From Pseudomonadota bacterium (GTDB lineage Bacteria > Bdellovibrionota > Bacteriovoracia > Bacteriovoracales > Bacteriovoracaceae): DNA of 64,000 nt. The translations under genes and the position numbers were made by a program. The notes beneath the pieces were generated by a model. That model saw nothing but the letters and a program-made list of their open reading frames with translations, was not told the DNA's origin and ran no database searches. The stretch is from assembly GCA_027487515.1 (NCBI GenBank), contig JAIYDL010000019.1, positions 186,001-250,000 of the forward strand, given 5' to 3'. Below, one piece after another: positions 1 through 64,000 of the stretch (its first letter is position 1; each line of letters opens with the position of its first letter).

Positions 1-2
1 TG

Positions 3-515
3 GCGTATGATCCGGTGACGGTGGAGTTCGGCCCCAGCATGAAGACCCCGGAGTATCTAGCGGTCAATCCGATGGGGAAAGTTCCCGCCCTTACCCTGGG
101 CGAGACCGTCGTTACTGAAACCGCGGCGATCTGCGCTTATCTCGCGGACCTCTATCCGGAGAAGAACCTTGCTCCTCAGGTCACAGATCCTCGGCGCGGC
201 ACCTACCTGCGGTGGATGTTCTTTGCCGCGGGCCCCTTAGATTCGTGTATTTCTTTCGAAAAGATCGGGGTCCCCCTTGAAAGAGCGCAGCGAGGATTCC
301 TCGGGTTTGGTTCGAAAGAACTCGTCCTGAATAGCATTGAGACGGCACTCGCAAAACACAGTCACATCGCAGGGGAGGACTTCACTGCGGCCGATGTTTG
401 TATCAGCTCGCAGTTGCTTTTTGCCATCGACATGGGATTATTCTCCCAGCGCCCTGTCCTCGCTCGCTACCTTGAGCGGTTGTCCGAGAGACCAGCATTC
501 AAGCGCGTTTTTTGA
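3..515 (+). CDS. Glutathione S-transferase family protein (5' end outside window)
   Basis: Soluble GST, which would conjugate glutathione to electrophiles or act as a related thiol enzyme. The visible part contains the end of the thioredoxin-like N-terminal domain, with the NPMGKVPAL stretch (cis-Pro) and TETAAICAYLA, which forms the glutathione site. The all-alpha C-terminal domain follows. The reading frame is open to the window edge (AYDPVTVEFG before the GTG at 15), so the GTG at 15 is internal and the true start lies upstream. About 170 residues are visible of the usual 200-220. Family call is firm; substrate unknown. Confidence 0.85.
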   Translation, partial: AYDPVTVEFGPSMKTPEYLAVNPMGKVPALTLGETVVTETAAICAYLADLYPEKNLAPQVTDPRRGTYLRWMFFAAGPLDSCISFEKIGVPLERAQRGFLGFGSKELVLNSIETALAKHSHIAGEDFTAADVCISSQLLFAIDMGLFSQRPVLARYLERLSERPAFKRVF

Positions 516-559
516 GCTCGAGACATGCTCAGTGCTTCTCCTCACCGGGGTCTTGCGTC

Positions 560-754
560 TCATGCCGAGCGTTTTTCCTCGGCTTCGTTTTCAAGCACTT
601 CGTGCAAGGCTTCCCGGAAAAACTCTTCAACGGCCTGATCGTAGCCGCGGCGGAAGGCCTCGGCTTCTCGAAGGATGGGGTCTGAGATCTTGAGGGACTT
701 TTCCTTGCGGTCGAGGAGCTCGTATTTGATGCGGAAGAGTTTTTCTAAGGTCAT
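560..754 (-). CDS. Small charged hypothetical protein
   Basis: A 64-residue, strongly charged, probably helical protein with no signal peptide or membrane segment. An AGAGA sequence lies just before the ATG, which gives weak translational support. It occupies the gap between the GST and the dienelactone hydrolase, on the opposite strand to both. No family is recognised. The overlapping minus-strand ORF at 627..881 is judged a shadow because it lacks a comparable start. The call rests on composition and position only. Confidence 0.45.
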   Translation of the reverse strand: MTLEKLFRIKYELLDRKEKSLKISDPILREAEAFRRGYDQAVEEFFREALHEVLENEAEEKRSA

Positions 755-832
755 TCTTCTCTATCGTCAGTTTCCCCTTTGGACATGAGAAGCGGGGCCG
801 ACTAAAATGGTCACATTCCTTAGGAGGTTTCC

Positions 833-1597
833 ATGAAGTACTTATTGATGATCCTTTTTCTTCCCGCTCTCTTACAGGCAAAAGTCGTGACGGAAATGGT
901 TGCCTACGAACAAGACGGAGTGAAGCTCGAGGGCCAGCTCGCCTATGACGATGCCGTCAAGGCCCCGCGACCTGGAGTCGTGGTCTTCTCTGAATGGATG
1001 GGGATCAGTCCCTTCTCGAAAGGGAAGGCCCGAGAGCTGGCCGAGCTCGGGTACGTGACCTTTGCTGCCGATTTTTACGGAGTGGGGAACAATCCCAAAG
1101 ACGTGAAGTCAGCGATGGAGATCTCGTCGAAGTTTAAACAGAACCGGCCCCTCATGCGGCAGCGTGCACTCGCAGCTCTGGGAGTTCTTCAGCGCAGTCC
1201 GCGCGTGGATCAATCCCAATTGGCCGCCATCGGATTCTGCTTCGGTGGCACTGTGTCCCTCGAGCTCGCCCGCGGGTCCGCTCCCCTTAAAGGTGTGGTG
1301 AGTTTTCACGGAGGACTCGAGGCGCCGCTCAAAGCGCCGGGGCAGATTAACGCCAAAATCCTCGTTCTCCATGGTGGGGATGATCCCTATGTTCCAGATG
1401 AGATGGTTCGGCAGTTCCAGGAGGAAATGCGGACGGCCAAGGCCGACTGGCAACTGGTGGCCTACGGCAACACCGTCCATTCGTTCACCGTTCCCGACGC
1501 CGGAAGTGACCCCACAAAAGGGGTGGCGTACAATGAAGTCTCGGCCAAGCGTGCCTGGGCTCAGATGAAAACGTTCTTAAAAAGCGTGATCGAGTAG
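833..1597 (+). CDS. Secreted dienelactone hydrolase family protein
   Basis: Alpha/beta-hydrolase of the dienelactone hydrolase family, expected to hydrolyse lactones or esters. Residues 1-16 form a signal peptide ending in LLQA, so the enzyme is probably periplasmic. The nucleophile elbow is GFCFGG with Cys near residue 136, the typical Cys of this family. The Asp lies in HGGDDPYVP and the His in TVHSF. TAGGAGG sits 6-7 bases before the ATG and fixes the start. At 254 aa it has normal length plus leader. It is a single gene ending in a hairpin shared with the convergent fumarase genes. Confidence 0.88.
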   Translation: MKYLLMILFLPALLQAKVVTEMVAYEQDGVKLEGQLAYDDAVKAPRPGVVVFSEWMGISPFSKGKARELAELGYVTFAADFYGVGNNPKDVKSAMEISSKFKQNRPLMRQRALAALGVLQRSPRVDQSQLAAIGFCFGGTVSLELARGSAPLKGVVSFHGGLEAPLKAPGQINAKILVLHGGDDPYVPDEMVRQFQEEMRTAKADWQLVAYGNTVHSFTVPDAGSDPTKGVAYNEVSAKRAWAQMKTFLKSVIE

Positions 1598-1602
1598 AAT
1601 GG

Positions 1603-1620
1603 GGGGCCTCGCGGGGCCCC
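1603..1620. terminator. GC-rich hairpin between convergent genes
   Basis: GGGGCC and GGCCCC arms around a 6-base loop, followed by TCATTTCTT on the plus strand. It lies in the 30-bp gap between the convergent hydrolase and fumarase-beta genes and could stop both transcripts. Confidence 0.6.
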
Positions 1621-1627
1621 TCATTTC

Positions 1628-2197
1628 TTAGAGCACGGTCTTGAGAATTTCTTTGGAAGCGGCTTCGACATCTTTGTGAAGGGAGTTTCCATGAGAGTCC
1701 ATGGTCACAACCACCGGAAAGTCTTCCACCGTCAGCTCCCAGATGGCCTCCGGGAGACCGAACTCTTCCAGGAAAAGCCCGTCGACGGACTTGATCTTCT
1801 CGGCCAGCACTTGGGCAGCTCCGCCGACGGCGTGAAGATAGACGCATCCGTACTCCCGGCATGCATCGAGGGTCTTCTGTCCCATGCCACCTTTACCAAT
1901 GACGCCGACGATTCCGTGATCGCGGATGACTTCCCACTGGTACGGCTCTTCTCGGATCGAGGTCGTGGGACCCGCGGCCGTGACTGTCCATTGGCCCGTC
2001 TTCTTATCTTTCATGGTGACAGGGCCACAGTGGTAGATGATCTGATTCTTGAGATTCACGGGGCACTTGTTTCCCTCGTGAAGGTACTTATGGACCGCAT
2101 CTCGGCCAGTGAAGAGTTTGCCCGAGATGAGCACCATGTCTCCGACCTTGAGTTCACGAACGGCTTCGGGAGAGAAGGGATAGGTTAAGCGTTTCAT
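1628..2197 (-). CDS. Class I fumarate hydratase, beta subunit (C-terminal domain)
   Basis: Beta half of an iron-sulfur class I fumarase, which hydrates fumarate to malate in the citric acid cycle. The 189 aa match the swivelling C-terminal domain, with LISGKLFTGRDAVHK near the N-terminus and GPTTSIREEPYQ and IGKGGMG in the middle. In the single-chain FumA/FumB enzymes this domain is fused to the alpha half; here it is separate. It follows the alpha gene by 9 bp and must be made with it. A tartrate dehydratase beta subunit is the main alternative. Confidence 0.88.
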   Translation of the reverse strand: MKRLTYPFSPEAVRELKVGDMVLISGKLFTGRDAVHKYLHEGNKCPVNLKNQIIYHCGPVTMKDKKTGQWTVTAAGPTTSIREEPYQWEVIRDHGIVGVIGKGGMGQKTLDACREYGCVYLHAVGGAAQVLAEKIKSVDGLFLEEFGLPEAIWELTVEDFPVVVTMDSHGNSLHKDVEAASKEILKTVL

Positions 2198-2206
2198 GTC
2201 ATGTTC

Positions 2207-3235
2207 CTAGTAGAGCCATTTTTTAATGGTGTTTTTCTTCGCGTCGAGAACGACCCCTTGCCGGCGGAAGGCCCAGCACATGTAGGAGATAGAGACAAAG
2301 AACGAGGCCGGGACGCGGTTGGCGTGAGTGAGTTTACAAGAGATCAGCGTCGTCTTGCCACCGAAGCCCATGGGGCCAATGCCGAGCTTGTTGCAAGTCT
2401 CCACGATCTCGGTCTCAAGCTTCGCAAGTTCGGGTAGGGGATTGGTGTCGTCGAGTTTGCGCAGGAGCTGTTTCTTAGCCGCGTAAGCCGAATCCGCCCG
2501 GTCCCCCCCAACGCAGACGCCGAGAGCTCCTGGCCCGCAGCCCTTGCCCTGGGCCTTGTGGACCGCATCGATCACGACCTTCCGAACCCCTTCAAGGTCC
2601 CGGCCAGCGCCTAAAGTCGTGTCTGGTAAGGAGTACTGAGCGGACACGTTCTCGCAGCCGCCACCCTTGAGGACGAGTTTAACTTCGACGTCTTTTTTCG
2701 TTGTCTCATAGAAGTGAATCGAGGGGTGACCTTCGCCGAGGTTCGTTCCTGCGTTCTCACCGGTTAATGAGTTCACGGAATTCTGTCGGAGGTAGCCTTT
2801 CTGAGTCGCCTTCACGACGGCCTTCTTGATCAGTTCCTTGAACTGGTTCTGGAAGAAGCCCGGAGGGTGGTAGACGAAGAAAATAACTGTCCCCGTATCC
2901 TGACAGAGCGGCTGGGACTTGAACTTCGCGAGATCCATGTTGTCTTTGATGATGTTCATGGCGTAGGACGCCGTCGTGTTCTGCTCCTCTTGGGAGCGCG
3001 CGCGCAGGAGCGTCTTCGCGACGTCATCTGGGATGACGGTGGAGGTGATCCGGATGAGTTCGAGGAGAGAGTCGACAGTCTGTGCCGAAGCGCCGAGAGC
3101 TGAGGAACCTTTCTTGCTCGGTTTCTTTGCCGCAGTTCGCTTTGAACTAACGACGGCCTTCTTCGTGGTTGGTTTCACAGCTTGGGTCCGGGAGCGAGAG
3201 GCTTTTTTGCCCTTCGCCGTCACTTTTTTAGTCAT
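2207..3235 (-). CDS. Class I fumarate hydratase, alpha subunit, with basic N-terminal extension
   Basis: Alpha half of the two-subunit fumarase, carrying the 4Fe-4S cluster. Cluster cysteines are visible in QPLCQDTGT, KGGGCENVS and VETCNKLGIGP. The first ~52 residues are a low-complexity Lys/Ser/Thr/Ala/Arg-rich tail (for example TAAKKPSKKG) before the normal start of the domain around SLLELI. The tail is not a start error: CAGGAGAC lies 6-7 bases before the first ATG and no Met separates tail and domain. The tail resembles histone-H1-like basic tails, not a signal peptide. Function of the tail is unknown. Confidence 0.88.
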   Translation of the reverse strand: MTKKVTAKGKKASRSRTQAVKPTTKKAVVSSKRTAAKKPSKKGSSALGASAQTVDSLLELIRITSTVIPDDVAKTLLRARSQEEQNTTASYAMNIIKDNMDLAKFKSQPLCQDTGTVIFFVYHPPGFFQNQFKELIKKAVVKATQKGYLRQNSVNSLTGENAGTNLGEGHPSIHFYETTKKDVEVKLVLKGGGCENVSAQYSLPDTTLGAGRDLEGVRKVVIDAVHKAQGKGCGPGALGVCVGGDRADSAYAAKKQLLRKLDDTNPLPELAKLETEIVETCNKLGIGPMGFGGKTTLISCKLTHANRVPASFFVSISYMCWAFRRQGVVLDAKKNTIKKWLY

Positions 3236-3322
3236 GCCTGTCTCCTGTGTTGTGAAGTTATATTAGTGGGAAGAGGTCTCATTTTCCAGAGTAAATTGGG
3301 TCTTTTTTTGCTACCATTTTCT

Positions 3323-4420
3323 ATGTCTCATGCTCCTCCGACGGTCCCTGTCTCTGAGATCCTTGGCGTCTTTCTGAAGCTCGGTGCCCTGGGCTTCGGA
3401 GGACCTGCGGCCCACATCGCGATGATGCGTGAGGAAGTCGTGGACAAGCGGGGATGGCTTGGAAAGGATGAGTTTTTTGATCTCGTGGGTGCCACGAATC
3501 TCATCCCGGGTCCGAATTCTACCGAACTCGCGATTCACATAGGCCTAAAGCTCGGGGGCAAGCGCGGGCTCCTCGCTGCTGGTGTGGCGTTCATTCTTCC
3601 GGCGTTCCTCTTAGTCCTCGGTCTTGGGATGCTCTACGTGCGGTTCGGGGGCCTACCGGACCTCGCTCCGGTCCTCACGGGGATGCGTCCGGCCATCGTC
3701 GCGGTCGTCTTCCTCGCACTCCTGAAGTTTCGCGAAAGTGCCCTCCGGAATATTCCGGAAGTGCTGGCGGGCGGAGTCGCCCTGGGACTCGTGGGTCTGG
3801 GGGTCAATGAGGTCGCGGTGATCTTCATCGCAGGGGCCCTCTTGTCCGGCCCCGGGAGACTTGCCTTCGCACCGCTGGCCGTGAGCGCTTCGGTTTCCCC
3901 GCTCACGGGTGGATCGATCTTTTACTTCTTCCTGAAAGTGGGATCCGTGCTCTTCGGATCGGGTTACGTGCTTCTGGCGTTTCTGAAAAACGAGCTCGTC
4001 GATGAGCGCGGCTGGCTCACAACTTCCCAGCTCCTCGACGCCATCAGTGTCGGGCAATTCACTCCCGGCCCCGTGTTCACCACCGCCACCTTCATCGGCT
4101 ACCTTCTCCAGGGGAGCACCGGCGCGATCCTCGCGACCCTCGGTATCTTTCTGCCGTCGTTTCTCTTCGTCGCCGCGAGCGCTCCCTTCTTGCCCAGGCT
4201 CCGGTCTTCGCCAGCTCTCTCGCGGTTCTTGGACGGAGTGAATGCCGGCTCCTTCGCGCTGATGAGTTTGGTTACGGTACAGCTCGGGGCCAAGAGTGTG
4301 GTGAGTCTTCCGACCGCAGCGATCTTCGTGGGGGCGGTGGCGGTGCTTACGGTTGGCCGGATCAATTCAGCATGGGTGATCCTGGCCGGTGCCATCGCCG
4401 GTCACCTTCTCCTGGCGTAA
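3323..4420 (+). CDS. chrA: Chromate transporter, two CHR domains
   Basis: Inner-membrane transporter of the CHR family; some members export chromate, others have unknown substrates. Two homologous halves are visible: GFGGPAAHIAMM...LGATNLIPGPNS-like sequence in the first, and FGSGYVLLAFL...GQFTPGPVFT in the second, each with several hydrophobic helices. The 365 aa fit the long-chain ChrA class. The track ORF starts at 3182, but that part overlaps the fumarase leader on the other strand. ATG 3323 (MSHAPP) gives the natural N-terminus. It has no good Shine-Dalgarno, and GTG 3266 is an alternative. Confidence 0.87.
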   Translation: MSHAPPTVPVSEILGVFLKLGALGFGGPAAHIAMMREEVVDKRGWLGKDEFFDLVGATNLIPGPNSTELAIHIGLKLGGKRGLLAAGVAFILPAFLLVLGLGMLYVRFGGLPDLAPVLTGMRPAIVAVVFLALLKFRESALRNIPEVLAGGVALGLVGLGVNEVAVIFIAGALLSGPGRLAFAPLAVSASVSPLTGGSIFYFFLKVGSVLFGSGYVLLAFLKNELVDERGWLTTSQLLDAISVGQFTPGPVFTTATFIGYLLQGSTGAILATLGIFLPSFLFVAASAPFLPRLRSSPALSRFLDGVNAGSFALMSLVTVQLGAKSVVSLPTAAIFVGAVAVLTVGRINSAWVILAGAIAGHLLLA

Positions 4421-4435
4421 AAAAATCACTCCACC

Positions 4436-4463
4436 CTTGACGTTCACTGCCGGAGTCTCATCT
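4436..4463 (+). promoter_or_regulatory. Heat-shock (sigma-32-like) promoter for hsp20
   Basis: CTTGACG, 14 bases, then CTCATCT fits the sigma-32 pattern CTTGAAA-N(11-16)-CCCATNT with only a few mismatches. It lies about 50 bp before the Hsp20 start. The same -35 could also serve the housekeeping sigma factor. Confidence 0.5.
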
Positions 4464-4514
4464 TGGAGAGTGAGAAGACGATGAAAATCGTTGACCAACC
4501 CCATAGGAGGAAGC

Positions 4515-4973
4515 ATGTACCACCTCGAACTAAAACCCTTTCGCAGAAGCCTCTCACAGACGTGGGAGAAAGACATCGAACGCCTCATCGATCGCACCGC
4601 CGGTGTGGCCCACTTCGTCCCCGCGTGCGAAGTCCGAGAAGAGGAGACGGCCTACGTCATCGGCGTCGACCTCCCCGGAGTGGTTGAGGAGGACCTGACG
4701 ATGGAGGTGAAAGATAATCAACTCCATCTTTCGGGAGAGCGCAAGTCCCAGGCACCGACCGAGAAGGTCCAGGTGCTGCGGTCCGAGGTTCGGCTCGGCA
4801 AATTCGCCCGGGTGTTTACGCTCCCGCAGAACGTCCGTGCCGAAGGCATCGTCGCGAACTTCGAGCACGGAGTCCTCACTCTCGTCCTGCCGAAGGAAGA
4901 AAAAACTCGCCCCATGAAGATCACCCTTTCAGACCGGAAGAACCCAACGGTGGCGCCGGAGCTGAAGAGCTAG
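4515..4973 (+). CDS. Small heat shock protein Hsp20
   Basis: ATP-independent holdase of the alpha-crystallin family, which keeps unfolding proteins soluble in the cytoplasm. The alpha-crystallin domain spans about residues 38-140 and starts with PACEVREEE. It ends in the classical GVLTLVLPKEE motif. ATG 4515 is chosen over the track start (4491) because TAGGAGG sits 5-6 bases upstream; this gives 152 aa, normal for the family. A heat-shock-type promoter and a terminator make it a single transcription unit. Confidence 0.93.
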   Translation: MYHLELKPFRRSLSQTWEKDIERLIDRTAGVAHFVPACEVREEETAYVIGVDLPGVVEEDLTMEVKDNQLHLSGERKSQAPTEKVQVLRSEVRLGKFARVFTLPQNVRAEGIVANFEHGVLTLVLPKEEKTRPMKITLSDRKNPTVAPELKS

Positions 4974-4993
4974 CCTTCTCTCCCAGATGACGG

Positions 4994-5020
4994 AGGGGCC
5001 TCTTACCAGGGGCCCCTTTC
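4994..5020 (+). terminator. Terminator after hsp20
   Basis: AGGGGCC and GGCCCCT arms with a 10-base loop, then TTTC, about 20 bp after the Hsp20 stop codon. Confidence 0.65.
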
Positions 5021-5056
5021 TGTGAGACCCTTTGAACCTAACTAAAAGGATTTCAC

Positions 5057-5461
5057 ATGCACCAGATGAAAGTCTCCTACCACGGTGACCTCCGGACCGA
5101 AGCGGTCCACCTCGAATCCAAGAACACCATTCACACCGATGCCCCGAAAGACAACCAGGGAAAGGGAGAAGCCTTCTCACCCACCGACCTCTTGAGCTCT
5201 TCCCTGGCCAGCTGCATGCTCACCATCATGGCGATGAAGGCCCGGGCGTTGGGGCTGGAGTTTCCGGGAGTGACGGTGGAGGTTCAGAAAGTGATGCAGC
5301 CGTCTCCGCGGACGGTAGCGGAGATTGTTCTGCGCTTTGACTGGCAGGGGCTTGATCGTCGGATTTCTCCGGAGGCCCTACTGGCGCTGAAGGAGGCGGG
5401 CCTGAACTGTCCCGTGGCCCTGGCGCTGGCCCCGGCGGTAAAGAAGACTCTTCACTGGTAG
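5057..5461 (+). CDS. OsmC family peroxiredoxin-like protein
   Basis: OsmC/Ohr-type thiol protein, which reduces organic peroxides in the cytoplasm. Both redox cysteines are present: Cys53 in LASCMLTIM and Cys118 in GLNCPVALAL. Length (134 aa) is typical, with AAAGGAT before the ATG. The C-terminal 78 codons are also read on the other strand as the Pro-rich tail of the subtilase. Because Cys118 falls in the overlap, the osmC frame is the constrained one. Confidence 0.9.
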   Translation: MHQMKVSYHGDLRTEAVHLESKNTIHTDAPKDNQGKGEAFSPTDLLSSSLASCMLTIMAMKARALGLEFPGVTVEVQKVMQPSPRTVAEIVLRFDWQGLDRRISPEALLALKEAGLNCPVALALAPAVKKTLHW

Positions 5462-6842
5462 GAGCTCCGAGGTCCTCATCCACGTCGGCGGGGGTGATGA
5501 CCGACGGTAGAGCGTCGAGGAGTTTCCTTTGCATCTGCTCCGGTGTCACGGCCGGTGGGAGACCGATGCTAATCTTATCCTCCATTGGGATGAGGCCCGA
5601 AGCCCCGAGACTGATCGCCTGCTCCAAGGGAAGATCTTTGGAGAGGAGAGCGGCCCGGAGTGCGTGGGTGTTGTCGACGATGGCGCCGGACACGAGCCGG
5701 GATTTGAGGTGGTCTTTGATCTCTCCCGTCCCGAGGATGATCCTCCGGATCTGCGCCGGAGTTAACGCCGGATTCGTGTTTTTGATCTGGGCGGCGATGT
5801 TGGCCACATAGGGGGCCGCCATCGAGGTTCCACTGGCCGGAGAAATCACCGTCTTCCCATTTTCGCCGTAGACCGTGGGGATGATCGAGGGAATGGCGAC
5901 GCCGGGGGCCCCGATGTCAACGTGCCGGAGACCGAAGTTAGAGAAGGTCGCGAGGAATTCGCCGTTCATCGCCGCGACCGCGATGGCGTTGTCCACCTTG
6001 ATCCGGGAGGGGTAGTGGTGGAAGCTGTCGTTGTCTAGGCCGGAGTTTCCGGCCGAGAAAATGAAGAGCATGTTGGGATGGCGGCGCATGGTGCGCTCGC
6101 CGCTCTCGTAGAGGTTCCGGAAATACTCGTCCACGATCGCCATCAGCTGGGGCTCCGCGATCTCTCCCCCGGTGAGTTCGCGGTAGCGCTCGCGGAACTT
6201 CGTGACGACGTTCTTAAACGTGATGCCGTAGGAGGCGTTGACGATCTCGATGCGCTTGCCGGCGACGAAGCGGCAGATGCGGGAGAACTTCTCCGAGATC
6301 CGATCCCGGGAGAGTTTGATCTCCTGCCGGAAGCGCTCCTCTGGGGTCTTCCCCTGGGCCTCGGGTGCAGTCTCCGGAAGCCCACCCTCAACCGCCACCA
6401 CCGGGTTCGGAAGGTTCAGCCCTCGGATGGGAAAGATGCTGATGTTTTCGCCTTCTCGGAGCGCGATCCCGGCGACGATGGTGCCGTGGCTGTGTTTTTT
6501 AAACCGCCGGACCTTTTCCATGAAGCTCTTGTCTGCGTTTCGTTTCTTGTACCAGTTAAACTCATCAAGCGAGAGTCCCTGGCGGTGCCCCTTGGCGCGC
6601 AGGTCCCGGTAGCGCAGAACGGCTTCGAGGTCGGAGCGGTCTTGGATGACCGACGTCTTCAGGTGACTGTTGTCGAAGAAGTCGAGGCCATAGAAGTCGA
6701 TCACTTCCTCGTCGGTTTGGCCCTTCAAGAGCTTCGGCGCGAGGTAGTTATGGTCCAGGTCAAAGCCCGTGTCGATGATGGCGATGGTGGCGGAGTGCCC
6801 CGCTGTGGCGAAGAGAAGGGAGAGACACATTAAGCGGATCAT
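5226..6842 (-). CDS. Secreted subtilisin-like serine protease (S8)
   Basis: Secreted endopeptidase with the complete triad: Asp24 in AIIDTGFD, His119 in HSHGT and Ser340 in SPASGTSMAAP. FSAGNSG carries the oxyanion Asn. A leader (about residues 1-17) precedes the domain directly, so there is no room for an inhibitory propeptide of usual size. An insert of ~95 residues separates Asp and His, and another lies around 140-190. After about residue 460 the chain becomes Pro/Ser/Ala-rich because this part is antisense to osmC. Whether that tail is translated usefully is unclear; the protease domain itself is certain. Confidence 0.9.
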   Translation of the reverse strand: MIRLMCLSLLFATAGHSATIAIIDTGFDLDHNYLAPKLLKGQTDEEVIDFYGLDFFDNSHLKTSVIQDRSDLEAVLRYRDLRAKGHRQGLSLDEFNWYKKRNADKSFMEKVRRFKKHSHGTIVAGIALREGENISIFPIRGLNLPNPVVAVEGGLPETAPEAQGKTPEERFRQEIKLSRDRISEKFSRICRFVAGKRIEIVNASYGITFKNVVTKFRERYRELTGGEIAEPQLMAIVDEYFRNLYESGERTMRRHPNMLFIFSAGNSGLDNDSFHHYPSRIKVDNAIAVAAMNGEFLATFSNFGLRHVDIGAPGVAIPSIIPTVYGENGKTVISPASGTSMAAPYVANIAAQIKNTNPALTPAQIRRIILGTGEIKDHLKSRLVSGAIVDNTHALRAALLSKDLPLEQAISLGASGLIPMEDKISIGLPPAVTPEQMQRKLLDALPSVITPADVDEDLGAPTSEESSLPPGPAPGPRDSSGPPPSAPVGPPEKSDDQAPASQSAEQSPLPSAETAASLSEPPPSLPETPAPTPGPSSP

Positions 6843-6880
6843 GAGGAAGATTGTAAGCGGAAGGGGACGAGTGGGCGAGG

Positions 6881-6908
6881 AAAAAAGGGGCCCTCGGTGG
6901 AGGACCCC
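6881..6908 (-). terminator. Intrinsic terminator of the yceI gene
   Basis: Read on the minus strand: GGGGTCCTC, loop CACC, GAGGGCCCC, then six T. The stem has 9 bp with one G-U pair. It directly follows the YceI stop codon. Confidence 0.85.
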
Positions 6909-6917
6909 GAGCGTCGG

Positions 6918-7493
6918 TTACTTCTTAGCCGTCACGTCGATGGCGAGAGTGAACTCGTCGTTGATCGCCTTGTCGCCAAGGCCCTTGAAGAAATTCGTAG
7001 ACCCGTACTTCAGGCCCCACTTCGTACGGTCGAGGGTCATGTTCGTTTTGCCGGTGACTGCGGCGTCCGTCTTCGAGAGACCGGCGACGACGAAGGTCAC
7101 AGGAACTGTCTGACCGAGCATGGTGAGGCTCCCAGAAACTTCTAGGCCCTTGGCCGTTTTCTTCGAGCCACTGATCTTCAGCGTCGAGGTCGGGAATTTC
7201 TCGGTGTTGAAGAAGTCGGCGGATTTCATGTGGCCTACGTACTTGCCGTTGTACTCTTTGTCAGTGATGTCCGTGCTGGTGAGAGAGTTCATGTCCGCGA
7301 CGAACTCTCCGCCGGTGATGAGCTCTCCGGTGAACACGAGGGATCCGCTCTTGAACGAAATGTTTCCGGTGTGTTCGCCGTTCAATTTCTTACCGACGTA
7401 GGTGATCTTACTCGCACCGACATCGACGGTGTAAGTTTGGGCCGCTGCGCTGAACGCGGTGACGGCGAAGAGGGCTGCGATTAAAGTTTTCAC
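6918..7493 (-). CDS. YceI family periplasmic protein
   Basis: YceI-type lipocalin-like beta barrel that binds a polyisoprenoid or similar lipid in the periplasm. The signal peptide ends in AFSAAAQ. It is followed by YTVDVGASKITYVGKK, and later RTKWGLKYG, both typical of the family. Start is GTG with GAAGGAG 7 bases upstream. The 191 aa are normal. It is divergent from the LysR gene across an AT-rich 114-bp region, so LysR control is possible but unproven. Confidence 0.9.
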   Translation of the reverse strand: MKTLIAALFAVTAFSAAAQTYTVDVGASKITYVGKKLNGEHTGNISFKSGSLVFTGELITGGEFVADMNSLTSTDITDKEYNGKYVGHMKSADFFNTEKFPTSTLKISGSKKTAKGLEVSGSLTMLGQTVPVTFVVAGLSKTDAAVTGKTNMTLDRTKWGLKYGSTNFFKGLGDKAINDEFTLAIDVTAKK

Positions 7494-7564
7494 TGAGGAC
7501 TCCTTCGTTGTTGGGGTAACGTTTTTTTTGTGCTTCCATCATGAGTTATATTTTGATAAAAAAA

Positions 7565-7593
7565 AAGACAGTTTTTTTCATAAACACTATAAA
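7565..7593 (+). promoter_or_regulatory. Candidate promoter for the LysR gene with very short leader
   Basis: AAGACA, 17 bases, TATAAA in the AT-rich divergent region. Transcription would start about 8 bases before the ATG at 7608. That ATG has no Shine-Dalgarno, which fits a nearly leaderless message. Confidence 0.4.
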
Positions 7594-7607
7594 TAATTGT
7601 TATACAC

Positions 7608-8492
7608 ATGACTTTCGATCAAGTTCTCGTCTTTCATAAGATTATTGAGACCGGTAGTTTCAAGGCCGCCGCTGCACAGCTGCATCGAACGCAGCCGGCG
7701 ATTAGCCTGGCGGTGAAGAAACTCGAAGAAGAAATAGAAGTCGAGTTGTTTGATCGGAGCGGTTACAGGCCAAGCCTCACCGCACACGGTCGCGCATTTT
7801 TTGAGCGCTCATTTAAAGTCCTCCAAGGGATGGCGGAGCTCGAAGGCCTGGCCCGAAGCTTCCAGCACCGAGAGGAACCTGAGCTCTCGATCGCCGTCGA
7901 TGGGATCTCACCGCTGGCGAGGCTCCTTTCGCTCTTCAAATCCTTCGGCGAACGCTTCCCGAACACGCGGTTGAACCTAGGGTTTGAAATCCTGGGTGAA
8001 GCCGAGCGCCGTGTGGTGACGGGAGAGGCCCAGATTGGCATTACCCATTTCATCTCAGATAGCGATGCCCTCGAGGTTGTGCCGGTGACGTCGGTCACGA
8101 TGATCCCGGTCATGGGCCGTGAGCTCTACCGCTCTCGGAAACTCTGGCGCGAGGCCGATCTGCGGGAGATCGACCAAGTGGTCGTCGGTGATCGCATCGG
8201 CCCTCAGGGGGCGAGCTTCGGGCTTCTCGACGGGGGAAAGAAGTGGCGCATCGGGGATAGCAATTTTAAACGCGAGATCATCCTCGCGGGTCTTGGCTGG
8301 GGCCACCTCACCGAACACAGCATCGAGCGGGAGCTCAAGGAAAAAAAACTCGTGGCCCTGGACTTCGAGAGCATCCGGTCTCGGCGGCTCGTGATCAATC
8401 TCATCCGCTTGAAAAAGCGACCTCCCGGCATCGTCGCCGCTGACCTTTGGCAGGAACTCCTCGGGCTCTCCGGGAAAAGTGAAAAGAAGTGA
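7608..8492 (+). CDS. LysR family transcriptional regulator
   Basis: One-component regulator. The N-terminal winged helix-turn-helix (residues 1-60) has the family pattern SFKAAAAQLHRTQPAISLAVKKLEEE. The effector-binding domain follows from about residue 90. The 294 aa are normal. It has no ribosome site and starts at the edge of its candidate promoter. It is transcribed away from yceI and overlaps the metalloprotease gene by 4 bp (GTGA), so it leads the 7.6-14.5 kb gene string. The effector is unknown. Confidence 0.93.
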   Translation: MTFDQVLVFHKIIETGSFKAAAAQLHRTQPAISLAVKKLEEEIEVELFDRSGYRPSLTAHGRAFFERSFKVLQGMAELEGLARSFQHREEPELSIAVDGISPLARLLSLFKSFGERFPNTRLNLGFEILGEAERRVVTGEAQIGITHFISDSDALEVVPVTSVTMIPVMGRELYRSRKLWREADLREIDQVVVGDRIGPQGASFGLLDGGKKWRIGDSNFKREIILAGLGWGHLTEHSIERELKEKKLVALDFESIRSRRLVINLIRLKKRPPGIVAADLWQELLGLSGKSEKK

Positions 8493-11323
8493 AGACTCTA
8501 CTTGGCCTCCTCTTCACCCTGTGGACATTGTGCACTAGCGCTGGCGTCATCGAGTCTCCTGCGATCCCGTTTGACTTTCAGCAAAACCCTCCCCAGCTCA
8601 ACTGGAAGCACATCACGACCGAGCACTTCGAGGTGATCTTTCCCGAGGCCCTCACCGTCGAAGCGAAGCGAGCGGCCCTACTCCTCGAGAAGTCCTACCC
8701 CTTCGTCACACGATCCCTCGAAGTGAGGCCGGGTCGCATTCCCTTGGTGCTGCATAACCAGTCGGTCAACTCCAATGCGATGGTCACTCTCGCACCGAAG
8801 CGCAGCGAGTGGTACATGACCCCTGCGGTAGACCCGGAACTCACCAATACGGAATGGGTCAAAACCATCGCCATTCATGAATTCCGGCACGTCGTTCAGT
8901 TCGAGAAAACCCGTCGTGGAATAAATCCTGTCTATGAAATTCTTTTCGGGCAGATCGGTCAGGCCCTCGGGATTGGGCTCACGATTCCGCCCTGGTTTCT
9001 AGAGGGCGATGCGGTCGGCATCGAGACCGCACTCACCCGCGGAGGCCGGGGCCGCTTGCCGCTCTTTGACCGCGATCTTCGAACGCTTCTTCTGTCGGGA
9101 AAAAAGTGGGGCTACGATAAGGCCCATCTTGGGTCCTATGAAGACTACGTCCCGAATCACTACCTCTACGGGTACTTCTATACCTCGTGGCTCAGGAACC
9201 GCTACGGCGATCTCTTCCTCTCGAAGCTCGTGAACCGCTCCGCCGAAACCAGCTACAATCCACTCTCATTCTACAACGCAGCGGAAGAGCTCACCGGCGA
9301 GTCCTTCGAAACTTTCTACGCCTCTGTCATGAAGGACCTCGGTCATGAGTGGAAGGTCCGAGCAGATGCCCTTACCCCGACGCCCTATGAGCGCCAGAAC
9401 CGCGGGAAGCGGTTTGGGTGGACCAACTACCGGTTCCCCCAGCGCACTCCGGATGGGAAGATCCTCGCCCTGAAAAGTGGTCTGTCGTTCATCGATCAAT
9501 TCGTCGTGCTGGATGGCCTTCAAGAGAGGGCCCTCTTCACTCCCGGGATTCTCCAGAACGAGTACCCCTTCAAACTGCGCAACGGTCGGTTCGCCTTCTT
9601 TGAATGGGAGTTCGATCCGCGCTGGGGGCAGCGTGATTTTTCTCGGCTGCGGGTCTACGACTACCGGACGAAGACCTTCACGCTGGACAAGCGCCGGACG
9701 AAAGGTCGCCTGGCCGTCGTCGACCAGAGTGGTGAGAGGACTTTTTACGTCGAGTGGTCCGTTGACCAAGGCCAGGCCCTCGTGGTGCTAGACTCTGAGG
9801 GCAAAGACCTCTACCGCATCCCGTATCCCGCCGATCAGGTCGTGACCGGTGCAGACTGGTTCGGCGCCGAAGAGGTCATCCTCGTGACCCGGAACCGAGA
9901 GGATCTGAAGTCCATCGTGAAGGTTCACCTTCCCACGGGGGAGGAGTCGATCCTTCTGGCCCCGCGCCTCGAGAACATCGGTTTCGTGTCGGTGGAAGCT
10001 GGGCACGTTTTCTACGAGGGGATGGAGTCGGGGATCGATAACATCTACGTGCTCACCGCGAGCGGGCCGCGGCAGCTCACTTCCTCGCTCTTCGGGGCCT
10101 ATGCCCCGCAGCTCAGTCAGGGGAAACTCCTCTACAATGACTACTCGGTTCAGGGCATGAACGTCGTTGAGAAATCCCTTCCCTGGGACGCCGAGGAGCG
10201 TTCGGAGGGAAGCTTCTATCCCATCTACGAGAAGTTCTCCAAGAGTGAAAAGTTCTCGGACCTCGAGACCGAACTCCAGAAGAGCGAAACCTTCGAGGTG
10301 CGGGATTATTCGCAAGTCCAGAAGAGTGTGAACCTTCACAGCTGGATCTTCCTCGCTCCGCCGCTTTCGAACACCGTGACCCTCCTCGGGCTCTCGCGAG
10401 ACGTCTTAAACAATTTCACGCTCGCGGCCGGCGGCGAGTATAACCTCAACGAGCAAACGCTTCAGGGGTTTACCAGTGCCACTTGGGCCCACTTCTATCC
10501 GGTGTTCGATGTGCGAGCGGCCTACGGGAACCGCCGGCAGACCTTGCGCCAGGGAGGAGAAGAGTTTGAGAACACCTGGGAGGAGGGGACGTTTGAGACC
10601 GGAGTGAACATTCCGTGGCGCCGAGTCTCCGGGCGCTTCCTCGAAAACTTCACTCTCCGGGCCTTCTCCCGCTTGATCAAGGTCACGAACAAGCTCGCCG
10701 GGGGGAGGGATGAAGTCAGCGACGGCGCGCTCCACTCTCCCGGGACGGAGCTGTCTTACTCTTACCTTCAGCGCTTCTCCCGTCGGGACATGAACCCTGC
10801 GTTGGGATTGACGTTCGACGGTCGGGTCGAGGAGGGGAAGGACATCACCGGGAGTGGCCAGCGCGGGAGCCTCGCCTCGGCAGACGCTCGGCTCTTTCTC
10901 CCGGGGCCCTGGCATCATCACTCCTTCTACCATCAGTTGGCGTACGAGCGTCAGCGCAGCGGCGCCTACGAATACGCCTCGCAAATTCTCTACCCCCGAG
11001 GCACGTCCAGCACCTTCCTCCAGGAATTCGTTAAATACTCGGGGAACTACCTTCTTCCGCTCTTCTACCCAGACTGGAACCTCTCGCGCTACCTGTACTT
11101 AAAGCGCGTGAGCTTAAACCTATTTTACGATGAACTCTCTGGGCGCTACCGGAGCTTCCACTACCGAGCGGCGTCGACGGGCTGGGAGACCATCCTCGAA
11201 CTTCACCTGGCCCGGATCTTTCTCCCGTTGAGCTTTGGCGTTCGTGGGAGCTATGTCTTAGAGGGTGCAAAAAAGCAGCAGAACCATGAGATCTTCCTCT
11301 CCTCCGTTTTGGGAACGTTTTAA
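8489..11323 (+). CDS. Predicted outer-membrane-anchored zinc metalloprotease with propeller and barrel
   Basis: A 944-aa exported protein. A signal peptide is followed by a metallopeptidase domain with the zinc motif HEFRH (His130, Glu131, His134). WFLEGDAVGIET, ~40 residues on, supplies the likely third ligand, as in gluzincins. Residues ~310-600 look like a TolB/WD40-type beta propeller of repeated YDYRTK- and VLDSEGKD-like strands. The last ~300 residues have alternating aromatic strands and end in LGTF, a terminal Phe typical of outer-membrane barrels. It starts at GTG 8489, overlapping lysR by 4 bp. The architecture suggests a surface protease; the domain limits are read by eye. Confidence 0.78.
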   Translation: MKTLLGLLFTLWTLCTSAGVIESPAIPFDFQQNPPQLNWKHITTEHFEVIFPEALTVEAKRAALLLEKSYPFVTRSLEVRPGRIPLVLHNQSVNSNAMVTLAPKRSEWYMTPAVDPELTNTEWVKTIAIHEFRHVVQFEKTRRGINPVYEILFGQIGQALGIGLTIPPWFLEGDAVGIETALTRGGRGRLPLFDRDLRTLLLSGKKWGYDKAHLGSYEDYVPNHYLYGYFYTSWLRNRYGDLFLSKLVNRSAETSYNPLSFYNAAEELTGESFETFYASVMKDLGHEWKVRADALTPTPYERQNRGKRFGWTNYRFPQRTPDGKILALKSGLSFIDQFVVLDGLQERALFTPGILQNEYPFKLRNGRFAFFEWEFDPRWGQRDFSRLRVYDYRTKTFTLDKRRTKGRLAVVDQSGERTFYVEWSVDQGQALVVLDSEGKDLYRIPYPADQVVTGADWFGAEEVILVTRNREDLKSIVKVHLPTGEESILLAPRLENIGFVSVEAGHVFYEGMESGIDNIYVLTASGPRQLTSSLFGAYAPQLSQGKLLYNDYSVQGMNVVEKSLPWDAEERSEGSFYPIYEKFSKSEKFSDLETELQKSETFEVRDYSQVQKSVNLHSWIFLAPPLSNTVTLLGLSRDVLNNFTLAAGGEYNLNEQTLQGFTSATWAHFYPVFDVRAAYGNRRQTLRQGGEEFENTWEEGTFETGVNIPWRRVSGRFLENFTLRAFSRLIKVTNKLAGGRDEVSDGALHSPGTELSYSYLQRFSRRDMNPALGLTFDGRVEEGKDITGSGQRGSLASADARLFLPGPWHHHSFYHQLAYERQRSGAYEYASQILYPRGTSSTFLQEFVKYSGNYLLPLFYPDWNLSRYLYLKRVSLNLFYDELSGRYRSFHYRAASTGWETILELHLARIFLPLSFGVRGSYVLEGAKKQQNHEIFLSSVLGTF

Positions 11324-12239
11324 AGACCATCACTCCGCAGTGGAGTCTCTGGTTGTTGACCGACCCGGTGCCTACCGGGGTCTTCCCCTGGAGGCCCTCT
11401 ACACGTCTTCCGTGGACCTTGACCTTTTGTTGCGGCATCCACTTGTTACGGGGACCTTCGCCGACCTGGGGTGCGGGGCCGGAGCAGCGGTGCTCACCTA
11501 TGCTTGGCTCTATCCGGACCGCCGCGCGCTGGGAGTCGAGTTCGATGCCGCCCGGGTCAAGCAGGGAAGGGAGTTAGCGAAGGCGTACGGACTCACCAAC
11601 GCCGTCATCGTCGAAGGAGACCTGTCGACGGTTGAGCTCCCAGACGCGGAGGTTTACTTCCTCTATTTTCCGGCGGGCCCTGTGCTCGACCGAGTGCTCG
11701 ATGAACTTTACCAGTCTCAGAATTTTTTCCGACTCCTGGCGATCGAAGCTCACGGAGACCTTCTCCCGCGGCTTGAGCTCGAACCGTTTCTTAAGCTGCG
11801 AGATGAAATTCCTCTCCAGGGCCCGCGCCACTACCCTCGAGCGCGTCTGTATGAGCGGATCTCTGTGGACCACAGGCCCGGGCGACTGAGCTTGAGCTAC
11901 CGGGACCGCTACCTCGTCATCGATGAGGGGCACGAGAGTTGGATCGGAGACACTCTGGGGCTCACTTGGACCAGTGGAGATCGCTTTGAGCTTGCGACGC
12001 CGCCGCGGACCATCCTCTGGGGACAAGTGAGGCAGGTGTGTGATCTCGCAGAATTTCCCGCCCCTGTGCAGCGCTGCCTTGCCCTCCGGCGTGCGGGCCC
12101 TGTCGTGATCAAAACCCCTGACCGAGAGTACCGCGGTGAGCTCCGCAAAATCCTCCTCACTCCAGTCTTTCGCCTAGAATTATCCACCGGTGAAAGAGTA
12201 GAATGGGACATCATTATGACCATTTGCCCGGGGCCCTAG
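11286..12239 (+). CDS. Class I SAM-dependent methyltransferase
   Basis: Rossmann-fold methyltransferase with motif I ADLGCGAGAAVL, acidic motif II ALGVEFDAARVKQG and motif III IVEGDLSTVELPD, all in the N-terminal half. The spacing and EFDAARV recall DOT1-like protein methyltransferases, but the substrate cannot be told. The second half (~150 aa) has no recognised domain. It overlaps the protease gene. ATG 11286 is preferred; the track start at 11265 is GTG, and neither has a strong ribosome site. Being coupled to a surface protease and a lipoprotein is unusual for a methyltransferase. Confidence 0.75.
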   Translation: MRSSSPPFWERFKDHHSAVESLVVDRPGAYRGLPLEALYTSSVDLDLLLRHPLVTGTFADLGCGAGAAVLTYAWLYPDRRALGVEFDAARVKQGRELAKAYGLTNAVIVEGDLSTVELPDAEVYFLYFPAGPVLDRVLDELYQSQNFFRLLAIEAHGDLLPRLELEPFLKLRDEIPLQGPRHYPRARLYERISVDHRPGRLSLSYRDRYLVIDEGHESWIGDTLGLTWTSGDRFELATPPRTILWGQVRQVCDLAEFPAPVQRCLALRRAGPVVIKTPDREYRGELRKILLTPVFRLELSTGERVEWDIIMTICPGP

Positions 12240-12240
12240 T

Positions 12241-13254
12241 ATGATTCGCGCTCTTTTTTTATCCCTCCTCATCGCATCGTGTTCTACCGGCGTCACCTCC
12301 CGCGGAGGAAAGAAGAGTTACGTCTACGAGGCCGGCCGCGCGTACGACTCGACTTCCCTCCGAGACCTCGCCCCTAAGATGGTGAGCTCTGCTTTCCGGG
12401 AGCCACCGGTCGGAACACTCTCGGAGCTCTTCTCCCCCCCGAGGCCCGGGATCAAGCGAATCGGGATCGGCGTCTTTGAAACTCGGATTCAGCCTACCTA
12501 CGAAGGCCTAGCGGGAAACAACGCGGTCTATCTGAGTGCCGCCGGGAAGCAGCTTCTCACAGAAAGTTTCCTCACGATCTGGGAGGAGAGTCTCCGCGCA
12601 CTGGCCTCCGACCTTGACTTCGTTCCGACGGAGAAGCTGCGGCTGACTCCCGCGTACGGCTCCTACGGTCTGAAGCAAGAGGATTTCGTCTTAACTCCTC
12701 GAAGCGCTCTCGCTCCGGATGACATTTTCTTCCTCGAGAGAGGCCGCAAGACCACGAGTACGGTAACCCTCAATCCACGGGGATCCCGGGACCTTTCGTT
12801 TCTCCTTGTCCCGGGGTATGAACTCATGGCGGGCCCGAAGTGGTCGGAGCATAACAAGCACTTCGTCAACGACCTGAGTAAAGAGGCGCAGCTCGATGCG
12901 GTTGTGGTCGCCCTCTCCGACGTCTCTTGGACCCGTGCTCACACCGATAAGCATTCCGGTGAGGTGTACCCAGAGGAGCTCAAACTGCGCCTTCGCGCCT
13001 CGATCCTTGTCCCGCTTCACAGCTACCATGCTCGACTCGCGGAAGTCGGAAAGCGCGAGACTCCCAACGTGACTCTTTGTTACCGCTCCTATGAGGCCGA
13101 AGTTCGACTGCCGGTGGATCTGGCGGTAGAGGAATCCCAGCGCACCTTCGAGACGATCGAAGAGCGGCTCCTCGGTCAGATGGTTAAGAGCTACAAAGAC
13201 CTCGCACAGCTGATGATCCTCCGGATGCAGAGTGACCTGGAGAAGACCCGCTGA
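12241..13254 (+). CDS. Hypothetical lipoprotein
   Basis: A 337-aa lipoprotein of unknown function. The leader MIRALFLSLLIASC has a lipobox (LIASC), so the chain is acylated at Cys14. Residue +2 is Ser, which favours the outer membrane by the Asp rule. The rest is mixed alpha/beta, with FVPTEKLRL and LVVVALSDVSW-like strands, and no motif is recognised. It starts 1 base after the methyltransferase stop and overlaps the exporter start by one base (TGATG), so it is translated with them. Confidence 0.75.
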   Translation: MIRALFLSLLIASCSTGVTSRGGKKSYVYEAGRAYDSTSLRDLAPKMVSSAFREPPVGTLSELFSPPRPGIKRIGIGVFETRIQPTYEGLAGNNAVYLSAAGKQLLTESFLTIWEESLRALASDLDFVPTEKLRLTPAYGSYGLKQEDFVLTPRSALAPDDIFFLERGRKTTSTVTLNPRGSRDLSFLLVPGYELMAGPKWSEHNKHFVNDLSKEAQLDAVVVALSDVSWTRAHTDKHSGEVYPEELKLRLRASILVPLHSYHARLAEVGKRETPNVTLCYRSYEAEVRLPVDLAVEESQRTFETIEERLLGQMVKSYKDLAQLMILRMQSDLEKTR

Positions 13255-14465
13255 TGGAGACCACTCTTTTCCAGCGCCAGGTGAAGTTCATCCTCCGCTT
13301 CGGGAAAGCCTTGCACTCCGCAGGTGCCCCGGCCCACACCCTCGAGGCCACCATGCAGGACTTGTGTCAGCTCCTGAGTCTTAAGGGGAGTTTTGTTTCC
13401 CAGCCCACGGCCATCCTGTCGAGTTTTGATAACGGAACAGAAGAGGTGACGAAGATCGAGCGCGTGGAACCCATGGCGGTCAACCTCGGCATCCTTTCGA
13501 ACCTCGATCAGGTCGCTCGACAGGTCATCAGAAACAACCTCTCCTACGAAGAGGGCTACCAGCGGCTCAACGAAATCTTAGAGAGCCCGGACCCGTTTGG
13601 GAAACTCACTCAACTCTGCTACTTCGTTTTCTCCGCCGCTGGCTTTCTCATTCTCTTCGGTGGTGGGGTCCCCGAGTTGATGGCCGCCATGACCGTGGGT
13701 CTTCTCCTCGGGCTCATGGCCGTCGCAAAACCCATCGGGCTCGTGGGCCAGCTGTTCGAGGCGATCGTCGCCGTCGTGGCGGCCTTCGTGACGTTTCTCC
13801 TTGCAAAACTTTTCCCGGGTCTTAAAACTCCGGTGGTGATCATCTCTGGTCTCATCATTTTCATGCCGGGTCTTTTCATCACCATCGCCATCGCTGAAAT
13901 CGCCACCAATAACTTGGTCTCCGGCACGGCCCGCCTGGTGGGTGGGGTGATGATCCTCTTGAAGCTCACTTTCGGAGTCTTCATCGGAAGTAAGCTCGCC
14001 AGCTGGTTTCACTTCTCCTCCCTGGGCCTGGACCTTGGCCCTCTACCGCAAGGGGTGATCTTTTTGGCACTCCCGATCACGTCCTTTCTTTCCGTCGTCA
14101 ATTTCAAGGCCAACCGCTCTGATTGGAAGTGGGTCACCATCGCCGGAATCTACGGCTACCTCTGCGCGAAGTTCGGGACCCAGCACCTGGGTCCCGAGCT
14201 CGGGATGTTCTTCGGAGGAACCTGCGTCGGGGCGATGAGTAATGCGTTTGCTCGTGCACTAGATAAGCCGTCATCGATTTTCCAATGGCCAGGAATCATC
14301 CTGCTGGTTCCGGGTTCCGTTGGCTACCGAGGGATGAGTTCGTTGTTTGAGCGAGACGTTTTAGGCGGCCTTGATATGGCGTTCACCATGGTCACTCTCG
14401 CGATGGCGCTCGTGGTGGGAGTTTTCTTCGGGAACATTTTGGTGAAGCCGAGGAAAGCTTTATAG
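13254..14465 (+). CDS. Threonine/serine exporter family protein (ThrE-like)
   Basis: Inner-membrane transporter joining the two ThrE halves in one chain: an N-terminal DUF1212-type region (AGAPAHTLEATMQDLC, residues ~15-110) and a C-terminal ThrE_2-type region. About ten hydrophobic helices are visible between residues 120 and 400. Known relatives export threonine or serine. Length of 403 aa fits. Its start overlaps the lipoprotein stop by one base. In this operon with a surface protease it could handle amino acids or small peptides; that is inference. Confidence 0.82.
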   Translation: METTLFQRQVKFILRFGKALHSAGAPAHTLEATMQDLCQLLSLKGSFVSQPTAILSSFDNGTEEVTKIERVEPMAVNLGILSNLDQVARQVIRNNLSYEEGYQRLNEILESPDPFGKLTQLCYFVFSAAGFLILFGGGVPELMAAMTVGLLLGLMAVAKPIGLVGQLFEAIVAVVAAFVTFLLAKLFPGLKTPVVIISGLIIFMPGLFITIAIAEIATNNLVSGTARLVGGVMILLKLTFGVFIGSKLASWFHFSSLGLDLGPLPQGVIFLALPITSFLSVVNFKANRSDWKWVTIAGIYGYLCAKFGTQHLGPELGMFFGGTCVGAMSNAFARALDKPSSIFQWPGIILLVPGSVGYRGMSSLFERDVLGGLDMAFTMVTLAMALVVGVFFGNILVKPRKAL

Positions 14466-14592
14466 CACGAAGCTGCATAGCGTCGCAACGAGCTCTCTTT
14501 TTGCCTTCTTGCTCGCGCTCCGGGTGTAGGGGCAAAATAGGACAATAGACCTTCAAGAAGAGGGTTTCCATCCGACCAAGGAAGGTGTGCCG

Positions 14593-15288
14593 ATGAATAA
14601 ACTTTTCGTGCTCCCCATGCTTGCCCTTCTCCTCACATCTTGCCAAGAAAACTGCCCAACTCAGTCGGGTGCGAGTCAAGGCCAAGCTCAAGAACTAGGC
14701 GGGTCTAAGGCCGCGTGCCCAGAACCCACCCCCGATCCAATCCCGGAGCCGATCCCTGATCCTGAAGGGGATGTTCCATCGGAGGCGCTGACGTTTAACG
14801 CCAACTATGTCCTTACGAACTTCGAGCAAGACGATGAAGAGAAGCTCACGAAGGCGATCGACATCATTAAGTCAGTTATCGCCAGTCGCGAGTTCCGCGC
14901 CCGGGTGCTGGGCTTCACCTACCAGGGGAAGCGGCAGTTCGTGGACAACAAGGGACTTACGAACCAGCAGATCTACGACATTCTTTTGGCGGGCCGGGAA
15001 GACTTGGTCCCCGAGATAGACAACGAAATGGATCTGGAACTCGAACTCTACTACTCCTGGAGAAACGTCGTCGGCTACACCACCCCTGGGGAGCTTCGGA
15101 TCTACATGAACACCAAGTTCTTCGATCCGTACACGCCGGCCGAGGTCGCGGGGAATGTGTTCCATGAGTGGACGCATAAGCTCGGCTTCGATCACGCTGC
15201 CTCTGCGGTTCCTGGCCGAGACGCCTCCGTACCCTATGCGATCGGGTACATCATCGAAGAGCTCGGGAAAAAGTACGAGCTGCCTTGA
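14593..15288 (+). CDS. Metzincin-like metallopeptidase lipoprotein
   Basis: Lipoprotein (lipobox LLTSC, Cys17) with a Pro-rich acidic spacer of PDPIPEP-type repeats (residues ~36-58), then a protease-like domain. HEWTHKLGFDH near residue 191 matches the complete metzincin zinc signature HExxHxxGxxH. No Met-turn follows: the last 30 residues contain no Met after the motif, so it is either a divergent metzincin or a convergent zinc site. ATG 14593 is chosen because AAGGAAG lies ~8 bases upstream; the GTG at 14587 is too close to that site. Confidence 0.75.
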   Translation: MNKLFVLPMLALLLTSCQENCPTQSGASQGQAQELGGSKAACPEPTPDPIPEPIPDPEGDVPSEALTFNANYVLTNFEQDDEEKLTKAIDIIKSVIASREFRARVLGFTYQGKRQFVDNKGLTNQQIYDILLAGREDLVPEIDNEMDLELELYYSWRNVVGYTTPGELRIYMNTKFFDPYTPAEVAGNVFHEWTHKLGFDHAASAVPGRDASVPYAIGYIIEELGKKYELP

Positions 15289-15350
15289 TCCCAGAGGCCG
15301 GCACCAAACCTGCTCCCTAAGGCGGTAGAGCAAACGCCAAAGGGGGCACT

Positions 15351-15599
15351 ATGGGTCACACCAACCAGCAAGATCAACCACAGCACGAGCGCAAGCTTGA
15401 TCCCGGAGGGCAAGAACAGCTTGCCCCGAAGATGCGCACGGATCCGGACTCTCAGGTCCGGGAAACCGAAGACGCCTCACTCCAGGACGAAAGCTACGCC
15501 TTCGAGGAAGATACTCCAGAAGACGAAGAGTTTCGCGATGAGGATGAGGAAGTTCAGGAGAGGATTGATTACGACAACGACGACGATTTCGTAATCTGA
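15351..15599 (+). CDS. Small acidic hypothetical protein
   Basis: An 82-aa, very acidic protein; the second half is a run of Asp/Glu broken by Tyr, Phe and Arg. It is probably disordered, with no signal peptide or membrane segment. AAAGGGGG lies 6 bases before the ATG and a strong hairpin follows the stop, so it looks like a complete transcription unit. No family recognised. The acidic tail could bind basic proteins or metal, but nothing shows this. Confidence 0.55.
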   Translation: MGHTNQQDQPQHERKLDPGGQEQLAPKMRTDPDSQVRETEDASLQDESYAFEEDTPEDEEFRDEDEEVQERIDYDNDDDFVI

Positions 15600-15605
15600 G
15601 GTTGG

Positions 15606-15628
15606 GAGGAGGCGCCGGGCGCCTCCTC
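15606..15628. terminator. Bidirectional terminator hairpin
   Basis: GAGGAGGCGCC and GGCGCCTCCTC form a perfect 11-bp inverted repeat between the acidic gene and the convergent TonB receptor gene. No long T-run on either strand. Confidence 0.65.
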
Positions 15629-15638
15629 TGAGCTCCCG

Positions 15639-17723
15639 TTAGAATTGGTAGGTGACTCCGGCGTAGAAGTTCCGATCGAGGGCCCACACTAGGCCGTCGT
15701 TTCGGACGCGGGAGAAGTACTGCCGGTCAAACAGGTTGTTGATCCCACCCGAGAGGACCCAGGCCTTCGTGAGATTCACGTCCGCCGTGAGATCGAAGAC
15801 GGTGTAGGTCCCGATGGCGCGGTCATCGGCGTTATCGTCGGTCCCGTAGTGCTGTCCCACGATGACTCCCATGAGTGCGACCTTGTAGCGGTTCTCCCGG
15901 GAATGAATGAGACCCACGCGTGAGATGGTCTTCGGCGCATACATCGGAGTCTTATCTTTAAGACTTCCTCGGGTGTAGCGGGCATCGAGGACGGCGATGT
16001 TGGCGTAGAGGTTGAAGCTCCCGAACGGCTTGAGCGCATCGACGAAGCTGGTGAGCTTGAGTTCAGTGGCAGCGTCGAGCCCCTTGTGGGTGCCGGCTCC
16101 GGTGTTTTGGAACCTCACACCAGACGTCGTGCCGACTTGTCCAAATTTATTCTCGTAGCGGAGGAAGAAGGCCGACACATCCCAGTTCAGGGCCTCTGTC
16201 TGACCGCGATGCCCGAGCTCATACGTCACGACCTTACTTGGTTCGATGTCTTCCGAAATCTGCGTGGAGGCGTCGAGGGGAACTGATTCTTGGTAAGTGA
16301 TAGGCTTGTAGGATTCGGAGGCGTTGGCGTAGAGCTGAGAGTCGTCGGAGGTGTGGTAGGCAAGGCCCAGGCCGAAGAGGGGTTGAGTGTCGGTGCGCTC
16401 ATCGCTCCGAGTTGTTCCCGTTCCAACGTTTTTGCGCTCGTCGATGCTCTGACGGATGCTCTCGACCCGCACTCCCGGTGTGACCATGAGTTTCCCGAGG
16501 GCGAAGCGATTCTCCGCGAAAAAGGAGTTCGTTCGAGTGGCCCGCTCCATCCGTCTCCGGGTCACTCCAGAGTTGGCGTCCGCACGGGCCCCGCGCTCCT
16601 CGTGGAGGGGAGAGTCGATGTTGTAGGTCAGGACACCTCCCGAGAAGGTGTGCTCGTTGCCGAAGGCGCGGTAGTTTCTTCGGTAGCGCACTTCGCCCGA
16701 GAGACCGTAGTAGCGCTGAGTGTTGATGGTGTTCGACGCTTCGTCGGCCCCGCTTGGGAAGGTTCCGAAGCCTCCACCACGCTGGCGCTTGGAGAAGCGC
16801 TCGTAGGCCTGGCCCCAGATGTTCACGTGAAGTTCAGAGTCTTCGTCGAGGCGTCGCTCCACCCCGGCCGCCAGTTGGGCCCGAGTCACTTTGAGGCGGT
16901 CGTGCCGCTTGGTTGCGCGCTTCAGGTCCCCACCGTAGACGTTGGCGTTCGTGCCCGAAGCCTTCGCGAAGCCACCGGGCTCTCCGTGGTCTGAGTTGTA
17001 GCCGTTAAAAGAGATCTTATACGTGTTCTTGCCCTTGAAGGTATGGTTCCGGAGTTGGACGTAGTCGGCGCTGAAGTCCGAGTTCACACTCTGGGGGCCA
17101 TTGCCTTGGCGCCGGAAGTATTCCACCCCATAGGCGTGATCGCCACTGGAACCGAAGACAGCGTTGTTGGTGGAAAGGAGATCGTACGAGCCCGCGGTCA
17201 GCCCCGCGTGACCAGAGAAGGCCTGACCCTTGTGCAGCGGAGAAGAAAGATAGTTCACGACCCCACCGGGCTGGGGCCCGTACAAAAGTCCCGCACCACC
17301 ACGGATGAACTGAAACTTATCCATCATCGGAAGCGCTGGAGAGTAGTAGTGAGCGGGGTAGCCGTACATGTCGGCCGCGACGGGAAGCCCGTCCTGGAGG
17401 AGAAGAACGTTGTAAGACTCGTGCGGGTCTCCGAGGCCTCGGTAGGTGATGGCCGCGAGGGATTCATTGGGAATTTCGGAGATCAAGAGTCCTGGCGTTT
17501 GGGAAGTTGCCTGCCGGTAATTGTTGGTCTGAAGTTTCGGAATCTGCTTCAGATCGGTCAGGGTGTTCTTTTTCCCAGAAAAAATGTGAGTGCCCTTGTT
17601 CTCCTCCCAGTACATGGAAAAGGGGCCGTCCTTAGAATCACTGACCTGGATCTCATCAAGAGACTCCTGAGCTTTCAGCGGGGTTCCAAACACGAGCAGG
17701 ATAAAAGGAAGAATATAGTGCAT
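15639..17723 (-). CDS. TonB-dependent receptor, FecA-like
   Basis: Outer-membrane 22-strand barrel with a plug, importing a ferric chelate or similar ligand using TonB energy. A signal peptide (ending in PLKAQ) is followed by an N-terminal plug with TPGLLISEIPNES, ITYRGLGDP, VLLLQDGLPV and FIRGGAGLLYGPQPGGVVNYLS. The barrel ends in YAGVTYQF with terminal Phe. The plug pattern is closest to ferric-citrate receptors, but no fecIR genes are present. ATG 17723 (AGGA 8 bases upstream) is preferred to the track start at 17795, as it puts the leader at the N-terminus. 694 aa. Confidence 0.9.
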   Translation of the reverse strand: MHYILPFILLVFGTPLKAQESLDEIQVSDSKDGPFSMYWEENKGTHIFSGKKNTLTDLKQIPKLQTNNYRQATSQTPGLLISEIPNESLAAITYRGLGDPHESYNVLLLQDGLPVAADMYGYPAHYYSPALPMMDKFQFIRGGAGLLYGPQPGGVVNYLSSPLHKGQAFSGHAGLTAGSYDLLSTNNAVFGSSGDHAYGVEYFRRQGNGPQSVNSDFSADYVQLRNHTFKGKNTYKISFNGYNSDHGEPGGFAKASGTNANVYGGDLKRATKRHDRLKVTRAQLAAGVERRLDEDSELHVNIWGQAYERFSKRQRGGGFGTFPSGADEASNTINTQRYYGLSGEVRYRRNYRAFGNEHTFSGGVLTYNIDSPLHEERGARADANSGVTRRRMERATRTNSFFAENRFALGKLMVTPGVRVESIRQSIDERKNVGTGTTRSDERTDTQPLFGLGLAYHTSDDSQLYANASESYKPITYQESVPLDASTQISEDIEPSKVVTYELGHRGQTEALNWDVSAFFLRYENKFGQVGTTSGVRFQNTGAGTHKGLDAATELKLTSFVDALKPFGSFNLYANIAVLDARYTRGSLKDKTPMYAPKTISRVGLIHSRENRYKVALMGVIVGQHYGTDDNADDRAIGTYTVFDLTADVNLTKAWVLSGGINNLFDRQYFSRVRNDGLVWALDRNFYAGVTYQF

Positions 17724-17923
17724 TGAGTTTTTCCTGATTAGGGACGTAATATTTTTGTTTGGTATATGAAACAAGATCTTTTTCACTCTGTCCACAATGA
17801 TTTAGCGCTCGTCTTAGGTGTGCTGCTTTGCGTAGCCTCAAAGATCAAAGGTTTTCTTAAATCCGTTTTGGTGAGTATCCCTGATAGCTTCCATGGGATT
17901 TGAATTTCACTAAGGAGAATTCT

Positions 17924-18415
17924 TTGAAAATCTTGGGCCTCTTCTTCGTCATGCTTCTTCTCATGTCTTGTGGCCAAGATGGTGGCGGGACGAACTCATC
18001 CTCGGTGGCGCGGCAGGTGCTCTGTGATCTGAATGGTCGTCCCGTCGAGTGCGCCTCCATCTCCGGTGCTGACGGCGAGGGCATCGATCTCCTCGAAGCC
18101 GTGGTTGATGTTCCGGTGACGGTCACAGGCCAGGAGGTCACTTTTCTGGCGGCGCGGGAGTCAACGACCACCGGGCGACGGATTGACTGCAAGATCTCAG
18201 TCCGTGCTGGGGAGTCTTACCGCTACGAGGTGCGAGGAGACAAACTCTTCCTTGAAACCTCGGAGGAAGCCATCGAGCTGGATCGGATCAGCGAGGGGGA
18301 GGGTCCCGCGGGGGCCTGGATGTGGAAGGGGTACGTGGATCAAGGGATGCACCTCATCCGAAAGTTTACCCTCGTTGAAAACCGAGCGATCATCCGGAAG
18401 CACTGCGAACTCTAG
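17924..18415 (+). CDS. Hypothetical lipoprotein
   Basis: A 163-aa lipoprotein: MKILGLFFVMLLLMSC with lipobox LLMSC. It starts at TTG 17924 with AAGGAGA 7 bases upstream; the track start at 17900 would add eight residues in front of the leader. The mature part has a Gly-rich linker and then three more cysteines (VLCDLNG, VECAS, RIDCKI) and a beta-rich region. No family recognised. It begins the string lipoprotein, usp, rhodopsin, blh, with a 31-bp gap to usp. Confidence 0.72.
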   Translation: MKILGLFFVMLLLMSCGQDGGGTNSSSVARQVLCDLNGRPVECASISGADGEGIDLLEAVVDVPVTVTGQEVTFLAARESTTTGRRIDCKISVRAGESYRYEVRGDKLFLETSEEAIELDRISEGEGPAGAWMWKGYVDQGMHLIRKFTLVENRAIIRKHCEL

Positions 18416-18446
18416 ACCAAGGCCACACCTCACCGAAGGAGTCCCT

Positions 18447-18902
18447 ATGGATTTTCATAAAATTGTCATCGCCACCAACCTCGAAGAAGAAGAGCGTGAA
18501 ATCCTCCTCCAGTTGCGCGAGATCAAATTCCCCGACGAAGCCCAGGTTCACATGATCCACGCCTTCGAGCTCCACACGATGAACTTCGATTTCCTGCCGG
18601 CCCTGCGCTTGTCGAAAGAGGATTTTGCGACGATCGAGCGCTGGGGAGAGGACAAGCTCCAAAACCTCGCCGAAGAGCTTGGCCTCTTTCCCAACCCGAA
18701 TCTCGTCATGAAGTGCTTCGTTTCTTCCAACCCGAAGCAGGATTTTCTGTCGTACGCCGATCGGCACGGGGCGGACTTGATCATCGCGGGGTCCAAGGTG
18801 CGGGAAGGCTTCGAGGCCCTCTTTGAGACCTCGTTCACGAAGTTCCTCCACAGCTATTCTCGGACGAATCTCTTGCTCTTAAGACCCACTCGGCGGCCAT
18901 AG
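18447..18902 (+). CDS. Universal stress protein family (UspA fold)
   Basis: A 151-aa single UspA domain, cytoplasmic. MDFHKIVIATNL is the first strand; ADLIIAGSKVREGFEALFETSFTKFL corresponds to the second-half signature, where ATP-binding members have GxxGxGxxxxxxGS(V/T). The glycine loop is mostly missing here, so nucleotide binding is doubtful. ATG 18447 has AAGGAG 6 bases upstream and replaces the track start (18183). It stands 32 bp before the rhodopsin gene in the same direction. Confidence 0.82.
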   Translation: MDFHKIVIATNLEEEEREILLQLREIKFPDEAQVHMIHAFELHTMNFDFLPALRLSKEDFATIERWGEDKLQNLAEELGLFPNPNLVMKCFVSSNPKQDFLSYADRHGADLIIAGSKVREGFEALFETSFTKFLHSYSRTNLLLLRPTRRP

Positions 18903-18934
18903 CCGCTTCGCTCAACCCAGAAAAAGAGGTCAAC

Positions 18935-19702
18935 ATGCCAGCCTTGTCCTACGGTCAATATTCGCTCGTATTTAACATGCTGTCGTTTTCGGTCGCAGCG
19001 ATGTTCGGCGCCTTCGCATTCTTTGCGATGTCGCAAAAGCTCATCGGCGCCAAGTACCGGGCCTCCATGGTTGTCTCGTCCGTCGTCGTTCTGATCGCGG
19101 GCTATCACTACTACCGGATCATGGGGAGCTGGGAAGGTGCGTACCATCTCGTGGACGGGGCTTACGTCCCTTCGGGAATGCCCTTTAACAGTGCCTACCG
19201 GTACGTCGACTGGATTCTCACGGTTCCTCTTCTCCTCGTAGAGTTGGTGCTTGTCCTTGGACTGGAGAAAGGTAAAACGGGCCCCATGCTCACAAAACTC
19301 GTCACCGCAGCGGTACTCATGATCGCTCTTGGGTACCCAGGAGAAATCTCGATTGACCCCACCACGAGACACATCTGGGGGGCCCTTTCATCGATCCCTT
19401 TTGTCTACATTCTCTATGTCCTCTGGACCCAACTTCATGGGGCGACCCGGGGGTCGACAGCGAAGGTCATGAGTCTCTTCGAATCCGCCCGGAGGGTGCT
19501 TCTCGTGACCTGGGGTTTCTATCCCATCGCCTACCTCATCGGGACCTTCGGTGGCGCCCACTCCGCGAGCGCTGCCGTGGGAGTCCAGGTTGCGTATTCC
19601 GTCGCTGACGTTACCGCTAAGGCCCTCTTCGGCGGCATCATCTTTGCCATCGCCTATGAGAAATCCCGCGCGGACGGCTCTCTGCCGTCGCTCCACGGGT
19701 AG
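18935..19702 (+). CDS. Proton-pumping microbial rhodopsin (green-type)
   Basis: Seven-helix retinal protein acting as a light-driven outward proton pump in the inner membrane. Helix C reads RYVDWILTVPLLLVE: Asp92 (counter-ion and proton acceptor), Thr96 and Glu103 (proton donor) give the DTE motif of proteorhodopsin and xanthorhodopsin pumps. Leu100 is the spectral-tuning position and predicts green absorption. His58 (GYHYY) fits the His that pairs with the counter-ion. Lys229 in VADVTAKALFG is the retinal Schiff-base lysine. AAAGAGGT precedes the ATG. 255 aa, no N-terminal signal. It is coupled to blh downstream. Confidence 0.95.
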   Translation: MPALSYGQYSLVFNMLSFSVAAMFGAFAFFAMSQKLIGAKYRASMVVSSVVVLIAGYHYYRIMGSWEGAYHLVDGAYVPSGMPFNSAYRYVDWILTVPLLLVELVLVLGLEKGKTGPMLTKLVTAAVLMIALGYPGEISIDPTTRHIWGALSSIPFVYILYVLWTQLHGATRGSTAKVMSLFESARRVLLVTWGFYPIAYLIGTFGGAHSASAAVGVQVAYSVADVTAKALFGGIIFAIAYEKSRADGSLPSLHG

Positions 19703-20631
19703 TGTCGTCGGAAACCAAGATCCAGCGCTTTGCCCCCTCCGACCTGCTTCGGGGAGGGGCGACGACCGCAGCTCTCGCATTTGCGTTCCATCTCTCCGTT
19801 TGCTACTTTCTGCCGACGCTTGAGCCGTTCATGGCAGTCCTGCTCACGGGGATTGTCTTCCTCGGATTTCCTCACGGGGCCTTGGACATCTTCCTCATCC
19901 AAGACCTGGGCCACTCCCCCCAGGCCATCCTGGCCATCGTGTGTGTCTACTTACTGGCCATACTGGCGATGGTTTTCTTCTGGATTCTTTTTCCAAACGG
20001 AGCGCTTCTCTTTTTCATCGCCTACTCTTGCTTTCATTTTGCGCAGAGTGACCTTTCTCGGGAAGAGTCCGGATCACTCTTTTTGATTGTCGAGTTCCTC
20101 GCCCGGCTCCTGGCCCCCTTTTTCATCCCTTTCGGGTTCCACCCAGAGCGATCCCTTAACCTCGCAAGGCAGGTGCAGGATACGGCGTTCTTGAACGCCG
20201 CAAGTCCGCTCTTCCAACCACTCGCCCTCCTCGCCGTTGTCCTTTCCTCCATGATCTTCATCCGAGGTCTCTCCAAGAGACGCATGCCAGAATCAGAATG
20301 GCAGGTGATGACCGTCGAACCGTTGATTGTCTGCATTCTTTTTCTTGTGCTCGATCCGCTCTATTCCCTGAGCATTTACTTTTGCTTCATTCATTCCGTG
20401 AAGCATCTGGTGAATTTCCTTAACTCATCCGTTGCCGTGAGTGGCAAAAAAATCCTGCCGGTTTTGATCCTTCCGATCGTCGCCGTAGTGATGCTTCCTG
20501 TCTTCTTTGACCGAGGCTTTAGCCGGATCGAGGACTCGCTGTTCAAATGGTCCATCTTGATCCTGTCATCCCTCGCTCTTCCGCATGCGATTTTGATTTC
20601 TCTCTGTAAGAGACTGAAGCTGATTGCTTAG
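19702..20631 (+). CDS. blh: Beta-carotene 15,15'-dioxygenase, Brp/Blh family
   Basis: Membrane enzyme that cleaves beta-carotene into two retinals, the chromophore of the rhodopsin upstream. The signature GFPHGALD lies at about residues 54-61, SCFHFAQSDL follows near 110 and CFIHSVKHL near 230; these His residues are expected to bind iron. Several hydrophobic helices cover the 309 aa. It starts at GTG 19702, sharing one base with the rhodopsin stop (TAGTG), so translation is coupled. No carotenoid synthesis genes are in the window, so beta-carotene must come from elsewhere in the genome. Confidence 0.93.
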   Translation: MSSETKIQRFAPSDLLRGGATTAALAFAFHLSVCYFLPTLEPFMAVLLTGIVFLGFPHGALDIFLIQDLGHSPQAILAIVCVYLLAILAMVFFWILFPNGALLFFIAYSCFHFAQSDLSREESGSLFLIVEFLARLLAPFFIPFGFHPERSLNLARQVQDTAFLNAASPLFQPLALLAVVLSSMIFIRGLSKRRMPESEWQVMTVEPLIVCILFLVLDPLYSLSIYFCFIHSVKHLVNFLNSSVAVSGKKILPVLILPIVAVVMLPVFFDRGFSRIEDSLFKWSILILSSLALPHAILISLCKRLKLIA

Positions 20632-20721
20632 AAAGGACAACGGCCCGAGGATCTCTTGAGCCCATGGACTCAGAGAAGGGCCAGCACAAGGAGGGGGACT
20701 CCCAGCGCCGGCCAGTTTCCA

Positions 20722-24047
<3,326 letters not shown>

Positions 24048-24050
24048 AGG

Positions 24051-24096
24051 AATCTCCTTTCAATGATTGGCCTATTCTACCGCTTGAAAGGAGATT
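24051..24096 (-). promoter_or_regulatory. Hairpin able to sequester the fadB ribosome-binding site
   Basis: AATCTCCTTTCA and TGAAAGGAGATT form a perfect 12-bp inverted repeat with a 22-base loop. On the minus strand the downstream arm contains the whole fadB Shine-Dalgarno, 3 bases before the ATG. No T-run follows, so a translational switch is more likely than a terminator. Confidence 0.55.
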
Positions 24097-24112
24097 TTCC
24101 TAAGAGAGAATA

Positions 24113-24592
24113 CTAGAGCAGTTTGGACAGATCGGACTTGATGTCTTCGGGCTTATCATTCGGGGCGTAGCGCTTAATGACCTGGCCCTGGCGGTCCACG
24201 AGGAACTTCGTGAAGTTCCATTTGATCGCCTCTGTTCCAAGGATCCCGGGCCGCTCCTCTTTCAGGAATTGGTAGAGCGGAGCTGCGCCGGCGCCGTTGA
24301 CCTCAATCTTTTGAAAGAGAGGAAACTTCACCGCGTAGTTGAGGGTGCAGAAGCTCTTGATCTCCTCCGCGTCGCCGGGCTCCTGGGCACCAAACTGGTT
24401 ACACGGAAACCCGAGCACCTCGACGTGATCTTTCAGATCTTCGTAGAGGGCCTCAAGACCCTTGTATTGAGAGGTGAATCCGCACTTACTCGCGACATTC
24501 ACCACTAAGAGAAACTTGCCCCGGTACTGGCCCAGGTCGACGTCTTTGCCGTCGATGTCCTTGACTGTAAAGTCGTAAACAGATTTTGCCAT
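24113..24592 (-). CDS. Glutathione peroxidase family protein (Cys type)
   Basis: Thiol peroxidase (BtuE/Gpx fold) reducing hydroperoxides. Peroxidatic Cys37 is in ASKCGFT, the second Cys motif is GFPCNQFG and the catalytic Trp is in KWNFTKFLVD. Many bacterial members use thioredoxin rather than glutathione. 159 aa, normal length. An AAGGAG site lies before the ATG. It is upstream of fadB in the same direction, 65 bp away, so it may be cotranscribed and protect against peroxides formed by fatty-acid oxidation (inference). Confidence 0.93.
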   Translation of the reverse strand: MAKSVYDFTVKDIDGKDVDLGQYRGKFLLVVNVASKCGFTSQYKGLEALYEDLKDHVEVLGFPCNQFGAQEPGDAEEIKSFCTLNYAVKFPLFQKIEVNGAGAAPLYQFLKEERPGILGTEAIKWNFTKFLVDRQGQVIKRYAPNDKPEDIKSDLSKLL

Positions 24593-24658
24593 TTTTGACT
24601 CCTTCCTTTAGGATGCGGTAGTAATGAAAACAACTCCATTATACCTGAGCAGGATCGT

Positions 24659-25282
24659 TTGAGCCAGCGCCGAGCGGGCCACGTTAACCGTTGTCTCAAC
24701 TGCCGGGTGAATACCTACTTCTGCGTCTGTGAATTCATCAAGCCGTTCCAGATCGAGACTCAAGTATCTCTCGTGGTTCATGTGCGGGAGCTTAAGCTCA
24801 CGAGCAACACGGCGCAGTTTGCTCAAAAGCTCCTCCCTGACAACGCTCAGGTTCTTATTCGCGGACGAGTCCATGAGGTCTTCGACGCCGCCCCTGTGGT
24901 CGCCAAACCTGGAAGGGCATTGTTCCTCTACCCTCACGAGGACGCCGTCGAGCTCAACGCTGAGTTCCGGGCCGCCAACCCCGGGCCCTATCACCTGATC
25001 GTGCCCGATGGCAATTGGCAGCAGGCTCGCAAAGTGCGGCAGCGGGAGCCCAGCTTCGCTGCGCTCCCCGCGGTCAAGCTCCCCCCGGGGATTACTGCCC
25101 AGTACGGACTCCGGAAGTCCCTGCATCCTGAATGGGTCTCGACCTACGAGGCCATGGCCCACGCCCTGGGCGTCCTCGAGGCACCCGAAGTGACCCAGCG
25201 GCTTTTGGAGTTTTTTCGTATCTGGGTTCGTCGGACGGAGCAGGCGCGGAGTGGAGATTTCTCACTGGCCTCGAAAGCTTGA
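24659..25282 (+). CDS. DTW domain protein, tRNA-uridine aminocarboxypropyltransferase-like
   Basis: TapT/YfiP-type enzyme, which transfers the aminocarboxypropyl group of SAM to uridine (acp3U) in tRNA. The N-terminal zinc motif CLNCRVNTYFCVC and the active-site segment VPDGNWQQARK (DTW motif written DGNW) are present. 207 aa fits. It starts at TTG 24659 behind GAGCAGGA; the nearby ATG 24624 is out of frame and stops after 12 codons. A second DTW protein is at 46.7 kb, and the two differ in the motif (DGNW versus DGTW). Confidence 0.85.
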   Translation: MSQRRAGHVNRCLNCRVNTYFCVCEFIKPFQIETQVSLVVHVRELKLTSNTAQFAQKLLPDNAQVLIRGRVHEVFDAAPVVAKPGRALFLYPHEDAVELNAEFRAANPGPYHLIVPDGNWQQARKVRQREPSFAALPAVKLPPGITAQYGLRKSLHPEWVSTYEAMAHALGVLEAPEVTQRLLEFFRIWVRRTEQARSGDFSLASKA

Positions 25283-25335
25283 CGAAATTCAGGCGGGCCT
25301 TGGGGCCCACCCACACGAATGGCTTAGACCTGACT

Positions 25336-25812
25336 TTAATTGCCCACCCTGAAACATGTGCCATACCCGTTCGTGATGATTCCGTTGCTTGCGTATCCTG
25401 ATCCACACGGCTGACCGGGACCGACTTGGTACTCATTGACCGAGCCAAGTTTAATGCACGTGCCGTACCCGTTCGTGATCATTCCGTTGTGAGCGTAACC
25501 TGCTCCACAGGGCTGCCCAGGTCCGACTTGGTATTCGTTGAACGCACCCAGTTTGATGCACGTGCCGTACCCGTTCGTGATCATTCCGTTGTGAGCGTAA
25601 CCTGCTCCACACGGTTGACCGCGACCGACTTGGTACTCGTTGAATGCACCCAGTTTAATGCACGTGCCATACCCGTTCGTGATGACGCCGTTGTGGGCGT
25701 AGCCTTGTGCGCACCGATGACCCGGAGCAACTGGATAGGTCTCGTTTGCAGCATGCGCTGAGACACCAATTTGAATGAAGGCGGCAATCATGAATTTAGC
25801 TTTCCGTTTCAT
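25336..25812 (-). CDS. Secreted protein of four tandem 34-aa Cys/Gly repeats
   Basis: A 158-aa exported protein. The signal peptide (MKRKAKFMIAAF..., ending SAHAA) is followed by four nearly identical 34-residue units of the type QPCGAGYAHNG-ITNGYGTCIKLG. Each has two cysteines (about 17 residues apart), suggesting one disulfide-closed small fold per unit. GAGGAAAT lies 6 bases before ATG 25812, which sets the start; the track ORF (25983) adds an implausible N-terminus. No family recognised. The DNA repeats are also near-identical, so the array is young or homogenised. Confidence 0.75.
   Translation of the reverse strand: MKRKAKFMIAAFIQIGVSAHAANETYPVAPGHRCAQGYAHNGVITNGYGTCIKLGAFNEYQVGRGQPCGAGYAHNGMITNGYGTCIKLGAFNEYQVGPGQPCGAGYAHNGMITNGYGTCIKLGSVNEYQVGPGQPCGSGYASNGIITNGYGTCFRVGN
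25338..25745 (-). repeat. Four 102-bp tandem DNA repeats inside the secreted-protein gene
   Basis: The stretch CCCGTTCGTGATNATTCCGTT recurs at about 25364, 25466, 25568 and 25670, a strict 102-bp period (34 codons). The middle two units are almost identical; the outer two have drifted. Confidence 0.85.
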
Positions 25813-26179
25813 ATTAATTTCCTCGTCAAATTTGTTTCCTAACTTTGTGCAGGCCCCTGGGCCCATACCGCTAGAGTGGTTAAGATAAGCACCATAAGAT
25901 TTGACCGATATTTGCCCGAGAAGTAGAGGCTGTGAACGAAATACATTCCGGTGCCTAAAAGCTAGACGAATCGGATTAAGCACCAGAAGAAGTCACCGAG
26001 CGGCGACGCGTGCTCTTTCGTGCCTGGGCCCGGTCGACGGCAATCCTCAATCGGGGAGTGTAAATTCTTTGGTCAGTTCCTGCCGGCGGCGAGAAGATAA
26101 TTCATGACCTCTTTGAACCGCAGACTCCACGGTCTAAGATCAGCCTCATCATCGAGTCATGCCCTGGAGGAATCTCATT
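25813..26179. other. Non-coding stretch between divergent secreted-protein genes
   Basis: Carries the Shine-Dalgarno sites of the repeat protein (minus) and of the broken small gene (plus), so both promoters should lie here. No ORF with a ribosome site, no tRNA and no clear hairpin was seen. Confidence 0.5.
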
Positions 26180-26473
26180 ATGAAAGTACTACTTTCCGCT
26201 CTCTTCGCAACCCTTGTAGCTTTACCAACGTTCGCTTCGGAGCAACGTTTTGGCGGTTCATTCCAATCAACCTCACGCTAAAAACTAGCGCGCTGTCGGA
26301 ATGCCGATTATGGGGTGGCGGAAGAATACGCTCGGAGATGGGCAGCCGGTAGCGGCTACACCTTCGATCAGTGCAGAGTAACCGATAGAGAGACTGAACT
26401 TAGATTCAATGGACTCTCTTTCGATAGACAATGTCAAGTTGTCCTTACCTGCACTCATGACGTCCGTGAGTGA
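26180..26473 (+). pseudogene. Small secreted Cys-containing protein interrupted by an in-frame TAA
   Basis: GGAGG lies 9 bases before ATG 26180, which opens a clear signal peptide (MKVLLSALFATLVALPTFAS). After 33 codons a TAA at 26279 stops it. The same frame then continues for 63 sense codons with four cysteines and protein-like sequence (ADYGVAEEYARRWAAGSGY) to TGA 26471. The best reading is a ~97-residue secreted protein with one nonsense change. A real 33-aa peptide or stop-codon read-through is possible. The leader resembles that of the gene at 26958 (both start ATGAAAGTACT). Confidence 0.55.
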
Positions 26474-26957
26474 GCTCTAAAATGATCAGAATCGTTGCTT
26501 CCGTTGAACGACGTTTAAAAAGACCTTGTTCACCCTTCCTCGCAAGTCGTATCTCTTAAACCCGCAAGGATGTCGACGTTGTCCCGATCATTCGCAGAGT
26601 ACGCGGGAGTTCGTCCGTGACCCTTCTGATGAACAGCTCTCACTGATCTCGTGCTACCCCAGCGAAGCGCTCCCCCGATTCTCCTCAGGGAACCGCCGCA
26701 AGGACCAGAAGCACTGGCCTGGGGAGGGGGAACCATAACGATCACCCGGTATGCCAAAGTCCTGAATGGTCTCGAGCTCTTCACTGGAGAGTCCTGACCG
26801 TTTCTTTCAGGCCAGCAACTACCTCAACCAGATAAACTTGAGACAACTAGTCTTGATACAGGGAGTATCCTAAACTTCGATGAAGTCCCTTATATTGGTG
26901 GGTATTGTTCTCTTTAAGAAATGAAAGAAATTTTGCCATCACACTTTGGGGGTATCG
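26474..26957. other. Gene-poor stretch with possible degraded coding remnant
   Basis: No ORF with a start and ribosome site. An open plus-strand frame from 26633 to 26803 reads as protein-like (AWGGGTITITRYAKVLNG) but has no start, and ends in TGA. The track ORFs 26526..26738 (+) and 26530..26784 (-) overlap it in other frames with no better support. It could be a remnant of a lost or inserted gene. Confidence 0.35.
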
Positions 26958-27296
26958 ATGAAAGTACTGTTCGCATTTCTTGTCTTAAGTTCAGGGGTTT
27001 CGCAGGCGGGCACCGAGGAAGCTCCTCTGATATGTTACGTTTCAAAACCGGAGAGCTATTGTTTTTCCACATACCGTGTTTCCTCGCGGGTTGAAGAAAT
27101 TCAGTCTTTCCCTTTTGCCAAATCCATTTTAAGTGAGTCACCAGAGGAGCAATACTGCATCTCTACCTATGGATCACAATGGGTCGAGGAAAATGCCAAC
27201 TTACCTCGACAGGACTTGGCTTTTGAGAATGCGCTTCTGACGGCGAATCAATTAAAGTATGAAGGCTACTGTAAGTCTGTAATTATTGTGAACTAG
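26958..27296 (+). CDS. Small secreted hypothetical protein
   Basis: A 112-aa exported protein. The signal peptide MKVLFAFLVLSSGVSQAG is followed by a mature part with four cysteines (ICYVS, YCFSTY, YCISTYGS, YCKS). YCFSTY and YCISTY suggest an internal two-fold repeat. ATG 26958 is chosen (TTGGGGGT upstream); the track TTG at 26946 only adds four residues. Base composition is less GC-rich than the neighbours. No family recognised. Confidence 0.65.
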   Translation: MKVLFAFLVLSSGVSQAGTEEAPLICYVSKPESYCFSTYRVSSRVEEIQSFPFAKSILSESPEEQYCISTYGSQWVEENANLPRQDLAFENALLTANQLKYEGYCKSVIIVN

Positions 27297-27316
27297 CTTT
27301 GTTTTTCGCCCTCACC

Positions 27317-27353
27317 TGAGGATATGAAGGCATCGACGCTCAACATATCCTCA
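27317..27353. terminator. Inverted repeat between convergent genes
   Basis: TGAGGATATG and CATATCCTCA, a perfect 10-bp stem with a 17-base loop, between the small secreted gene and the convergent fliA-like gene. No T-run, so termination is likely but not certain. Confidence 0.5.
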
Positions 27354-27373
27354 AGTCTTCATCTGCGTCCGAT

Positions 27374-28075
27374 CTATGCGGCGAGGATATCCACGTGGTG
27401 CTGCTCGAGGTGCGATTTTAAAAGCTTCAGCGCTTCTGCGTGAAGCTGGCAGATTCTCCCCTCAGAGAGATGCACCACCTTCGAGATTTCAAAGAAGTTA
27501 AGATCCTCGAAGTACTTTAGGGTCAGGATCAACTGCATGTTCCGCGGGAGCTCATCCATCACCACACTCAAGGTCTTCTTCAAACTATAACTTTCGAACT
27601 CATGGTTTTGAAGCGTGGACTGATGAAACGTTTCACCCTCGACGTACTGTTTGATGGTGTCGCCGCTCTCGTACTGCTCGAGCCGGATCATGTCCCGGGA
27701 CTTAAACGGGAGAACGTTCGACATCTCGTTGGTGGTCGGGGCCCGGCCCAGTTCCTCGGTGAGATTTCCCTTCGCCTTCTTGTACTTCTTCTGCTTATTG
27801 CGCTCGGAGCGAGTCATCCAGTCTTGCTTCCGGAGCTCGTCGATGATCTCGCCGCGGATCCGGAACTCAGCGTAGGTCTTGAACTGGTTCTTCTTGTCCT
27901 TCTGGTACTTGTTCATGGCATCGATGAGGCCAATGACCCCCACCATGACGAGGTCTTCGAACTCAAGCACCTGATGATACTGGTAGTGGTAGTGCTTGGC
28001 CCAGTAGCGGATCGAGGGCATGAAATTTTTTATGATGTCCTGCCGAGAAGTCTCTTGTGGGTTCGTGTTCTGCAT
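27374..28075 (-). CDS. fliA: RNA polymerase sigma factor, FliA/WhiG type
   Basis: Sigma-70 family factor of the sigma-28 group, which usually directs late flagellar and chemotaxis genes. Region 2 (EFEDLVMVGVIGLIDAMNKY...FKTYAEFRIRGEIIDELRKQDW) matches FliA well. Region 3 follows, and region 4 has FFEISKVVHLSEGRICQLHAEALKLLK. 233 aa. AGGAGG lies 6 bases before the ATG. It stands alone here rather than beside flhF/flhG genes, so whether it is the main flagellar factor or a paralogue is open. Confidence 0.9.
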   Translation of the reverse strand: MQNTNPQETSRQDIIKNFMPSIRYWAKHYHYQYHQVLEFEDLVMVGVIGLIDAMNKYQKDKKNQFKTYAEFRIRGEIIDELRKQDWMTRSERNKQKKYKKAKGNLTEELGRAPTTNEMSNVLPFKSRDMIRLEQYESGDTIKQYVEGETFHQSTLQNHEFESYSLKKTLSVVMDELPRNMQLILTLKYFEDLNFFEISKVVHLSEGRICQLHAEALKLLKSHLEQHHVDILAA

Positions 28076-28204
28076 CCGGGCCTCCTGTGAGATGAGGCGA
28101 TTGTGACACGTATCCGGGCAGATTTTTCGGGGGCCCGAGAGTTCAAGGGCTTAGAGGCTGCGGCAGCTGGGGATTAAAAGTTTAGCCGCCGCTTTTTGCC
28201 CAGC

Positions 28205-28462
28205 TTAGTTGGCGATGGGCTCGAAGTCCACCTCTTCCATCGAAGCCTCCGGATCGGAGAGCCAGGTGGTGAATTCTTCGAGGTCCAGGATTTCATCCCG
28301 GAAGATCACCACGCGCCAGTTGGCCTGTGCTTGGTCCAGTGGGGTGACGTCATCGGCGTCGAAGACCTTGGCCTGGACTCCCAAGGGCAGGGCCGCGAAG
28401 TCCATGTCACCTTCGAGCCGGAGGATCTTCTTACACTTCATGAGATAGTAGTGTGGGACCAT
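28205..28462 (-). CDS. Small hypothetical protein
   Basis: An 85-aa acidic, soluble protein with no signal or membrane segment. AGGAGG lies 9 bases before ATG 28462; the track start (28471, GTG) would touch that site, so the ATG is preferred. It lies upstream of fliA on the same strand with a ~130-bp gap. No family recognised. Confidence 0.6.
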   Translation of the reverse strand: MVPHYYLMKCKKILRLEGDMDFAALPLGVQAKVFDADDVTPLDQAQANWRVVIFRDEILDLEEFTTWLSDPEASMEEVDFEPIAN

Positions 28463-28701
28463 GAGTTTCACCCTCCTGGTGAGCTGCGAGAGCTCGTCTT
28501 GGGCCCTCTCTTTATTGATGGTTTCATGGATCGCAAAACTTCACAAGTCCCTCGGATTAACTTTTTCTCACGGTCTTTGTCGCTCTCCTTGCTCAACTTT
28601 TCCGTCCCCAGGATGGCCCTGGTGTCGGCCGCGCCGGTGCCCGCCTGGCCCTGCTTTTCTCTCTCAGTGCTGCAACTCTTGGGAAGTGCACGGGCGAGAG
28701 T

Positions 28702-28717
28702 TGGCACGGTTCATGCT
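28702..28717 (+). promoter_or_regulatory. Sigma-54 promoter upstream of candidate small RNA
   Basis: TTGGCACGGTTCATGCT fits TGGCAC-N5-TTGCW, with GG and GC exactly 12 bases apart. It lies in a ~580-bp gap with no annotated gene on the plus strand. It differs from the second sigma-54 site (29628) at only one base in the core. Confidence 0.65.
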
Positions 28718-28727
28718 CCTTACTATT

Positions 28728-28875
28728 TCAAGTCAGCGAGGTCTTCCGCCAGGATGGTAGGGATCGAGGGACAGATTCAAGAAGAAGTCTAAGTTTTGAA
28801 ATAGTCTCAAGGAAAAGAGCGGTGAGAGTCCAGGGATAGACGGGCCCACCCGGTTCACGGAAGAACCACCTTTTT
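28728..28875 (+). ncRNA. Candidate sigma-54-dependent small RNA
   Basis: From the start expected for the sigma-54 promoter, about 148 bases run to a GGTTC-ACGGAA-GAACC hairpin followed by ACCTTTTT, which looks like an intrinsic terminator. No ORF with a ribosome site lies inside: ATG 28754 gives only 12 codons without a proper site. The promoter-to-terminator spacing suits a small regulatory RNA. The terminator stem is short (5 bp), so the 3' end is uncertain. Confidence 0.4.
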
Positions 28876-29044
28876 ACTCACAATCGGAGGCGTCGGTGGA
28901 AGAAGAACTACTTGTGCTCGGAGGGATCATGATTTCTTCGGTGAGCTTCTCGCTCATCTTCCAGCGGCTCGCGAGCCGCAGGAAGTAGACCATTTTTATA
29001 GGGGAGGTTGTTCCCGGTGCGCATCGGGGGTATGAACAGAACCC

Positions 29045-29497
29045 ATGAAAACACTCCTGGGTCTCAGTCTCTTCGCCGCCACCTCTCTTCAGTCTCTGGC
29101 CGCGGCCGCACCAGCAAAACTCAGCTACTCCCTCGAGTTCATTTTGACCCAAGTCCTCGAGGCCAAAGGGCTTCCGGAGCGCCAAGAGATCCCTCTCCCG
29201 GCCCTTCGTCTTGAGAGTCTAACCCCCCTGGAAGTTTTCCAAGACGCCATCGAACCCCAGTGGGGGTTTAGGCCTCACGTGATCATCAACGCCTTCAGTG
29301 CCCGGCACAACACCATTTTTCTCTCCGACGAACCCACCTACTACGCCCGCTTCCGCCGCTGCATCGACGATTCCCTGGCCCACGAGCTCGTTCATTATGT
29401 CCAGGCCAAATACCAGGAGCGAGACCTGAACGACGACGCCCTCGAAGCCGAGGCAATTGAAATCCAGACGGCTTTCCGTGGCCGCTTCTGTCCCTAA
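29045..29497 (+). CDS. Small secreted HExxH metallopeptidase-like protein
   Basis: A 150-aa exported protein. After a signal peptide (MKTLLGLSLFAATSLQSLAAAA) comes a helical part and the zinc motif HELVH (His113, Glu114, His117). The following DALEAEAIEIQTAF supplies candidate third-ligand Glu residues, as in gluzincin-type DUF6647 proteins. This is very short for an active protease, so it may be a minimal peptidase or a binding protein. It lies between the two sigma-54 promoters, on the same strand. The start is set by the leader. Confidence 0.72.
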   Translation: MKTLLGLSLFAATSLQSLAAAAPAKLSYSLEFILTQVLEAKGLPERQEIPLPALRLESLTPLEVFQDAIEPQWGFRPHVIINAFSARHNTIFLSDEPTYYARFRRCIDDSLAHELVHYVQAKYQERDLNDDALEAEAIEIQTAFRGRFCP

Positions 29498-29565
29498 TTC
29501 TCCTCACCGATCTCTTCGTTTCCCAATCTAGCACCGATCTTTGAGCTCCCTGACCACAAATGGCC

Positions 29566-29616
29566 CTGGCCATGGCCAGAGTGGCACCGAGTTCATCCAA
29601 AACCCAGGGGTTTTGG
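29566..29616 (+). promoter_or_regulatory. Palindrome and inverted repeat upstream of the sigma-54 promoter
   Basis: CTGGCCATGGCCAG (29566-29579) is a perfect palindrome centred about 81 bases before the expected start, a usual place for a sigma-54 activator site. CCAAAACCC-AG-GGGTTTTGG (29597-29616) is a second perfect repeat centred near -47. Confidence 0.45.
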
Positions 29617-29627
29617 GACTTTTGCTT

Positions 29628-29643
29628 TGGCACGGTTCCTGCT
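29628..29643 (+). promoter_or_regulatory. Sigma-54 promoter of the 34-aa microprotein
   Basis: TTTGGCACGGTTCCTGCTTT fits TGGCAC-N5-TTGCW with GG/GC spacing of 12. The expected start is near 29654, giving a ~71-base leader to ATG 29725. Confidence 0.7.
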
Positions 29644-29724
29644 TTAAGGGTTTGTATCGGAGTCGCCAGGACGGAGACCCCAAGGGAACATCAGGAAGAT
29701 AAGAGCGAAACAGGAGAACCTCAA

Positions 29725-29829
29725 ATGGAAATGATGTTTGGACTTGCGGGACTAATGACTATGATGATGACTAGCCTTGCCCTTCAGCACTCCCTGTACC
29801 GCCGACGACAGACTGTCGTTGCAAAATAG
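29725..29829 (+). CDS. 34-aa hydrophobic microprotein under sigma-54 control
   Basis: A 34-residue peptide: a Met-rich hydrophobic helix (MFGLAGLMTMMMTSLAL) followed by a basic tail (HSLYRRRQTVVAK), the layout of a single-pass inner-membrane peptide with its C-terminus inside. CAGGAG lies 7-8 bases before the ATG. A sigma-54 promoter 5' and a perfect 9-bp terminator 2 bases after the stop make a complete small transcription unit. The track reports a longer frame (29560..29829) whose extra part crosses the promoter. No family recognised. Confidence 0.65.
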   Translation: MEMMFGLAGLMTMMMTSLALQHSLYRRRQTVVAK

Positions 29830-29830
29830 T

Positions 29831-29853
29831 GGGGGCCCTCTCGCAGGGCCCCC
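29831..29853 (+). terminator. Terminator of the microprotein gene
   Basis: GGGGGCCCT-CTCGC-AGGGCCCCC, perfect 9-bp stem, one base after the stop codon. It may also serve the convergent M24 peptidase operon. Confidence 0.7.
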
Positions 29854-29870
29854 TTCGCTCAAACGGTTAA

Positions 29871-30518
29871 CTAGACCAGTAGATCCTCAAAAAATGCCCC
29901 GTACTTCTTCCCTGGCCCCCAGAGATGAATCTCAAGAATCCAGGCGTTCGGTACCAGCTCCTCTGCGTACTCCGTGAGCCCCCCTCGAAAATGAACGTGG
30001 TGAGGAAAGTCACCGATCCGGTGGCCATCTTGCCCCGGGTTTAACAAGAGGTTCCGCGCCCTGGCCCGCGCCTCGGCGAAGGCGTAGAGCTCAGGTCCGG
30101 AGGCCTTGGTTTTGCGCCAGTGTTCGGCCACTTCTTGGAAAACGCTCTTCTGCGCCTCGCAGATGAACTTGAGGTCAAAGTTAGCTCCGATGCTAAACGT
30201 CTCACCGTAGTCGGCTTCGTGCCCTTCCACCACGGGGCCGATGTCCACGAAGAAAATGTCCTCTTCTTTTAAGACATAGGGGACCGAGACGTCCTTGAAG
30301 TTACAGATGGTGTTCGGCCCGAAGCGAAGCTTGGCCGGATGCCATTGCTTCTCCACCGGATGTTCCCGGCACAGATCTTTGTAAAGCGCGTGGGCATCCT
30401 CCTCGGTCATGCCGGGCTCGATCTTCGCCGCGAGGGCGTAGGTGAGGTCCCGGGCCACGTCCCGGGCCCGCAGGAGTTTTTGGAGGTCGAAGGTCTCTCC
30501 AAAACTTTGGACTCCCAT
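29871..30518 (-). CDS. M24 family metallopeptidase (aminopeptidase P/methionine aminopeptidase fold)
   Basis: Pita-bread-fold protein, probably a dipeptidase or X-Pro-like peptidase. Metal ligands can be traced: two Asp in FFVDIGPVVEGHEADYGETF, His in DGHRIGDFPHH, Glu in AWILEIHLW and Glu in GAFFEDLLV near the C-terminus. 215 aa, shorter than MetAP. It starts directly after the yqeY stop (TAAATG) and is the last gene of the proB-proA-yajQ-yqeY string. Confidence 0.85.
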   Translation of the reverse strand: MGVQSFGETFDLQKLLRARDVARDLTYALAAKIEPGMTEEDAHALYKDLCREHPVEKQWHPAKLRFGPNTICNFKDVSVPYVLKEEDIFFVDIGPVVEGHEADYGETFSIGANFDLKFICEAQKSVFQEVAEHWRKTKASGPELYAFAEARARARNLLLNPGQDGHRIGDFPHHVHFRGGLTEYAEELVPNAWILEIHLWGPGKKYGAFFEDLLV

Positions 30519-30929
30519 TTAGAAGCTTCCTTTCACGAGGTCCGAGGCGCGCTTGCCGTCGAAGCGGCCCTTGATGTGCGGCTGAAGTTCTTTCATCACC
30601 GCCCCCATGTCCTTGGCCCCGTTCGCCTTGATGCCGGCGATGAGAGCGACGACTTCGGCCTCATCCAGAGGCTTCGGAAGGTAGGCCTTCACGACCTCAA
30701 GTTCCTTCACGATCTTCGTGTGGGCGTCGGAGCCCGTCTGGTACATTTCGAGAGAATCCTGAATGCGCTTGGCGTGGGCCACGGTGACCGAGAGCTCATC
30801 GGTGGGCTTCGCGGCGGTGTTGTTCTTGATGAACTCGGCCTTCAGCATCCGGAGGGCGTCTAAGCGCTCCTGCTGCTTGGCCTTCATGGCCTCTTTGATG
30901 TCATTGTTTACCTGTTCCATCAGTGTCAT
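30519..30929 (-). CDS. yqeY: GatB/YqeY domain-containing protein
   Basis: A 136-aa helical protein of the YqeY family, related to the C-terminal tRNA-binding domain of GatB; role in tRNA or ribosome metabolism not settled. MTLMEQVNNDIKEAMKAKQQERLDALRMLKAE and the C-terminal MGAVMKELQPHIKGRFDGKRASDLVK are diagnostic. GTAGGTCC precedes the ATG. It is placed 6 bp after yajQ and touches the M24 gene. Confidence 0.93.
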   Translation of the reverse strand: MTLMEQVNNDIKEAMKAKQQERLDALRMLKAEFIKNNTAAKPTDELSVTVAHAKRIQDSLEMYQTGSDAHTKIVKELEVVKAYLPKPLDEAEVVALIAGIKANGAKDMGAVMKELQPHIKGRFDGKRASDLVKGSF

Positions 30930-30935
30930 AGGGAC

Positions 30936-31430
30936 CTACCTTTTCATATTTTCCATGTGGAGTTCGAGCGTCATGTCTTTGTGGGTGCGGAGGAACTGGA
31001 AGAGGGTCTGGAGCTCGTCGATGCTCTTGCTCTCAAGGCGATACTTCTCGTCCATGTACTGGGACTTCCCTTTGAAGCCCGACTCTTTGATGAGCCGGTT
31101 CATCAGTTTCTGGGCGTCTTTATCGAATCCGGTGGTGAGGGACAGGGTGAGCTTCTTCGCCTTGAGGCCAGAGTTCTCGATGGGAGACTCCTTCATGCCC
31201 CGGAAACCGATTCCGCGCTTGCCCATGTTGGTGCGAAGGATGTCGAGCACGGCCTTGACCTTCATCTCATCCTCGGCCTTGATCTCAATCACTTTTTCTT
31301 TTTCCTTGTACTCGGCCTTGGCATCCGAGCCCTTGAAGTCGAAGCGGCCCTGGACCATCTTCTCCGTGTTCTTCAGAGCGTTGTTGAGTTCCATCTCGTC
31401 AATTTTTGAAACTAAGTCAAACGATGCCAT
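30936..31430 (-). CDS. yajQ: YajQ family nucleotide-binding protein
   Basis: A 164-aa two-domain protein that binds nucleotides; XC_3703-type members are cyclic di-GMP effectors. MASFDLVSKIDEMELNNALKNTEKMVQGRFDFKGSD and the end KDMTLELHMENMKR are characteristic. AAGAGGAT lies 3-4 bases before the ATG. It lies 8 bp after proA in the same operon. A PilZ protein elsewhere in the window supports cyclic di-GMP use by this organism. Confidence 0.93.
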   Translation of the reverse strand: MASFDLVSKIDEMELNNALKNTEKMVQGRFDFKGSDAKAEYKEKEKVIEIKAEDEMKVKAVLDILRTNMGKRGIGFRGMKESPIENSGLKAKKLTLSLTTGFDKDAQKLMNRLIKESGFKGKSQYMDEKYRLESKSIDELQTLFQFLRTHKDMTLELHMENMKR

Positions 31431-31438
31431 ATATCCTC

Positions 31439-32665
31439 TTATCGAATCTGACCGTTCCCCAAAACGAGGAAGCGGGTGGTTGTCATTTCTCTGGCGCCCA
31501 TGGGCCCATAGGCGTGGAGTTTTGATGTGGAAATTCCGAGCTCGGCCCCGAGGCCCAGTTCGCCCCCGTCATTGAACCGCGTGGAGGCGTTCACCACCAG
31601 CGCCGACGCATCGACGGCGTTTAAAAACTCTTCAATGACCAGCGGATCTTTCGCGAGAATGGCCTCGGTGTGGTGAGAGCCATACTGCTGGATGTGACCG
31701 ATCGCCTCGCTCACCGAGGCGACGACCTTCACTGAGAGGATCTTGGCCAAGTATTCGGTGTCGTAGTCCGCGCTCGTGGCGGGTGTGATGCTTGGATCCA
31801 GGGCGAGGGTCTTCGCACACCCGCGGAGCTCCACTCCCGCTTGCTTCAGCGCTTGGAGCGCCGCTTTCGCACCCGGATAGTCCTGGTGGAGTAACAGCGT
31901 CTCGAGGGCATTACAAACCCCCGGCCGCTGGGTCTTGGCGTTCAAGAGAATGGGGTGGACCATCGCGGGGTCCGCGTCCGCGTGGACGTAGGCGTGGCAG
32001 AGTCCCTTGTCGTGGGCCACCACCGGCATCGTGGCGTGTCGGCGGACGAAGTCGATCAGCGCGCTCCCTCCTCGGGGGACCATGAGGTCGATGAACTGAT
32101 GAAGCTTCAGGAGTTCGTTCACATCTTCCCGCGTTTCGACCAGTGACACGGCCCCGAGGGGAAGGATGCGTGCGATGGCTTCGGAGACGACCGCAAAGAG
32201 TTTCCGGTTAGAATAGGCCGCTTCCTTTCCGCCTTTTAAGATGATGGCATTTCCGGACTTGATCGCCAGGGCGGCACCGTCGACCACCACGTTCGGGCGG
32301 GACTCGAAGATCATGCCAATCACGCCCAGAGGAATCCGCTGCTTCCGGATCACAAGACCATTCGGTCTCGTGGACTCTTCTACAATTGTGCCCACGACTT
32401 GCTCCTGGGCACCGACCGCCCGGCACATGTGCGCCAGCTGGGTAATGGATGCTTCCGTCAGCACCAGTCGGTCCACGAGGGCATCACTGAGTTCCTGGCG
32501 CCGGGCCTCTGTTAGATCCCTCTGATTTTCACTTAGGATCGCACCGCGCTCCCGGAGAAGAGCATCGGCGATCGCTTCCAGGGCCATGAGTCGCTGCGCC
32601 TCGGGAAGAGACTGGAGTGTGGAGGTGGCCGCCTTGGCGCGGGTTGCGAGCTCGGTGACAGTCAT
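31439..32665 (-). CDS. proA: Glutamate-5-semialdehyde dehydrogenase (gamma-glutamyl phosphate reductase)
   Basis: Second step of proline synthesis: NADPH reduction of glutamyl-5-phosphate. The catalytic Cys is in QRPGVCNALETLLLH. ITLLKGGKEA- and LGVIGMIFESRPNV-type segments form the cofactor fold. Two ATGs are close together; the second (32665) is preferred because GAAGGA lies at proper distance, giving 408 aa instead of 410. It is downstream of proB with an ~87-bp gap. Confidence 0.95.
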   Translation of the reverse strand: MTVTELATRAKAATSTLQSLPEAQRLMALEAIADALLRERGAILSENQRDLTEARRQELSDALVDRLVLTEASITQLAHMCRAVGAQEQVVGTIVEESTRPNGLVIRKQRIPLGVIGMIFESRPNVVVDGAALAIKSGNAIILKGGKEAAYSNRKLFAVVSEAIARILPLGAVSLVETREDVNELLKLHQFIDLMVPRGGSALIDFVRRHATMPVVAHDKGLCHAYVHADADPAMVHPILLNAKTQRPGVCNALETLLLHQDYPGAKAALQALKQAGVELRGCAKTLALDPSITPATSADYDTEYLAKILSVKVVASVSEAIGHIQQYGSHHTEAILAKDPLVIEEFLNAVDASALVVNASTRFNDGGELGLGAELGISTSKLHAYGPMGAREMTTTRFLVLGNGQIR

Positions 32666-32752
32666 GGGCATCCTTCGTAAGAAGGTTCCATTCTATAGGC
32701 TCGAGAACTTTAAGATAAGGCTCTTTTTATCTTAGCTCTGAGTCAAATTGAC

Positions 32753-33856
32753 CTAAATGTCCGCTTTGATAAGAAGGTTATCTTTGTGGATCGCCACTTT
32801 AGACGGTGCGTTCTCAATCAGCGCCGAGATCTCCCCTGATTTCTTTCCCATGACAAGGGCCAACTCCCGGTGATCAAACTCCGTGATGCCCACGGCGATG
32901 GTCTTGTTCCGATGCTTCACCTGAATGACGTCCCCGCGGCGGAACACACCGTGGACTTTTCGAATCCCGATCGGGAGAAGAGAGGTCGTTGCCTTTAGCA
33001 TCGCCCCCGCACAGCCTTCGTCCACCACCACCCAGGCATCATTTTTGACCATGGTGGAGAGCCAGGACTTGCGCCGGGAGGTTTGGCGGTCGGGATTGCC
33101 CTTGAAGAGAGTTCCTCCCGTGCCCGAAAGGAGGCGAGAGAGTGGGGACTCGGCCAGGAAAGTTCCGATGCAAACATCGACACCGAGGGGAGTGAGCTTG
33201 CGCACCGCCTTGAGCTTCGTGTCCATTCCGCCCCGACCGACGGAGGTTTTCGCCGCAAACTTGACTCCCACAAAGTCCTCCCGGAAGTCGACCACGTCGA
33301 AGCGCCGAGCGTCCGCTTCTTTCGGGTTTTTATCGAAGAGGCCATCGGCCTCGGTGAGGAGGATCAGTTTCTCCGCGTCCGTGGCTTCGGTGATCATGAC
33401 GGCCAGTTGGTCATTGTCCCCGACAGTGATTTCCGCGTAGGACACCGTATCGTTTTCATTCACGATGGGGAGGACATCGTTTTCCAAGAGCCGGTTGATG
33501 GTGTTCCGGATGTTCAAGAAGCGCTGCCGCTCTTTGAAGTCTTCATGAGTCACGAGGATCTGAGCACCGTGAGCGCCCAGCGCCTCTAAAGCATCCACAT
33601 AGGCGCGCATCAGGAGCGGCTGGCCCACGGCCGCCGCGGCCTGCTGAAAGGAGATCATCATCTTCTTCTCTTCGGGCCGCTTGATCAAAGCGCGGCCCGA
33701 GTTGATGGCGCCGGAGCTCACGAGGATCGGCGCAAAGCCTTTTTCCCGCAGGGCCAGGAGCTCTGCCACCAGGGCACGGATCTTGACCGAAGAAACTCCG
33801 CCCGCTTCATTGGTAACCGCGAGCGAACCCACTTTTATGACGACACGTTTTTTCAT
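32753..33856 (-). CDS. proB: Glutamate 5-kinase
   Basis: First step of proline synthesis, phosphorylating glutamate. The amino-acid-kinase domain (residues 1-255) has KVGSLAVT, LVSSGAINSG, NENDTVS and GRGGMDTKLKA. The C-terminal PUA domain (~275-367) is complete. 367 aa, full length. It heads the proB-proA-yajQ-yqeY-M24 operon. Proline feedback acts on this enzyme in other bacteria. Confidence 0.96.
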   Translation of the reverse strand: MKKRVVIKVGSLAVTNEAGGVSSVKIRALVAELLALREKGFAPILVSSGAINSGRALIKRPEEKKMMISFQQAAAAVGQPLLMRAYVDALEALGAHGAQILVTHEDFKERQRFLNIRNTINRLLENDVLPIVNENDTVSYAEITVGDNDQLAVMITEATDAEKLILLTEADGLFDKNPKEADARRFDVVDFREDFVGVKFAAKTSVGRGGMDTKLKAVRKLTPLGVDVCIGTFLAESPLSRLLSGTGGTLFKGNPDRQTSRRKSWLSTMVKNDAWVVVDEGCAGAMLKATTSLLPIGIRKVHGVFRRGDVIQVKHRNKTIAVGITEFDHRELALVMGKKSGEISALIENAPSKVAIHKDNLLIKADI

Positions 33857-33939
33857 ACCTAAATGGTAAGTGAAATAGCGAAAGGTACAACTCCTTTCTG
33901 AGGTCTTTCCCGCCGAGCGTCGCCCGGCGCCGATGAAGT

Positions 33940-33975
33940 GGTGTCACAAGCGCACCTCGGGATCACTGTGACACC
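33940..33975. promoter_or_regulatory. Perfect inverted repeat in the divergent proB / secreted-protein region
   Basis: GGTGTCACA and TGTGACACC, 9-bp arms 18 bases apart, lie about 85 bp before proB and 100 bp before the secreted-protein gene. Spacing and symmetry suit an operator for a dimeric regulator or a stem-loop. Confidence 0.45.
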
Positions 33976-34076
33976 AGAAAATCTCATATCTTCTCAGACG
34001 TGAAATTGGCCCGTGACAGAAAATTTTGCCTAGGAGAAAGTCGGTTTAAGAGACACTCTTGCTAAGGAGCACCGAC

Positions 34077-34511
34077 ATGCTGAATCTCAAACTCGTCCTC
34101 GCCACTGTTTTTTTCCTTGTCTTCACCTTCGTTGACCAGGCCTCGGCCCAGGGCCGTCGCGGACCACGCTACAATCCGCGTCCTGACGACTACCATTCCC
34201 GTGGTCGCGTCACCTGTAGCGCCACGGACCGTGGTTGGGAAGAGCACTGGGGTGGTCACGGCTCGTGCGGAGAGTGTGTCCAGCGCCACGGAGACTGTGT
34301 GGAGAGCTGCTACGAGCTCCGCTACATCTGCGAGGCCCAGGGGTCAGATTTCCAAGGCCGAATTCGGACCTTCACCGTTCGCGCGCAAGACCGGTGGACC
34401 GCTGAACGAGAGGCCATCCGCCAGTGTGAATGGGACCGCTCCATGCGCTCCTGTTCTCTCACCTCTTGCCGCGAAGAGCGCCAGCAGGTTTCTCGGCGCT
34501 CGTGCCGCTAA
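34077..34511 (+). CDS. Secreted Cys-rich hypothetical protein
   Basis: A 144-aa exported protein. The signal peptide (MLNLKLVLATVFFLVFTF..., ending ASAQ) is followed by an Arg/Pro/Tyr-rich segment and a domain with about ten cysteines, such as GSCGECVQRHGDCVESC and CSLTSCREE. It is rich in Arg and His, with low Lys. ATG 34077 has AAGGAG 7 bases upstream; the track TTG at 34059 is discarded. A strong terminator follows. No family recognised; disulfide-bonded in the periplasm or outside. Confidence 0.72.
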   Translation: MLNLKLVLATVFFLVFTFVDQASAQGRRGPRYNPRPDDYHSRGRVTCSATDRGWEEHWGGHGSCGECVQRHGDCVESCYELRYICEAQGSDFQGRIRTFTVRAQDRWTAEREAIRQCEWDRSMRSCSLTSCREERQQVSRRSCR

Positions 34512-34537
34512 TCGCTTTACCTTAAAGTTCTAAATCG

Positions 34538-34590
34538 CCCCTGATTCTGTGACGGGAACGCCCTCGTCAGAGAATCAGGGGTTTTGTCTA
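34538..34590 (+). terminator. Strong intrinsic terminator
   Basis: CCCCTGATTCT and AGAATCAGGGG (11 bp), extended by an inner TGACG/CGTCA stem, followed by TTTTGTCTATTTT. It separates the Cys-rich gene from the following paralogue pair. Confidence 0.88.
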
Positions 34591-34694
34591 TTTTACACTG
34601 CTTAAAAATCCGCTTCCTTTTCTGACTTTCCTCATGCTACGTCAGCCCCTTATAAAGTTTGTTGAGATTTGAGATTCCTTCATCTGGAGTAGGC

Positions 34695-35057
34695 ATGGTG
34701 ATGTTTCTTTTTTCTGTGCTTGTGCTGGGGCCTGCTCACTCGGCAGATCTGGCAAGCACCGTAACGTGTATGCTTGGGCCTCGGCGGATCGACGTCGAGT
34801 TCTCCCCAAAAGAGCGACCAGTCCGCGCAATGGTTAGCCTCGGGAGCCGATCCATCCTCGTGGATGACTGCTCTGACTCCGTCGGCACCTCGGTCGACTG
34901 CAAATCACACTCGGCGGATGATCCGGCCTGCGCCACTCGCTCGAGTAACTGGCTCCGGATGAATCTGGGGACCGATGGCGGGGCCATTTTTCAAAGAGAG
35001 ACCTGTGTTGAACACACGACACTCATCATCGATGAGTGCGTGCGAACGTATAAGTGA
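34695..35057 (+). CDS. Small secreted protein, tandem paralogue 1
   Basis: A 120-aa exported protein; leader MVMFLFSVLVLGPAHSAD. The mature part has VTCMLGPRRIDVEFSPKERPVRAMVSLGS, DDCSDSVGTSVDCKS and a C-terminal ETCVEHTTLIIDEC. The order of strands and Cys positions is shared with the next gene (VTCG..VYVELTAKGKPVKATVSWG, TDCSES...CKS). GGAG lies 5 bases before ATG 34695; a second ATG two codons on is possible. No family recognised. The gap to the paralogue is 28 bp. Confidence 0.68.
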   Translation: MVMFLFSVLVLGPAHSADLASTVTCMLGPRRIDVEFSPKERPVRAMVSLGSRSILVDDCSDSVGTSVDCKSHSADDPACATRSSNWLRMNLGTDGGAIFQRETCVEHTTLIIDECVRTYK

Positions 35058-35085
35058 TCCCAGTGACTTTACCCAAGGAGTACTC

Positions 35086-35463
35086 ATGAAACTGATTCTT
35101 ACCTCACTCTTTAGCTTCCTCGTCGTCCAGGCCGCGAGTGCCTCAACTGTGGTGACCTGCGGGGCCCCGTTCGGAGGAGTTTATGTTGAGCTTACGGCCA
35201 AGGGAAAACCCGTTAAGGCCACGGTGAGCTGGGGATATGAGTCAATCCCAGTCACTGACTGTTCTGAGTCAAACGGAAAGTTCATCATCTGTAAGTCGCA
35301 GCAAACGGAGAACCCGAGCTCTCCATCCATCGCCCACAACTTCCTTCAAGTCTACATGGACGGCGATCGTGGGATCGCAGTTTTTCAGAGGACCTTTGTC
35401 CCCGATACCTATAACGCTTCGTCGAAGATGGAATTCAATGACTGCAGACGGGGTAACCCGTAG
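35086..35463 (+). CDS. Small secreted protein, tandem paralogue 2
   Basis: A 125-aa exported protein; leader MKLILTSLFSFLVVQAASAS. It is homologous along its length to the preceding gene, with conserved VTC, GKPVKA, DCS, CKS and the C-terminal EFNDC. AAGGAG lies 6 bases before ATG 35086; the track ORF (34975) wrongly runs back into the neighbour. Probably one cotranscript with the first copy, ended by the hairpin at 35472. Function unknown. Confidence 0.7.
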   Translation: MKLILTSLFSFLVVQAASASTVVTCGAPFGGVYVELTAKGKPVKATVSWGYESIPVTDCSESNGKFIICKSQQTENPSSPSIAHNFLQVYMDGDRGIAVFQRTFVPDTYNASSKMEFNDCRRGNP

Positions 35464-35471
35464 TTCGATGG

Positions 35472-35502
35472 TTGGTCGCCCCAGTTACCTTGGGGCGACC
35501 AA
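35472..35502. terminator. Bidirectional terminator hairpin
   Basis: TTGGTCGCCCC and GGGGCGACCAA, perfect 11-bp stem with a 9-base loop, in the 63-bp gap between convergent genes. Each arm ends in AA/TT only. Confidence 0.7.
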
Positions 35503-35526
35503 ATCACGCTGTCTGATTGCTCTGAT

Positions 35527-36189
35527 TTACGAATGAAAGGTCATCTCCGGAACATGGGCCGGAACTACAAGATCAGCCTCGGTGAGCCTTCGAATCTCTT
35601 CTACTGAAACCCCCGGAGCACGTTCGAGGAGGTGGAACTTCCCTCCCTCCAACCTTAAGACGGCCAGGTCTGTCACCACCAGCTTCACGCAGTCAACACC
35701 CGTCAGCGGGAGAGAGCATTTCTTCAAAATCTTGGAAGCACCGTCTTTAGAAGCATGGGACATGGCGACGATGATGTTGTCGGCCCCGGCGACGAGATCC
35801 ATCGCTCCTCCCATCCCCTTGACTAGTTTCCCAGGAATCATCCAAGAGGCGAGGGCCCCGGTTTGGTCTACCTCGAACGCGCCGAGGACGGTGAGGTCAA
35901 CGTGGCCTCCGCGGATCATGGCGAAGGAATCAGCGGACGAAAAGAAGGCAGCTCCCTTCACTACGGTCACGGTCTGCTTACCAGCGTTGATGAGGTCCGG
36001 GTCAACTTTATCTTCCGTCGGGAATTCACCCATGCCGAGGATTCCGTTCTCCGATTGGAACATCACTTCCATCCCTTGAGGGATGTAGTTGGCAACGAGG
36101 GTAGGAATGCCGATGCCGAGGTTCACGTAGTAGCCGTCGCGTAACTCTTTGGCGATTCTCTGAGCGATCTGTTCTCTTGATAGTGCCAT
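35527..36189 (-). CDS. scoB: 3-oxoacid CoA-transferase subunit B
   Basis: Beta subunit of a succinyl-CoA:3-oxoacid (acetoacetate) CoA-transferase. The catalytic Glu lies in QSENGILGMG; GIGIPTLVANYIP and DLVAGADNIIVAM are typical. 220 aa. It lies 12 bp downstream of subunit A. Acetoacetate or a related CoA transferase such as AtoA is the alternative; ketone-body or branched-chain use would feed the fadAB products. The substrate is inferred from the family. Confidence 0.92.
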   Translation of the reverse strand: MALSREQIAQRIAKELRDGYYVNLGIGIPTLVANYIPQGMEVMFQSENGILGMGEFPTEDKVDPDLINAGKQTVTVVKGAAFFSSADSFAMIRGGHVDLTVLGAFEVDQTGALASWMIPGKLVKGMGGAMDLVAGADNIIVAMSHASKDGASKILKKCSLPLTGVDCVKLVVTDLAVLRLEGGKFHLLERAPGVSVEEIRRLTEADLVVPAHVPEMTFHS

Positions 36190-36201
36190 AAATGGATGTC
36201 C

Positions 36202-36903
36202 TTATTTTTTGACTGTTCTTTGTTCGATTCTCTTCTCAAACGTACCCTTGATCAGTCGGTCGACGAAGATCCCAGGGACGTGGATGAAGTTCGGGTCCAG
36301 TTCTCCGGCCTCGACGATCTCTTCGACCTCAACCACTGTGATCTTGCCGGCGGTGGCGATCATCGGATTGAAGTTGGCCGCGGTTTTCCGGAAGATCAGG
36401 TTTCCAAAGGTATCGGCCTTCCAGGCCTTCACGAGGGCGAAGTCGGCCTTGGGAAATGCTGGCTCAAGCACGTACGGGCGGCCATTGAACATTTTGATGT
36501 CTTTCCCATCAGCGACCATGGTTCCGTAGCCGGTGGCGGTGAAAAAACCTGGAATCCCTGCGCCGGCGGCACGGATCTTCTCCGCGAGTGTCCCCTGAGG
36601 AGTGAGCTCGAGTTCGAGTTCGCCGGAGAGGACCTGCTTTTCAAAAAGAGCATTCTCACCGACGTAGGATGAGATCATTTTTTTGACCTGCTTTTTTTCC
36701 AGAAGAATGCCGAGCCCAAAACCATCCACTCCTGCGTTATTGGAGGCGATGGTAAGACCTTTGACACTCAGATCATGGACCTTTTTGATGAGGTTCTCCG
36801 GAATGCCGCAAAGGCCAAAGCCTCCGACCATCAAAAACATATTGTCCCGAAGCCCAGCAAGCGCCTCATCGTAGGTCTTTACGACCTTATTAAAACCGGA
36901 CAT
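36202..36903 (-). CDS. scoA: 3-oxoacid CoA-transferase subunit A
   Basis: Alpha subunit of the same CoA-transferase. [15 protein letters not shown] and the glycine-rich [15 protein letters not shown] segment match ScoA/AtoD. ATG 36903 (MSGFNKVV) is preferred to the track start 36942, because AAGGAGCGG lies 6 bases upstream. 233 aa. First gene of a two-gene operon. Confidence 0.93.
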
Positions 36904-37079
36904 TAACCGCTCCTTTGCGAAAGATTCGCAAAACATTAACATAACGATTTGAAGAGTCGCAACCTTTGAGCACCTTTCGGTGCATTCTTTAAGGGGAGAG
37001 GAATTGAGCTGTTGAAGCTTGCGGAGCGCGTTGGCTAGGGAGGCCGGTGGCCAGGGAAGGGCTAAGCGTTGATTTGAAA

Positions 37080-37108
37080 TTTTAAAGGCCCGCTGGGGGC
37101 CCTTAAAA
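37080..37108 (-). terminator. Terminator of the endA-like gene
   Basis: On the minus strand TTTTAAGGGCCC-CCAGC-GGGCCTTTAAAA, one mismatch in 12 bp, starting 13 bases after the nuclease stop. Confidence 0.75.
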
Positions 37109-37121
37109 TGGAGTTTGACTC

Positions 37122-37961
37122 TTAAAAATCGGTAACGAGATCAGCTATTCCTGGATAATCCACGAACGGGTTCCTGATCTTTTGGTAACGGGCAATCAAC
37201 TCATGGCGGCGGACTTCATTAGCATCTACCGGATCATCTTTGTGCCACTGCCGGAGTGCTCGCTCCTCTTGAGCGGAGATGGTCAGACCGTAGTGCATCG
37301 AAAAATAGAACAGGGCGCGGGCCACATTCCCACGGTGAGGCGCAGGTGGAGTGTAGGCTTCGCGGGAGTCCACGAAACCAAGCCGAGAACCGCCGCAGCC
37401 ATCGGCGCCGGCACGGTTATCAAGTTGCATGACAAGGCCGAAGGTGGTGTTCCCGCGGACCGAATTGGCGCGAGAATCAGACGGGTAGAGGTGATGCATA
37501 TCGGACTTCTGGACGTCCCGAGGATACTCCGGGTTAAATCTTGACTGAGGCCAAGTGTGCTCGATGTTCACAATGTCACCCATGCGTGAAACATCATCGA
37601 CGGAGTTAAAGTAGAATTTCTTTCCGCAGTAAACGTCTACGACATGCATCCCTTTGGCATCACGCTGGAGATCGAGCTCTCCGAACATGATCTTCCGGGC
37701 CTGGTCGTAGCCTACGGAAACTTGGCGGTAGCAGCTGCCGCTGCACTGAGACCCGATGACGTCTGGGGCACCTCGGACCTGCTGGTGAGCTTCGTTAAAT
37801 ATTTTTGAGAGCAGGGGGCGCTCGAGCTTTTTTCGCGCCGCAACTGTGGCGTAGAAATCTGCTCCGTAGTAGGCCCATCTTCCATCAGAAAGTTTTTGGT
37901 CTTGCTGGCCGAAGCTCAGGGAAGACATGATCGAGACAAAAAGGACACACCAGAGCTTCAT
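37122..37961 (-). CDS. Secreted endonuclease I (EndA/NucM family)
   Basis: Exported DNase/RNase that cuts nucleic acid without sequence specificity. After a signal peptide (ending SLSFGQ) the beta-beta-alpha-metal active site is seen in [12 protein letters not shown] and [23 protein letters not shown]. Cysteine pairs, such as [10 protein letters not shown], suit an extracytoplasmic enzyme. 279 aa, typical. Single gene in an AT-rich surround. In predatory or saprophytic relatives such enzymes degrade released DNA (inference). Confidence 0.92.
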
Positions 37962-38126
37962 AAAAATCCTTGGTTGAAATTTTTACAGACTTTAGGAAAG
38001 CCAAACTTAATTGTCACTTAATTAAAACTAATAGCATCGGTTAAGATATTGTTAAGGAGACGGCGGTAAAATATCGATATTAAAAACAAAAGTTTGCGCC
38101 ATTTGAGCCGCGTTAGATTAAGCGCA

Positions 38127-38696
38127 TTATTCTTCTTGGTAGGCCGTGTATAAGGAAACTTTCTGCAACGCACCCAGGAGTGCCTCATTGATGGGCCTTC
38201 GGTCCTGCATGAGATTGGGATCCAGTGCCGTCATTCTATATGACCATTCGACCATCATCGGAATGTCCGAATTATCGGAGACGAGCTGTGCTTCTGTGAG
38301 AGCGTAGTACTCCTTGATGTACCGGCAGATCGAAAGCGTGACTTGATCCTCTTTCTTATGGTGGCCTGCCACTCCGAACATGCGGCACACGCTTGGCCGC
38401 TGGTGGTAGCGGCCGCACTTTCCCTCTCCGGGTTTCTCGCCGGGAACAAAGGCTTCACAGGTCTCACGCCGAGTGCTCTGGAGTCTTTCCACCCACTGGT
38501 CGAGAGTGCCCTCGTCATAGATCGCCAGTGCCATGGGAATGAGCTCGAAGACCGAAGCCTCGATCTCCGGGTTCAAGCAGCAGCGGCCGCAGCCGGCGAG
38601 GCAGGCGAGTCCGGTAGTTGACTGATAAGCGGAGAACTCGGCGGACATTGCCTGATAAAGTTTTTCGAGATTATGGGAAAATTCTCTGATATTCAT
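38127..38696 (-). CDS. YkgJ family cysteine-cluster protein
   Basis: Putative zinc- or iron-chelating protein with an N-terminal CLAGCGRCCLNPEIEASVFEL cluster and a later KCGRYHQRPSVCRMFG. The eight-Cys pattern is that of YkgJ; function is not settled. 189 aa, cytoplasmic. Its ATG lies only 5 bp from the divergent methyltransferase start, so its promoter must lie inside that gene or in the gap. No Shine-Dalgarno is seen. Confidence 0.85.
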   Translation of the reverse strand: MNIREFSHNLEKLYQAMSAEFSAYQSTTGLACLAGCGRCCLNPEIEASVFELIPMALAIYDEGTLDQWVERLQSTRRETCEAFVPGEKPGEGKCGRYHQRPSVCRMFGVAGHHKKEDQVTLSICRYIKEYYALTEAQLVSDNSDIPMMVEWSYRMTALDPNLMQDRRPINEALLGALQKVSLYTAYQEE

Positions 38697-38701
38697 TACC
38701 G

Positions 38702-39610
38702 ATGACCCAATTCTTTTTTGCTCTCACAAACGTCGAAGCCGAGCCGATCCTGAAGCAGGAAATCCGGCTCCGGTATCCTGAACTGCGGATGAGCTATTCT
38801 AGACCCGGCTTCATCACTTTCAAAGCAGACAATGACTCTACTTTCGATCCGCTCTTCTGTCGCGTTTCTGGGGTGTGCCTGGGAAAGTTTAAGCTCAGTG
38901 AGCTCGGCACCGAGCGGGCCTGGGCCTACCCAGTGCACAGTAAGCTCGAACTCCCGGTTTCGCTGAAAGCGCTCTCCGACCAGTCACTGTTTAAGAAGGG
39001 AGAGACGGTGCGACTCATCGTGATGGCCGGCGCCGATGAGTTTTGGGTTTGCTCCTACGTTCTAAAGTCCCACCACTTCCAGACCCCAGGGGAGACGTCC
39101 TCCATTCTCCCGCGGGAGGTGCCGAGTCGCGCCTACTACAAAATCGCCGAAGCCTACGAGGCCTTCGACCTTCCGTTTGAGCAGCAGGAGACTGTGCTTG
39201 AGCTCGGGTCCGCTCCGGGCGGGGCGAGCCTTTTTCTTCTCGAGCAAGACCTCAAGATTCTTGGGGTTGATCCGGCGGACATGGACCCTGCCATTCTTAA
39301 ACGCATCAACTTCAAGCAGCTCAGAAAGCCCTTCGAAACCCTGGCCCCAGAGGACTTTCGAAGCGACGTGGACTGGATCATCTCCGACATCAATCTCCCG
39401 CCGACGGTGGTCTTAAAGGAAGTCTTCCGCTTGCTCACGTTCCTCGGGCCCCGGGGGCTCATTCTCACACTCAAGATGAATGACCTCAAGCACCTCGAGG
39501 TCGTGGCCTCGATCCGAGAGCAACTCCGGAAGCAGGGCTTCCGGAAAGTGGAGCTGAAGTATCTTCCCTCCCACAAAAAAGAAATCTGCCTCCTCGCCCT
39601 TCACGACTAA
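38702..39610 (+). CDS. RlmM-like rRNA 2'-O-ribose methyltransferase
   Basis: SAM methyltransferase similar to RlmM (Cm2498 of 23S rRNA). The N-terminal part (1-150) is THUMP/ferredoxin-like. The RrmJ-type catalytic domain shows VLELGSAPGGAS (SAM loop), ILGVDPADMDP, WIISDINLPP and LTLKMNDLKH (catalytic K-D-K pattern). 302 aa, slightly shorter than E. coli RlmM. No Shine-Dalgarno; it is divergent from the YkgJ gene with a 5-bp gap. Its stop overlaps the stop of the convergent oxidase gene by 4 bp. Confidence 0.85.
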   Translation: MTQFFFALTNVEAEPILKQEIRLRYPELRMSYSRPGFITFKADNDSTFDPLFCRVSGVCLGKFKLSELGTERAWAYPVHSKLELPVSLKALSDQSLFKKGETVRLIVMAGADEFWVCSYVLKSHHFQTPGETSSILPREVPSRAYYKIAEAYEAFDLPFEQQETVLELGSAPGGASLFLLEQDLKILGVDPADMDPAILKRINFKQLRKPFETLAPEDFRSDVDWIISDINLPPTVVLKEVFRLLTFLGPRGLILTLKMNDLKHLEVVASIREQLRKQGFRKVELKYLPSHKKEICLLALHD

Positions 39611-40941
39611 GCGGTGGTGGACATGAAGCCTTGGGGGAAGAACTGGTTGAAGGGATCGTGCTCTTTTTTCAGATCCCGGAACAGCGTCTGCTGATGGGGC
39701 CCGTGGAACTTCTTGATGTACTTCTGCTTCAGGAGTCCGATGCCGTGTTCGGCGAAGGGTGATCCTCTCCAGCCTAAGACGGCGTCGTAGAGCCGCTGGA
39801 ATTCCTCGAGGCAGCGGGCCGATTCTTCTTTCTTGGGCATGTAGTTGTAGTGCAAGTGGGCGTCACCGAAGTGGCCAAAGAGGCAGTAGCGGACACCGAT
39901 CTTCGAGGCCCCTCGGTAGAACTCCATCAGGTCCTGGAACCGCTCCCCGGAGACCTGCACATCGGTCCCAATTTTCACCACTCCCATCTTCGAATTCTCT
40001 TCGAAGATGGCCCGGGGAACTCCGGCCCTGATCCGGTGGAACTTACTCTCGGCGATTTCAAAGACGTTGTCCGCAGATACGGAGCCGAGGGAGCATAGGA
40101 CGTCACCGTAGATCCGCTCGAAATCCGCGGTGCGGATCTCGAGGAAAATGACGTCCTGGTTCGTGCCCAGCCGCTCGTCCGGCTTGAGGTAGCCCATACA
40201 GTTGGAGTCAAGGAGTTCGCAGGAAATGATTGACTTCCTGTGGGCCTGAACGGCAGTGAAGATCTCCAGGTGCGGAGTGAGTTCTTCCTCCCAGCGAGGG
40301 AGGAGAAGGAACACGTAAGTGACGGGTTCGTTCTCCACGGTTTCGATTTCCACTTCTGTCACGAGGCCCAGCTGACCCTCAGTGCCGATCATCAGGTCGA
40401 TCGCCCGCTCGAAGCGGGGGTAGGGAGCGTTCTTGAAGGTTTCGTAAAACTTAAAGTCCTGCTGGTAGGCGGTGAGTGCCGGGGAGGAGGTCCGGAAGGC
40501 CTCGTCGCGCTTGAGCTCGCGCTCTTCACCGGTGTGATCAAGGTAGCGCAGCCGCACGACCTGGGAGCGGAGGTTCCCAAACGCAAAGCAGCGCTCTCCG
40601 GTGCAGGAGGTAGCGATCCCGGCCGTGATCAGGGCCAGCTGCTCGGTCGGAGAAGTTTTCAGAGTCCGGCCGCGCGCCTTGAGGAAGACCTTCGCCTCCT
40701 CCCACGAAACGGCGCCACTCAGGATCAGGTTCCCATCGGCCTTGAGCTCGAGCCGCGGGGGGAGCTTCGAGAGGTCACAAAGGTAGAAGTCCTCTTCGCG
40801 CTTCCACTCAAGAAGGCTTTCGATCTTATCGTAGGGGATGACGGTGGAGGTTTTCGAGGAGAAATAAAAACTCGGATGATGCGCCTTGAGGTGACTCTGG
40901 AGGTCGTCTTGGGAGTAGAATGTCTTAGTTACGAACGCCAT
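39607..40941 (-). CDS. FAD-binding oxidoreductase (FAD-linked oxidase, D-lactate/glycolate type)
   Basis: Flavoprotein of the PCMH/vanillyl-alcohol-oxidase family that oxidises a 2-hydroxy acid or similar. The FAD-binding N-terminal domain has LSGAVSWEEAKVFL and LALITAGIATSCTGERCFAFGNLR; IGTEGQLGLVTEVEI closes it. The C-terminal cap has the typical YCLFGHFGDAHLHYNYMP. 444 aa. The central loop carries two Cys (SCTGERC) where most members have a GGxxxT/HG pattern, so the substrate may differ. Single gene. Confidence 0.85.
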   Translation of the reverse strand: MAFVTKTFYSQDDLQSHLKAHHPSFYFSSKTSTVIPYDKIESLLEWKREEDFYLCDLSKLPPRLELKADGNLILSGAVSWEEAKVFLKARGRTLKTSPTEQLALITAGIATSCTGERCFAFGNLRSQVVRLRYLDHTGEERELKRDEAFRTSSPALTAYQQDFKFYETFKNAPYPRFERAIDLMIGTEGQLGLVTEVEIETVENEPVTYVFLLLPRWEEELTPHLEIFTAVQAHRKSIISCELLDSNCMGYLKPDERLGTNQDVIFLEIRTADFERIYGDVLCSLGSVSADNVFEIAESKFHRIRAGVPRAIFEENSKMGVVKIGTDVQVSGERFQDLMEFYRGASKIGVRYCLFGHFGDAHLHYNYMPKKEESARCLEEFQRLYDAVLGWRGSPFAEHGIGLLKQKYIKKFHGPHQQTLFRDLKKEHDPFNQFFPQGFMSTTA

Positions 40942-40990
40942 AATTCACCTCGGGTTGAGAAAATTTTAGCGTTTTTTTTAAGGAGAGGCC

Positions 40991-41356
40991 ATGGAAGTTG
41001 TTGCGGTGATCGGTGCCAGTAGTGATCCTGTTCGATACGCCTACCAAGCGGTGGAACTTCTCGAGCAGTATGGCCACCGGCCGATTCCGGTCCATCCCCG
41101 GGAAACGTCGGTGCGAGGGCTCCCGGTCGTTCACCAGCTCAAAGACCTCGTCGGCACCAAGATTGATACGGTGACGGTTTACGTTAACCCAGCGATCTCT
41201 GATCGATACGAGCAGGAGTTCCTGGCCCTCCGACCATCCCGCGTGATCTTTAATCCCGGGGCCGAGAATCCCCGGTTAGAGCAGTGTCTTAGACAGAACG
41301 GAATCAAGGTTGAAAACGCTTGCACTCTTGTGCTTTTGCGGACGGGCCAGTACTAG
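40991..41356 (+). CDS. CoA-binding domain protein (YccU-like)
   Basis: A 121-aa single Rossmann domain of the CoA_binding_2 type. VVAVIGASSDPVRYAYQAVELL is the nucleotide loop and PVHPRE and VIFNPGAENP are conserved. AAGGAGAGG lies 5 bases before the ATG. Function in the family is unclear; some members bind CoA as a switch. Confidence 0.88.
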   Translation: MEVVAVIGASSDPVRYAYQAVELLEQYGHRPIPVHPRETSVRGLPVVHQLKDLVGTKIDTVTVYVNPAISDRYEQEFLALRPSRVIFNPGAENPRLEQCLRQNGIKVENACTLVLLRTGQY

Positions 41357-41424
41357 GCCCGGGAACTCAGTAATTATTTCCTGAACACCTTGGGTTAAAA
41401 TGGCCAGTGGGCGAGGGATAAGTT

Positions 41425-43890
41425 ATGAGTTCTCCTATGGAAAGTGAACTTCTTCTTCCCGTCGGCAACATGGAGATGTGCCTGGCCGCCGTGCACCACG
41501 GTGCGGATGCCATCTACGTGGGTGTTCCACTTTTTAATGCTCGTGGACGCAGCCAAGACTTGTCTGTGGAAGAGCTCAAAGAAATGATCGATCTGTGTCA
41601 TCTCTACGGGGTGAAGGTTAACCTCGCCTTCAATGTGGTGATCTTCCAATCTGAGCTTCCCCGGGTCGTCGAGCTTCTCCGGGAGATCCTCCCGCTCCAC
41701 CCGGATGCCTTCATCGTCCAGGACCTGGGTCTGGCGAAACTCATCCGACAGATGGCCCCGCACCAGCGTATCCACGCATCGACCCAAATGACGGTGACTA
41801 ATTCCGACGCCATCAAGCTCCTCGACGACCTCGGCATCGACCGCTTTGTCCTTGGCCGCGAGAACTCCATTCAGGAGATCCGGCGCATCCGCGAGACAAC
41901 GACCAAGGAACTCGAAGTGTTTGTCCACGGGGCCCTGTGTGTGGCCTACTCTGGGCAGTGCTTTACGTCCGAGTCGCTCGGCGGGCGAAGTGCCAACCGA
42001 GGGCAGTGCGCCCAGAGCTGCCGCTTAGAGTATGAGCTCTTCGTCGACGAGGTGAAAAAGGACCTGGGGCCTCGAAAGTATTTGGTGAGCCCGAAAGACC
42101 TCATGGGCATCGAAGAGGTGCCGACCCTCAAGGCCCTGGGTGTGAACTCGTTCAAGGTTGAAGGCCGGCTCAAAACTCCCGAATACGTGGCCGCCGCGGC
42201 CCGGAACTACCGAGAGGTCCTCGATGGAGCTCCGGTGAACCTCGAGGTCCGGGCCCGGGACCTCGCCACGACGTACTCTCGAGGCTTTTTCAGCGGCTGG
42301 CTCAACGGCGTCGATCACCAGCGTTTGGTGGATGGCAGTTTCAGTGCCCACCGGGGTCACCTCGTGGGGAAAGTCCTCGACGTCCGAAAGCGCACCGTCC
42401 TCGTTGCTTCCAGTGTTGAGCTCAAGGCCGGGCAGGGTCTGCTCTTTGCCGGGGCCCAGGAAACGGGCTCGAAGATCTTCGCCGTGACCCGCCAGGGAGA
42501 TCAGTATGAGGTCGAACTCTTGCAAAAAAATCTGCCGCTAGAAAAGGGCTCGAGCGTTTTCTTGAACTCCGATGAGGCCCTCACTCTAGAACTTCAGAAA
42601 GGCTGGCGCTCTCGGCAACACCAGAAGCGCATTCCCTTGAAGCTCCTCGTGCAAGGCATGTACAACGAGCCTCTCCTGGTGAAAGCGACCGATCCCGAAG
42701 GCCGAGAGGTCTATGCGCAGACCATCTCCTTCCTCACACCTGCCCGGGGCCGGGCGATCACCGAAGAGTTTCTTCAAGACGAGCTCGGTGCCCTTGGCTC
42801 CAGCGTTTATGTCCTGGAGCGCTTCGAGTGCTTCATCCAAGAGGGACTCTTCCTGAACCATCGAGAACTCAAGGAGCTTCGGCGCGAGCTCGTCGAAAAG
42901 CTGAACCTCGCTCGGCTTGAGCGGCCTCACCGAGAGCTCGTCCCCGTAACCGTCGCCCCCATGGACTCCCATCCGGCGACGTCGGGCCTCAACCTTCTGC
43001 TGCGGTCGAAGGCGCAGGTCGACGGTCTGGTTCAAGAGATCGGCGCCCTGGCCCCGTACCGCTCGCTCCTCGCGAGCGTGATCCTCGACTTCGAGTTCGG
43101 GAAGGATTACGCGCCCTCGCTCGCGGCCCTGAAGGCGCTGGGCCTTGCGACGGGGATTGCCACCACACGGATCCTCAAGCCCTCCGAGTACTACAATCTG
43201 AACACCATCATCCGGTGTGCTCCGGACTTTATTCTCGTGCGAAACCTCGGGGCCCTCGAGTACCTGCGCACCAAGTGCACGATCCCACTCATCGGTGATT
43301 TTTCGTTGAACGTCACCAACTCACTGGCGCTGGGTTACTTAGTCGACAAGGGCCTTGGCACAGTGAACCTCTCCTATGACCTCAATCAGGATCAGCTCCT
43401 CGATCTCGTCGCCCAAGGTGACCCGAGTAAAATAGAAGTCACACTCCATCAGTACATGCCGGAGTTTCACATGGAGCATTGCGTGTTTGCCGCGTTCCTC
43501 TCGACCGGCTCCACTTTCCGCGATTGTGGAAAGCCCTGCGAGAAGCACCAGGTGAAGCTCAAGGACCCCTACGGGAATTTCCACTTTCTGAAGGCCGACC
43601 AGGAGTGCCGGAACACGTTCTTCAAGGCCGGACCTCAATCGGCGGGATTTCTCGTCCGAGAGCTCGTGGGCCTTGGCGTGAAGGCCTTTAGGCTCGAGGC
43701 CTTGAACGAAGATGCCGCTGAGCTTAACCTAAAAGTTTTGACCTACCTGAGGCTCCTTCGCGACGACATCACGGCCGAGGAAGCGCTCTCAACGCTGAAG
43801 GTTCGAGAGACCTACGGCATGGGATCTGGGCAGCTCGATCGATCGGACACCTACAGAGACCGCAAGAAGGCGGGGCCCCTCAAGACCTAA
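41425..43890 (+). CDS. U32 family protein, RlhA-like, with long C-terminal extension
   Basis: Peptidase-U32-type enzyme; characterised relatives (RlhA, TrhP) hydroxylate cytidine or uridine in rRNA/tRNA rather than cut peptides. The core (10-330) has LLPVGNMEMCLAAVHHGADAIYVG, HASTQMTVTNSDA, VFVHGALCVAYSGQC and NRGQCAQSCRLEY (cysteine cluster). The middle (~340-480) is a DUF3656-like beta region and residues 500-800 form a second TIM-barrel-like part, with DCGKPCEKHQVKLKDPYGNFH adding cysteines. At 821 aa it exceeds E. coli RlhA (~650). Two further U32 genes are at 59.7 kb. Confidence 0.88.
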   Translation: MSSPMESELLLPVGNMEMCLAAVHHGADAIYVGVPLFNARGRSQDLSVEELKEMIDLCHLYGVKVNLAFNVVIFQSELPRVVELLREILPLHPDAFIVQDLGLAKLIRQMAPHQRIHASTQMTVTNSDAIKLLDDLGIDRFVLGRENSIQEIRRIRETTTKELEVFVHGALCVAYSGQCFTSESLGGRSANRGQCAQSCRLEYELFVDEVKKDLGPRKYLVSPKDLMGIEEVPTLKALGVNSFKVEGRLKTPEYVAAAARNYREVLDGAPVNLEVRARDLATTYSRGFFSGWLNGVDHQRLVDGSFSAHRGHLVGKVLDVRKRTVLVASSVELKAGQGLLFAGAQETGSKIFAVTRQGDQYEVELLQKNLPLEKGSSVFLNSDEALTLELQKGWRSRQHQKRIPLKLLVQGMYNEPLLVKATDPEGREVYAQTISFLTPARGRAITEEFLQDELGALGSSVYVLERFECFIQEGLFLNHRELKELRRELVEKLNLARLERPHRELVPVTVAPMDSHPATSGLNLLLRSKAQVDGLVQEIGALAPYRSLLASVILDFEFGKDYAPSLAALKALGLATGIATTRILKPSEYYNLNTIIRCAPDFILVRNLGALEYLRTKCTIPLIGDFSLNVTNSLALGYLVDKGLGTVNLSYDLNQDQLLDLVAQGDPSKIEVTLHQYMPEFHMEHCVFAAFLSTGSTFRDCGKPCEKHQVKLKDPYGNFHFLKADQECRNTFFKAGPQSAGFLVRELVGLGVKAFRLEALNEDAAELNLKVLTYLRLLRDDITAEEALSTLKVRETYGMGSGQLDRSDTYRDRKKAGPLKT

Positions 43891-45404
43891 GCACTCCGGC
43901 GCCGGCGGGCCGAGAGATTATCGTCTCCGAGAGAGTCCTGAAGGGGTGAGAGCGTGACGCCAAAACTTGCACCCGTATCGGCGGCGAGAGTCTTGAGCTC
44001 TTGGATTTGTTCCATCACCGAGTGGTCGATGTAGTCGCAGTTTTCAAGGTTGAGCCGCACAACATTTCGCTGCATGAGATGGCCCGCGATGGCCTCTTTG
44101 AGCGAGAGGAAATTGGAAAAGATGAGCGAGCTTTTGACGTGAATTGTCACGTTGGAGTCTTTGACCTTCAGGGCGAAGTCAGGTCGGAAGCAGTTCTTGA
44201 GCTTAAGTCCAAGGTACACCTCGACGGCGAGCTGGGCCAGGACACCAACGAAGATACCCACGAGGAGGTCGACCGCCAATGTGAGGGTCAGAGTGACAAC
44301 GAACCCGACCAAGTTGTCTTTCCCGATTTTGAGCGCATGCATAAAGTGCGTCGGGCCCGCGAGGCGCCAGCCGATCATCACGAGGATCGCCGCAAGGGCC
44401 GAGAGCGGGATGAGGTTCAGGGCGAAGGGGAGCGCAATGACTGCCAAGAGGATGAAGAGACTATGGGAAAAGTTCGACCGCCAAGACCGAGCGCCATATG
44501 AAACGTTGGCCGAACTTCTGACGATTTCAGCGATCATCGGGATCCCACCGATGAGCGCACTCGCAAGGTTACAGACCCCTTTTGAAAGAAGATCTCGGTC
44601 GAGGTTTGATTTGCGCTTCAACGGATCAATCTTATCTATCGCTGCGGCCGAGAGAGCGGTCTCAAGAGATCCTACCAGAGCGAGTGTGATCGCGGACTTC
44701 CAAAACAAACCGGTCCCGATCTGGGAGAACTCTGGAAACACCACCCAGCTCCGAAGATCGCTCGGGACATTCAGGAGTGTTTTCCCCTCGAACCCGAGGT
44801 AAGCCGCGATGGCGCTGCCAAAGATCACCGCGACCAGCGGCCCTGGGACCTTTTTTAACCATGGAATTTGGATCTTCGTCCAGGCGATGAGGAGGGCGAG
44901 AGTCAGCGCCCCGACCACAAAGACGAGCGGCTGGAAATTCGAAAAGGAAAGCGGGATCTCGGCCAAGAGCATGAGGGGATTTTTTGAGATCGGGGTATGC
45001 CCGATCAGGGTGTGAGTCTGTTTGGCAATGATGATCACACCGATCGCGGCCATCATTCCGTGAATCACGGAGGCCGGAAAGGCGGCCGCTTTACGGCCCA
45101 GTTTCAAGGCCCCCATGAGGATCTGCACTCCGCCCGCAACGAGTGCGGCGCCGAGCATCCCGCGAAACCCAAGAGCACTGATCGCATCTAAGACGATCAC
45201 AATGAGGCCCGCGGCCGGACCGTTAATGGTGACGTAGCTTCCTCCCAGCCAAGAGCCTAACAGTCCCCCGATGATCGCGGCGATGAGGCCCGCGGAAGCG
45301 GGGGCCCCAGAAGCCAGGGCGATGCCGATGGAAAGAGGGAGGGCGACGAGTGCAACCGAAAAGCCGGCGGAGAGATCGGCCTTGAGTGATGGGGAATCTG
45401 TCAT
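43887..45404 (-). CDS. SulP family inorganic anion transporter
   Basis: Inner-membrane sulfate/bicarbonate-type carrier with 12-14 helices followed by a STAS domain (residues ~420-505, VVRLNLENCDYIDHSVMEQIQELK). The leader SLKADLSAGFSVALVALPLSIGIALASG is typical of SulP. The 505 aa suit the BicA/SulP group. AAGGAACTT precedes the ATG. The gene ends convergent with the U32 gene, overlapping by 4 bp. A gamma carbonic anhydrase elsewhere in the window would match bicarbonate transport, but there is no direct link. Confidence 0.92.
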   Translation of the reverse strand: MTDSPSLKADLSAGFSVALVALPLSIGIALASGAPASAGLIAAIIGGLLGSWLGGSYVTINGPAAGLIVIVLDAISALGFRGMLGAALVAGGVQILMGALKLGRKAAAFPASVIHGMMAAIGVIIIAKQTHTLIGHTPISKNPLMLLAEIPLSFSNFQPLVFVVGALTLALLIAWTKIQIPWLKKVPGPLVAVIFGSAIAAYLGFEGKTLLNVPSDLRSWVVFPEFSQIGTGLFWKSAITLALVGSLETALSAAAIDKIDPLKRKSNLDRDLLSKGVCNLASALIGGIPMIAEIVRSSANVSYGARSWRSNFSHSLFILLAVIALPFALNLIPLSALAAILVMIGWRLAGPTHFMHALKIGKDNLVGFVVTLTLTLAVDLLVGIFVGVLAQLAVEVYLGLKLKNCFRPDFALKVKDSNVTIHVKSSLIFSNFLSLKEAIAGHLMQRNVVRLNLENCDYIDHSVMEQIQELKTLAADTGASFGVTLSPLQDSLGDDNLSARRRRSA

Positions 45405-45563
45405 CGCAAGTTCCTTGGAGGTGGCAATTTACTTTCTTCCCTATTCTTGATTAGGTCGACCCCCTTTTCGAGGGAAAAAATGTTAATTCCGCTTCATCTG
45501 GTTTAACGCCCTTTAATGTGCGCTGGAAGATCCGCCACTTAGAGATCCTCACCGAGAGAGGGG

Positions 45564-46121
45564 CTAGAAGTGGATGTCAGACCGGAGGACCTCGCGCCAT
45601 TCGCCGGGCCCAAGATCGCCGAGGTCGAGGTTGGCAATCGCCCGACGCAAGAGGCGCAACGTGGGGTGACCGATGGCCGCGGTCATTTTTCGCACCTGTC
45701 GATTCTTCCCTTCCGTCAGCACGACCTCGAGCCAGACATCTTCGATGGATTTCCGATACCGCACGGGCGGAGACCTCGGTGCCACCACCGGCTGCGGAGT
45801 GAGGATGCGGGCCTGGCACCGCTTGGTAACGTAGTCCTCGATCTTAAGACCTGCGCAGAACCGCTCGAGCGCTTCCGGTGTGGGAACTCGTTCCACGAGC
45901 ACCCAGTAGGTCTTGGGCTTCTCATTCCTTGGGTTCAAGAGCCGTTCGATGAGAGGCCCGTCATCGGTCAACAGCAGGAGTCCCTCGGAGTCTTTATCTA
46001 AGCGTCCCGCGGGGTAAACGTCTTTCGGAAGATCGAACTCGAGGAGGGAGCGGGCATTCTCTTCAGGGGTGAACTGTGAAAGAACTCCATAGGGCTTATG
46101 GAAGAGGATGTATCTCGCCAT
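45564..46121 (-). CDS. rluE: 23S rRNA pseudouridine synthase (RluE-like)
   Basis: RsuA-family synthase without the N-terminal S4 domain. YILFHKPYGVLSQFT opens it and the catalytic Asp lies in YPAGRLDKDSEGLLLLTDDG; KTYWVLVE and TEGKNRQVRKMTAAIGHPTLRLLR follow. 185 aa matches RluE, which modifies U2457 of 23S rRNA. RsuA/RluB are alternatives but carry S4. Single gene. Confidence 0.9.
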   Translation of the reverse strand: MARYILFHKPYGVLSQFTPEENARSLLEFDLPKDVYPAGRLDKDSEGLLLLTDDGPLIERLLNPRNEKPKTYWVLVERVPTPEALERFCAGLKIEDYVTKRCQARILTPQPVVAPRSPPVRYRKSIEDVWLEVVLTEGKNRQVRKMTAAIGHPTLRLLRRAIANLDLGDLGPGEWREVLRSDIHF

Positions 46122-46237
46122 GGCCTATCCTAGCATAACTCCGAAGCCCGGGCCTACAAATTCTGTCTGGCAGCAAAAGTCAGAGACGGGCCTCACCATC
46201 CTCCGCTAAGGTCCCTTGGAGTCCGCGAGGAGGAGAT

Positions 46238-46318
46238 ATGGATAAAGTTCTTCTTTTGATCTGTCTTGGAATCGTGTCCCTAGCGGGAGGCTTCGTTTCG
46301 AACGCCCTCTGCAACTAG
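46238..46318 (+). CDS. 26-aa membrane microprotein
   Basis: GAGGAGGAG sits 4-5 bases before ATG 46238, one of the strongest ribosome sites in the window. It opens a 26-codon frame ending in TAG. The peptide MDKVLLLICLGIVSLAGGFV... is one hydrophobic helix ending in a short polar tail with Cys, so either a single-span membrane peptide or a leader-like peptide. It is too short for the ORF track. It precedes the SUI1 gene by 40 bp, with a separate promoter between. No family recognised. Confidence 0.5.
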   Translation: MDKVLLLICLGIVSLAGGFVSNALCN

Positions 46319-46322
46319 GGAC

Positions 46323-46351
46323 TTGACGCTCTGAGGGGCCGACCCTAAATT
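46323..46351 (+). promoter_or_regulatory. Candidate promoter giving a near-leaderless SUI1 message
   Basis: TTGACG, 17 bases, TAAATT. Transcription would begin at or within a few bases of ATG 46359, whose upstream GGGGACC is a poor ribosome site. Confidence 0.4.
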
Positions 46352-46358
46352 GGGGACC

Positions 46359-46709
46359 ATGTCCGACTACGAAATCGTCTACTTCGATGACCCCAATTTT
46401 AAGAAGCGCTGCCCGAAGTGTGGGAAGCATCCGTGCGCGTGTCCGAAAGCGACCGATCTCGTTCCCCGGGAGCACACCCTGAAAGTGCGGCTGGAGAAAA
46501 ACGGGCGCGGCGGAAAGACCGTCACCGTCATCTTCGAGCTGCCGGTGAACGAGGCGTATTTTAAAGACCTAGAGAAAAAGCTCAAGGCCCTCTGTGGCAC
46601 CGGTGGATCGTTTAAGAATCAGGTGATTGAAATCCAGGGTGACCATCGGGAGAAGATCAAGGCCTTCCTCGAGAAGACCGGTTTTAAAGTGAAGCTCGCC
46701 GGTGGATAG
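46359..46709 (+). CDS. SUI1/eIF1 (YciH-like) translation factor with N-terminal zinc cluster
   Basis: A 116-aa protein related to eIF1/SUI1, which in bacteria (YciH) may influence start-codon fidelity. The SUI1 fold covers ~42-116 (LKVRLEKNGRGGKTVTVIFEL, GGSFKNQVIEIQGDHREKI). The N-terminus has CPKCGKHPCACP, four cysteines suited to zinc, a common bacterial feature. ATG 46359 is chosen over TTG 46350. The stop overlaps or touches the start of the DTW gene, so both are coupled. Confidence 0.85.
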   Translation: MSDYEIVYFDDPNFKKRCPKCGKHPCACPKATDLVPREHTLKVRLEKNGRGGKTVTVIFELPVNEAYFKDLEKKLKALCGTGGSFKNQVIEIQGDHREKIKAFLEKTGFKVKLAGG

Positions 46710-46713
46710 CGGA

Positions 46714-47418
46714 ATGAACCTCTGCCTCCGGTGCCGTCGCCGCCTCCGGACCTGTGTGTGCGGCTTACTCTCTCCCTTCGAGACGGCATCGCGGTTTCTC
46801 ATCCTGATGCATCCCATGGAGTTTAAAAAAGAGAAAGTGGGAACGGGACGGTTTTCTCACCTCATCCTCAAGAACTCAGAGGTTCTGGTCGGGATCGGGT
46901 TCGATCAGGATCAGCGGCTGCGGGATCTCCTCGAGGATCCTACGTATGAAACTTTTCTCCTCTACCCAGGCCAGGGCTCCCTTGACCTCGGGGGGACAGA
47001 GTTCCCAGAGCGGCTCAAGAAGCGTGCCCAGTTCGTCGTCATCGATGGGACCTGGCCCTGCGCTAAAAAAATGATGAAGCTCTCCACGTGCCTCCACCAG
47101 GTGCCGCGAGTGAGTTTTCGAGCGGGGAGAGTCTCAGAGTTTAAGGTGAAACAGCAGCCTCAGGCGGGGTGCCTCTCGACCGTGGAGTCGATCCACCAGG
47201 TGCTCTGTGACCTCAATCGCCTGGGCCTTGAGGAAACCTCCCCCAAAGAAGAGAATCTGATGGAAGTCTTCCGACACACGGTTCGGCAACAGGTGGCACT
47301 CGCCCAGGATCCCGAGAGATCCGGCTACCGGAAGAAGCCCTTTTCACTGCCCGAAGACAGAAGGCCCTCGAAGAAATGGGAGCAGCGCTTACTTTTTTTT
47401 CATCGCCTCGATGAGTGA
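46714..47418 (+). CDS. DTW domain protein (second tRNA aminocarboxypropyltransferase-like)
   Basis: TapT-type enzyme for acp3U in tRNA. The zinc motif CLRCRRRLRTCVCG is at the N-terminus and the active-site segment FVVIDGTWPCAKKMMKLS in the middle. The end has AGCLSTVESIHQVLCDLNRLG. About 234 aa. ATG 46714, just after the SUI1 stop, is preferred to the track GTG 46702 (overlapping), but neither has a clear ribosome site. It differs from the copy at 24.7 kb, so the two may modify different tRNA positions. Confidence 0.85.
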   Translation: MNLCLRCRRRLRTCVCGLLSPFETASRFLILMHPMEFKKEKVGTGRFSHLILKNSEVLVGIGFDQDQRLRDLLEDPTYETFLLYPGQGSLDLGGTEFPERLKKRAQFVVIDGTWPCAKKMMKLSTCLHQVPRVSFRAGRVSEFKVKQQPQAGCLSTVESIHQVLCDLNRLGLEETSPKEENLMEVFRHTVRQQVALAQDPERSGYRKKPFSLPEDRRPSKKWEQRLLFFHRLDE

Positions 47419-47445
47419 GGCGTCGGGCCCTCCCACACCCTTGTG

Positions 47446-47473
47446 TTGTGTATCCCCTCGGTTATGCTAAAAT
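47446..47473 (+). promoter_or_regulatory. Extended -10 promoter of the PilZ gene
   Basis: TTGTGT, 16 bases, TAAAAT preceded by TG (TGCTAAAAT), 30 bp before the PilZ start. Confidence 0.5.
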
Positions 47474-47502
47474 TTTCTCAGACCACGAGACAAACGGGAT
47501 AA

Positions 47503-48318
47503 ATGAGAGTCATTAAGTCGGATTCTTCCGGGATCTACGCGTATCAGAAGTACTTCAAGCACCTCCAGGCCAATGGCCTGGGCGTTGTGCTTTGGCAGAT
47601 GCTCCCCACGGGGAAGCGTCAGGTGTTTCAGAGTAAGCTTAATTCCTTTCACTTCGAATCCAACCTCCTTCATTTCGAGCTCCCCGCCGGCGTCAGTGTC
47701 TCTCTCGAGTTAGCGCTGTTCGTGTACTCTGACTTCGGGCCCTTCATTTTTAAGACGACGCTGACGGAGGTCCGAGAGACTGGTCTCAGCGCCGTGATTC
47801 CGACGGAGATCAAGGTCCTGGATACCTCCGATGCTTCCGCCGATGTGCCGGAGAGTGCGAAGTTCGGTGGGCAGTTAGGGGGGATGACCAGTCGCCCGGC
47901 AGAGCGCATCGACCAAGGGCCCATGCGGGTCAAGTCCATGGGGGAGCGGACCGCCCGAGACCAGGAGTTTCTGAACGCGGAGTTCGATTCGGTGAGCCTC
48001 GATGATGAGGACAAGCTCTTTGCCGAAAAGCGAGAATCACCCCGGGCGCGCTTCAAAGAGGATAAGTTCGTCAAGGTTCAAACCCTCGAGTCCGAGGTGC
48101 TCCAGATCCTGAAGCTCTTCGACCTTTCTCGTGGTGGGATGGGCTTCATCACTCTGGAGCCGCAGCTTTTTCCGAAGGGCTCGAAGATTTTGATCGTCGG
48201 GTTCGAAGGCTTCAATCTCGACGACCCGCTGATCGCGGAGGTCATGTCCCAACGGGCGGTGGATGAGCATCAGATTGAGTTTAAGATCGGGTGCAAGTTC
48301 GACCAGGGGCAGGACTAG
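47503..48318 (+). CDS. PilZ domain protein
   Basis: Cyclic di-GMP receptor type protein. The C-terminal PilZ domain (~180-271) shows RESPRARFKEDKFVKV (RxxxR) and LFDLSRGGMGFIT (DxSxxG), both needed for ligand binding. The N-terminal ~110 residues look like a YcgR-N/PilZ-like beta barrel, joined by a variable, Ser/Glu-rich linker (115-175). 271 aa, cytoplasmic. Single gene with a good promoter. The partner it controls is not shown by the neighbours. Confidence 0.85.
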   Translation: MRVIKSDSSGIYAYQKYFKHLQANGLGVVLWQMLPTGKRQVFQSKLNSFHFESNLLHFELPAGVSVSLELALFVYSDFGPFIFKTTLTEVRETGLSAVIPTEIKVLDTSDASADVPESAKFGGQLGGMTSRPAERIDQGPMRVKSMGERTARDQEFLNAEFDSVSLDDEDKLFAEKRESPRARFKEDKFVKVQTLESEVLQILKLFDLSRGGMGFITLEPQLFPKGSKILIVGFEGFNLDDPLIAEVMSQRAVDEHQIEFKIGCKFDQGQD

Positions 48319-48330
48319 GGGCGTGACCCG

Positions 48331-48362
48331 GAAACACAGGGCCCCCTCGCGGAGGCCCCCGA
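48331..48362. terminator. GC-rich hairpin between convergent genes
   Basis: GGG-CCC-CCTC-GCG-GAGG-CCC region downstream of the PilZ stop and of the convergent secreted-protein stop. The stem has a bulge, so strength is moderate. Confidence 0.45.
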
Positions 48363-48366
48363 AGAT

Positions 48367-48831
48367 TTAGAATTCGTAGGAGTAGTTGTAGACGTTCTGG
48401 AAATTCACGTCGGAGCGGCGGATCTTGCGCTTCTGCCGAGTGAAGGCCCGGCGCATGGAGCGCAGTTTCTTCGACGACTCCACGAGGTCCAAGTGGTCAC
48501 CGTTATCCTGCGCGCAGGTGTTCACTTGCTGATGGACATAGACCAGCATCATTTTCGTTTCCTGCTCCATCCGAATGACCCGACGGTCGGTCATGTCCAT
48601 GCGGGAACCGACGGCGACGAGGTGCGCGGGAAGGATCCCGAAGATCTCTCCGATGAGCTTGCAGGCCCCAGCGGGGTCCTCGTCCTTGACGAGGCCACGA
48701 GCGGCGTTGGATTTTTCGATCAGCGTATCCACTCGGGTGAGCATCTCTTCTTTCACGCGCCGGTCGTTGAGCGACTTGGCCAAGGCGAGCTGGGTCATGA
48801 AAAGAAGAACTAAGGAAAGAGTGAGTTTCAT
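48367..48831 (-). CDS. Secreted helical hypothetical protein
   Basis: A 154-aa exported protein; the signal peptide MKLTLSLVLLFMTQLALAKS is followed by an all-helical mature part with a basic segment RSMRRAFTRQKRKIRR near the end and two cysteines (GACKL, NTCAQ). GGAGG lies 7-8 bases before ATG 48831; the track start (48891) adds a false N-terminus. No family recognised. Confidence 0.7.
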   Translation of the reverse strand: MKLTLSLVLLFMTQLALAKSLNDRRVKEEMLTRVDTLIEKSNAARGLVKDEDPAGACKLIGEIFGILPAHLVAVGSRMDMTDRRVIRMEQETKMMLVYVHQQVNTCAQDNGDHLDLVESSKKLRSMRRAFTRQKRKIRRSDVNFQNVYNYSYEF

Positions 48832-48919
48832 AAAAACCTCCGGAACGTAGGCAGCTGTCGATGCTTTGGACAGGGTAAGTGCCCTGAACACCTGTGGCCG
48901 CGTGTTGAGTTACCGTAGA

Positions 48920-49951
48920 CTATTCAAACCCCGTGCCAGACTCCTGAAGCTGCCCGAGCTGGATCCTCAGGTCGAGGAGTTCCTGCTCCCAGTAATTGGG
49001 GGAGGTAAACTGAGGAAAGATCCGTTGAAAGGAGTGGTCGTCCCAGCGCTTGGCGATCCAGGCATTGAAGTGCACCATCCGCATCGCTCGCAGGGCCTCG
49101 GTGAGGTTCATCCGAAGGTAGTCCTGTCTTGTCATCTCCCGGTAGGCCCCGAGGAAGCGGTCCCGGTCCGCTTGGCTATACTCATCGTTGCCTGGAAACA
49201 GGAGCCAGAGGTCTTGCTCAACGGGGCCCGTGAGGCAGTCGTCGAAGTCGACTGCAAAGGGGCCATCGGAAGTCCAGACGATGTTACCGCGGTGAAAGTC
49301 TCCGTGCAGTCGTTGCACAGTCAGTCCCGTGAAGCGCGGAGCAAGGAGGTCGTTTAACTGTGGTAAGAGAGAGAGGTAGTGCTTAAAACTCAGGTGGTCG
49401 ACGGGGTTGGCCGCCGCAAGGGCCGCGTGGTTGGCGAGGATAAAGGTTCCGGGGTTCAAGGCGAGGCGTTTGGTGAAGGCCGCCATCGAACCGATGTTGT
49501 GGATGCGGCCGATGAGGCGGCCGACCTGCTCGAGTTCTTCTTTGAGGAGTTCGTCCTTAAGGCGCCCTTGAACTTTAGGGAAGAGCGCGAAGAAGAGGTT
49601 GGTCTCCGGATGCAGGTGGAGAGTTTTCCCCGCAAACTCGATGGGAGGAACCACGGGTACTTCAAACTCCGTGAGGGTGTTCAGGAAGCTGTGCTCCTCG
49701 GTGATCTGCGCTTCACTCCAGCGGCCCGGGCGATAGAACTTCAGGATGACGTTGGTCGTGCTGAAGCCCTTCCCGAAGTCTACGCTCGCTGCGAGCTCGA
49801 TGTCGTAGACTCGGTTCTCTAGACTATTAAGCGTCATGACTCGGCCCGTGAGGCGCTTCCCGTAGGCCTCCACGGCCTGAAGCACGTGATCCGGTGTCAG
49901 GAGGTGGAAATGCCGAGTTTCAGCGCCCCAGAGGTTTTCTATGTTGGCCAT
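48920..49951 (-). CDS. srkA: Stress response kinase A (RdoA/YihE family Ser/Thr kinase)
   Basis: Eukaryote-like-fold protein kinase similar to SrkA, which counters envelope and oxidative stress by phosphorylating proteins. TLNSLENRVYDIEL is the N-terminal lobe, LHGDFHRGNIVW the catalytic loop (Asp) and FAVDFDDCLTGPVEQDLWLL the metal-binding loop. 343 aa, normal. It follows the phoD-like gene by 48 bp and is the last gene of the ROK-hyp-maf-phoD-srkA operon. Confidence 0.93.
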   Translation of the reverse strand: MANIENLWGAETRHFHLLTPDHVLQAVEAYGKRLTGRVMTLNSLENRVYDIELAASVDFGKGFSTTNVILKFYRPGRWSEAQITEEHSFLNTLTEFEVPVVPPIEFAGKTLHLHPETNLFFALFPKVQGRLKDELLKEELEQVGRLIGRIHNIGSMAAFTKRLALNPGTFILANHAALAAANPVDHLSFKHYLSLLPQLNDLLAPRFTGLTVQRLHGDFHRGNIVWTSDGPFAVDFDDCLTGPVEQDLWLLFPGNDEYSQADRDRFLGAYREMTRQDYLRMNLTEALRAMRMVHFNAWIAKRWDDHSFQRIFPQFTSPNYWEQELLDLRIQLGQLQESGTGFE

Positions 49952-49999
49952 CTTCTTTGTCCCTTCTCTTGGATGAAAGCGCGGTGAGGCGTTGATGTT

Positions 50000-51364
50000 C
50001 TAGCGGCGGGACGAGCGGCGCTTCCTCCTCAGTTTTCGGTAGCTCCGCCGTCCTGACCGGCGTTTCCGGTTCTCTTTGAGATTGTCCTGAAGGTCCTTGA
50101 TGTAGACCGCGAGCTCTCGGTGAAAGTACCTTTCGCCAGCCACACCGAAGCTCGTCACGTCGAGGAACCAGTGGTTATCTTTTGCGACGCTGTCGACGAT
50201 GAGAAAGTTCGAGTGCTCTTTCTCACTCACCACCCGCCACGGGTTCTTATCGGCCTCGGGGCCAAAGGTCTTCGCATGCATGGGACTCGAGGTGATCTCA
50301 AAGCTTGGTTTCCCGAAGAGACTGCGCGGAAACTGCATGATCTCGGAGAGGTGCCGGTCACCGGACAAAAAGACAAACGGTGTTGCGATCTGCCGCAACT
50401 GGCCCACGAATTCCTGGAAGTCTTGGGGATGGTTCCCTTCAAAGGATTCGAATTCCTGGTAGCCACCGAAGAACTGATCCCCTTTGATGATGAAACTCGG
50501 AGACGTCTCCTCCCGGAGCTTGGAGTAAAACCAGGCGCTCTGGTCTAGTCCCAGGTGAGAGTGACTCTTCTCCGGGGAGCGAAAACTGCGTCCGTCCAAG
50601 AAATAAAGGTTGAAGTCCCCGAGGGAGAGGAGGCCTCCGGTACCGTGCCCCGGCGCCCAGTCATCGTCAGAGAGGTCTTGAGCAAAGAAAGCTTGGAAGA
50701 TTTCCTTCGAGGCCTCTTTGTGCTTGAAGGTTGCGTCCGCGTTGTTCTGGCCGTAGTCGTGGTCATCCCACAGAGCGTGGGTGGGGATGAGGCGCTCTTG
50801 AAAAAAAACCGGCAAGGTCAGCCGGACATCCATGTAGCGATTCCAAAGGATCTCGGGATCCGTCACTTGCGTGGTTTTGGCGGAGCTCAGGTCGGCGTAG
50901 ACGTTATCGCCGATCATGAGCACGTACTCCGGGGCCTGGGCCTGGAGAGTGTTCCAGATCTTGTAATCTTTCGGGGTGAAATCGTTCACGCACGAAAGCA
51001 CCGCCAGCCGCAGCTTGGTGCTCTCCCGCTGGCCGCGACCAACCAGCCGCTGGTCGATGATCTTCTCCCCGTCGTAGACGTAGAGATTGAACGTCGTCTG
51101 CTGCTCACGCACGAAGACGATTTTGTGGATCACATACGGCGAAAATGAGCGCTCCACGATCTTCGTTTCGTCCGGGGCCAGGAGTTCGCCGTCTTCGGCG
51201 CGGAGTTCGAAGCGAAGCGGCAGGCCCCTCTTGGCGACGACACTGAACTCAACCTCTTTACTGTTGGTGACCCCCTGGAGAATGGAGAGCTTGTCGGTCC
51301 GGCGCGTCGGTAAATCAGCGCAGGAAGCGAAAACGAAGAGGAGGGCGAGGAGATAAAGTTTCAC
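50000..51364 (-). CDS. PhoD-like alkaline phosphatase lipoprotein with Arg-rich tail
   Basis: Metallophosphatase of the alkaline phosphatase D family. Lipobox FASC near residue 15 makes it a lipoprotein. Metal-site motifs: LSCVNDF, MIGDNVYADLSS, LWDDHDYGQNNAD and SGDRHLSEIM. The C-terminal ~25 residues are almost all Arg, Lys and Ser (ENRKRRSGRRSYRKLRRKRR), which is not part of the family fold and could bind acidic polymer or DNA. 454 aa. It overlaps maf by 4 bp (ATGA). Confidence 0.85.
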   Translation of the reverse strand: MKLYLLALLFVFASCADLPTRRTDKLSILQGVTNSKEVEFSVVAKRGLPLRFELRAEDGELLAPDETKIVERSFSPYVIHKIVFVREQQTTFNLYVYDGEKIIDQRLVGRGQRESTKLRLAVLSCVNDFTPKDYKIWNTLQAQAPEYVLMIGDNVYADLSSAKTTQVTDPEILWNRYMDVRLTLPVFFQERLIPTHALWDDHDYGQNNADATFKHKEASKEIFQAFFAQDLSDDDWAPGHGTGGLLSLGDFNLYFLDGRSFRSPEKSHSHLGLDQSAWFYSKLREETSPSFIIKGDQFFGGYQEFESFEGNHPQDFQEFVGQLRQIATPFVFLSGDRHLSEIMQFPRSLFGKPSFEITSSPMHAKTFGPEADKNPWRVVSEKEHSNFLIVDSVAKDNHWFLDVTSFGVAGERYFHRELAVYIKDLQDNLKENRKRRSGRRSYRKLRRKRRSSRR

Positions 51365-51963
51365 AGAGGGTATCCAAGTTTGATGAGCGTTGTCGTGAGG
51401 TTTATGAGGGGGAGTCCGATGACGGCGGTATGGTCGTCCATCTCGATTCTCTCAAACAGTCGAATCCCCCGGGCCTCGAGCTTATAGCTCCCGGCGCAGT
51501 CCAGTGGGAGGTCGGCATCCACGTAGGCCCGGATGGCAGCTTGCGAGAGCGGGCGCATGTGCAGCACCGTCCGAGCGAGGAAGGTCTCTGAGTGCCCGGG
51601 ACTGACCACCGCCACCGCCGTCAGCAATTCATGAGGCCCCCCACTGAGCTCGAGCAACTGGGCCACCGCACTCTCTCGGTCGCCGGGTTTTGAGAAGATC
51701 TTACCTCCGGCGGTACACACCTGGTCGGAGCCAATTACGCAGGCGTCTGGGCGGTGCTTGAAAACGACCTGGGCCTTGAGCAAGGCCAACCTCAAGGCCA
51801 CCGCCGAGGGCGCAAGGCCCAAGGTCTTGGCCTCATCCTCGTCGATCCCTGGAGCGATCGCTTCGAAGGGCCAGCCCAGCTGGGCCAGGAGTTCCCCACG
51901 GTACTTCGACGTCGACGCCAGGATCAAGGGGTAGGGGAGGTTCAGTGGTTGATTTTTTCCCAA
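51361..51963 (-). CDS. maf: Maf family nucleotide pyrophosphatase
   Basis: House-cleaning nucleoside triphosphate pyrophosphatase. LILASTSKYRGELLAQLGWPF is the Maf signature; ACVIGSDQVCTAGG and FSKPGDRESAVAQL follow. 200 aa. The start is TTG 51963, lying inside the upstream 101-aa gene by 22 bp, and the stop overlaps phoD by 4 bp. A close match to the YceF (m7GTP) subgroup rather than the dTTP subgroup is possible. Confidence 0.9.
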   Translation of the reverse strand: MGKNQPLNLPYPLILASTSKYRGELLAQLGWPFEAIAPGIDEDEAKTLGLAPSAVALRLALLKAQVVFKHRPDACVIGSDQVCTAGGKIFSKPGDRESAVAQLLELSGGPHELLTAVAVVSPGHSETFLARTVLHMRPLSQAAIRAYVDADLPLDCAGSYKLEARGIRLFERIEMDDHTAVIGLPLINLTTTLIKLGYPL

Positions 51964-52247
51964 ATCTTTAAGCAGAAAATTCTATCCTGGTTAAACTCCT
52001 TCCACGGAAGATCAAGAATGATATCCCGAGTCGGAGAACGGTTAATACCGGCATGAACACAGCTTTTATTCAACGTAAGCGTATAGTATTTCCGATAGAA
52101 GGCATAGACCGCCTGGTGCTTTTCATCGAGATCTTTTGCCGCTTGAAGAGTTTTCTGGAGCTTCCGCGCCTGAGACGTCATCATTTCAGTGAGCTTCTTC
52201 GATTCTCGGTTCTCCGGATCTAAGTGCCACTCGGAGGGAACGGTCAT
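51942..52247 (-). CDS. Small hypothetical protein
   Basis: A 101-aa basic, helical protein; no signal or membrane segment. It starts at an ATGA overlap with the ROK kinase and ends inside maf, so coupling supports its being real. Residues 15-45 look like a coiled coil (KLTEMMTSQARKLQKTLQAAKDLDEK). No family recognised. Two cysteines near the middle and end. Confidence 0.62.
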   Translation of the reverse strand: MTVPSEWHLDPENRESKKLTEMMTSQARKLQKTLQAAKDLDEKHQAVYAFYRKYYTLTLNKSCVHAGINRSPTRDIILDLPWKEFNQDRIFCLKIWEKINH

Positions 52248-53185
52248 GCCTGAAAGACCTCGTCGATGATGTGAGCGGCGCCCCCGTAAATGGCACCCTT
52301 GTCGGACGAGAGGCTGGCACCGATGATGCGCACCTTTCCCTTGAGTGAAAAGTGCACGAGCTCATCGAATTTTCTAAGCACGACGGCGAAGAAGGGATCT
52401 CCGAGCTTGGAGACTCCACCCCCGATCACGAAGGCCTGGGGCCCGAACAGGACGGCGATGCTCACGAAACCCGTGGCGAGTTCTTGGGCGATGCAGTTGA
52501 TGATGGTCTGGGCCCGAAGGTTGCCGTTTTTAAACTCAACTCCGAGTTTCTCAATGGTCCATTCCTCACCGGTGAGTTCCGTGATGGTTTGCTTGATTCC
52601 TTTCGCCGAGAGGTAGCTCTCGAGGTGGTTGAGACCGCCGCACGAGCAAAGGCGCTGCTTATCATGCGGGATGATGAGGTGGCCGCCCTCCGCACCGAGA
52701 GCGTTGAAGCCTCGGTAGAGTTTCCCATTCAAGATAAGTCCGGTGCCGACTCCGGTGCCAAGCGTAATCAGGATGAAGTCAGAAAAATCTTTTCCCGCTC
52801 CCCACCGTTTTTCACCGACCGCGGCGAGGTTGGCATCATTTTCAATGACGGCGTTAGTTTTGAATTTCTCCGCGAAAAGGTCACGCAGTGGCACGTTGCG
52901 CCAGCCGAGGTTGGGGGCATTATCCACACGACCGGTGAAGTAGTTGGCCATCGGCGCTCCCGCACCGACACCCACTAGCCGTGAGTCACCCAAGTGGAAC
53001 CCGCACTCCGAGACAAGTAATTGATCACATTCCTGAGCGAGCTGATCGATGAAGGGGGCCGGATCCGAAGCCTTCGGCGTCGGGTGAGTCCGGTAACTCA
53101 GGAGCACCCCTGCGTGATCGAAGAGTCCGATCTTTGTGTTCGTCCCGCCGATGTCAATTCCGATCGCTACCTGGTCATTCTTCAT
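52244..53185 (-). CDS. ROK family sugar kinase
   Basis: Glucokinase/N-acetylhexosamine kinase type of the ROK family. VAIGIDIGGTNTKIGLFD is the phosphate loop; NDANLAAVGEKRWGAG and LITLGTGVGTGLILNGKLYRG hold the sugar and ATP sites. The zinc motif usually CxCGxxGCxE is here LCSCGGLNHLES, with the third Cys replaced by His. 313 aa. It heads the operon ROK-hyp-maf-phoD-srkA. Sugar cannot be told from sequence; no HTH, so it is not a repressor. Confidence 0.9.
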   Translation of the reverse strand: MKNDQVAIGIDIGGTNTKIGLFDHAGVLLSYRTHPTPKASDPAPFIDQLAQECDQLLVSECGFHLGDSRLVGVGAGAPMANYFTGRVDNAPNLGWRNVPLRDLFAEKFKTNAVIENDANLAAVGEKRWGAGKDFSDFILITLGTGVGTGLILNGKLYRGFNALGAEGGHLIIPHDKQRLCSCGGLNHLESYLSAKGIKQTITELTGEEWTIEKLGVEFKNGNLRAQTIINCIAQELATGFVSIAVLFGPQAFVIGGGVSKLGDPFFAVVLRKFDELVHFSLKGKVRIIGASLSSDKGAIYGGAAHIIDEVFQA

Positions 53186-53266
53186 AGGTTAAAACGCTAT
53201 CATGAAAGTGGAGGCAAGGCTATAATGGGACGATAGGCTTTTATCTCATGGCCATGAGGGTCAAAC

Positions 53267-54325
53267 TTGAAACCGGTTAATCTGAACCAGCTCCTTTTCC
53301 ATCCTAAGTCGGACTCACTGAGCTTCTTCTTGCCACCGACCGATCGGCCGGAAGCCGAAGCAGAAGCCTTTTGTCACAAGATGTCACTCACTCTTCAGAA
53401 GGATGAACAGACCGCACTTCTCCGGCTCCTGGAAAAGAACAAGAGTAAGGTGAGCAAGATCCTACGAGGGCATCCGGAAAAGTCCCATGGGTTTTTCCTG
53501 GCCGAAGAACTCCAGGGCTACATCATCCTCCAGAACCGTTTAGCTCCCTATTACCTCGTGGGCCAGACCTTCCACGTGCGTCCTCTGTTGGAGGAGCTCT
53601 TCGTGAACCCGGAGTTCCTTCTCATCAATGTCTCTCTCTACGACATCAAAATCTACCGGGGAGATTTTCAGCACCTCGAAATCATCCAGCAGTACGACTT
53701 CGATCAGCTCCCGAAGAACTTCATCGCATCGGTGAACCGGCTCTACGCTCCCCAGCACTTGGGCCTCATCCCCTACAAGACGATCCTCGCCCTCGGGACC
53801 ATCGCTCAGAGAGTCAAAGATCAGATCCTCTATGAATCGCTGCCCGTCATCGTCACGGGCCTGGACGACATGAAGGGACCTTTCCTTCGATCCCTCTCCG
53901 ATGTGTCTGGAGTTTTTTCTCATTTTGACCATGATTTCTATGAGAAGTCCTGCATGGAAATTCTCGAGAAATGCTCCGCCTTCCGCGAGGCCGTGACTGA
54001 CTACTATTCGCTTCAGCTCAAAGAGCGGCTGCGCCGCTTGAAGAAGTCGCGGCGGCTTTTGTCAGACCTCGGAGACATCATCCGAGCGGTGGCCGCGGGG
54101 CGAGTCGGGCACCTGGTGATTCCCTCGGAGAAAAAGCTCTGGGGCCGAGTGGACCTCGAGACCGGTGAGTTCACCATCCATAAAAAACTTGGTAAGACGT
54201 CGACCGACATCCTCAACGAGCTCGCCGAGGAGGTCATCCGCCAGGGTGGTCGGATCCAGATCCTGGGCCCGAATTTCTTCCCCGGGGACACGAGCGTTCT
54301 TGCTGTCGTAAAAGGCCAACTATGA
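53267..54325 (+). CDS. Bacterial archaeo-eukaryotic release factor-like protein (baeRF)
   Basis: Related to eRF1/Pelota-type release-factor domains found in bacteria (baeRF), proposed to act on stalled ribosomes, roles unproven. PYYLVGQTFHVRPLLEEL and FLLINVSLYDIKIYRGDFQHLEII are typical; the C-terminal half has AVAAGRVGHLVIPSEKKLWG, matching the C-domain. 352 aa. It starts at TTG 53267 with GAGGG upstream and overlaps the gamma carbonic anhydrase start (ATGA). No GGQ motif is visible, so it should not release peptides like eRF1. Confidence 0.8.
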   Translation: MKPVNLNQLLFHPKSDSLSFFLPPTDRPEAEAEAFCHKMSLTLQKDEQTALLRLLEKNKSKVSKILRGHPEKSHGFFLAEELQGYIILQNRLAPYYLVGQTFHVRPLLEELFVNPEFLLINVSLYDIKIYRGDFQHLEIIQQYDFDQLPKNFIASVNRLYAPQHLGLIPYKTILALGTIAQRVKDQILYESLPVIVTGLDDMKGPFLRSLSDVSGVFSHFDHDFYEKSCMEILEKCSAFREAVTDYYSLQLKERLRRLKKSRRLLSDLGDIIRAVAAGRVGHLVIPSEKKLWGRVDLETGEFTIHKKLGKTSTDILNELAEEVIRQGGRIQILGPNFFPGDTSVLAVVKGQL

Positions 54326-54873
54326 TTTACTCCAATTACTTCGATCACCGCCCGACTCTGGGGGCCCGGGTCTTCGCGGCCGACGGGGCCAAAATCATCG
54401 GCCGGGCGGAGCTCGGGGACCACGTGAACATCTGGTTCAACACCGTCATCCGGGCCGACGTGAACTTCATCAAGATCGGTCGCAACACGAACATCCAAGA
54501 CCTGTGCATGCTTCATGTGACGGAGCAGAACTCGCTCACCATCGGTGAGAACACTTCCCTCGGCCACAGCGTCATCCTCCACGGATGCACGATCGGGAAT
54601 GGCTGTTTGATCGGCATGGGTGCGATCATCCTGGACGGAGCACAGATCGGCGATCACTGCCTGGTGGCCGCGGGGTCGATGGTGACACCGAACAAGTGCT
54701 TTCCACCCGGGAGCATGATCAAGGGCCGGCCGGCCGTCGTCGAACGGCCCCTTTCACCAGAAGAGATCGAGCGGGTCTCCAACCACTACCGGGCGTACGT
54801 GAGCTACAAAGAACAGTACCTGACGATGGGGGAGCATGGAACTACAACGAAAAGGTCCGACGGCGCGGATTAG
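54322..54873 (+). CDS. Gamma carbonic anhydrase family protein
   Basis: Left-handed beta-helix trimer; the repeating hexapeptides run from about residue 12 to 140. The His metal ligands are in MLHVTE and SLGHSVILHGC, as in Cam/YrdA. 183 aa, typical. It overlaps the baeRF stop by 4 bp and yihY starts inside its last 38 bp. Some members (YrdA type) bind metal but lack strong activity. Confidence 0.93.
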   Translation: MIYSNYFDHRPTLGARVFAADGAKIIGRAELGDHVNIWFNTVIRADVNFIKIGRNTNIQDLCMLHVTEQNSLTIGENTSLGHSVILHGCTIGNGCLIGMGAIILDGAQIGDHCLVAAGSMVTPNKCFPPGSMIKGRPAVVERPLSPEEIERVSNHYRAYVSYKEQYLTMGEHGTTTKRSDGAD

Positions 54874-55669
54874 AGACTTTTGCCTCAAAGTTAACTCCGA
54901 TAACCTCTTCCTCCTGGCCTCCTCCGTTTCCTATTACTCGGCGGTGGCGCTGGCCCCGTTCCTCGTGATCATCCTAGCGGTTGCCTCTGCGCTCGGGGGA
55001 GATGTTCAGTCGCGCATCACCGCCCAGGCCTTCGACTTTTCTCCAGAACTCGGACGGATGGTGGCGATCATCTTCCAGAACGTCCACGCGGGCGGCGGGC
55101 ACGGTTCCTATGACCTGGGGTCCACCTCGGGCCTCGTCGGCCTGGGAGTCCTCCTGTTCGTGGCGTCCGTGGTCTTCCTCCAGATCCGGTACGCGTTTGA
55201 TGTGATTTATGGGCACCACGAATCCCGGGGCTCAGTCTCACTCTGGGCGACCCTGGTGGAAAAGCTCTTCGCCATGCTGGTCGTGCTGGTCGCAGGGATT
55301 TTTCTCATCATCTCGAGCTCTCTTCCGGGAGTCCTGCGCTTGCTCTTCCCGGGGCAAGACCTCGAGACCCGTGCGTTTCTGGTGAACTTTTTTATCAACG
55401 TCCTCATGTTCTGGGGGATCCACTTCCTTACCCCCTCCGAGCGCCCTGGGAAGCTCCGGGCGCTGGAGATGGCGGCCCTGTCCTCGCTCTTTTTCATCGT
55501 GGGGAATCTCCTCCTGGGCATCTACTTTAGAACCGTCGCCATGAGCTCCATCTACGGTGCCGCCGGGACCCTGTTTGTGTTCCTGGTCTGGGCGTACTAC
55601 ACGTCGTTCACGCTTTTTCTTTCAGTGGAGATCTTCGAATTCTTCGGCCGCGGCCGGCGGCGGGGCTAG
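54836..55669 (+). CDS. YihY/BrkB family inner-membrane protein
   Basis: Integral membrane protein of the YihY/virulence factor BrkB family, function unknown (not a tRNA processing enzyme as once named). LLASSVSYYSAVALAPFLVIILAVAS is the first helix, and about six helices follow to AGTLFVFLVWAYYTSFTLFLSVEIFEF. 277 aa. ATG 54836 lies 38 bp inside the carbonic anhydrase gene behind GGGGGAG, so it is translationally coupled. Confidence 0.93.
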   Translation: MELQRKGPTARIRDFCLKVNSDNLFLLASSVSYYSAVALAPFLVIILAVASALGGDVQSRITAQAFDFSPELGRMVAIIFQNVHAGGGHGSYDLGSTSGLVGLGVLLFVASVVFLQIRYAFDVIYGHHESRGSVSLWATLVEKLFAMLVVLVAGIFLIISSSLPGVLRLLFPGQDLETRAFLVNFFINVLMFWGIHFLTPSERPGKLRALEMAALSSLFFIVGNLLLGIYFRTVAMSSIYGAAGTLFVFLVWAYYTSFTLFLSVEIFEFFGRGRRRG

Positions 55670-55677
55670 AAAAGAGA

Positions 55678-55696
55678 AGGGCACCAAGTGGTGCCC
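55678..55696. terminator. Bidirectional terminator hairpin
   Basis: GGGCACC-AAGT-GGTGCCC, 7-bp stem, 9 bases after yihY and before the convergent speA stop. The minus strand continues TTCTCTTTT, so it best terminates speA. Confidence 0.72.
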
Positions 55697-55707
55697 CTCC
55701 GGAGTGA

Positions 55708-57657
55708 CTATTTTTTGAGGTAGGTGTAGCTCTTCAGACAACTTTCGTAGAAGTCCGTGAGGCCCACCCCGTCTCGGGGCCGGATCTTCCCACGCTTCAC
55801 CTGGGTGTCGATCGCTCCCTTCAGGGTGTGCGCCATGGTCTCTGGGTTGTACTGGAGGGTCGAGAGCACCTGGGAGGCCTTGTTTCCGAGGATGACTTCT
55901 TCGATGTAAAAGTCCGTCGGATCATCGTCATCGCAGAAGATGTGGACTTCGTTGAGGCGCCCGAAGCAGTTGTGGTTATCTCCCATGATGTCCTGGTACG
56001 CGCCGGTCATGAAAAGACCGATGTAGTAATCGTCGCCAGAGAGCTTGTGCATCGGGACCGTGTTCGTCGGGCCATCGGCCGACAGGAAGGTGTCGAGCTT
56101 TCCGTCGGAGTCACAGGTGATATCGACCAGGGTGCAGAGCTCGGTAGGTTTCTGGTTGAGCTTATGGATGGGCATGACCGGAAGGATCTGTCCGATCGCC
56201 CACGTGTCCGGAGCGGACTGGAAGATCGAAAAGTTGCACATGTACTGAGCTGCCATCTGATTCTTGAGCTGAAGGATTTCATCCGGGGCGTACTCATCGA
56301 GGGACGCGGCGGCAACGATCTTCCGGCAGATGCGCCAGTAGAGCGTCTCAAGTTTTGCCCGCTCATCGAGGGAGAGGATTCCGAACTTAAACGCCGAGAT
56401 CGACTCCTCCTTGAGCTTGGTCGCGTCGTTGTAGACGTCTTGGTAGTTCTTCTCCGTGAGTTCCTGGGAGAGTTCGCGCATGTTCGTCACGAGGATGTTC
56501 TCGGTGATGCTCTTGTCAGTGTTAAAGTCATCGGCGCCGATCTCGACCGAGCCGAAGACGTTCGTGATCACGCACGAGTGGTGGGCGGTGATCGCCCGGC
56601 CTGACTCGGAGACGATGTTCGGGTGCGGGACGTCCTCGAGGTCACAGATCTGCTTCAGGATGTAGACCACGTCCGCCACGTAATCGCGGGTGGTGTAGTT
56701 GATCGAAGACGCGGAGTTCGACCGGGTCCCGTCGTAGTTCACCCCGACGCCGCCCCCGACGTCGAAGTACTCGAGGCGGGCCCCTTCTTTGTAGAGCTTG
56801 GCGTAGATGCGCGCGCCCTCGGAGATCGAGTCCTTGATCGTTCGCAGATCGGGGATCTGGGAGCCGATGTGGAAGTGGAAGAGCTTTAAACAGTGGGCCT
56901 TGTCGATGGACTTCATGTACTTCACGGCCTGGAGGATCTCGGTGATGGTGAGACCGAACTTGGCGTAGTCTCCGCCGGAGCTCGCCCACTTGCCGGAGGA
57001 CTTGGTGGCGATCTTCGCCCGCAGCCCGATCATCGGCTCCACCCCGATCTCCTGGGAGAGTTTCATGATGTCGAGGAGCTCGGAGTACTTTTCGACCACG
57101 ACGATGACCTTCCGCCCGAGTTGGTTCCCGAGGAGGGCAAGCCGGAGGAGGTCAAGATCCTTATAGCCGTTGACCACGGTCAGCGAGTTTTGGTTCGTGT
57201 TCATCGCCAGGGCAGCGAGGAGCTCTGGCTTCGAGCCGGCCTCGAGCCCGTAGTTGAACGGGGCGCCGGCGTCGACGATCTCTTCCACCACCTCGCGCAT
57301 CTGGTTCACCTTGATGGGGTAGACGCCGTAGTAGGACCCCGTGAACCGCGCCTCTTCGATGAGTGAGCGGAAGGTCTTATTGAGGCTCGCGACCTGCGAG
57401 CGGAGGATGTCGTGGAAGCGGATCACGGCCGGGAAGGGGATGTTCTTGTTCTTCATCTCCTCGACGATCTCCATCATGTTGATGACGGGGCCATTCTTCG
57501 TCTGCGTCGGGTTGATGCAGAGGTCTCCCTTTTCGTTAACGGAAAAGTAGCCCTCGCCCCAGCGGCTGATCTGGTAGATCTCATCGGCGTCGGCCGTGGT
57601 CCACTCTTTGATGGCGTCGAGGTTATGGAAGCGTGTCGAATTCGGTGTTGTCTTCAA
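55708..57657 (-). CDS. speA: Biosynthetic arginine decarboxylase
   Basis: PLP-dependent enzyme converting arginine to agmatine for polyamine synthesis. The alanine-racemase-like barrel holds GVYPIKVNQ (PLP lysine), LKLFHFHIGSQI and YFDVGGGVGVNYDG. The C-terminal barrel and inserted domain follow. 649 aa, full length. It starts at TTG 57657 with GGAGGG 8 bases upstream. No agmatinase gene is seen near it. Confidence 0.94.
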   Translation of the reverse strand: MKTTPNSTRFHNLDAIKEWTTADADEIYQISRWGEGYFSVNEKGDLCINPTQTKNGPVINMMEIVEEMKNKNIPFPAVIRFHDILRSQVASLNKTFRSLIEEARFTGSYYGVYPIKVNQMREVVEEIVDAGAPFNYGLEAGSKPELLAALAMNTNQNSLTVVNGYKDLDLLRLALLGNQLGRKVIVVVEKYSELLDIMKLSQEIGVEPMIGLRAKIATKSSGKWASSGGDYAKFGLTITEILQAVKYMKSIDKAHCLKLFHFHIGSQIPDLRTIKDSISEGARIYAKLYKEGARLEYFDVGGGVGVNYDGTRSNSASSINYTTRDYVADVVYILKQICDLEDVPHPNIVSESGRAITAHHSCVITNVFGSVEIGADDFNTDKSITENILVTNMRELSQELTEKNYQDVYNDATKLKEESISAFKFGILSLDERAKLETLYWRICRKIVAAASLDEYAPDEILQLKNQMAAQYMCNFSIFQSAPDTWAIGQILPVMPIHKLNQKPTELCTLVDITCDSDGKLDTFLSADGPTNTVPMHKLSGDDYYIGLFMTGAYQDIMGDNHNCFGRLNEVHIFCDDDDPTDFYIEEVILGNKASQVLSTLQYNPETMAHTLKGAIDTQVKRGKIRPRDGVGLTDFYESCLKSYTYLKK

Positions 57658-57753
57658 CTCAAAATCCCTCCGGGAAAGAACACTGTATTTTAACTCGCAA
57701 TATAGGACAAAAGTTCGAGTTAAAAAACAATTTTTCCCGGACGGGTATTTATT

Positions 57754-57912
57754 TTAACGTAGACGGGATGCTTGGCCGTCAATCATTTGAGCATGTTGTG
57801 CTCGCTCTCGCTCCTCCTGGCCTTGTCGGCCTCCTGCGATCTCTCGCTTCGAGGCGCAGGCGGTGATGAACACAACCACGAGCGCCAGTGTAAAGTACTT
57901 TTGGGTCTTCAT
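57754..57912 (-). CDS. Small lipoprotein (52 aa)
   Basis: MKTQKYFTLALVVVFITAC is a lipoprotein leader (lipobox ITAC). Only ~34 charged, Gln/Arg-rich residues follow, suggesting a short surface or periplasm-facing tail. AAGGAGG lies 7 bases before ATG 57912, which makes it a real gene; the track start (57987) adds a false N-terminus. It resembles entericidin-like peptides only in size. It lies upstream of speA on the same strand with a ~97-bp gap. Function unknown. Confidence 0.65.
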   Translation of the reverse strand: MKTQKYFTLALVVVFITACASKREIAGGRQGQEERERAQHAQMIDGQASRLR

Positions 57913-58095
57913 GGTCAACCTCCTTGTTGTCCGTCGTCTCTCCCAACCATTACATTGCGAGTTGGATGCCAAGTGGTAAACGCGCACGAGGCGCGATCTA
58001 GGGAGTTCTGACGATAAAGTGACACCGAAACCAAAGTGATCAGTGGCAGAAGCGAACCGCGGGGAGTGCCAACTTGTCTCAAATACTGAAGATTG

Positions 58096-58518
58096 CTACT
58101 TATTGAGGGCGGCGAGGATCGAGCGTTGCTCGTCGATCGTCAGGGGCTTACTGTCTCCGCTCCCGCGGCGGACGATGGAGCTATTCACGACGGCGTCGAG
58201 GTGGCGGATCTTTTTGGTGAGGTTCTTCCCCACCTCCTGGAACCAAAACGGGAGCTGGGCCTGCAGGTCCACTCGGGAGATCTGGATCAGCACACTCGGG
58301 ACACTGGCGACGACGTGGGTGGAGCGTGGACTTTCATCAAAAAACGAGAGTTCCCCGACGAACTCCCCCGGTCCGATCCGGGCGATGGCCTTGACCTGGG
58401 TCCCGCTCACGGTGCAGACCAGAAGCTGGCCCTCGCGCAAGTAGAAGAGGTCCTTCGAGGGTTCCCCCTCCCGGAACAGGACTCCGAGGGCCGGGAGTTC
58501 TCGCGTTACGTTTTTCAT
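58096..58518 (-). CDS. Cyclic nucleotide-binding domain protein
   Basis: A 140-aa single CNBD (cAMP-binding domain) without HTH or kinase part. LFREGEPSKDLFYLREGQLLVCTV and GPGEFVGELSFFDESPRSTHVVA form the phosphate-binding cassette, with the expected Arg. ATG 58518 has AGGAGAGA 7 bases upstream; the track start (58749) is false and crosses the SGNH gene. It follows the SGNH/TPR gene by 10 bp, so the pair is probably cotranscribed. Confidence 0.85.
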   Translation of the reverse strand: MKNVTRELPALGVLFREGEPSKDLFYLREGQLLVCTVSGTQVKAIARIGPGEFVGELSFFDESPRSTHVVASVPSVLIQISRVDLQAQLPFWFQEVGKNLTKKIRHLDAVVNSSIVRRGSGDSKPLTIDEQRSILAALNK

Positions 58519-58528
58519 ACTCTCTCTC

Positions 58529-59644
58529 CTAGAGCTTGAGGATCTGTTTGATGACCAGGCCCAGCTGCTCCACGCCGCGGTCGTAGTAGAGGTTCTGGGG
58601 ATGAAGATCGTCGAAAAAGGTCGTCTCGGTGAAGTCGTTTTCTGTGAGCTTGGCGAAGTCGAAGAGGAGCACCTGCTGGGCCTGGGCGACCTTGCGGATG
58701 ATGGCGTTGTGAACCGCGGTCGTCCGCCAGGGGCTGCAGTCGTAGGCACTCGCGGAAAGAAGCGTGTCGACCGCTTCGTCGAGCTTCCCGAGCCGTTTGG
58801 CGACCTGGCCGTGCAGGTAAAGGAGTTCCGCGTTCCCCGGGTAGAGGCCCGTTAGTTTGGAGGACTTCGCATAGGCTTCTTTGGGATTGTTCTGCTTCAG
58901 GAGCTCCCGGAGGGAGAGGATCTCCGCATCGATCTCCGCCGTGGCCGTGAACTCACAGACCTTCCGGGGCGGCTCGTCCAAATTGATGGGGGTCGTGGTC
59001 AGGATGAGAAGGGAGTTTCGGTCTTTGCTGAGAGCGATCAGCTGGAGGAGCTGCTGCTCGAAGAGGAGGAGCTCGGTCTCCAGGCGCCGAAGGTATTCGC
59101 TCTCATCGGCGTCACTCGGTGAGGCTTCGGGGGAAAGCACGACCCGGTTCACAGGTTCGTAGATGACCCGGGAGAACCAGGGATAGAGGATGAGAAGCGT
59201 TTCGACCCGGTCGTCTCGGTAGCGGTTGAAGTTCTTCCGAATCCGACCCATCTCTGAGAGCTCGAACTTTCGCTCGGAGAATTCCTCCGAAGCCCCGTGG
59301 TAGATCAGGATCTGAGGCCACTGAGTGAGGGAGCGCAGGGAATGGAGAGTCCGATGGAGGCCCTCTCCGTTCCGGGCGATGGACTGAATCCGGATCGGTT
59401 TCTCGAGGTTCTTTGAGATGGTCTCGGCCAGCCCCGGACTAAACTTACTAAAGTAGGCGCCTATGCGGTCACCCACGATCAAGATCGGTGCGTCGGGCTT
59501 GAGTGCCGGTGCCGGAGCGGAAAAGGTGTAGGGAAAGGGAACAATTTGCTCCGGGTTCTTGGAAACCCGTTCCCAAATGAAATATCCGGCGCTTACCAGT
59601 CCCAGGGCCGTGGCCCCGAGGACCGTGGACAGTACTTTTTTCAA
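58529..59644 (-). CDS. Membrane-anchored SGNH-like hydrolase with TPR region
   Basis: A 371-aa protein with an N-terminal hydrophobic anchor (VLGATALGLVSAGYFIWE). The SGNH-like part starts with ILIVGDRIGAYFSKF (the usual Ser in GDS is replaced by Arg: GDR) and ends with FFDDLHPQN (DxxH-like). Between them lies ~50 residues of TPR (PGNAELLYLHGQVAKRLGKLDEA). With GDR instead of GDS, catalytic activity is doubtful. It starts at TTG 59644. It leads a unit with the CNBD gene. Confidence 0.7.
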   Translation of the reverse strand: MKKVLSTVLGATALGLVSAGYFIWERVSKNPEQIVPFPYTFSAPAPALKPDAPILIVGDRIGAYFSKFSPGLAETISKNLEKPIRIQSIARNGEGLHRTLHSLRSLTQWPQILIYHGASEEFSERKFELSEMGRIRKNFNRYRDDRVETLLILYPWFSRVIYEPVNRVVLSPEASPSDADESEYLRRLETELLLFEQQLLQLIALSKDRNSLLILTTTPINLDEPPRKVCEFTATAEIDAEILSLRELLKQNNPKEAYAKSSKLTGLYPGNAELLYLHGQVAKRLGKLDEAVDTLLSASAYDCSPWRTTAVHNAIIRKVAQAQQVLLFDFAKLTENDFTETTFFDDLHPQNLYYDRGVEQLGLVIKQILKL

Positions 59645-59715
59645 TCGAAAACCCTTTCTACATCGGCCTAGTAGTAGAAGTTTAACTTACGTCTGAATTT
59701 TGGTAAACCAGCCCA

Positions 59716-60921
59716 ATGAAGAGTCAGAAGTTACCCGAAGTCCTGGCCCCCGCGGGGTCTCTTGATAAGTTAAAAGTCGCAGTCCTCTATGGAGCAAACG
59801 CCGTCTACGTCGGGGGGCAGAAGTTTGGTCTCCGGACCGCGGCGGATAACTTCACTGAGGATGAGCTCCGGGAAGGCATGGCCTTTGCCCACGCTCGCGG
59901 GGCCAAGGTGTACGTGGTTTTAAACTCCTTCCTCCATGATAAGGATCTGACAGAGCTCCCGGAGTTTGTGTCATTTTTAGAAGACATCGGCACCGACGCT
60001 GTGATCGTCTCCGACCTGGGGGTGGTGCGAACCGTGCGGGCCCACTCGACCATCCCGATCCACGTCTCCACCCAGGCTTCGACCCTCAACGTCCACTCGG
60101 CCCTGCTTTGGAAGGAGGCGGGTGCGCAGCGGATCGTCCTAGGCCGGGAGGTCTCGGTCCGGGAGGCAGGGAAGATCCGCCGCGAGGCCCAGATCGAAAT
60201 CGAAATGTTCATCCACGGTTCCATGTGCATGGCCTACTCTGGCCATTGCGTGATCTCGAACTTCACCCAAGGCCGCGATTCCAACCGCGGCGGGTGTGCG
60301 CACTCCTGTCGGTTTGAGTACTCGATCGAGGGCCTCGACACGCTCGAGAAGAAGAGGGCCTTCTTCATGAGTTCCAAGGACCTCGAAGGGCTCCGGGTTC
60401 TTCCGGCCTTCATCGAGGAGGGGATCGATTCGCTCAAGATCGAGGGCCGGATGAAGTCCCATCTTTACGCAGGCACCATGGCCAAGGTTTACTCTGAAGC
60501 TCTGCGGTTCTATGCCCAGCATGGGCACTTCCTCTCGGACGACCTCCGGGACTGGGAGGCCGAGCTTTCGAAAGTTTCCCACCGGGCCTACACCGAGGCC
60601 TCGCTGCTGACCCCAGCGGGTCCGGACTCCATCTTCAACGAGCGGGAGAATGCCTCCGAGGGAGAATGGAGGATGGTAGGAACGGTGGTCGAGGCCAATC
60701 CAAAGGCCGGGATCGTTCTCGAAGTGCGGAATGCGTTCAACCAGGGTGATGAGATTGAGATTCTCCCGTTCCGAGGGTCCGCCGTTCGCCTCCGGGCCCT
60801 CGAGATGAGTGATCTCGCCTCGCAACCCGTGGTGCGAACCAGACCCACGACCTTGGTCCGTCTGCCCTTCGTCAGCGGCGTCGAAGCGATGCACTTGGTC
60901 CGGCATCGGATCAACCCATGA
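59716..60921 (+). CDS. U32 family protein (TrhP/YegQ-like), first of a pair
   Basis: U32-type enzyme; E. coli TrhP (YegQ) hydroxylates uridine 34 of tRNA for cmo5U. EVLAPAGSLDKLKVAVLYGANAVYVGG, HVSTQASTLNVHSALLWKEAGAQRIVLGRE, MFIHGSMCMAYSGHC and NRGGCAHSCRFEY (cysteine cluster) are all present. 401 aa. It lacks a clear ribosome site and overlaps the next gene by 4 bp. Three U32 proteins in the window imply separate RNA targets. Confidence 0.9.
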   Translation: MKSQKLPEVLAPAGSLDKLKVAVLYGANAVYVGGQKFGLRTAADNFTEDELREGMAFAHARGAKVYVVLNSFLHDKDLTELPEFVSFLEDIGTDAVIVSDLGVVRTVRAHSTIPIHVSTQASTLNVHSALLWKEAGAQRIVLGREVSVREAGKIRREAQIEIEMFIHGSMCMAYSGHCVISNFTQGRDSNRGGCAHSCRFEYSIEGLDTLEKKRAFFMSSKDLEGLRVLPAFIEEGIDSLKIEGRMKSHLYAGTMAKVYSEALRFYAQHGHFLSDDLRDWEAELSKVSHRAYTEASLLTPAGPDSIFNERENASEGEWRMVGTVVEANPKAGIVLEVRNAFNQGDEIEILPFRGSAVRLRALEMSDLASQPVVRTRPTTLVRLPFVSGVEAMHLVRHRINP

Positions 60922-62072
60922 GACTAACGACCTACGCTCGCACTCTTCATGAACTCAGCATCCTTTGCGATCAGGGGTTCCGCGAAGTGATCCTCGAACC
61001 CAAGGCACTGGCCCGCTTCGGGAAGCTCTCAAACGACGAATTCATCGCTCTTTTCCATCGTGCTTCCGAGCTAGGACTCCGGGTTCTCCTTGAGTGGGAC
61101 ATCCTGATGACCGAAGACCTCTTCGGTGAGAAGGTGGCAGCTCTCCGGGAGCTTCTTCCCTACGCCGATGCCCTTCGAGTTCAGGACCCAGGTGCACTTC
61201 ACTGGGCGCTGAAGGAAACCACGAAACCCCTTCAGTTCATCGCCGAGAACGGGAATCATAACCGAGCGGCACTCGAGGGCTGGATCGACCTCTGCGGCGG
61301 CCGCCTCGAGCGCGTCGTGCTTTCGATCGAGCTCTCGAAGACGGTCATCGAAGACTACGTTGAACACTTGAGTGTCCCGTGCGAACTTCTGGGCCTGGGG
61401 CGGATCCTCTTGTTCTACACCCCAAGGCCCCTCCTGTCGGCACTCCTTCCCGAGCGCACGGCCCAGAACCAGGACCTGGCCGCCCTGGGGGAGAGCGAAG
61501 AGTCTCCGCACAAAGGGTTTCCCTTGGTCGAGAATCAGCATGGAACATTCATGTTTCACATTAAGGAGTTCTGTCTCCTGGAGTACGCTGCGGATCTGAG
61601 ATCGGCGGGGCTTGGTTTTTTTCGCATCGATCAGCGCTGGGAAACTCCTCCAAAGCTAGCGGAGATCTCGGCGTTGTCACGGCACTTTGACCCGCAAGCT
61701 TTCGAGCGGTTGAAGGAAGGCTACTCCCAGGATCTCATGCGAGGGTTTTACCTCGGAAACAAAACGGATTCTCAGTTCCATAAGCTAAAAAATTCTCGGC
61801 TCCAGAAGCGCGAGGGGAACTACATCGGCGAGGTCCTCGAGGTCCAGAAAGCGTCGCACCTTGCGATCATGGTCAAAAACCTTCGCGGTCTTTGTTTGGG
61901 TGACGTCCTTCAGATCATGCACCCCAAAGGGCACTTGATCGATACGAAGGTCCACGCACTTCGGAACCTGGCCCTCGAACCCGTGTCCGAAGTGCCGCCC
62001 GGTGAAGTGGCACTCATCCAGTTCGTGGAAGGAGTCTGGGCCAAGGCCCAGGTCTACTTCATCGAGCGCTAG
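60918..62072 (+). CDS. U32 family protein, second of the pair (divergent)
   Basis: A 384-aa protein related to the U32 barrel. LRVLLEWDILM, ALRVQDPGALHWALKETTKPLQFIAENGNHN and CELLGLGRILLFYTPRPLLSAL can be aligned to the barrel strands of its neighbour. The cysteine cluster of the first gene is mostly absent, so this copy may be a partner subunit. The C-terminal ~110 residues (EGNYIGEVLEVQK) resemble the small beta domain of YegQ-type proteins. It overlaps the first U32 gene by 4 bp and ends 6 bp before the convergent peroxidase gene. Confidence 0.78.
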   Translation: MRLTTYARTLHELSILCDQGFREVILEPKALARFGKLSNDEFIALFHRASELGLRVLLEWDILMTEDLFGEKVAALRELLPYADALRVQDPGALHWALKETTKPLQFIAENGNHNRAALEGWIDLCGGRLERVVLSIELSKTVIEDYVEHLSVPCELLGLGRILLFYTPRPLLSALLPERTAQNQDLAALGESEESPHKGFPLVENQHGTFMFHIKEFCLLEYAADLRSAGLGFFRIDQRWETPPKLAEISALSRHFDPQAFERLKEGYSQDLMRGFYLGNKTDSQFHKLKNSRLQKREGNYIGEVLEVQKASHLAIMVKNLRGLCLGDVLQIMHPKGHLIDTKVHALRNLALEPVSEVPPGEVALIQFVEGVWAKAQVYFIER

Positions 62073-62078
62073 CCCTCG

Positions 62079-64000
62079 CTACCATCGACTCCCCCAGACC
62101 CCATTGTTACTCGCATCGACGATCGCAAGCTCGGTGCTGTTGATTCCGAGGAGCTCCCCGCGGCGTTCCGTCCGCGAGGCCCAGATCGGTGTCGAGCCTT
62201 GGTAGAGGACAAGGTTCCCGTCGCTCTGGAAAACCATGCGACAATCCACGCCGCAGGTGCGGCCCGTCGTTCCAGTGGCCCAGACAGCTCGACCGCCGGC
62301 ATAGAGGACGAAGTTTCCATCCGTTTGAAGGGTGAAAAAGAACCCCTGACCTCGGCGCACACCTCCGCCGTAGAGAACGAAGCGACTCTTCTGAAAGCCA
62401 AACCACGTCTGCTTACTATCCTCACTCGTAGCGATGGGAATTCGAGTGCCGGCATCAACCACCTGGACGTGGGGGGCGCTCGCGGCGAACCGTAGGATCG
62501 CCGACGGTGCCACCGACCCCATGCTCCAGTACTGAACTCCCTTTTGACTGAGGATCAGATTTCCGGCGCTGGTGAAGCTCGCTTGGCAGTCCACGGAACA
62601 GTCCCGCGTCCCGCCACTCGAGACCCAAAGGGTTTTTCCTGCGGAGTCAGAGAGTGTCAGCACGCCGGTGGTTCTGAAGGCGAGGGTTAGAGTCTGAGAA
62701 CGCCGAGTTTCTCCGCCGCGAAGGTTCAAAGTCCCGGAAGTAAATTCGAGGGTCGCCGGCAGCGGGGTCGTGGAGACTGGGGCCGGGGCGATCAAGGTTC
62801 CACCCGGCAGGGCAGCGTCGAGGCCGACCGGGAAGGCATACACGACTGGAGAGTCCAGCGCCAGAAGGAAGCTCTTGAGGTCTTCCCGATCATCGAGTGA
62901 AAGATCGATGGGCCGAATCTCCGGGTCTTTGGTGATCCCATTCCCCGAGCCAGCGCGCACGTAGGCGTCGAGAACCTCGTCCAGATTTCGCGCGGAGCCG
63001 TTGTGAAAATAGGGGGCAGAGCTTGCGAGGTTTCGCAGGGACGGAGTCTTCATTTTAAAGAGGTCAACTCGGCGGCCCGTGATCATCTGCTGGCCGTTGT
63101 TGGACTGGAAGATGCCAGTGTCGTGCATGAGCTCGTCACTGAAGTTCGGTCCGTTATGGCAGGCGGCACAGCGGGCCTTTCCGAAGAAGAGATTCATCCC
63201 GCGTTTCTCGTTGGCACTCAGGGCGTTACTTTCTCCGTCCTGGAGGTAGCGATCGAAGTCCGACTTCCCTGAGGTGATGGAGTTGACGAAGGCGGCCAGG
63301 GCCTCTTGCACGTAGATGGCACTCGGGTCTCCCTTGAAGACGGTTCTGAACCGTGCCTTGTACTCGGAGTTATTGTTGAGTGCGGTCACCACCGCATCCT
63401 GGGAGACGCCCATTTCATTGGGGTGGCCTAACGGCGCCCAGACCTGATCTAGGGTCGTCGCGAATTTTCCGGTCCAGTTTTGGCGCCGGCCGAGGGCCCG
63501 GTTAACCAGAGTCGGTGAATGGAAATCGAGCCCGACTCCCGTGAGTCCCCGTCGGATGCTGACCCCGTCGGAGAACCCTTTGGACGAGTCGTGGCAGCTC
63601 ATGCAAGAGACCGCATTCGTCGCCGAAAGGCGCCGGTCCCGGAAGAGGAGGCTTCCAAGTTGCGCGGCTTCGACGGTATAGGTCGTCCCCATGACCCGGA
63701 GATCCGTGTTCTTGATCGCCGATGCATTGTTGATCGCCGGTTGTCCTCGGCGGCCCTTGGGGATGTGGGCCGAATCTGCGAACTCATCGGCGCTTCGGAC
63801 CACGGCCGACAGCTTGAACTCATCCAGCGCCAGGACGTAGCGGTTCTCCGAACTGTACGGAAGAACGTTCCGTCCGCCGGCGTCCTTACCGGTCGGGCCC
63901 ACGTAGGCGAAGCCCTCGGGGGTTCGGATCTGTGTGCCCGGAGGAAGGACCTTCTCAAAAACCTTTACAGCGTCGAGGAAGACCTGAAGGATTCGAGAAT
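62079..64000 (-). CDS. Di-haem cytochrome c peroxidase (MauG-like) fused to a bulb-type lectin region (5' end outside window)
   Basis: The frame is open to the window edge (32 more codons before GTG 63902), so the N-terminus is missing. The first part is a CCP/MauG-type di-haem protein with two haem sites, CMSCH and CAACH, and typical NRALGRRQNWTG and KTPSLRNLASSAPYFHNGS. It reduces H2O2 or oxidises a protein partner in the periplasm. The last ~210 residues form a bulb-type (mannose-binding, QxDxNxVxY) beta-prism: LQTDGNFVLY and FQSDGNLVLY keep the site, an earlier FTSAGNLILS does not. Such a fusion is unusual. Confidence 0.85.
   Translation of the reverse strand, partial: SRILQVFLDAVKVFEKVLPPGTQIRTPEGFAYVGPTGKDAGGRNVLPYSSENRYVLALDEFKLSAVVRSADEFADSAHIPKGRRGQPAINNASAIKNTDLRVMGTTYTVEAAQLGSLLFRDRRLSATNAVSCMSCHDSSKGFSDGVSIRRGLTGVGLDFHSPTLVNRALGRRQNWTGKFATTLDQVWAPLGHPNEMGVSQDAVVTALNNNSEYKARFRTVFKGDPSAIYVQEALAAFVNSITSGKSDFDRYLQDGESNALSANEKRGMNLFFGKARCAACHNGPNFSDELMHDTGIFQSNNGQQMITGRRVDLFKMKTPSLRNLASSAPYFHNGSARNLDEVLDAYVRAGSGNGITKDPEIRPIDLSLDDREDLKSFLLALDSPVVYAFPVGLDAALPGGTLIAPAPVSTTPLPATLEFTSGTLNLRGGETRRSQTLTLAFRTTGVLTLSDSAGKTLWVSSGGTRDCSVDCQASFTSAGNLILSQKGVQYWSMGSVAPSAILRFAASAPHVQVVDAGTRIPIATSEDSKQTWFGFQKSRFVLYGGGVRRGQGFFFTLQTDGNFVLYAGGRAVWATGTTGRTCGVDCRMVFQSDGNLVLYQGSTPIWASRTERRGELLGINSTELAIVDASNNGVWGSRW

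Follow-up and report, generated by a model that had tools for sequence, protein, structure and literature searches.

Organisation of the locus

The DNA analysed here (the window) is a stretch of 64,000 nucleotides from a bacterium of the phylum Bdellovibrionota that corresponds to positions 186001-250000 of contig C14. Close to its right edge, a large gene on the minus strand ends at position 62079. Its start lies outside the window at about 65912 (251912 to 248079 in contig coordinates, minus strand), and the gene consists of 1277 codons in one uninterrupted frame. It extends 1.9 kb past the window, in which only the C-terminal half of the 1277-residue protein (residues 639-1277) is visible. 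From its hydrophobic N-terminus (MLKRFMTVTTLKYLSLPFLLVTFLVFQNF), the protein proceeds through a front domain of about 500 residues to a Laminin_G_3 (LamG) domain, a CCP_MauG di-haem domain and two bulb lectins. The following features were assigned:

62079..64000, minus strand: part of the gene within the window, residues 639-1277
62079..62435, minus strand: second bulb-lectin domain and stop codon, residues ~1160-1277 (profile, phmmer, model and fold matches); its third sugar site, within these positions, is degenerate
62202-62228, minus strand: intact sugar site QSDGNLVLY of the second lectin
62301-62327, minus strand: intact sugar site QTDGNFVLY of the second lectin
62448..62795, minus strand: first bulb-lectin domain, residues ~1040-1155, sugar-site motifs lost
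62838..63695, minus strand: CCP_MauG di-haem domain, residues 740-1025 (profile match)
62961-62981, minus strand: DEVLDAY with Tyr984 at the distal E-haem ligand position
63156-63170, minus strand: haem motif CAACH, residues 915-919
63591-63605, minus strand: haem motif CMSCH, residues 770-774
63765..64000, minus strand: C-terminal part of Laminin_G_3 (whole domain residues ~545-716, the remainder past the window)
64001-65912 (L001:4001-5912), minus strand, beyond the window: residues 1-638, comprising the hydrophobic N-terminus, the front domain and most of LamG

Both haem motifs, which had been recognised in a first-pass annotation of the DNA and are confirmed at the residues given above, lie together with the lectin region in a single open frame of the minus strand. 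The claim that a di-haem enzyme is fused to a bulb lectin is borne out by this frame, by the CCP_MauG match and by the lectin fold. It is further backed by a protein from another genome (L047) in which, as the annotation had proposed to check, the same domain order recurs with TSP1 repeats added. A frameshift, a chimera or two separate genes are ruled out by the 1277-codon frame and the recurrence in L047. The join of lectin and MauG-type domain is real, and it is rare.

The Laminin_G_3 profile (PF13385) matches the protein with E 9e-6 and 26.3 bits against a cut-off of 27.6, while eight relatives score 30 to 51 bits. The front domain is beta-rich and has no Pfam match. The protein is probably exported and envelope-associated, as suggested by its hydrophobic N-terminus, by the lipobox-type N-termini of relatives and by the extracytoplasmic nature of c-haems. 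Several of these relatives carry, for example, FQNC, whereas the protein studied here has FQNF and thus lacks the lipobox cysteine; inspection by eye revealed no clear signal peptidase I site in it either. A protein for cytochrome c assembly, on which the attachment of haem depends, is encoded in the genome.

A MauG-like di-haem domain

CCP_MauG (PF03150) is matched with E 2.6e-42 and 145 bits, far above the cut-off of 25.6 (E 1.6e-41 when all 1277 residues are searched), and the two CxxCH motifs complete the assignment to this superfamily. Its members differ at the distal ligand of the E-haem, which is a methionine in classical cytochrome c peroxidases (CCPs). At the corresponding alignment position, from which ligation is predicted, our protein has Tyr984, as does an annotated MauG (CP029174.1), while the ordinary CCP of the organism's own genome (L062) has a methionine. 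The haem domain is also closer to the annotated MauG (39% identity in the alignment) than to this Met-ligated CCP (33%). Tyrosine occupies the position in all ten readable large-protein members of the family, and methionine in 22 ordinary CCPs from related genomes. Three further di-haem proteins of a different type (L003, L030 and L061) carry tyrosine there as well. In MauG, the six-coordinate haem has Tyr-His ligation (PMC6405878).

The domain is nevertheless MauG-like rather than MauG, since the equivalog models for MauG (TIGR03791, 176 bits against a cut-off of 444) and MbnH (TIGR04039, 183 bits against 363) are both missed by a wide margin. In addition, no MbnP-like partner is encoded among the flanking genes, and no mau genes were seen. 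With MauG and MbnH, the domain shares the two CxxCH sites, the tyrosine at the distal E-haem position and the motifs PxEM and KTPxLR...PYxHxG, but here it forms one module within a protein of 1277 residues. The bacterial CCPs 1iqc, 3o5c and YhjA (9qdt), which have the same two-haem fold, are the nearest solved structures by sequence; they differ in having methionine in place of the tyrosine and in lacking the fusion to scaffold, LamG and lectins. A resemblance to hydrazine synthase proved to be a mere echo via the haem domain; PDB chains of hydrazine synthase were not among the matches to a profile of the front part.

The first-pass annotation had named the enzyme a cytochrome c peroxidase. 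A classical CCP is rejected on the ligand position, and "peroxidase" is probably the wrong label for a domain that by its sequence appears MauG-like. One could still imagine a peroxidase that scavenges H2O2 in the classical manner and bears its surface domains incidentally, given the membership in the CCP_MauG superfamily and the di-haem peroxidases 1iqc and 3o5c as best PDB sequence matches. Such a role is distinctly unlikely in view of the tyrosine at the E-haem, the ordinary CCP already present in the genome, and the LamG and lectin domains, which would be superfluous for detoxification.

Two bulb lectins with two intact sugar sites

The C-terminal region comprises two tandem bulb lectins, not one, the first of which is degenerate. 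In the profile search that had been suggested as a check, CCP_MauG exceeds its cut-off, whereas B_lectin (PF01453; E 9.9e-7, 29.7 bits) falls just under the Pfam threshold of 32.4, by 2.7 bits; L047, with the same fusion, exceeds it with 44.6 bits. Despite the score below the cut-off, the lectin identity is firm because of three further results. Gastrodianin (1xd5) is matched by phmmer at E 3.2e-18. An AlphaFold2 model of residues 1030-1277 shows two all-beta domains (mean pLDDT 76.5), in line with the beta-prism II structure anticipated by the first-pass annotation. The best PDB matches of this model in Foldseek are the two-domain bulb lectin 1dlp, pyocin L1, LLPA/putidacin L1 and gastrodianin, the latter with a TM score of 0.73 by target length and 38% identity. 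A chance match is ruled out by these results, and the modelled lectin region has the beta-prism II fold. The large rmsd to two-domain lectins is probably due to how the two domains are tilted against each other, which the model does not fix.

Two of three sites had been reported to keep the mannose-binding pattern QxDGNxVLY. The two intact sites stand, both in the second lectin, but they belong to a total of six in two lectins, the other four being degenerate. It could therefore be asked whether the lectins are mere structural spacers that have lost sugar binding: the motifs of the first lectin and one site of the second are gone, and L049, a member of the same clade, manages without a lectin. 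Yet every motif residue is kept at two sites, and the two lectins of L047 have four intact motifs between them, which makes the loss of sugar binding very improbable.

The monocot mannose-binding lectins gastrodianin (1xd5) and SCAfet (1dlp) have the beta-prism II fold and the site motifs in common with our protein, which in contrast is bacterial, is fused to a redox enzyme, has four of six sites degenerated and contains an extra pair of cysteines in each domain. Putidacin L1/LLPA and pyocin L1 likewise consist of tandem bulb lectins with QxDxNxVxY sites and are among the best fold matches, but they are small free bacteriocins, whereas the lectins discussed here are part of a large haem protein. 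A lectin-like bacteriocin (NF033557) is accordingly rejected: that model gives 49.9 bits, where 275 are required.

Across 369 genomes from the phylum, the A3 profile detects bulb lectins in 23. A search of the organism's own genome for the B_lectin family gave no match, which reflects a limit of that search, as the A3 profile does find lectins there. Three other proteins of this genome combine lectins with no haem motif (L057:3956-5998, plus strand; L134:2829-4454, minus strand; L134:11680-13884, plus strand), and one of them has lectins at both ends. Elsewhere, the carriers include a cellulase-like enzyme (L138), an NHL-repeat protein (L059) and large proteins, some of them glycosidase-like by eye only (L058, L135, L136). 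Two more (L140:5713-8316 and L142:4851-8132, both minus strand) are single-haem proteins unlike ours, with one CxxCH, C-terminal bulb lectins and no other Pfam match, so that at least two kinds of fusion between c-haem proteins and bulb lectins exist. Bacteriocins or adhesins had been named as the usual carriers of bulb lectins; among the lectin proteins read, this is not true of the phylum. Since they mostly reside on other large exported-looking proteins, the comparison favours docking over a toxin role, and the bulb lectins of the phylum look like docking modules.

A scaffold family with two kinds of haem tail

The combination of front domain and LamG is complete in eight of the 369 genomes of the phylum, the present one included, which represent five families; a looser match occurs in one more MauG-bearing gene (L055). 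A scan of genome contigs yielded at least ten loci, i.e. eight from metagenome-assembled genomes of Bdellovibrionota (L074 among them being new) and two from Planctomycetota (L068, L073), and the scaffold precedes CCP_MauG in every locus read. One relative, L048, ends at a contig edge, and the gene of L074 is split across two frames. The core of front domain, LamG and MauG-type domain is hence present in at least 11 other genomes, from Bdellovibrionota and two Planctomycetota. In plasmid records, the match was to the CCP part alone.

Of the carriers of the core that were read, L047 alone has lectins as well. Its C-terminal end is arranged as TSP1-lectin-TSP1-lectin, and its domain order otherwise agrees with that of our protein. 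The two form a clade with L048 and L049 (99/99), the latter being devoid of lectins. Our protein and L047 may have gained their lectins in one event or in two; in a weak lectin tree, the second lectin of our protein groups with that of a protein from the same genus (L058; 87/84) and not with those of L047. The recurrence of the core in 11 other genomes indicates that the lectins are an add-on to a redox-scaffold family. In eight more large proteins (L054, L056, L160, L161, L162, L164, L165, L166), the scaffold ends in a single-haem tail containing FC-x-x-CH, where the others have the MauG-type domain. In the scaffold proteins read, a c-haem is thus always joined to the scaffold, and the lectin is an optional addition. 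As a side observation, DUF4214 repeats are inserted in the front part of L049 (L049:3218-7315, plus strand), and DUF4214 also occurs behind a lectin in L134:11680-13884 from the organism's own genome.

The model of the core is poor (mean pLDDT 61.8). In Foldseek, front domain and LamG align over ~700-950 columns with sialidases and the GH43 arabinanase AbnA, which consist of a beta-propeller followed by a ConA-like domain. With ~10% identity, an rmsd >15 A and TM scores of 0.16-0.18 by query, these alignments are at best a faint indication of a propeller-like front domain. The LamG region also matched receptor-binding domains of neurotoxins; these are generic ConA-like folds and were set aside.

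An alternative is a self-modifying enzyme, in which the MauG-type domain would oxidise conserved tryptophans of its own front domain to create a cofactor or metal site, while the lectins would merely position the product. In the systems MbnH/MbnP and MauG/methylamine dehydrogenase, enzyme and substrate are found on two chains. Wherever the sequence of a MauG-bearing member extends over them, Trp47, Trp350, Trp421 and Trp628 are unchanged. Trp421 is absent from seven of the eight single-haem-tail relatives, and the family is not accompanied by a conserved partner gene. However, the members with MauG and those with a single haem probably belong to separate clades, and shared ancestry explains the pattern equally well. 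Moreover, Trp350 is present in both forms, Trp628 sits in LamG, where tryptophan is common, and the poor model of the front domain does not allow distances to be judged. Overall, self-modification seems unlikely.

A lineage-specific insertion

The MauG-bearing form was not found in any of the 25 other genomes from this genus; one of them (G021) has the single-haem form L056. The gene is flanked by genes for a U32 peptidase and a methyltransferase, which are adjacent in four relatives read, about 135 to 265 bp apart, the U32 protein being 85% identical in the closest relative. In the host, they are separated by 4.8 kb containing the gene and a divergent signal peptidase II gene. The stretch of ~4.8 kb is a lineage-specific insertion (or was lost in the other relatives), and its G+C of 0.589 is similar to that of the neighbouring DNA. 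The neighbours differ among the relatives of the protein that were read; there is thus no conserved partner gene or operon.

The signal peptidase II-like gene, the second in this genome, lies just past the window (L001:6062-6922, plus strand; window coordinates 66062-66922) and encodes a protein with a Peptidase_A8 match of 68.6 bits and a C-terminal extension. It shares the insertion with a protein that has FQNF, not the lipobox FQNC, at its N-terminus. Further past the window, L001:9419-13999 (plus strand) holds a cluster of genes that by eye belong to the mevalonate pathway (type 2 IPP isomerase, HMG-CoA reductase, mevalonate kinase and diphosphomevalonate decarboxylase), the order of which is the same in relatives from the genus.

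Proposed function and implications

Taken together, the protein is best read as a glycan-docked di-haem oxidase of the MauG type that would be exported and associated with the envelope or matrix, a reading that we hold at a probability of roughly 0.55. The scaffold of front domain and LamG would carry the haem-loaded enzyme on its C-terminal side, and the two bulb lectins behind the enzyme could dock it on a glycan, one of them through its two intact mannose-type sites. The glycan might belong to the bacterium's own capsule or matrix, to a biofilm or to another cell, conceivably prey as the first-pass annotation had it. There, H2O2 may bring the di-haem centre into a MauG-like high-valent state that oxidises a macromolecule close by, in the simplest case an aromatic side chain in a protein; we infer this oxidase reaction from the MauG-like tyrosine at the E-haem ligand position. 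The earlier suggestion of an enzyme directed to a glycan surface is in keeping with the evidence, while its peroxidase part is doubtful owing to this tyrosine. Counted against a docked oxidase are the four degenerate sites among six, the FQNF terminus, the low MauG and MbnH scores and the lack of a conserved partner.

A bolder proposal would regard the proteins as a surface redox-scaffold family, in which front domain and LamG are combined with interchangeable c-haem modules, the MauG type oxidises its own front-domain tryptophans and the lectins aim the mature protein at glycans in some lineages. As a whole, it is decidedly doubtful.

In the literature, as far as it was covered, no description of a fusion between a MauG-type enzyme and bulb lectins was found. 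The recognisable parts are each of a known kind, while their combination and the scaffold family appear to be undescribed. To our knowledge, each characterised MauG-type enzyme modifies one partner protein. The finding points to a front domain that is absent from Pfam. A MauG-type enzyme placed in an exported scaffold with LamG, and sometimes with bulb lectins, would carry its chemistry to cell surfaces, and would thus exemplify sugar-directed oxidation in a phylum noted for its predators.
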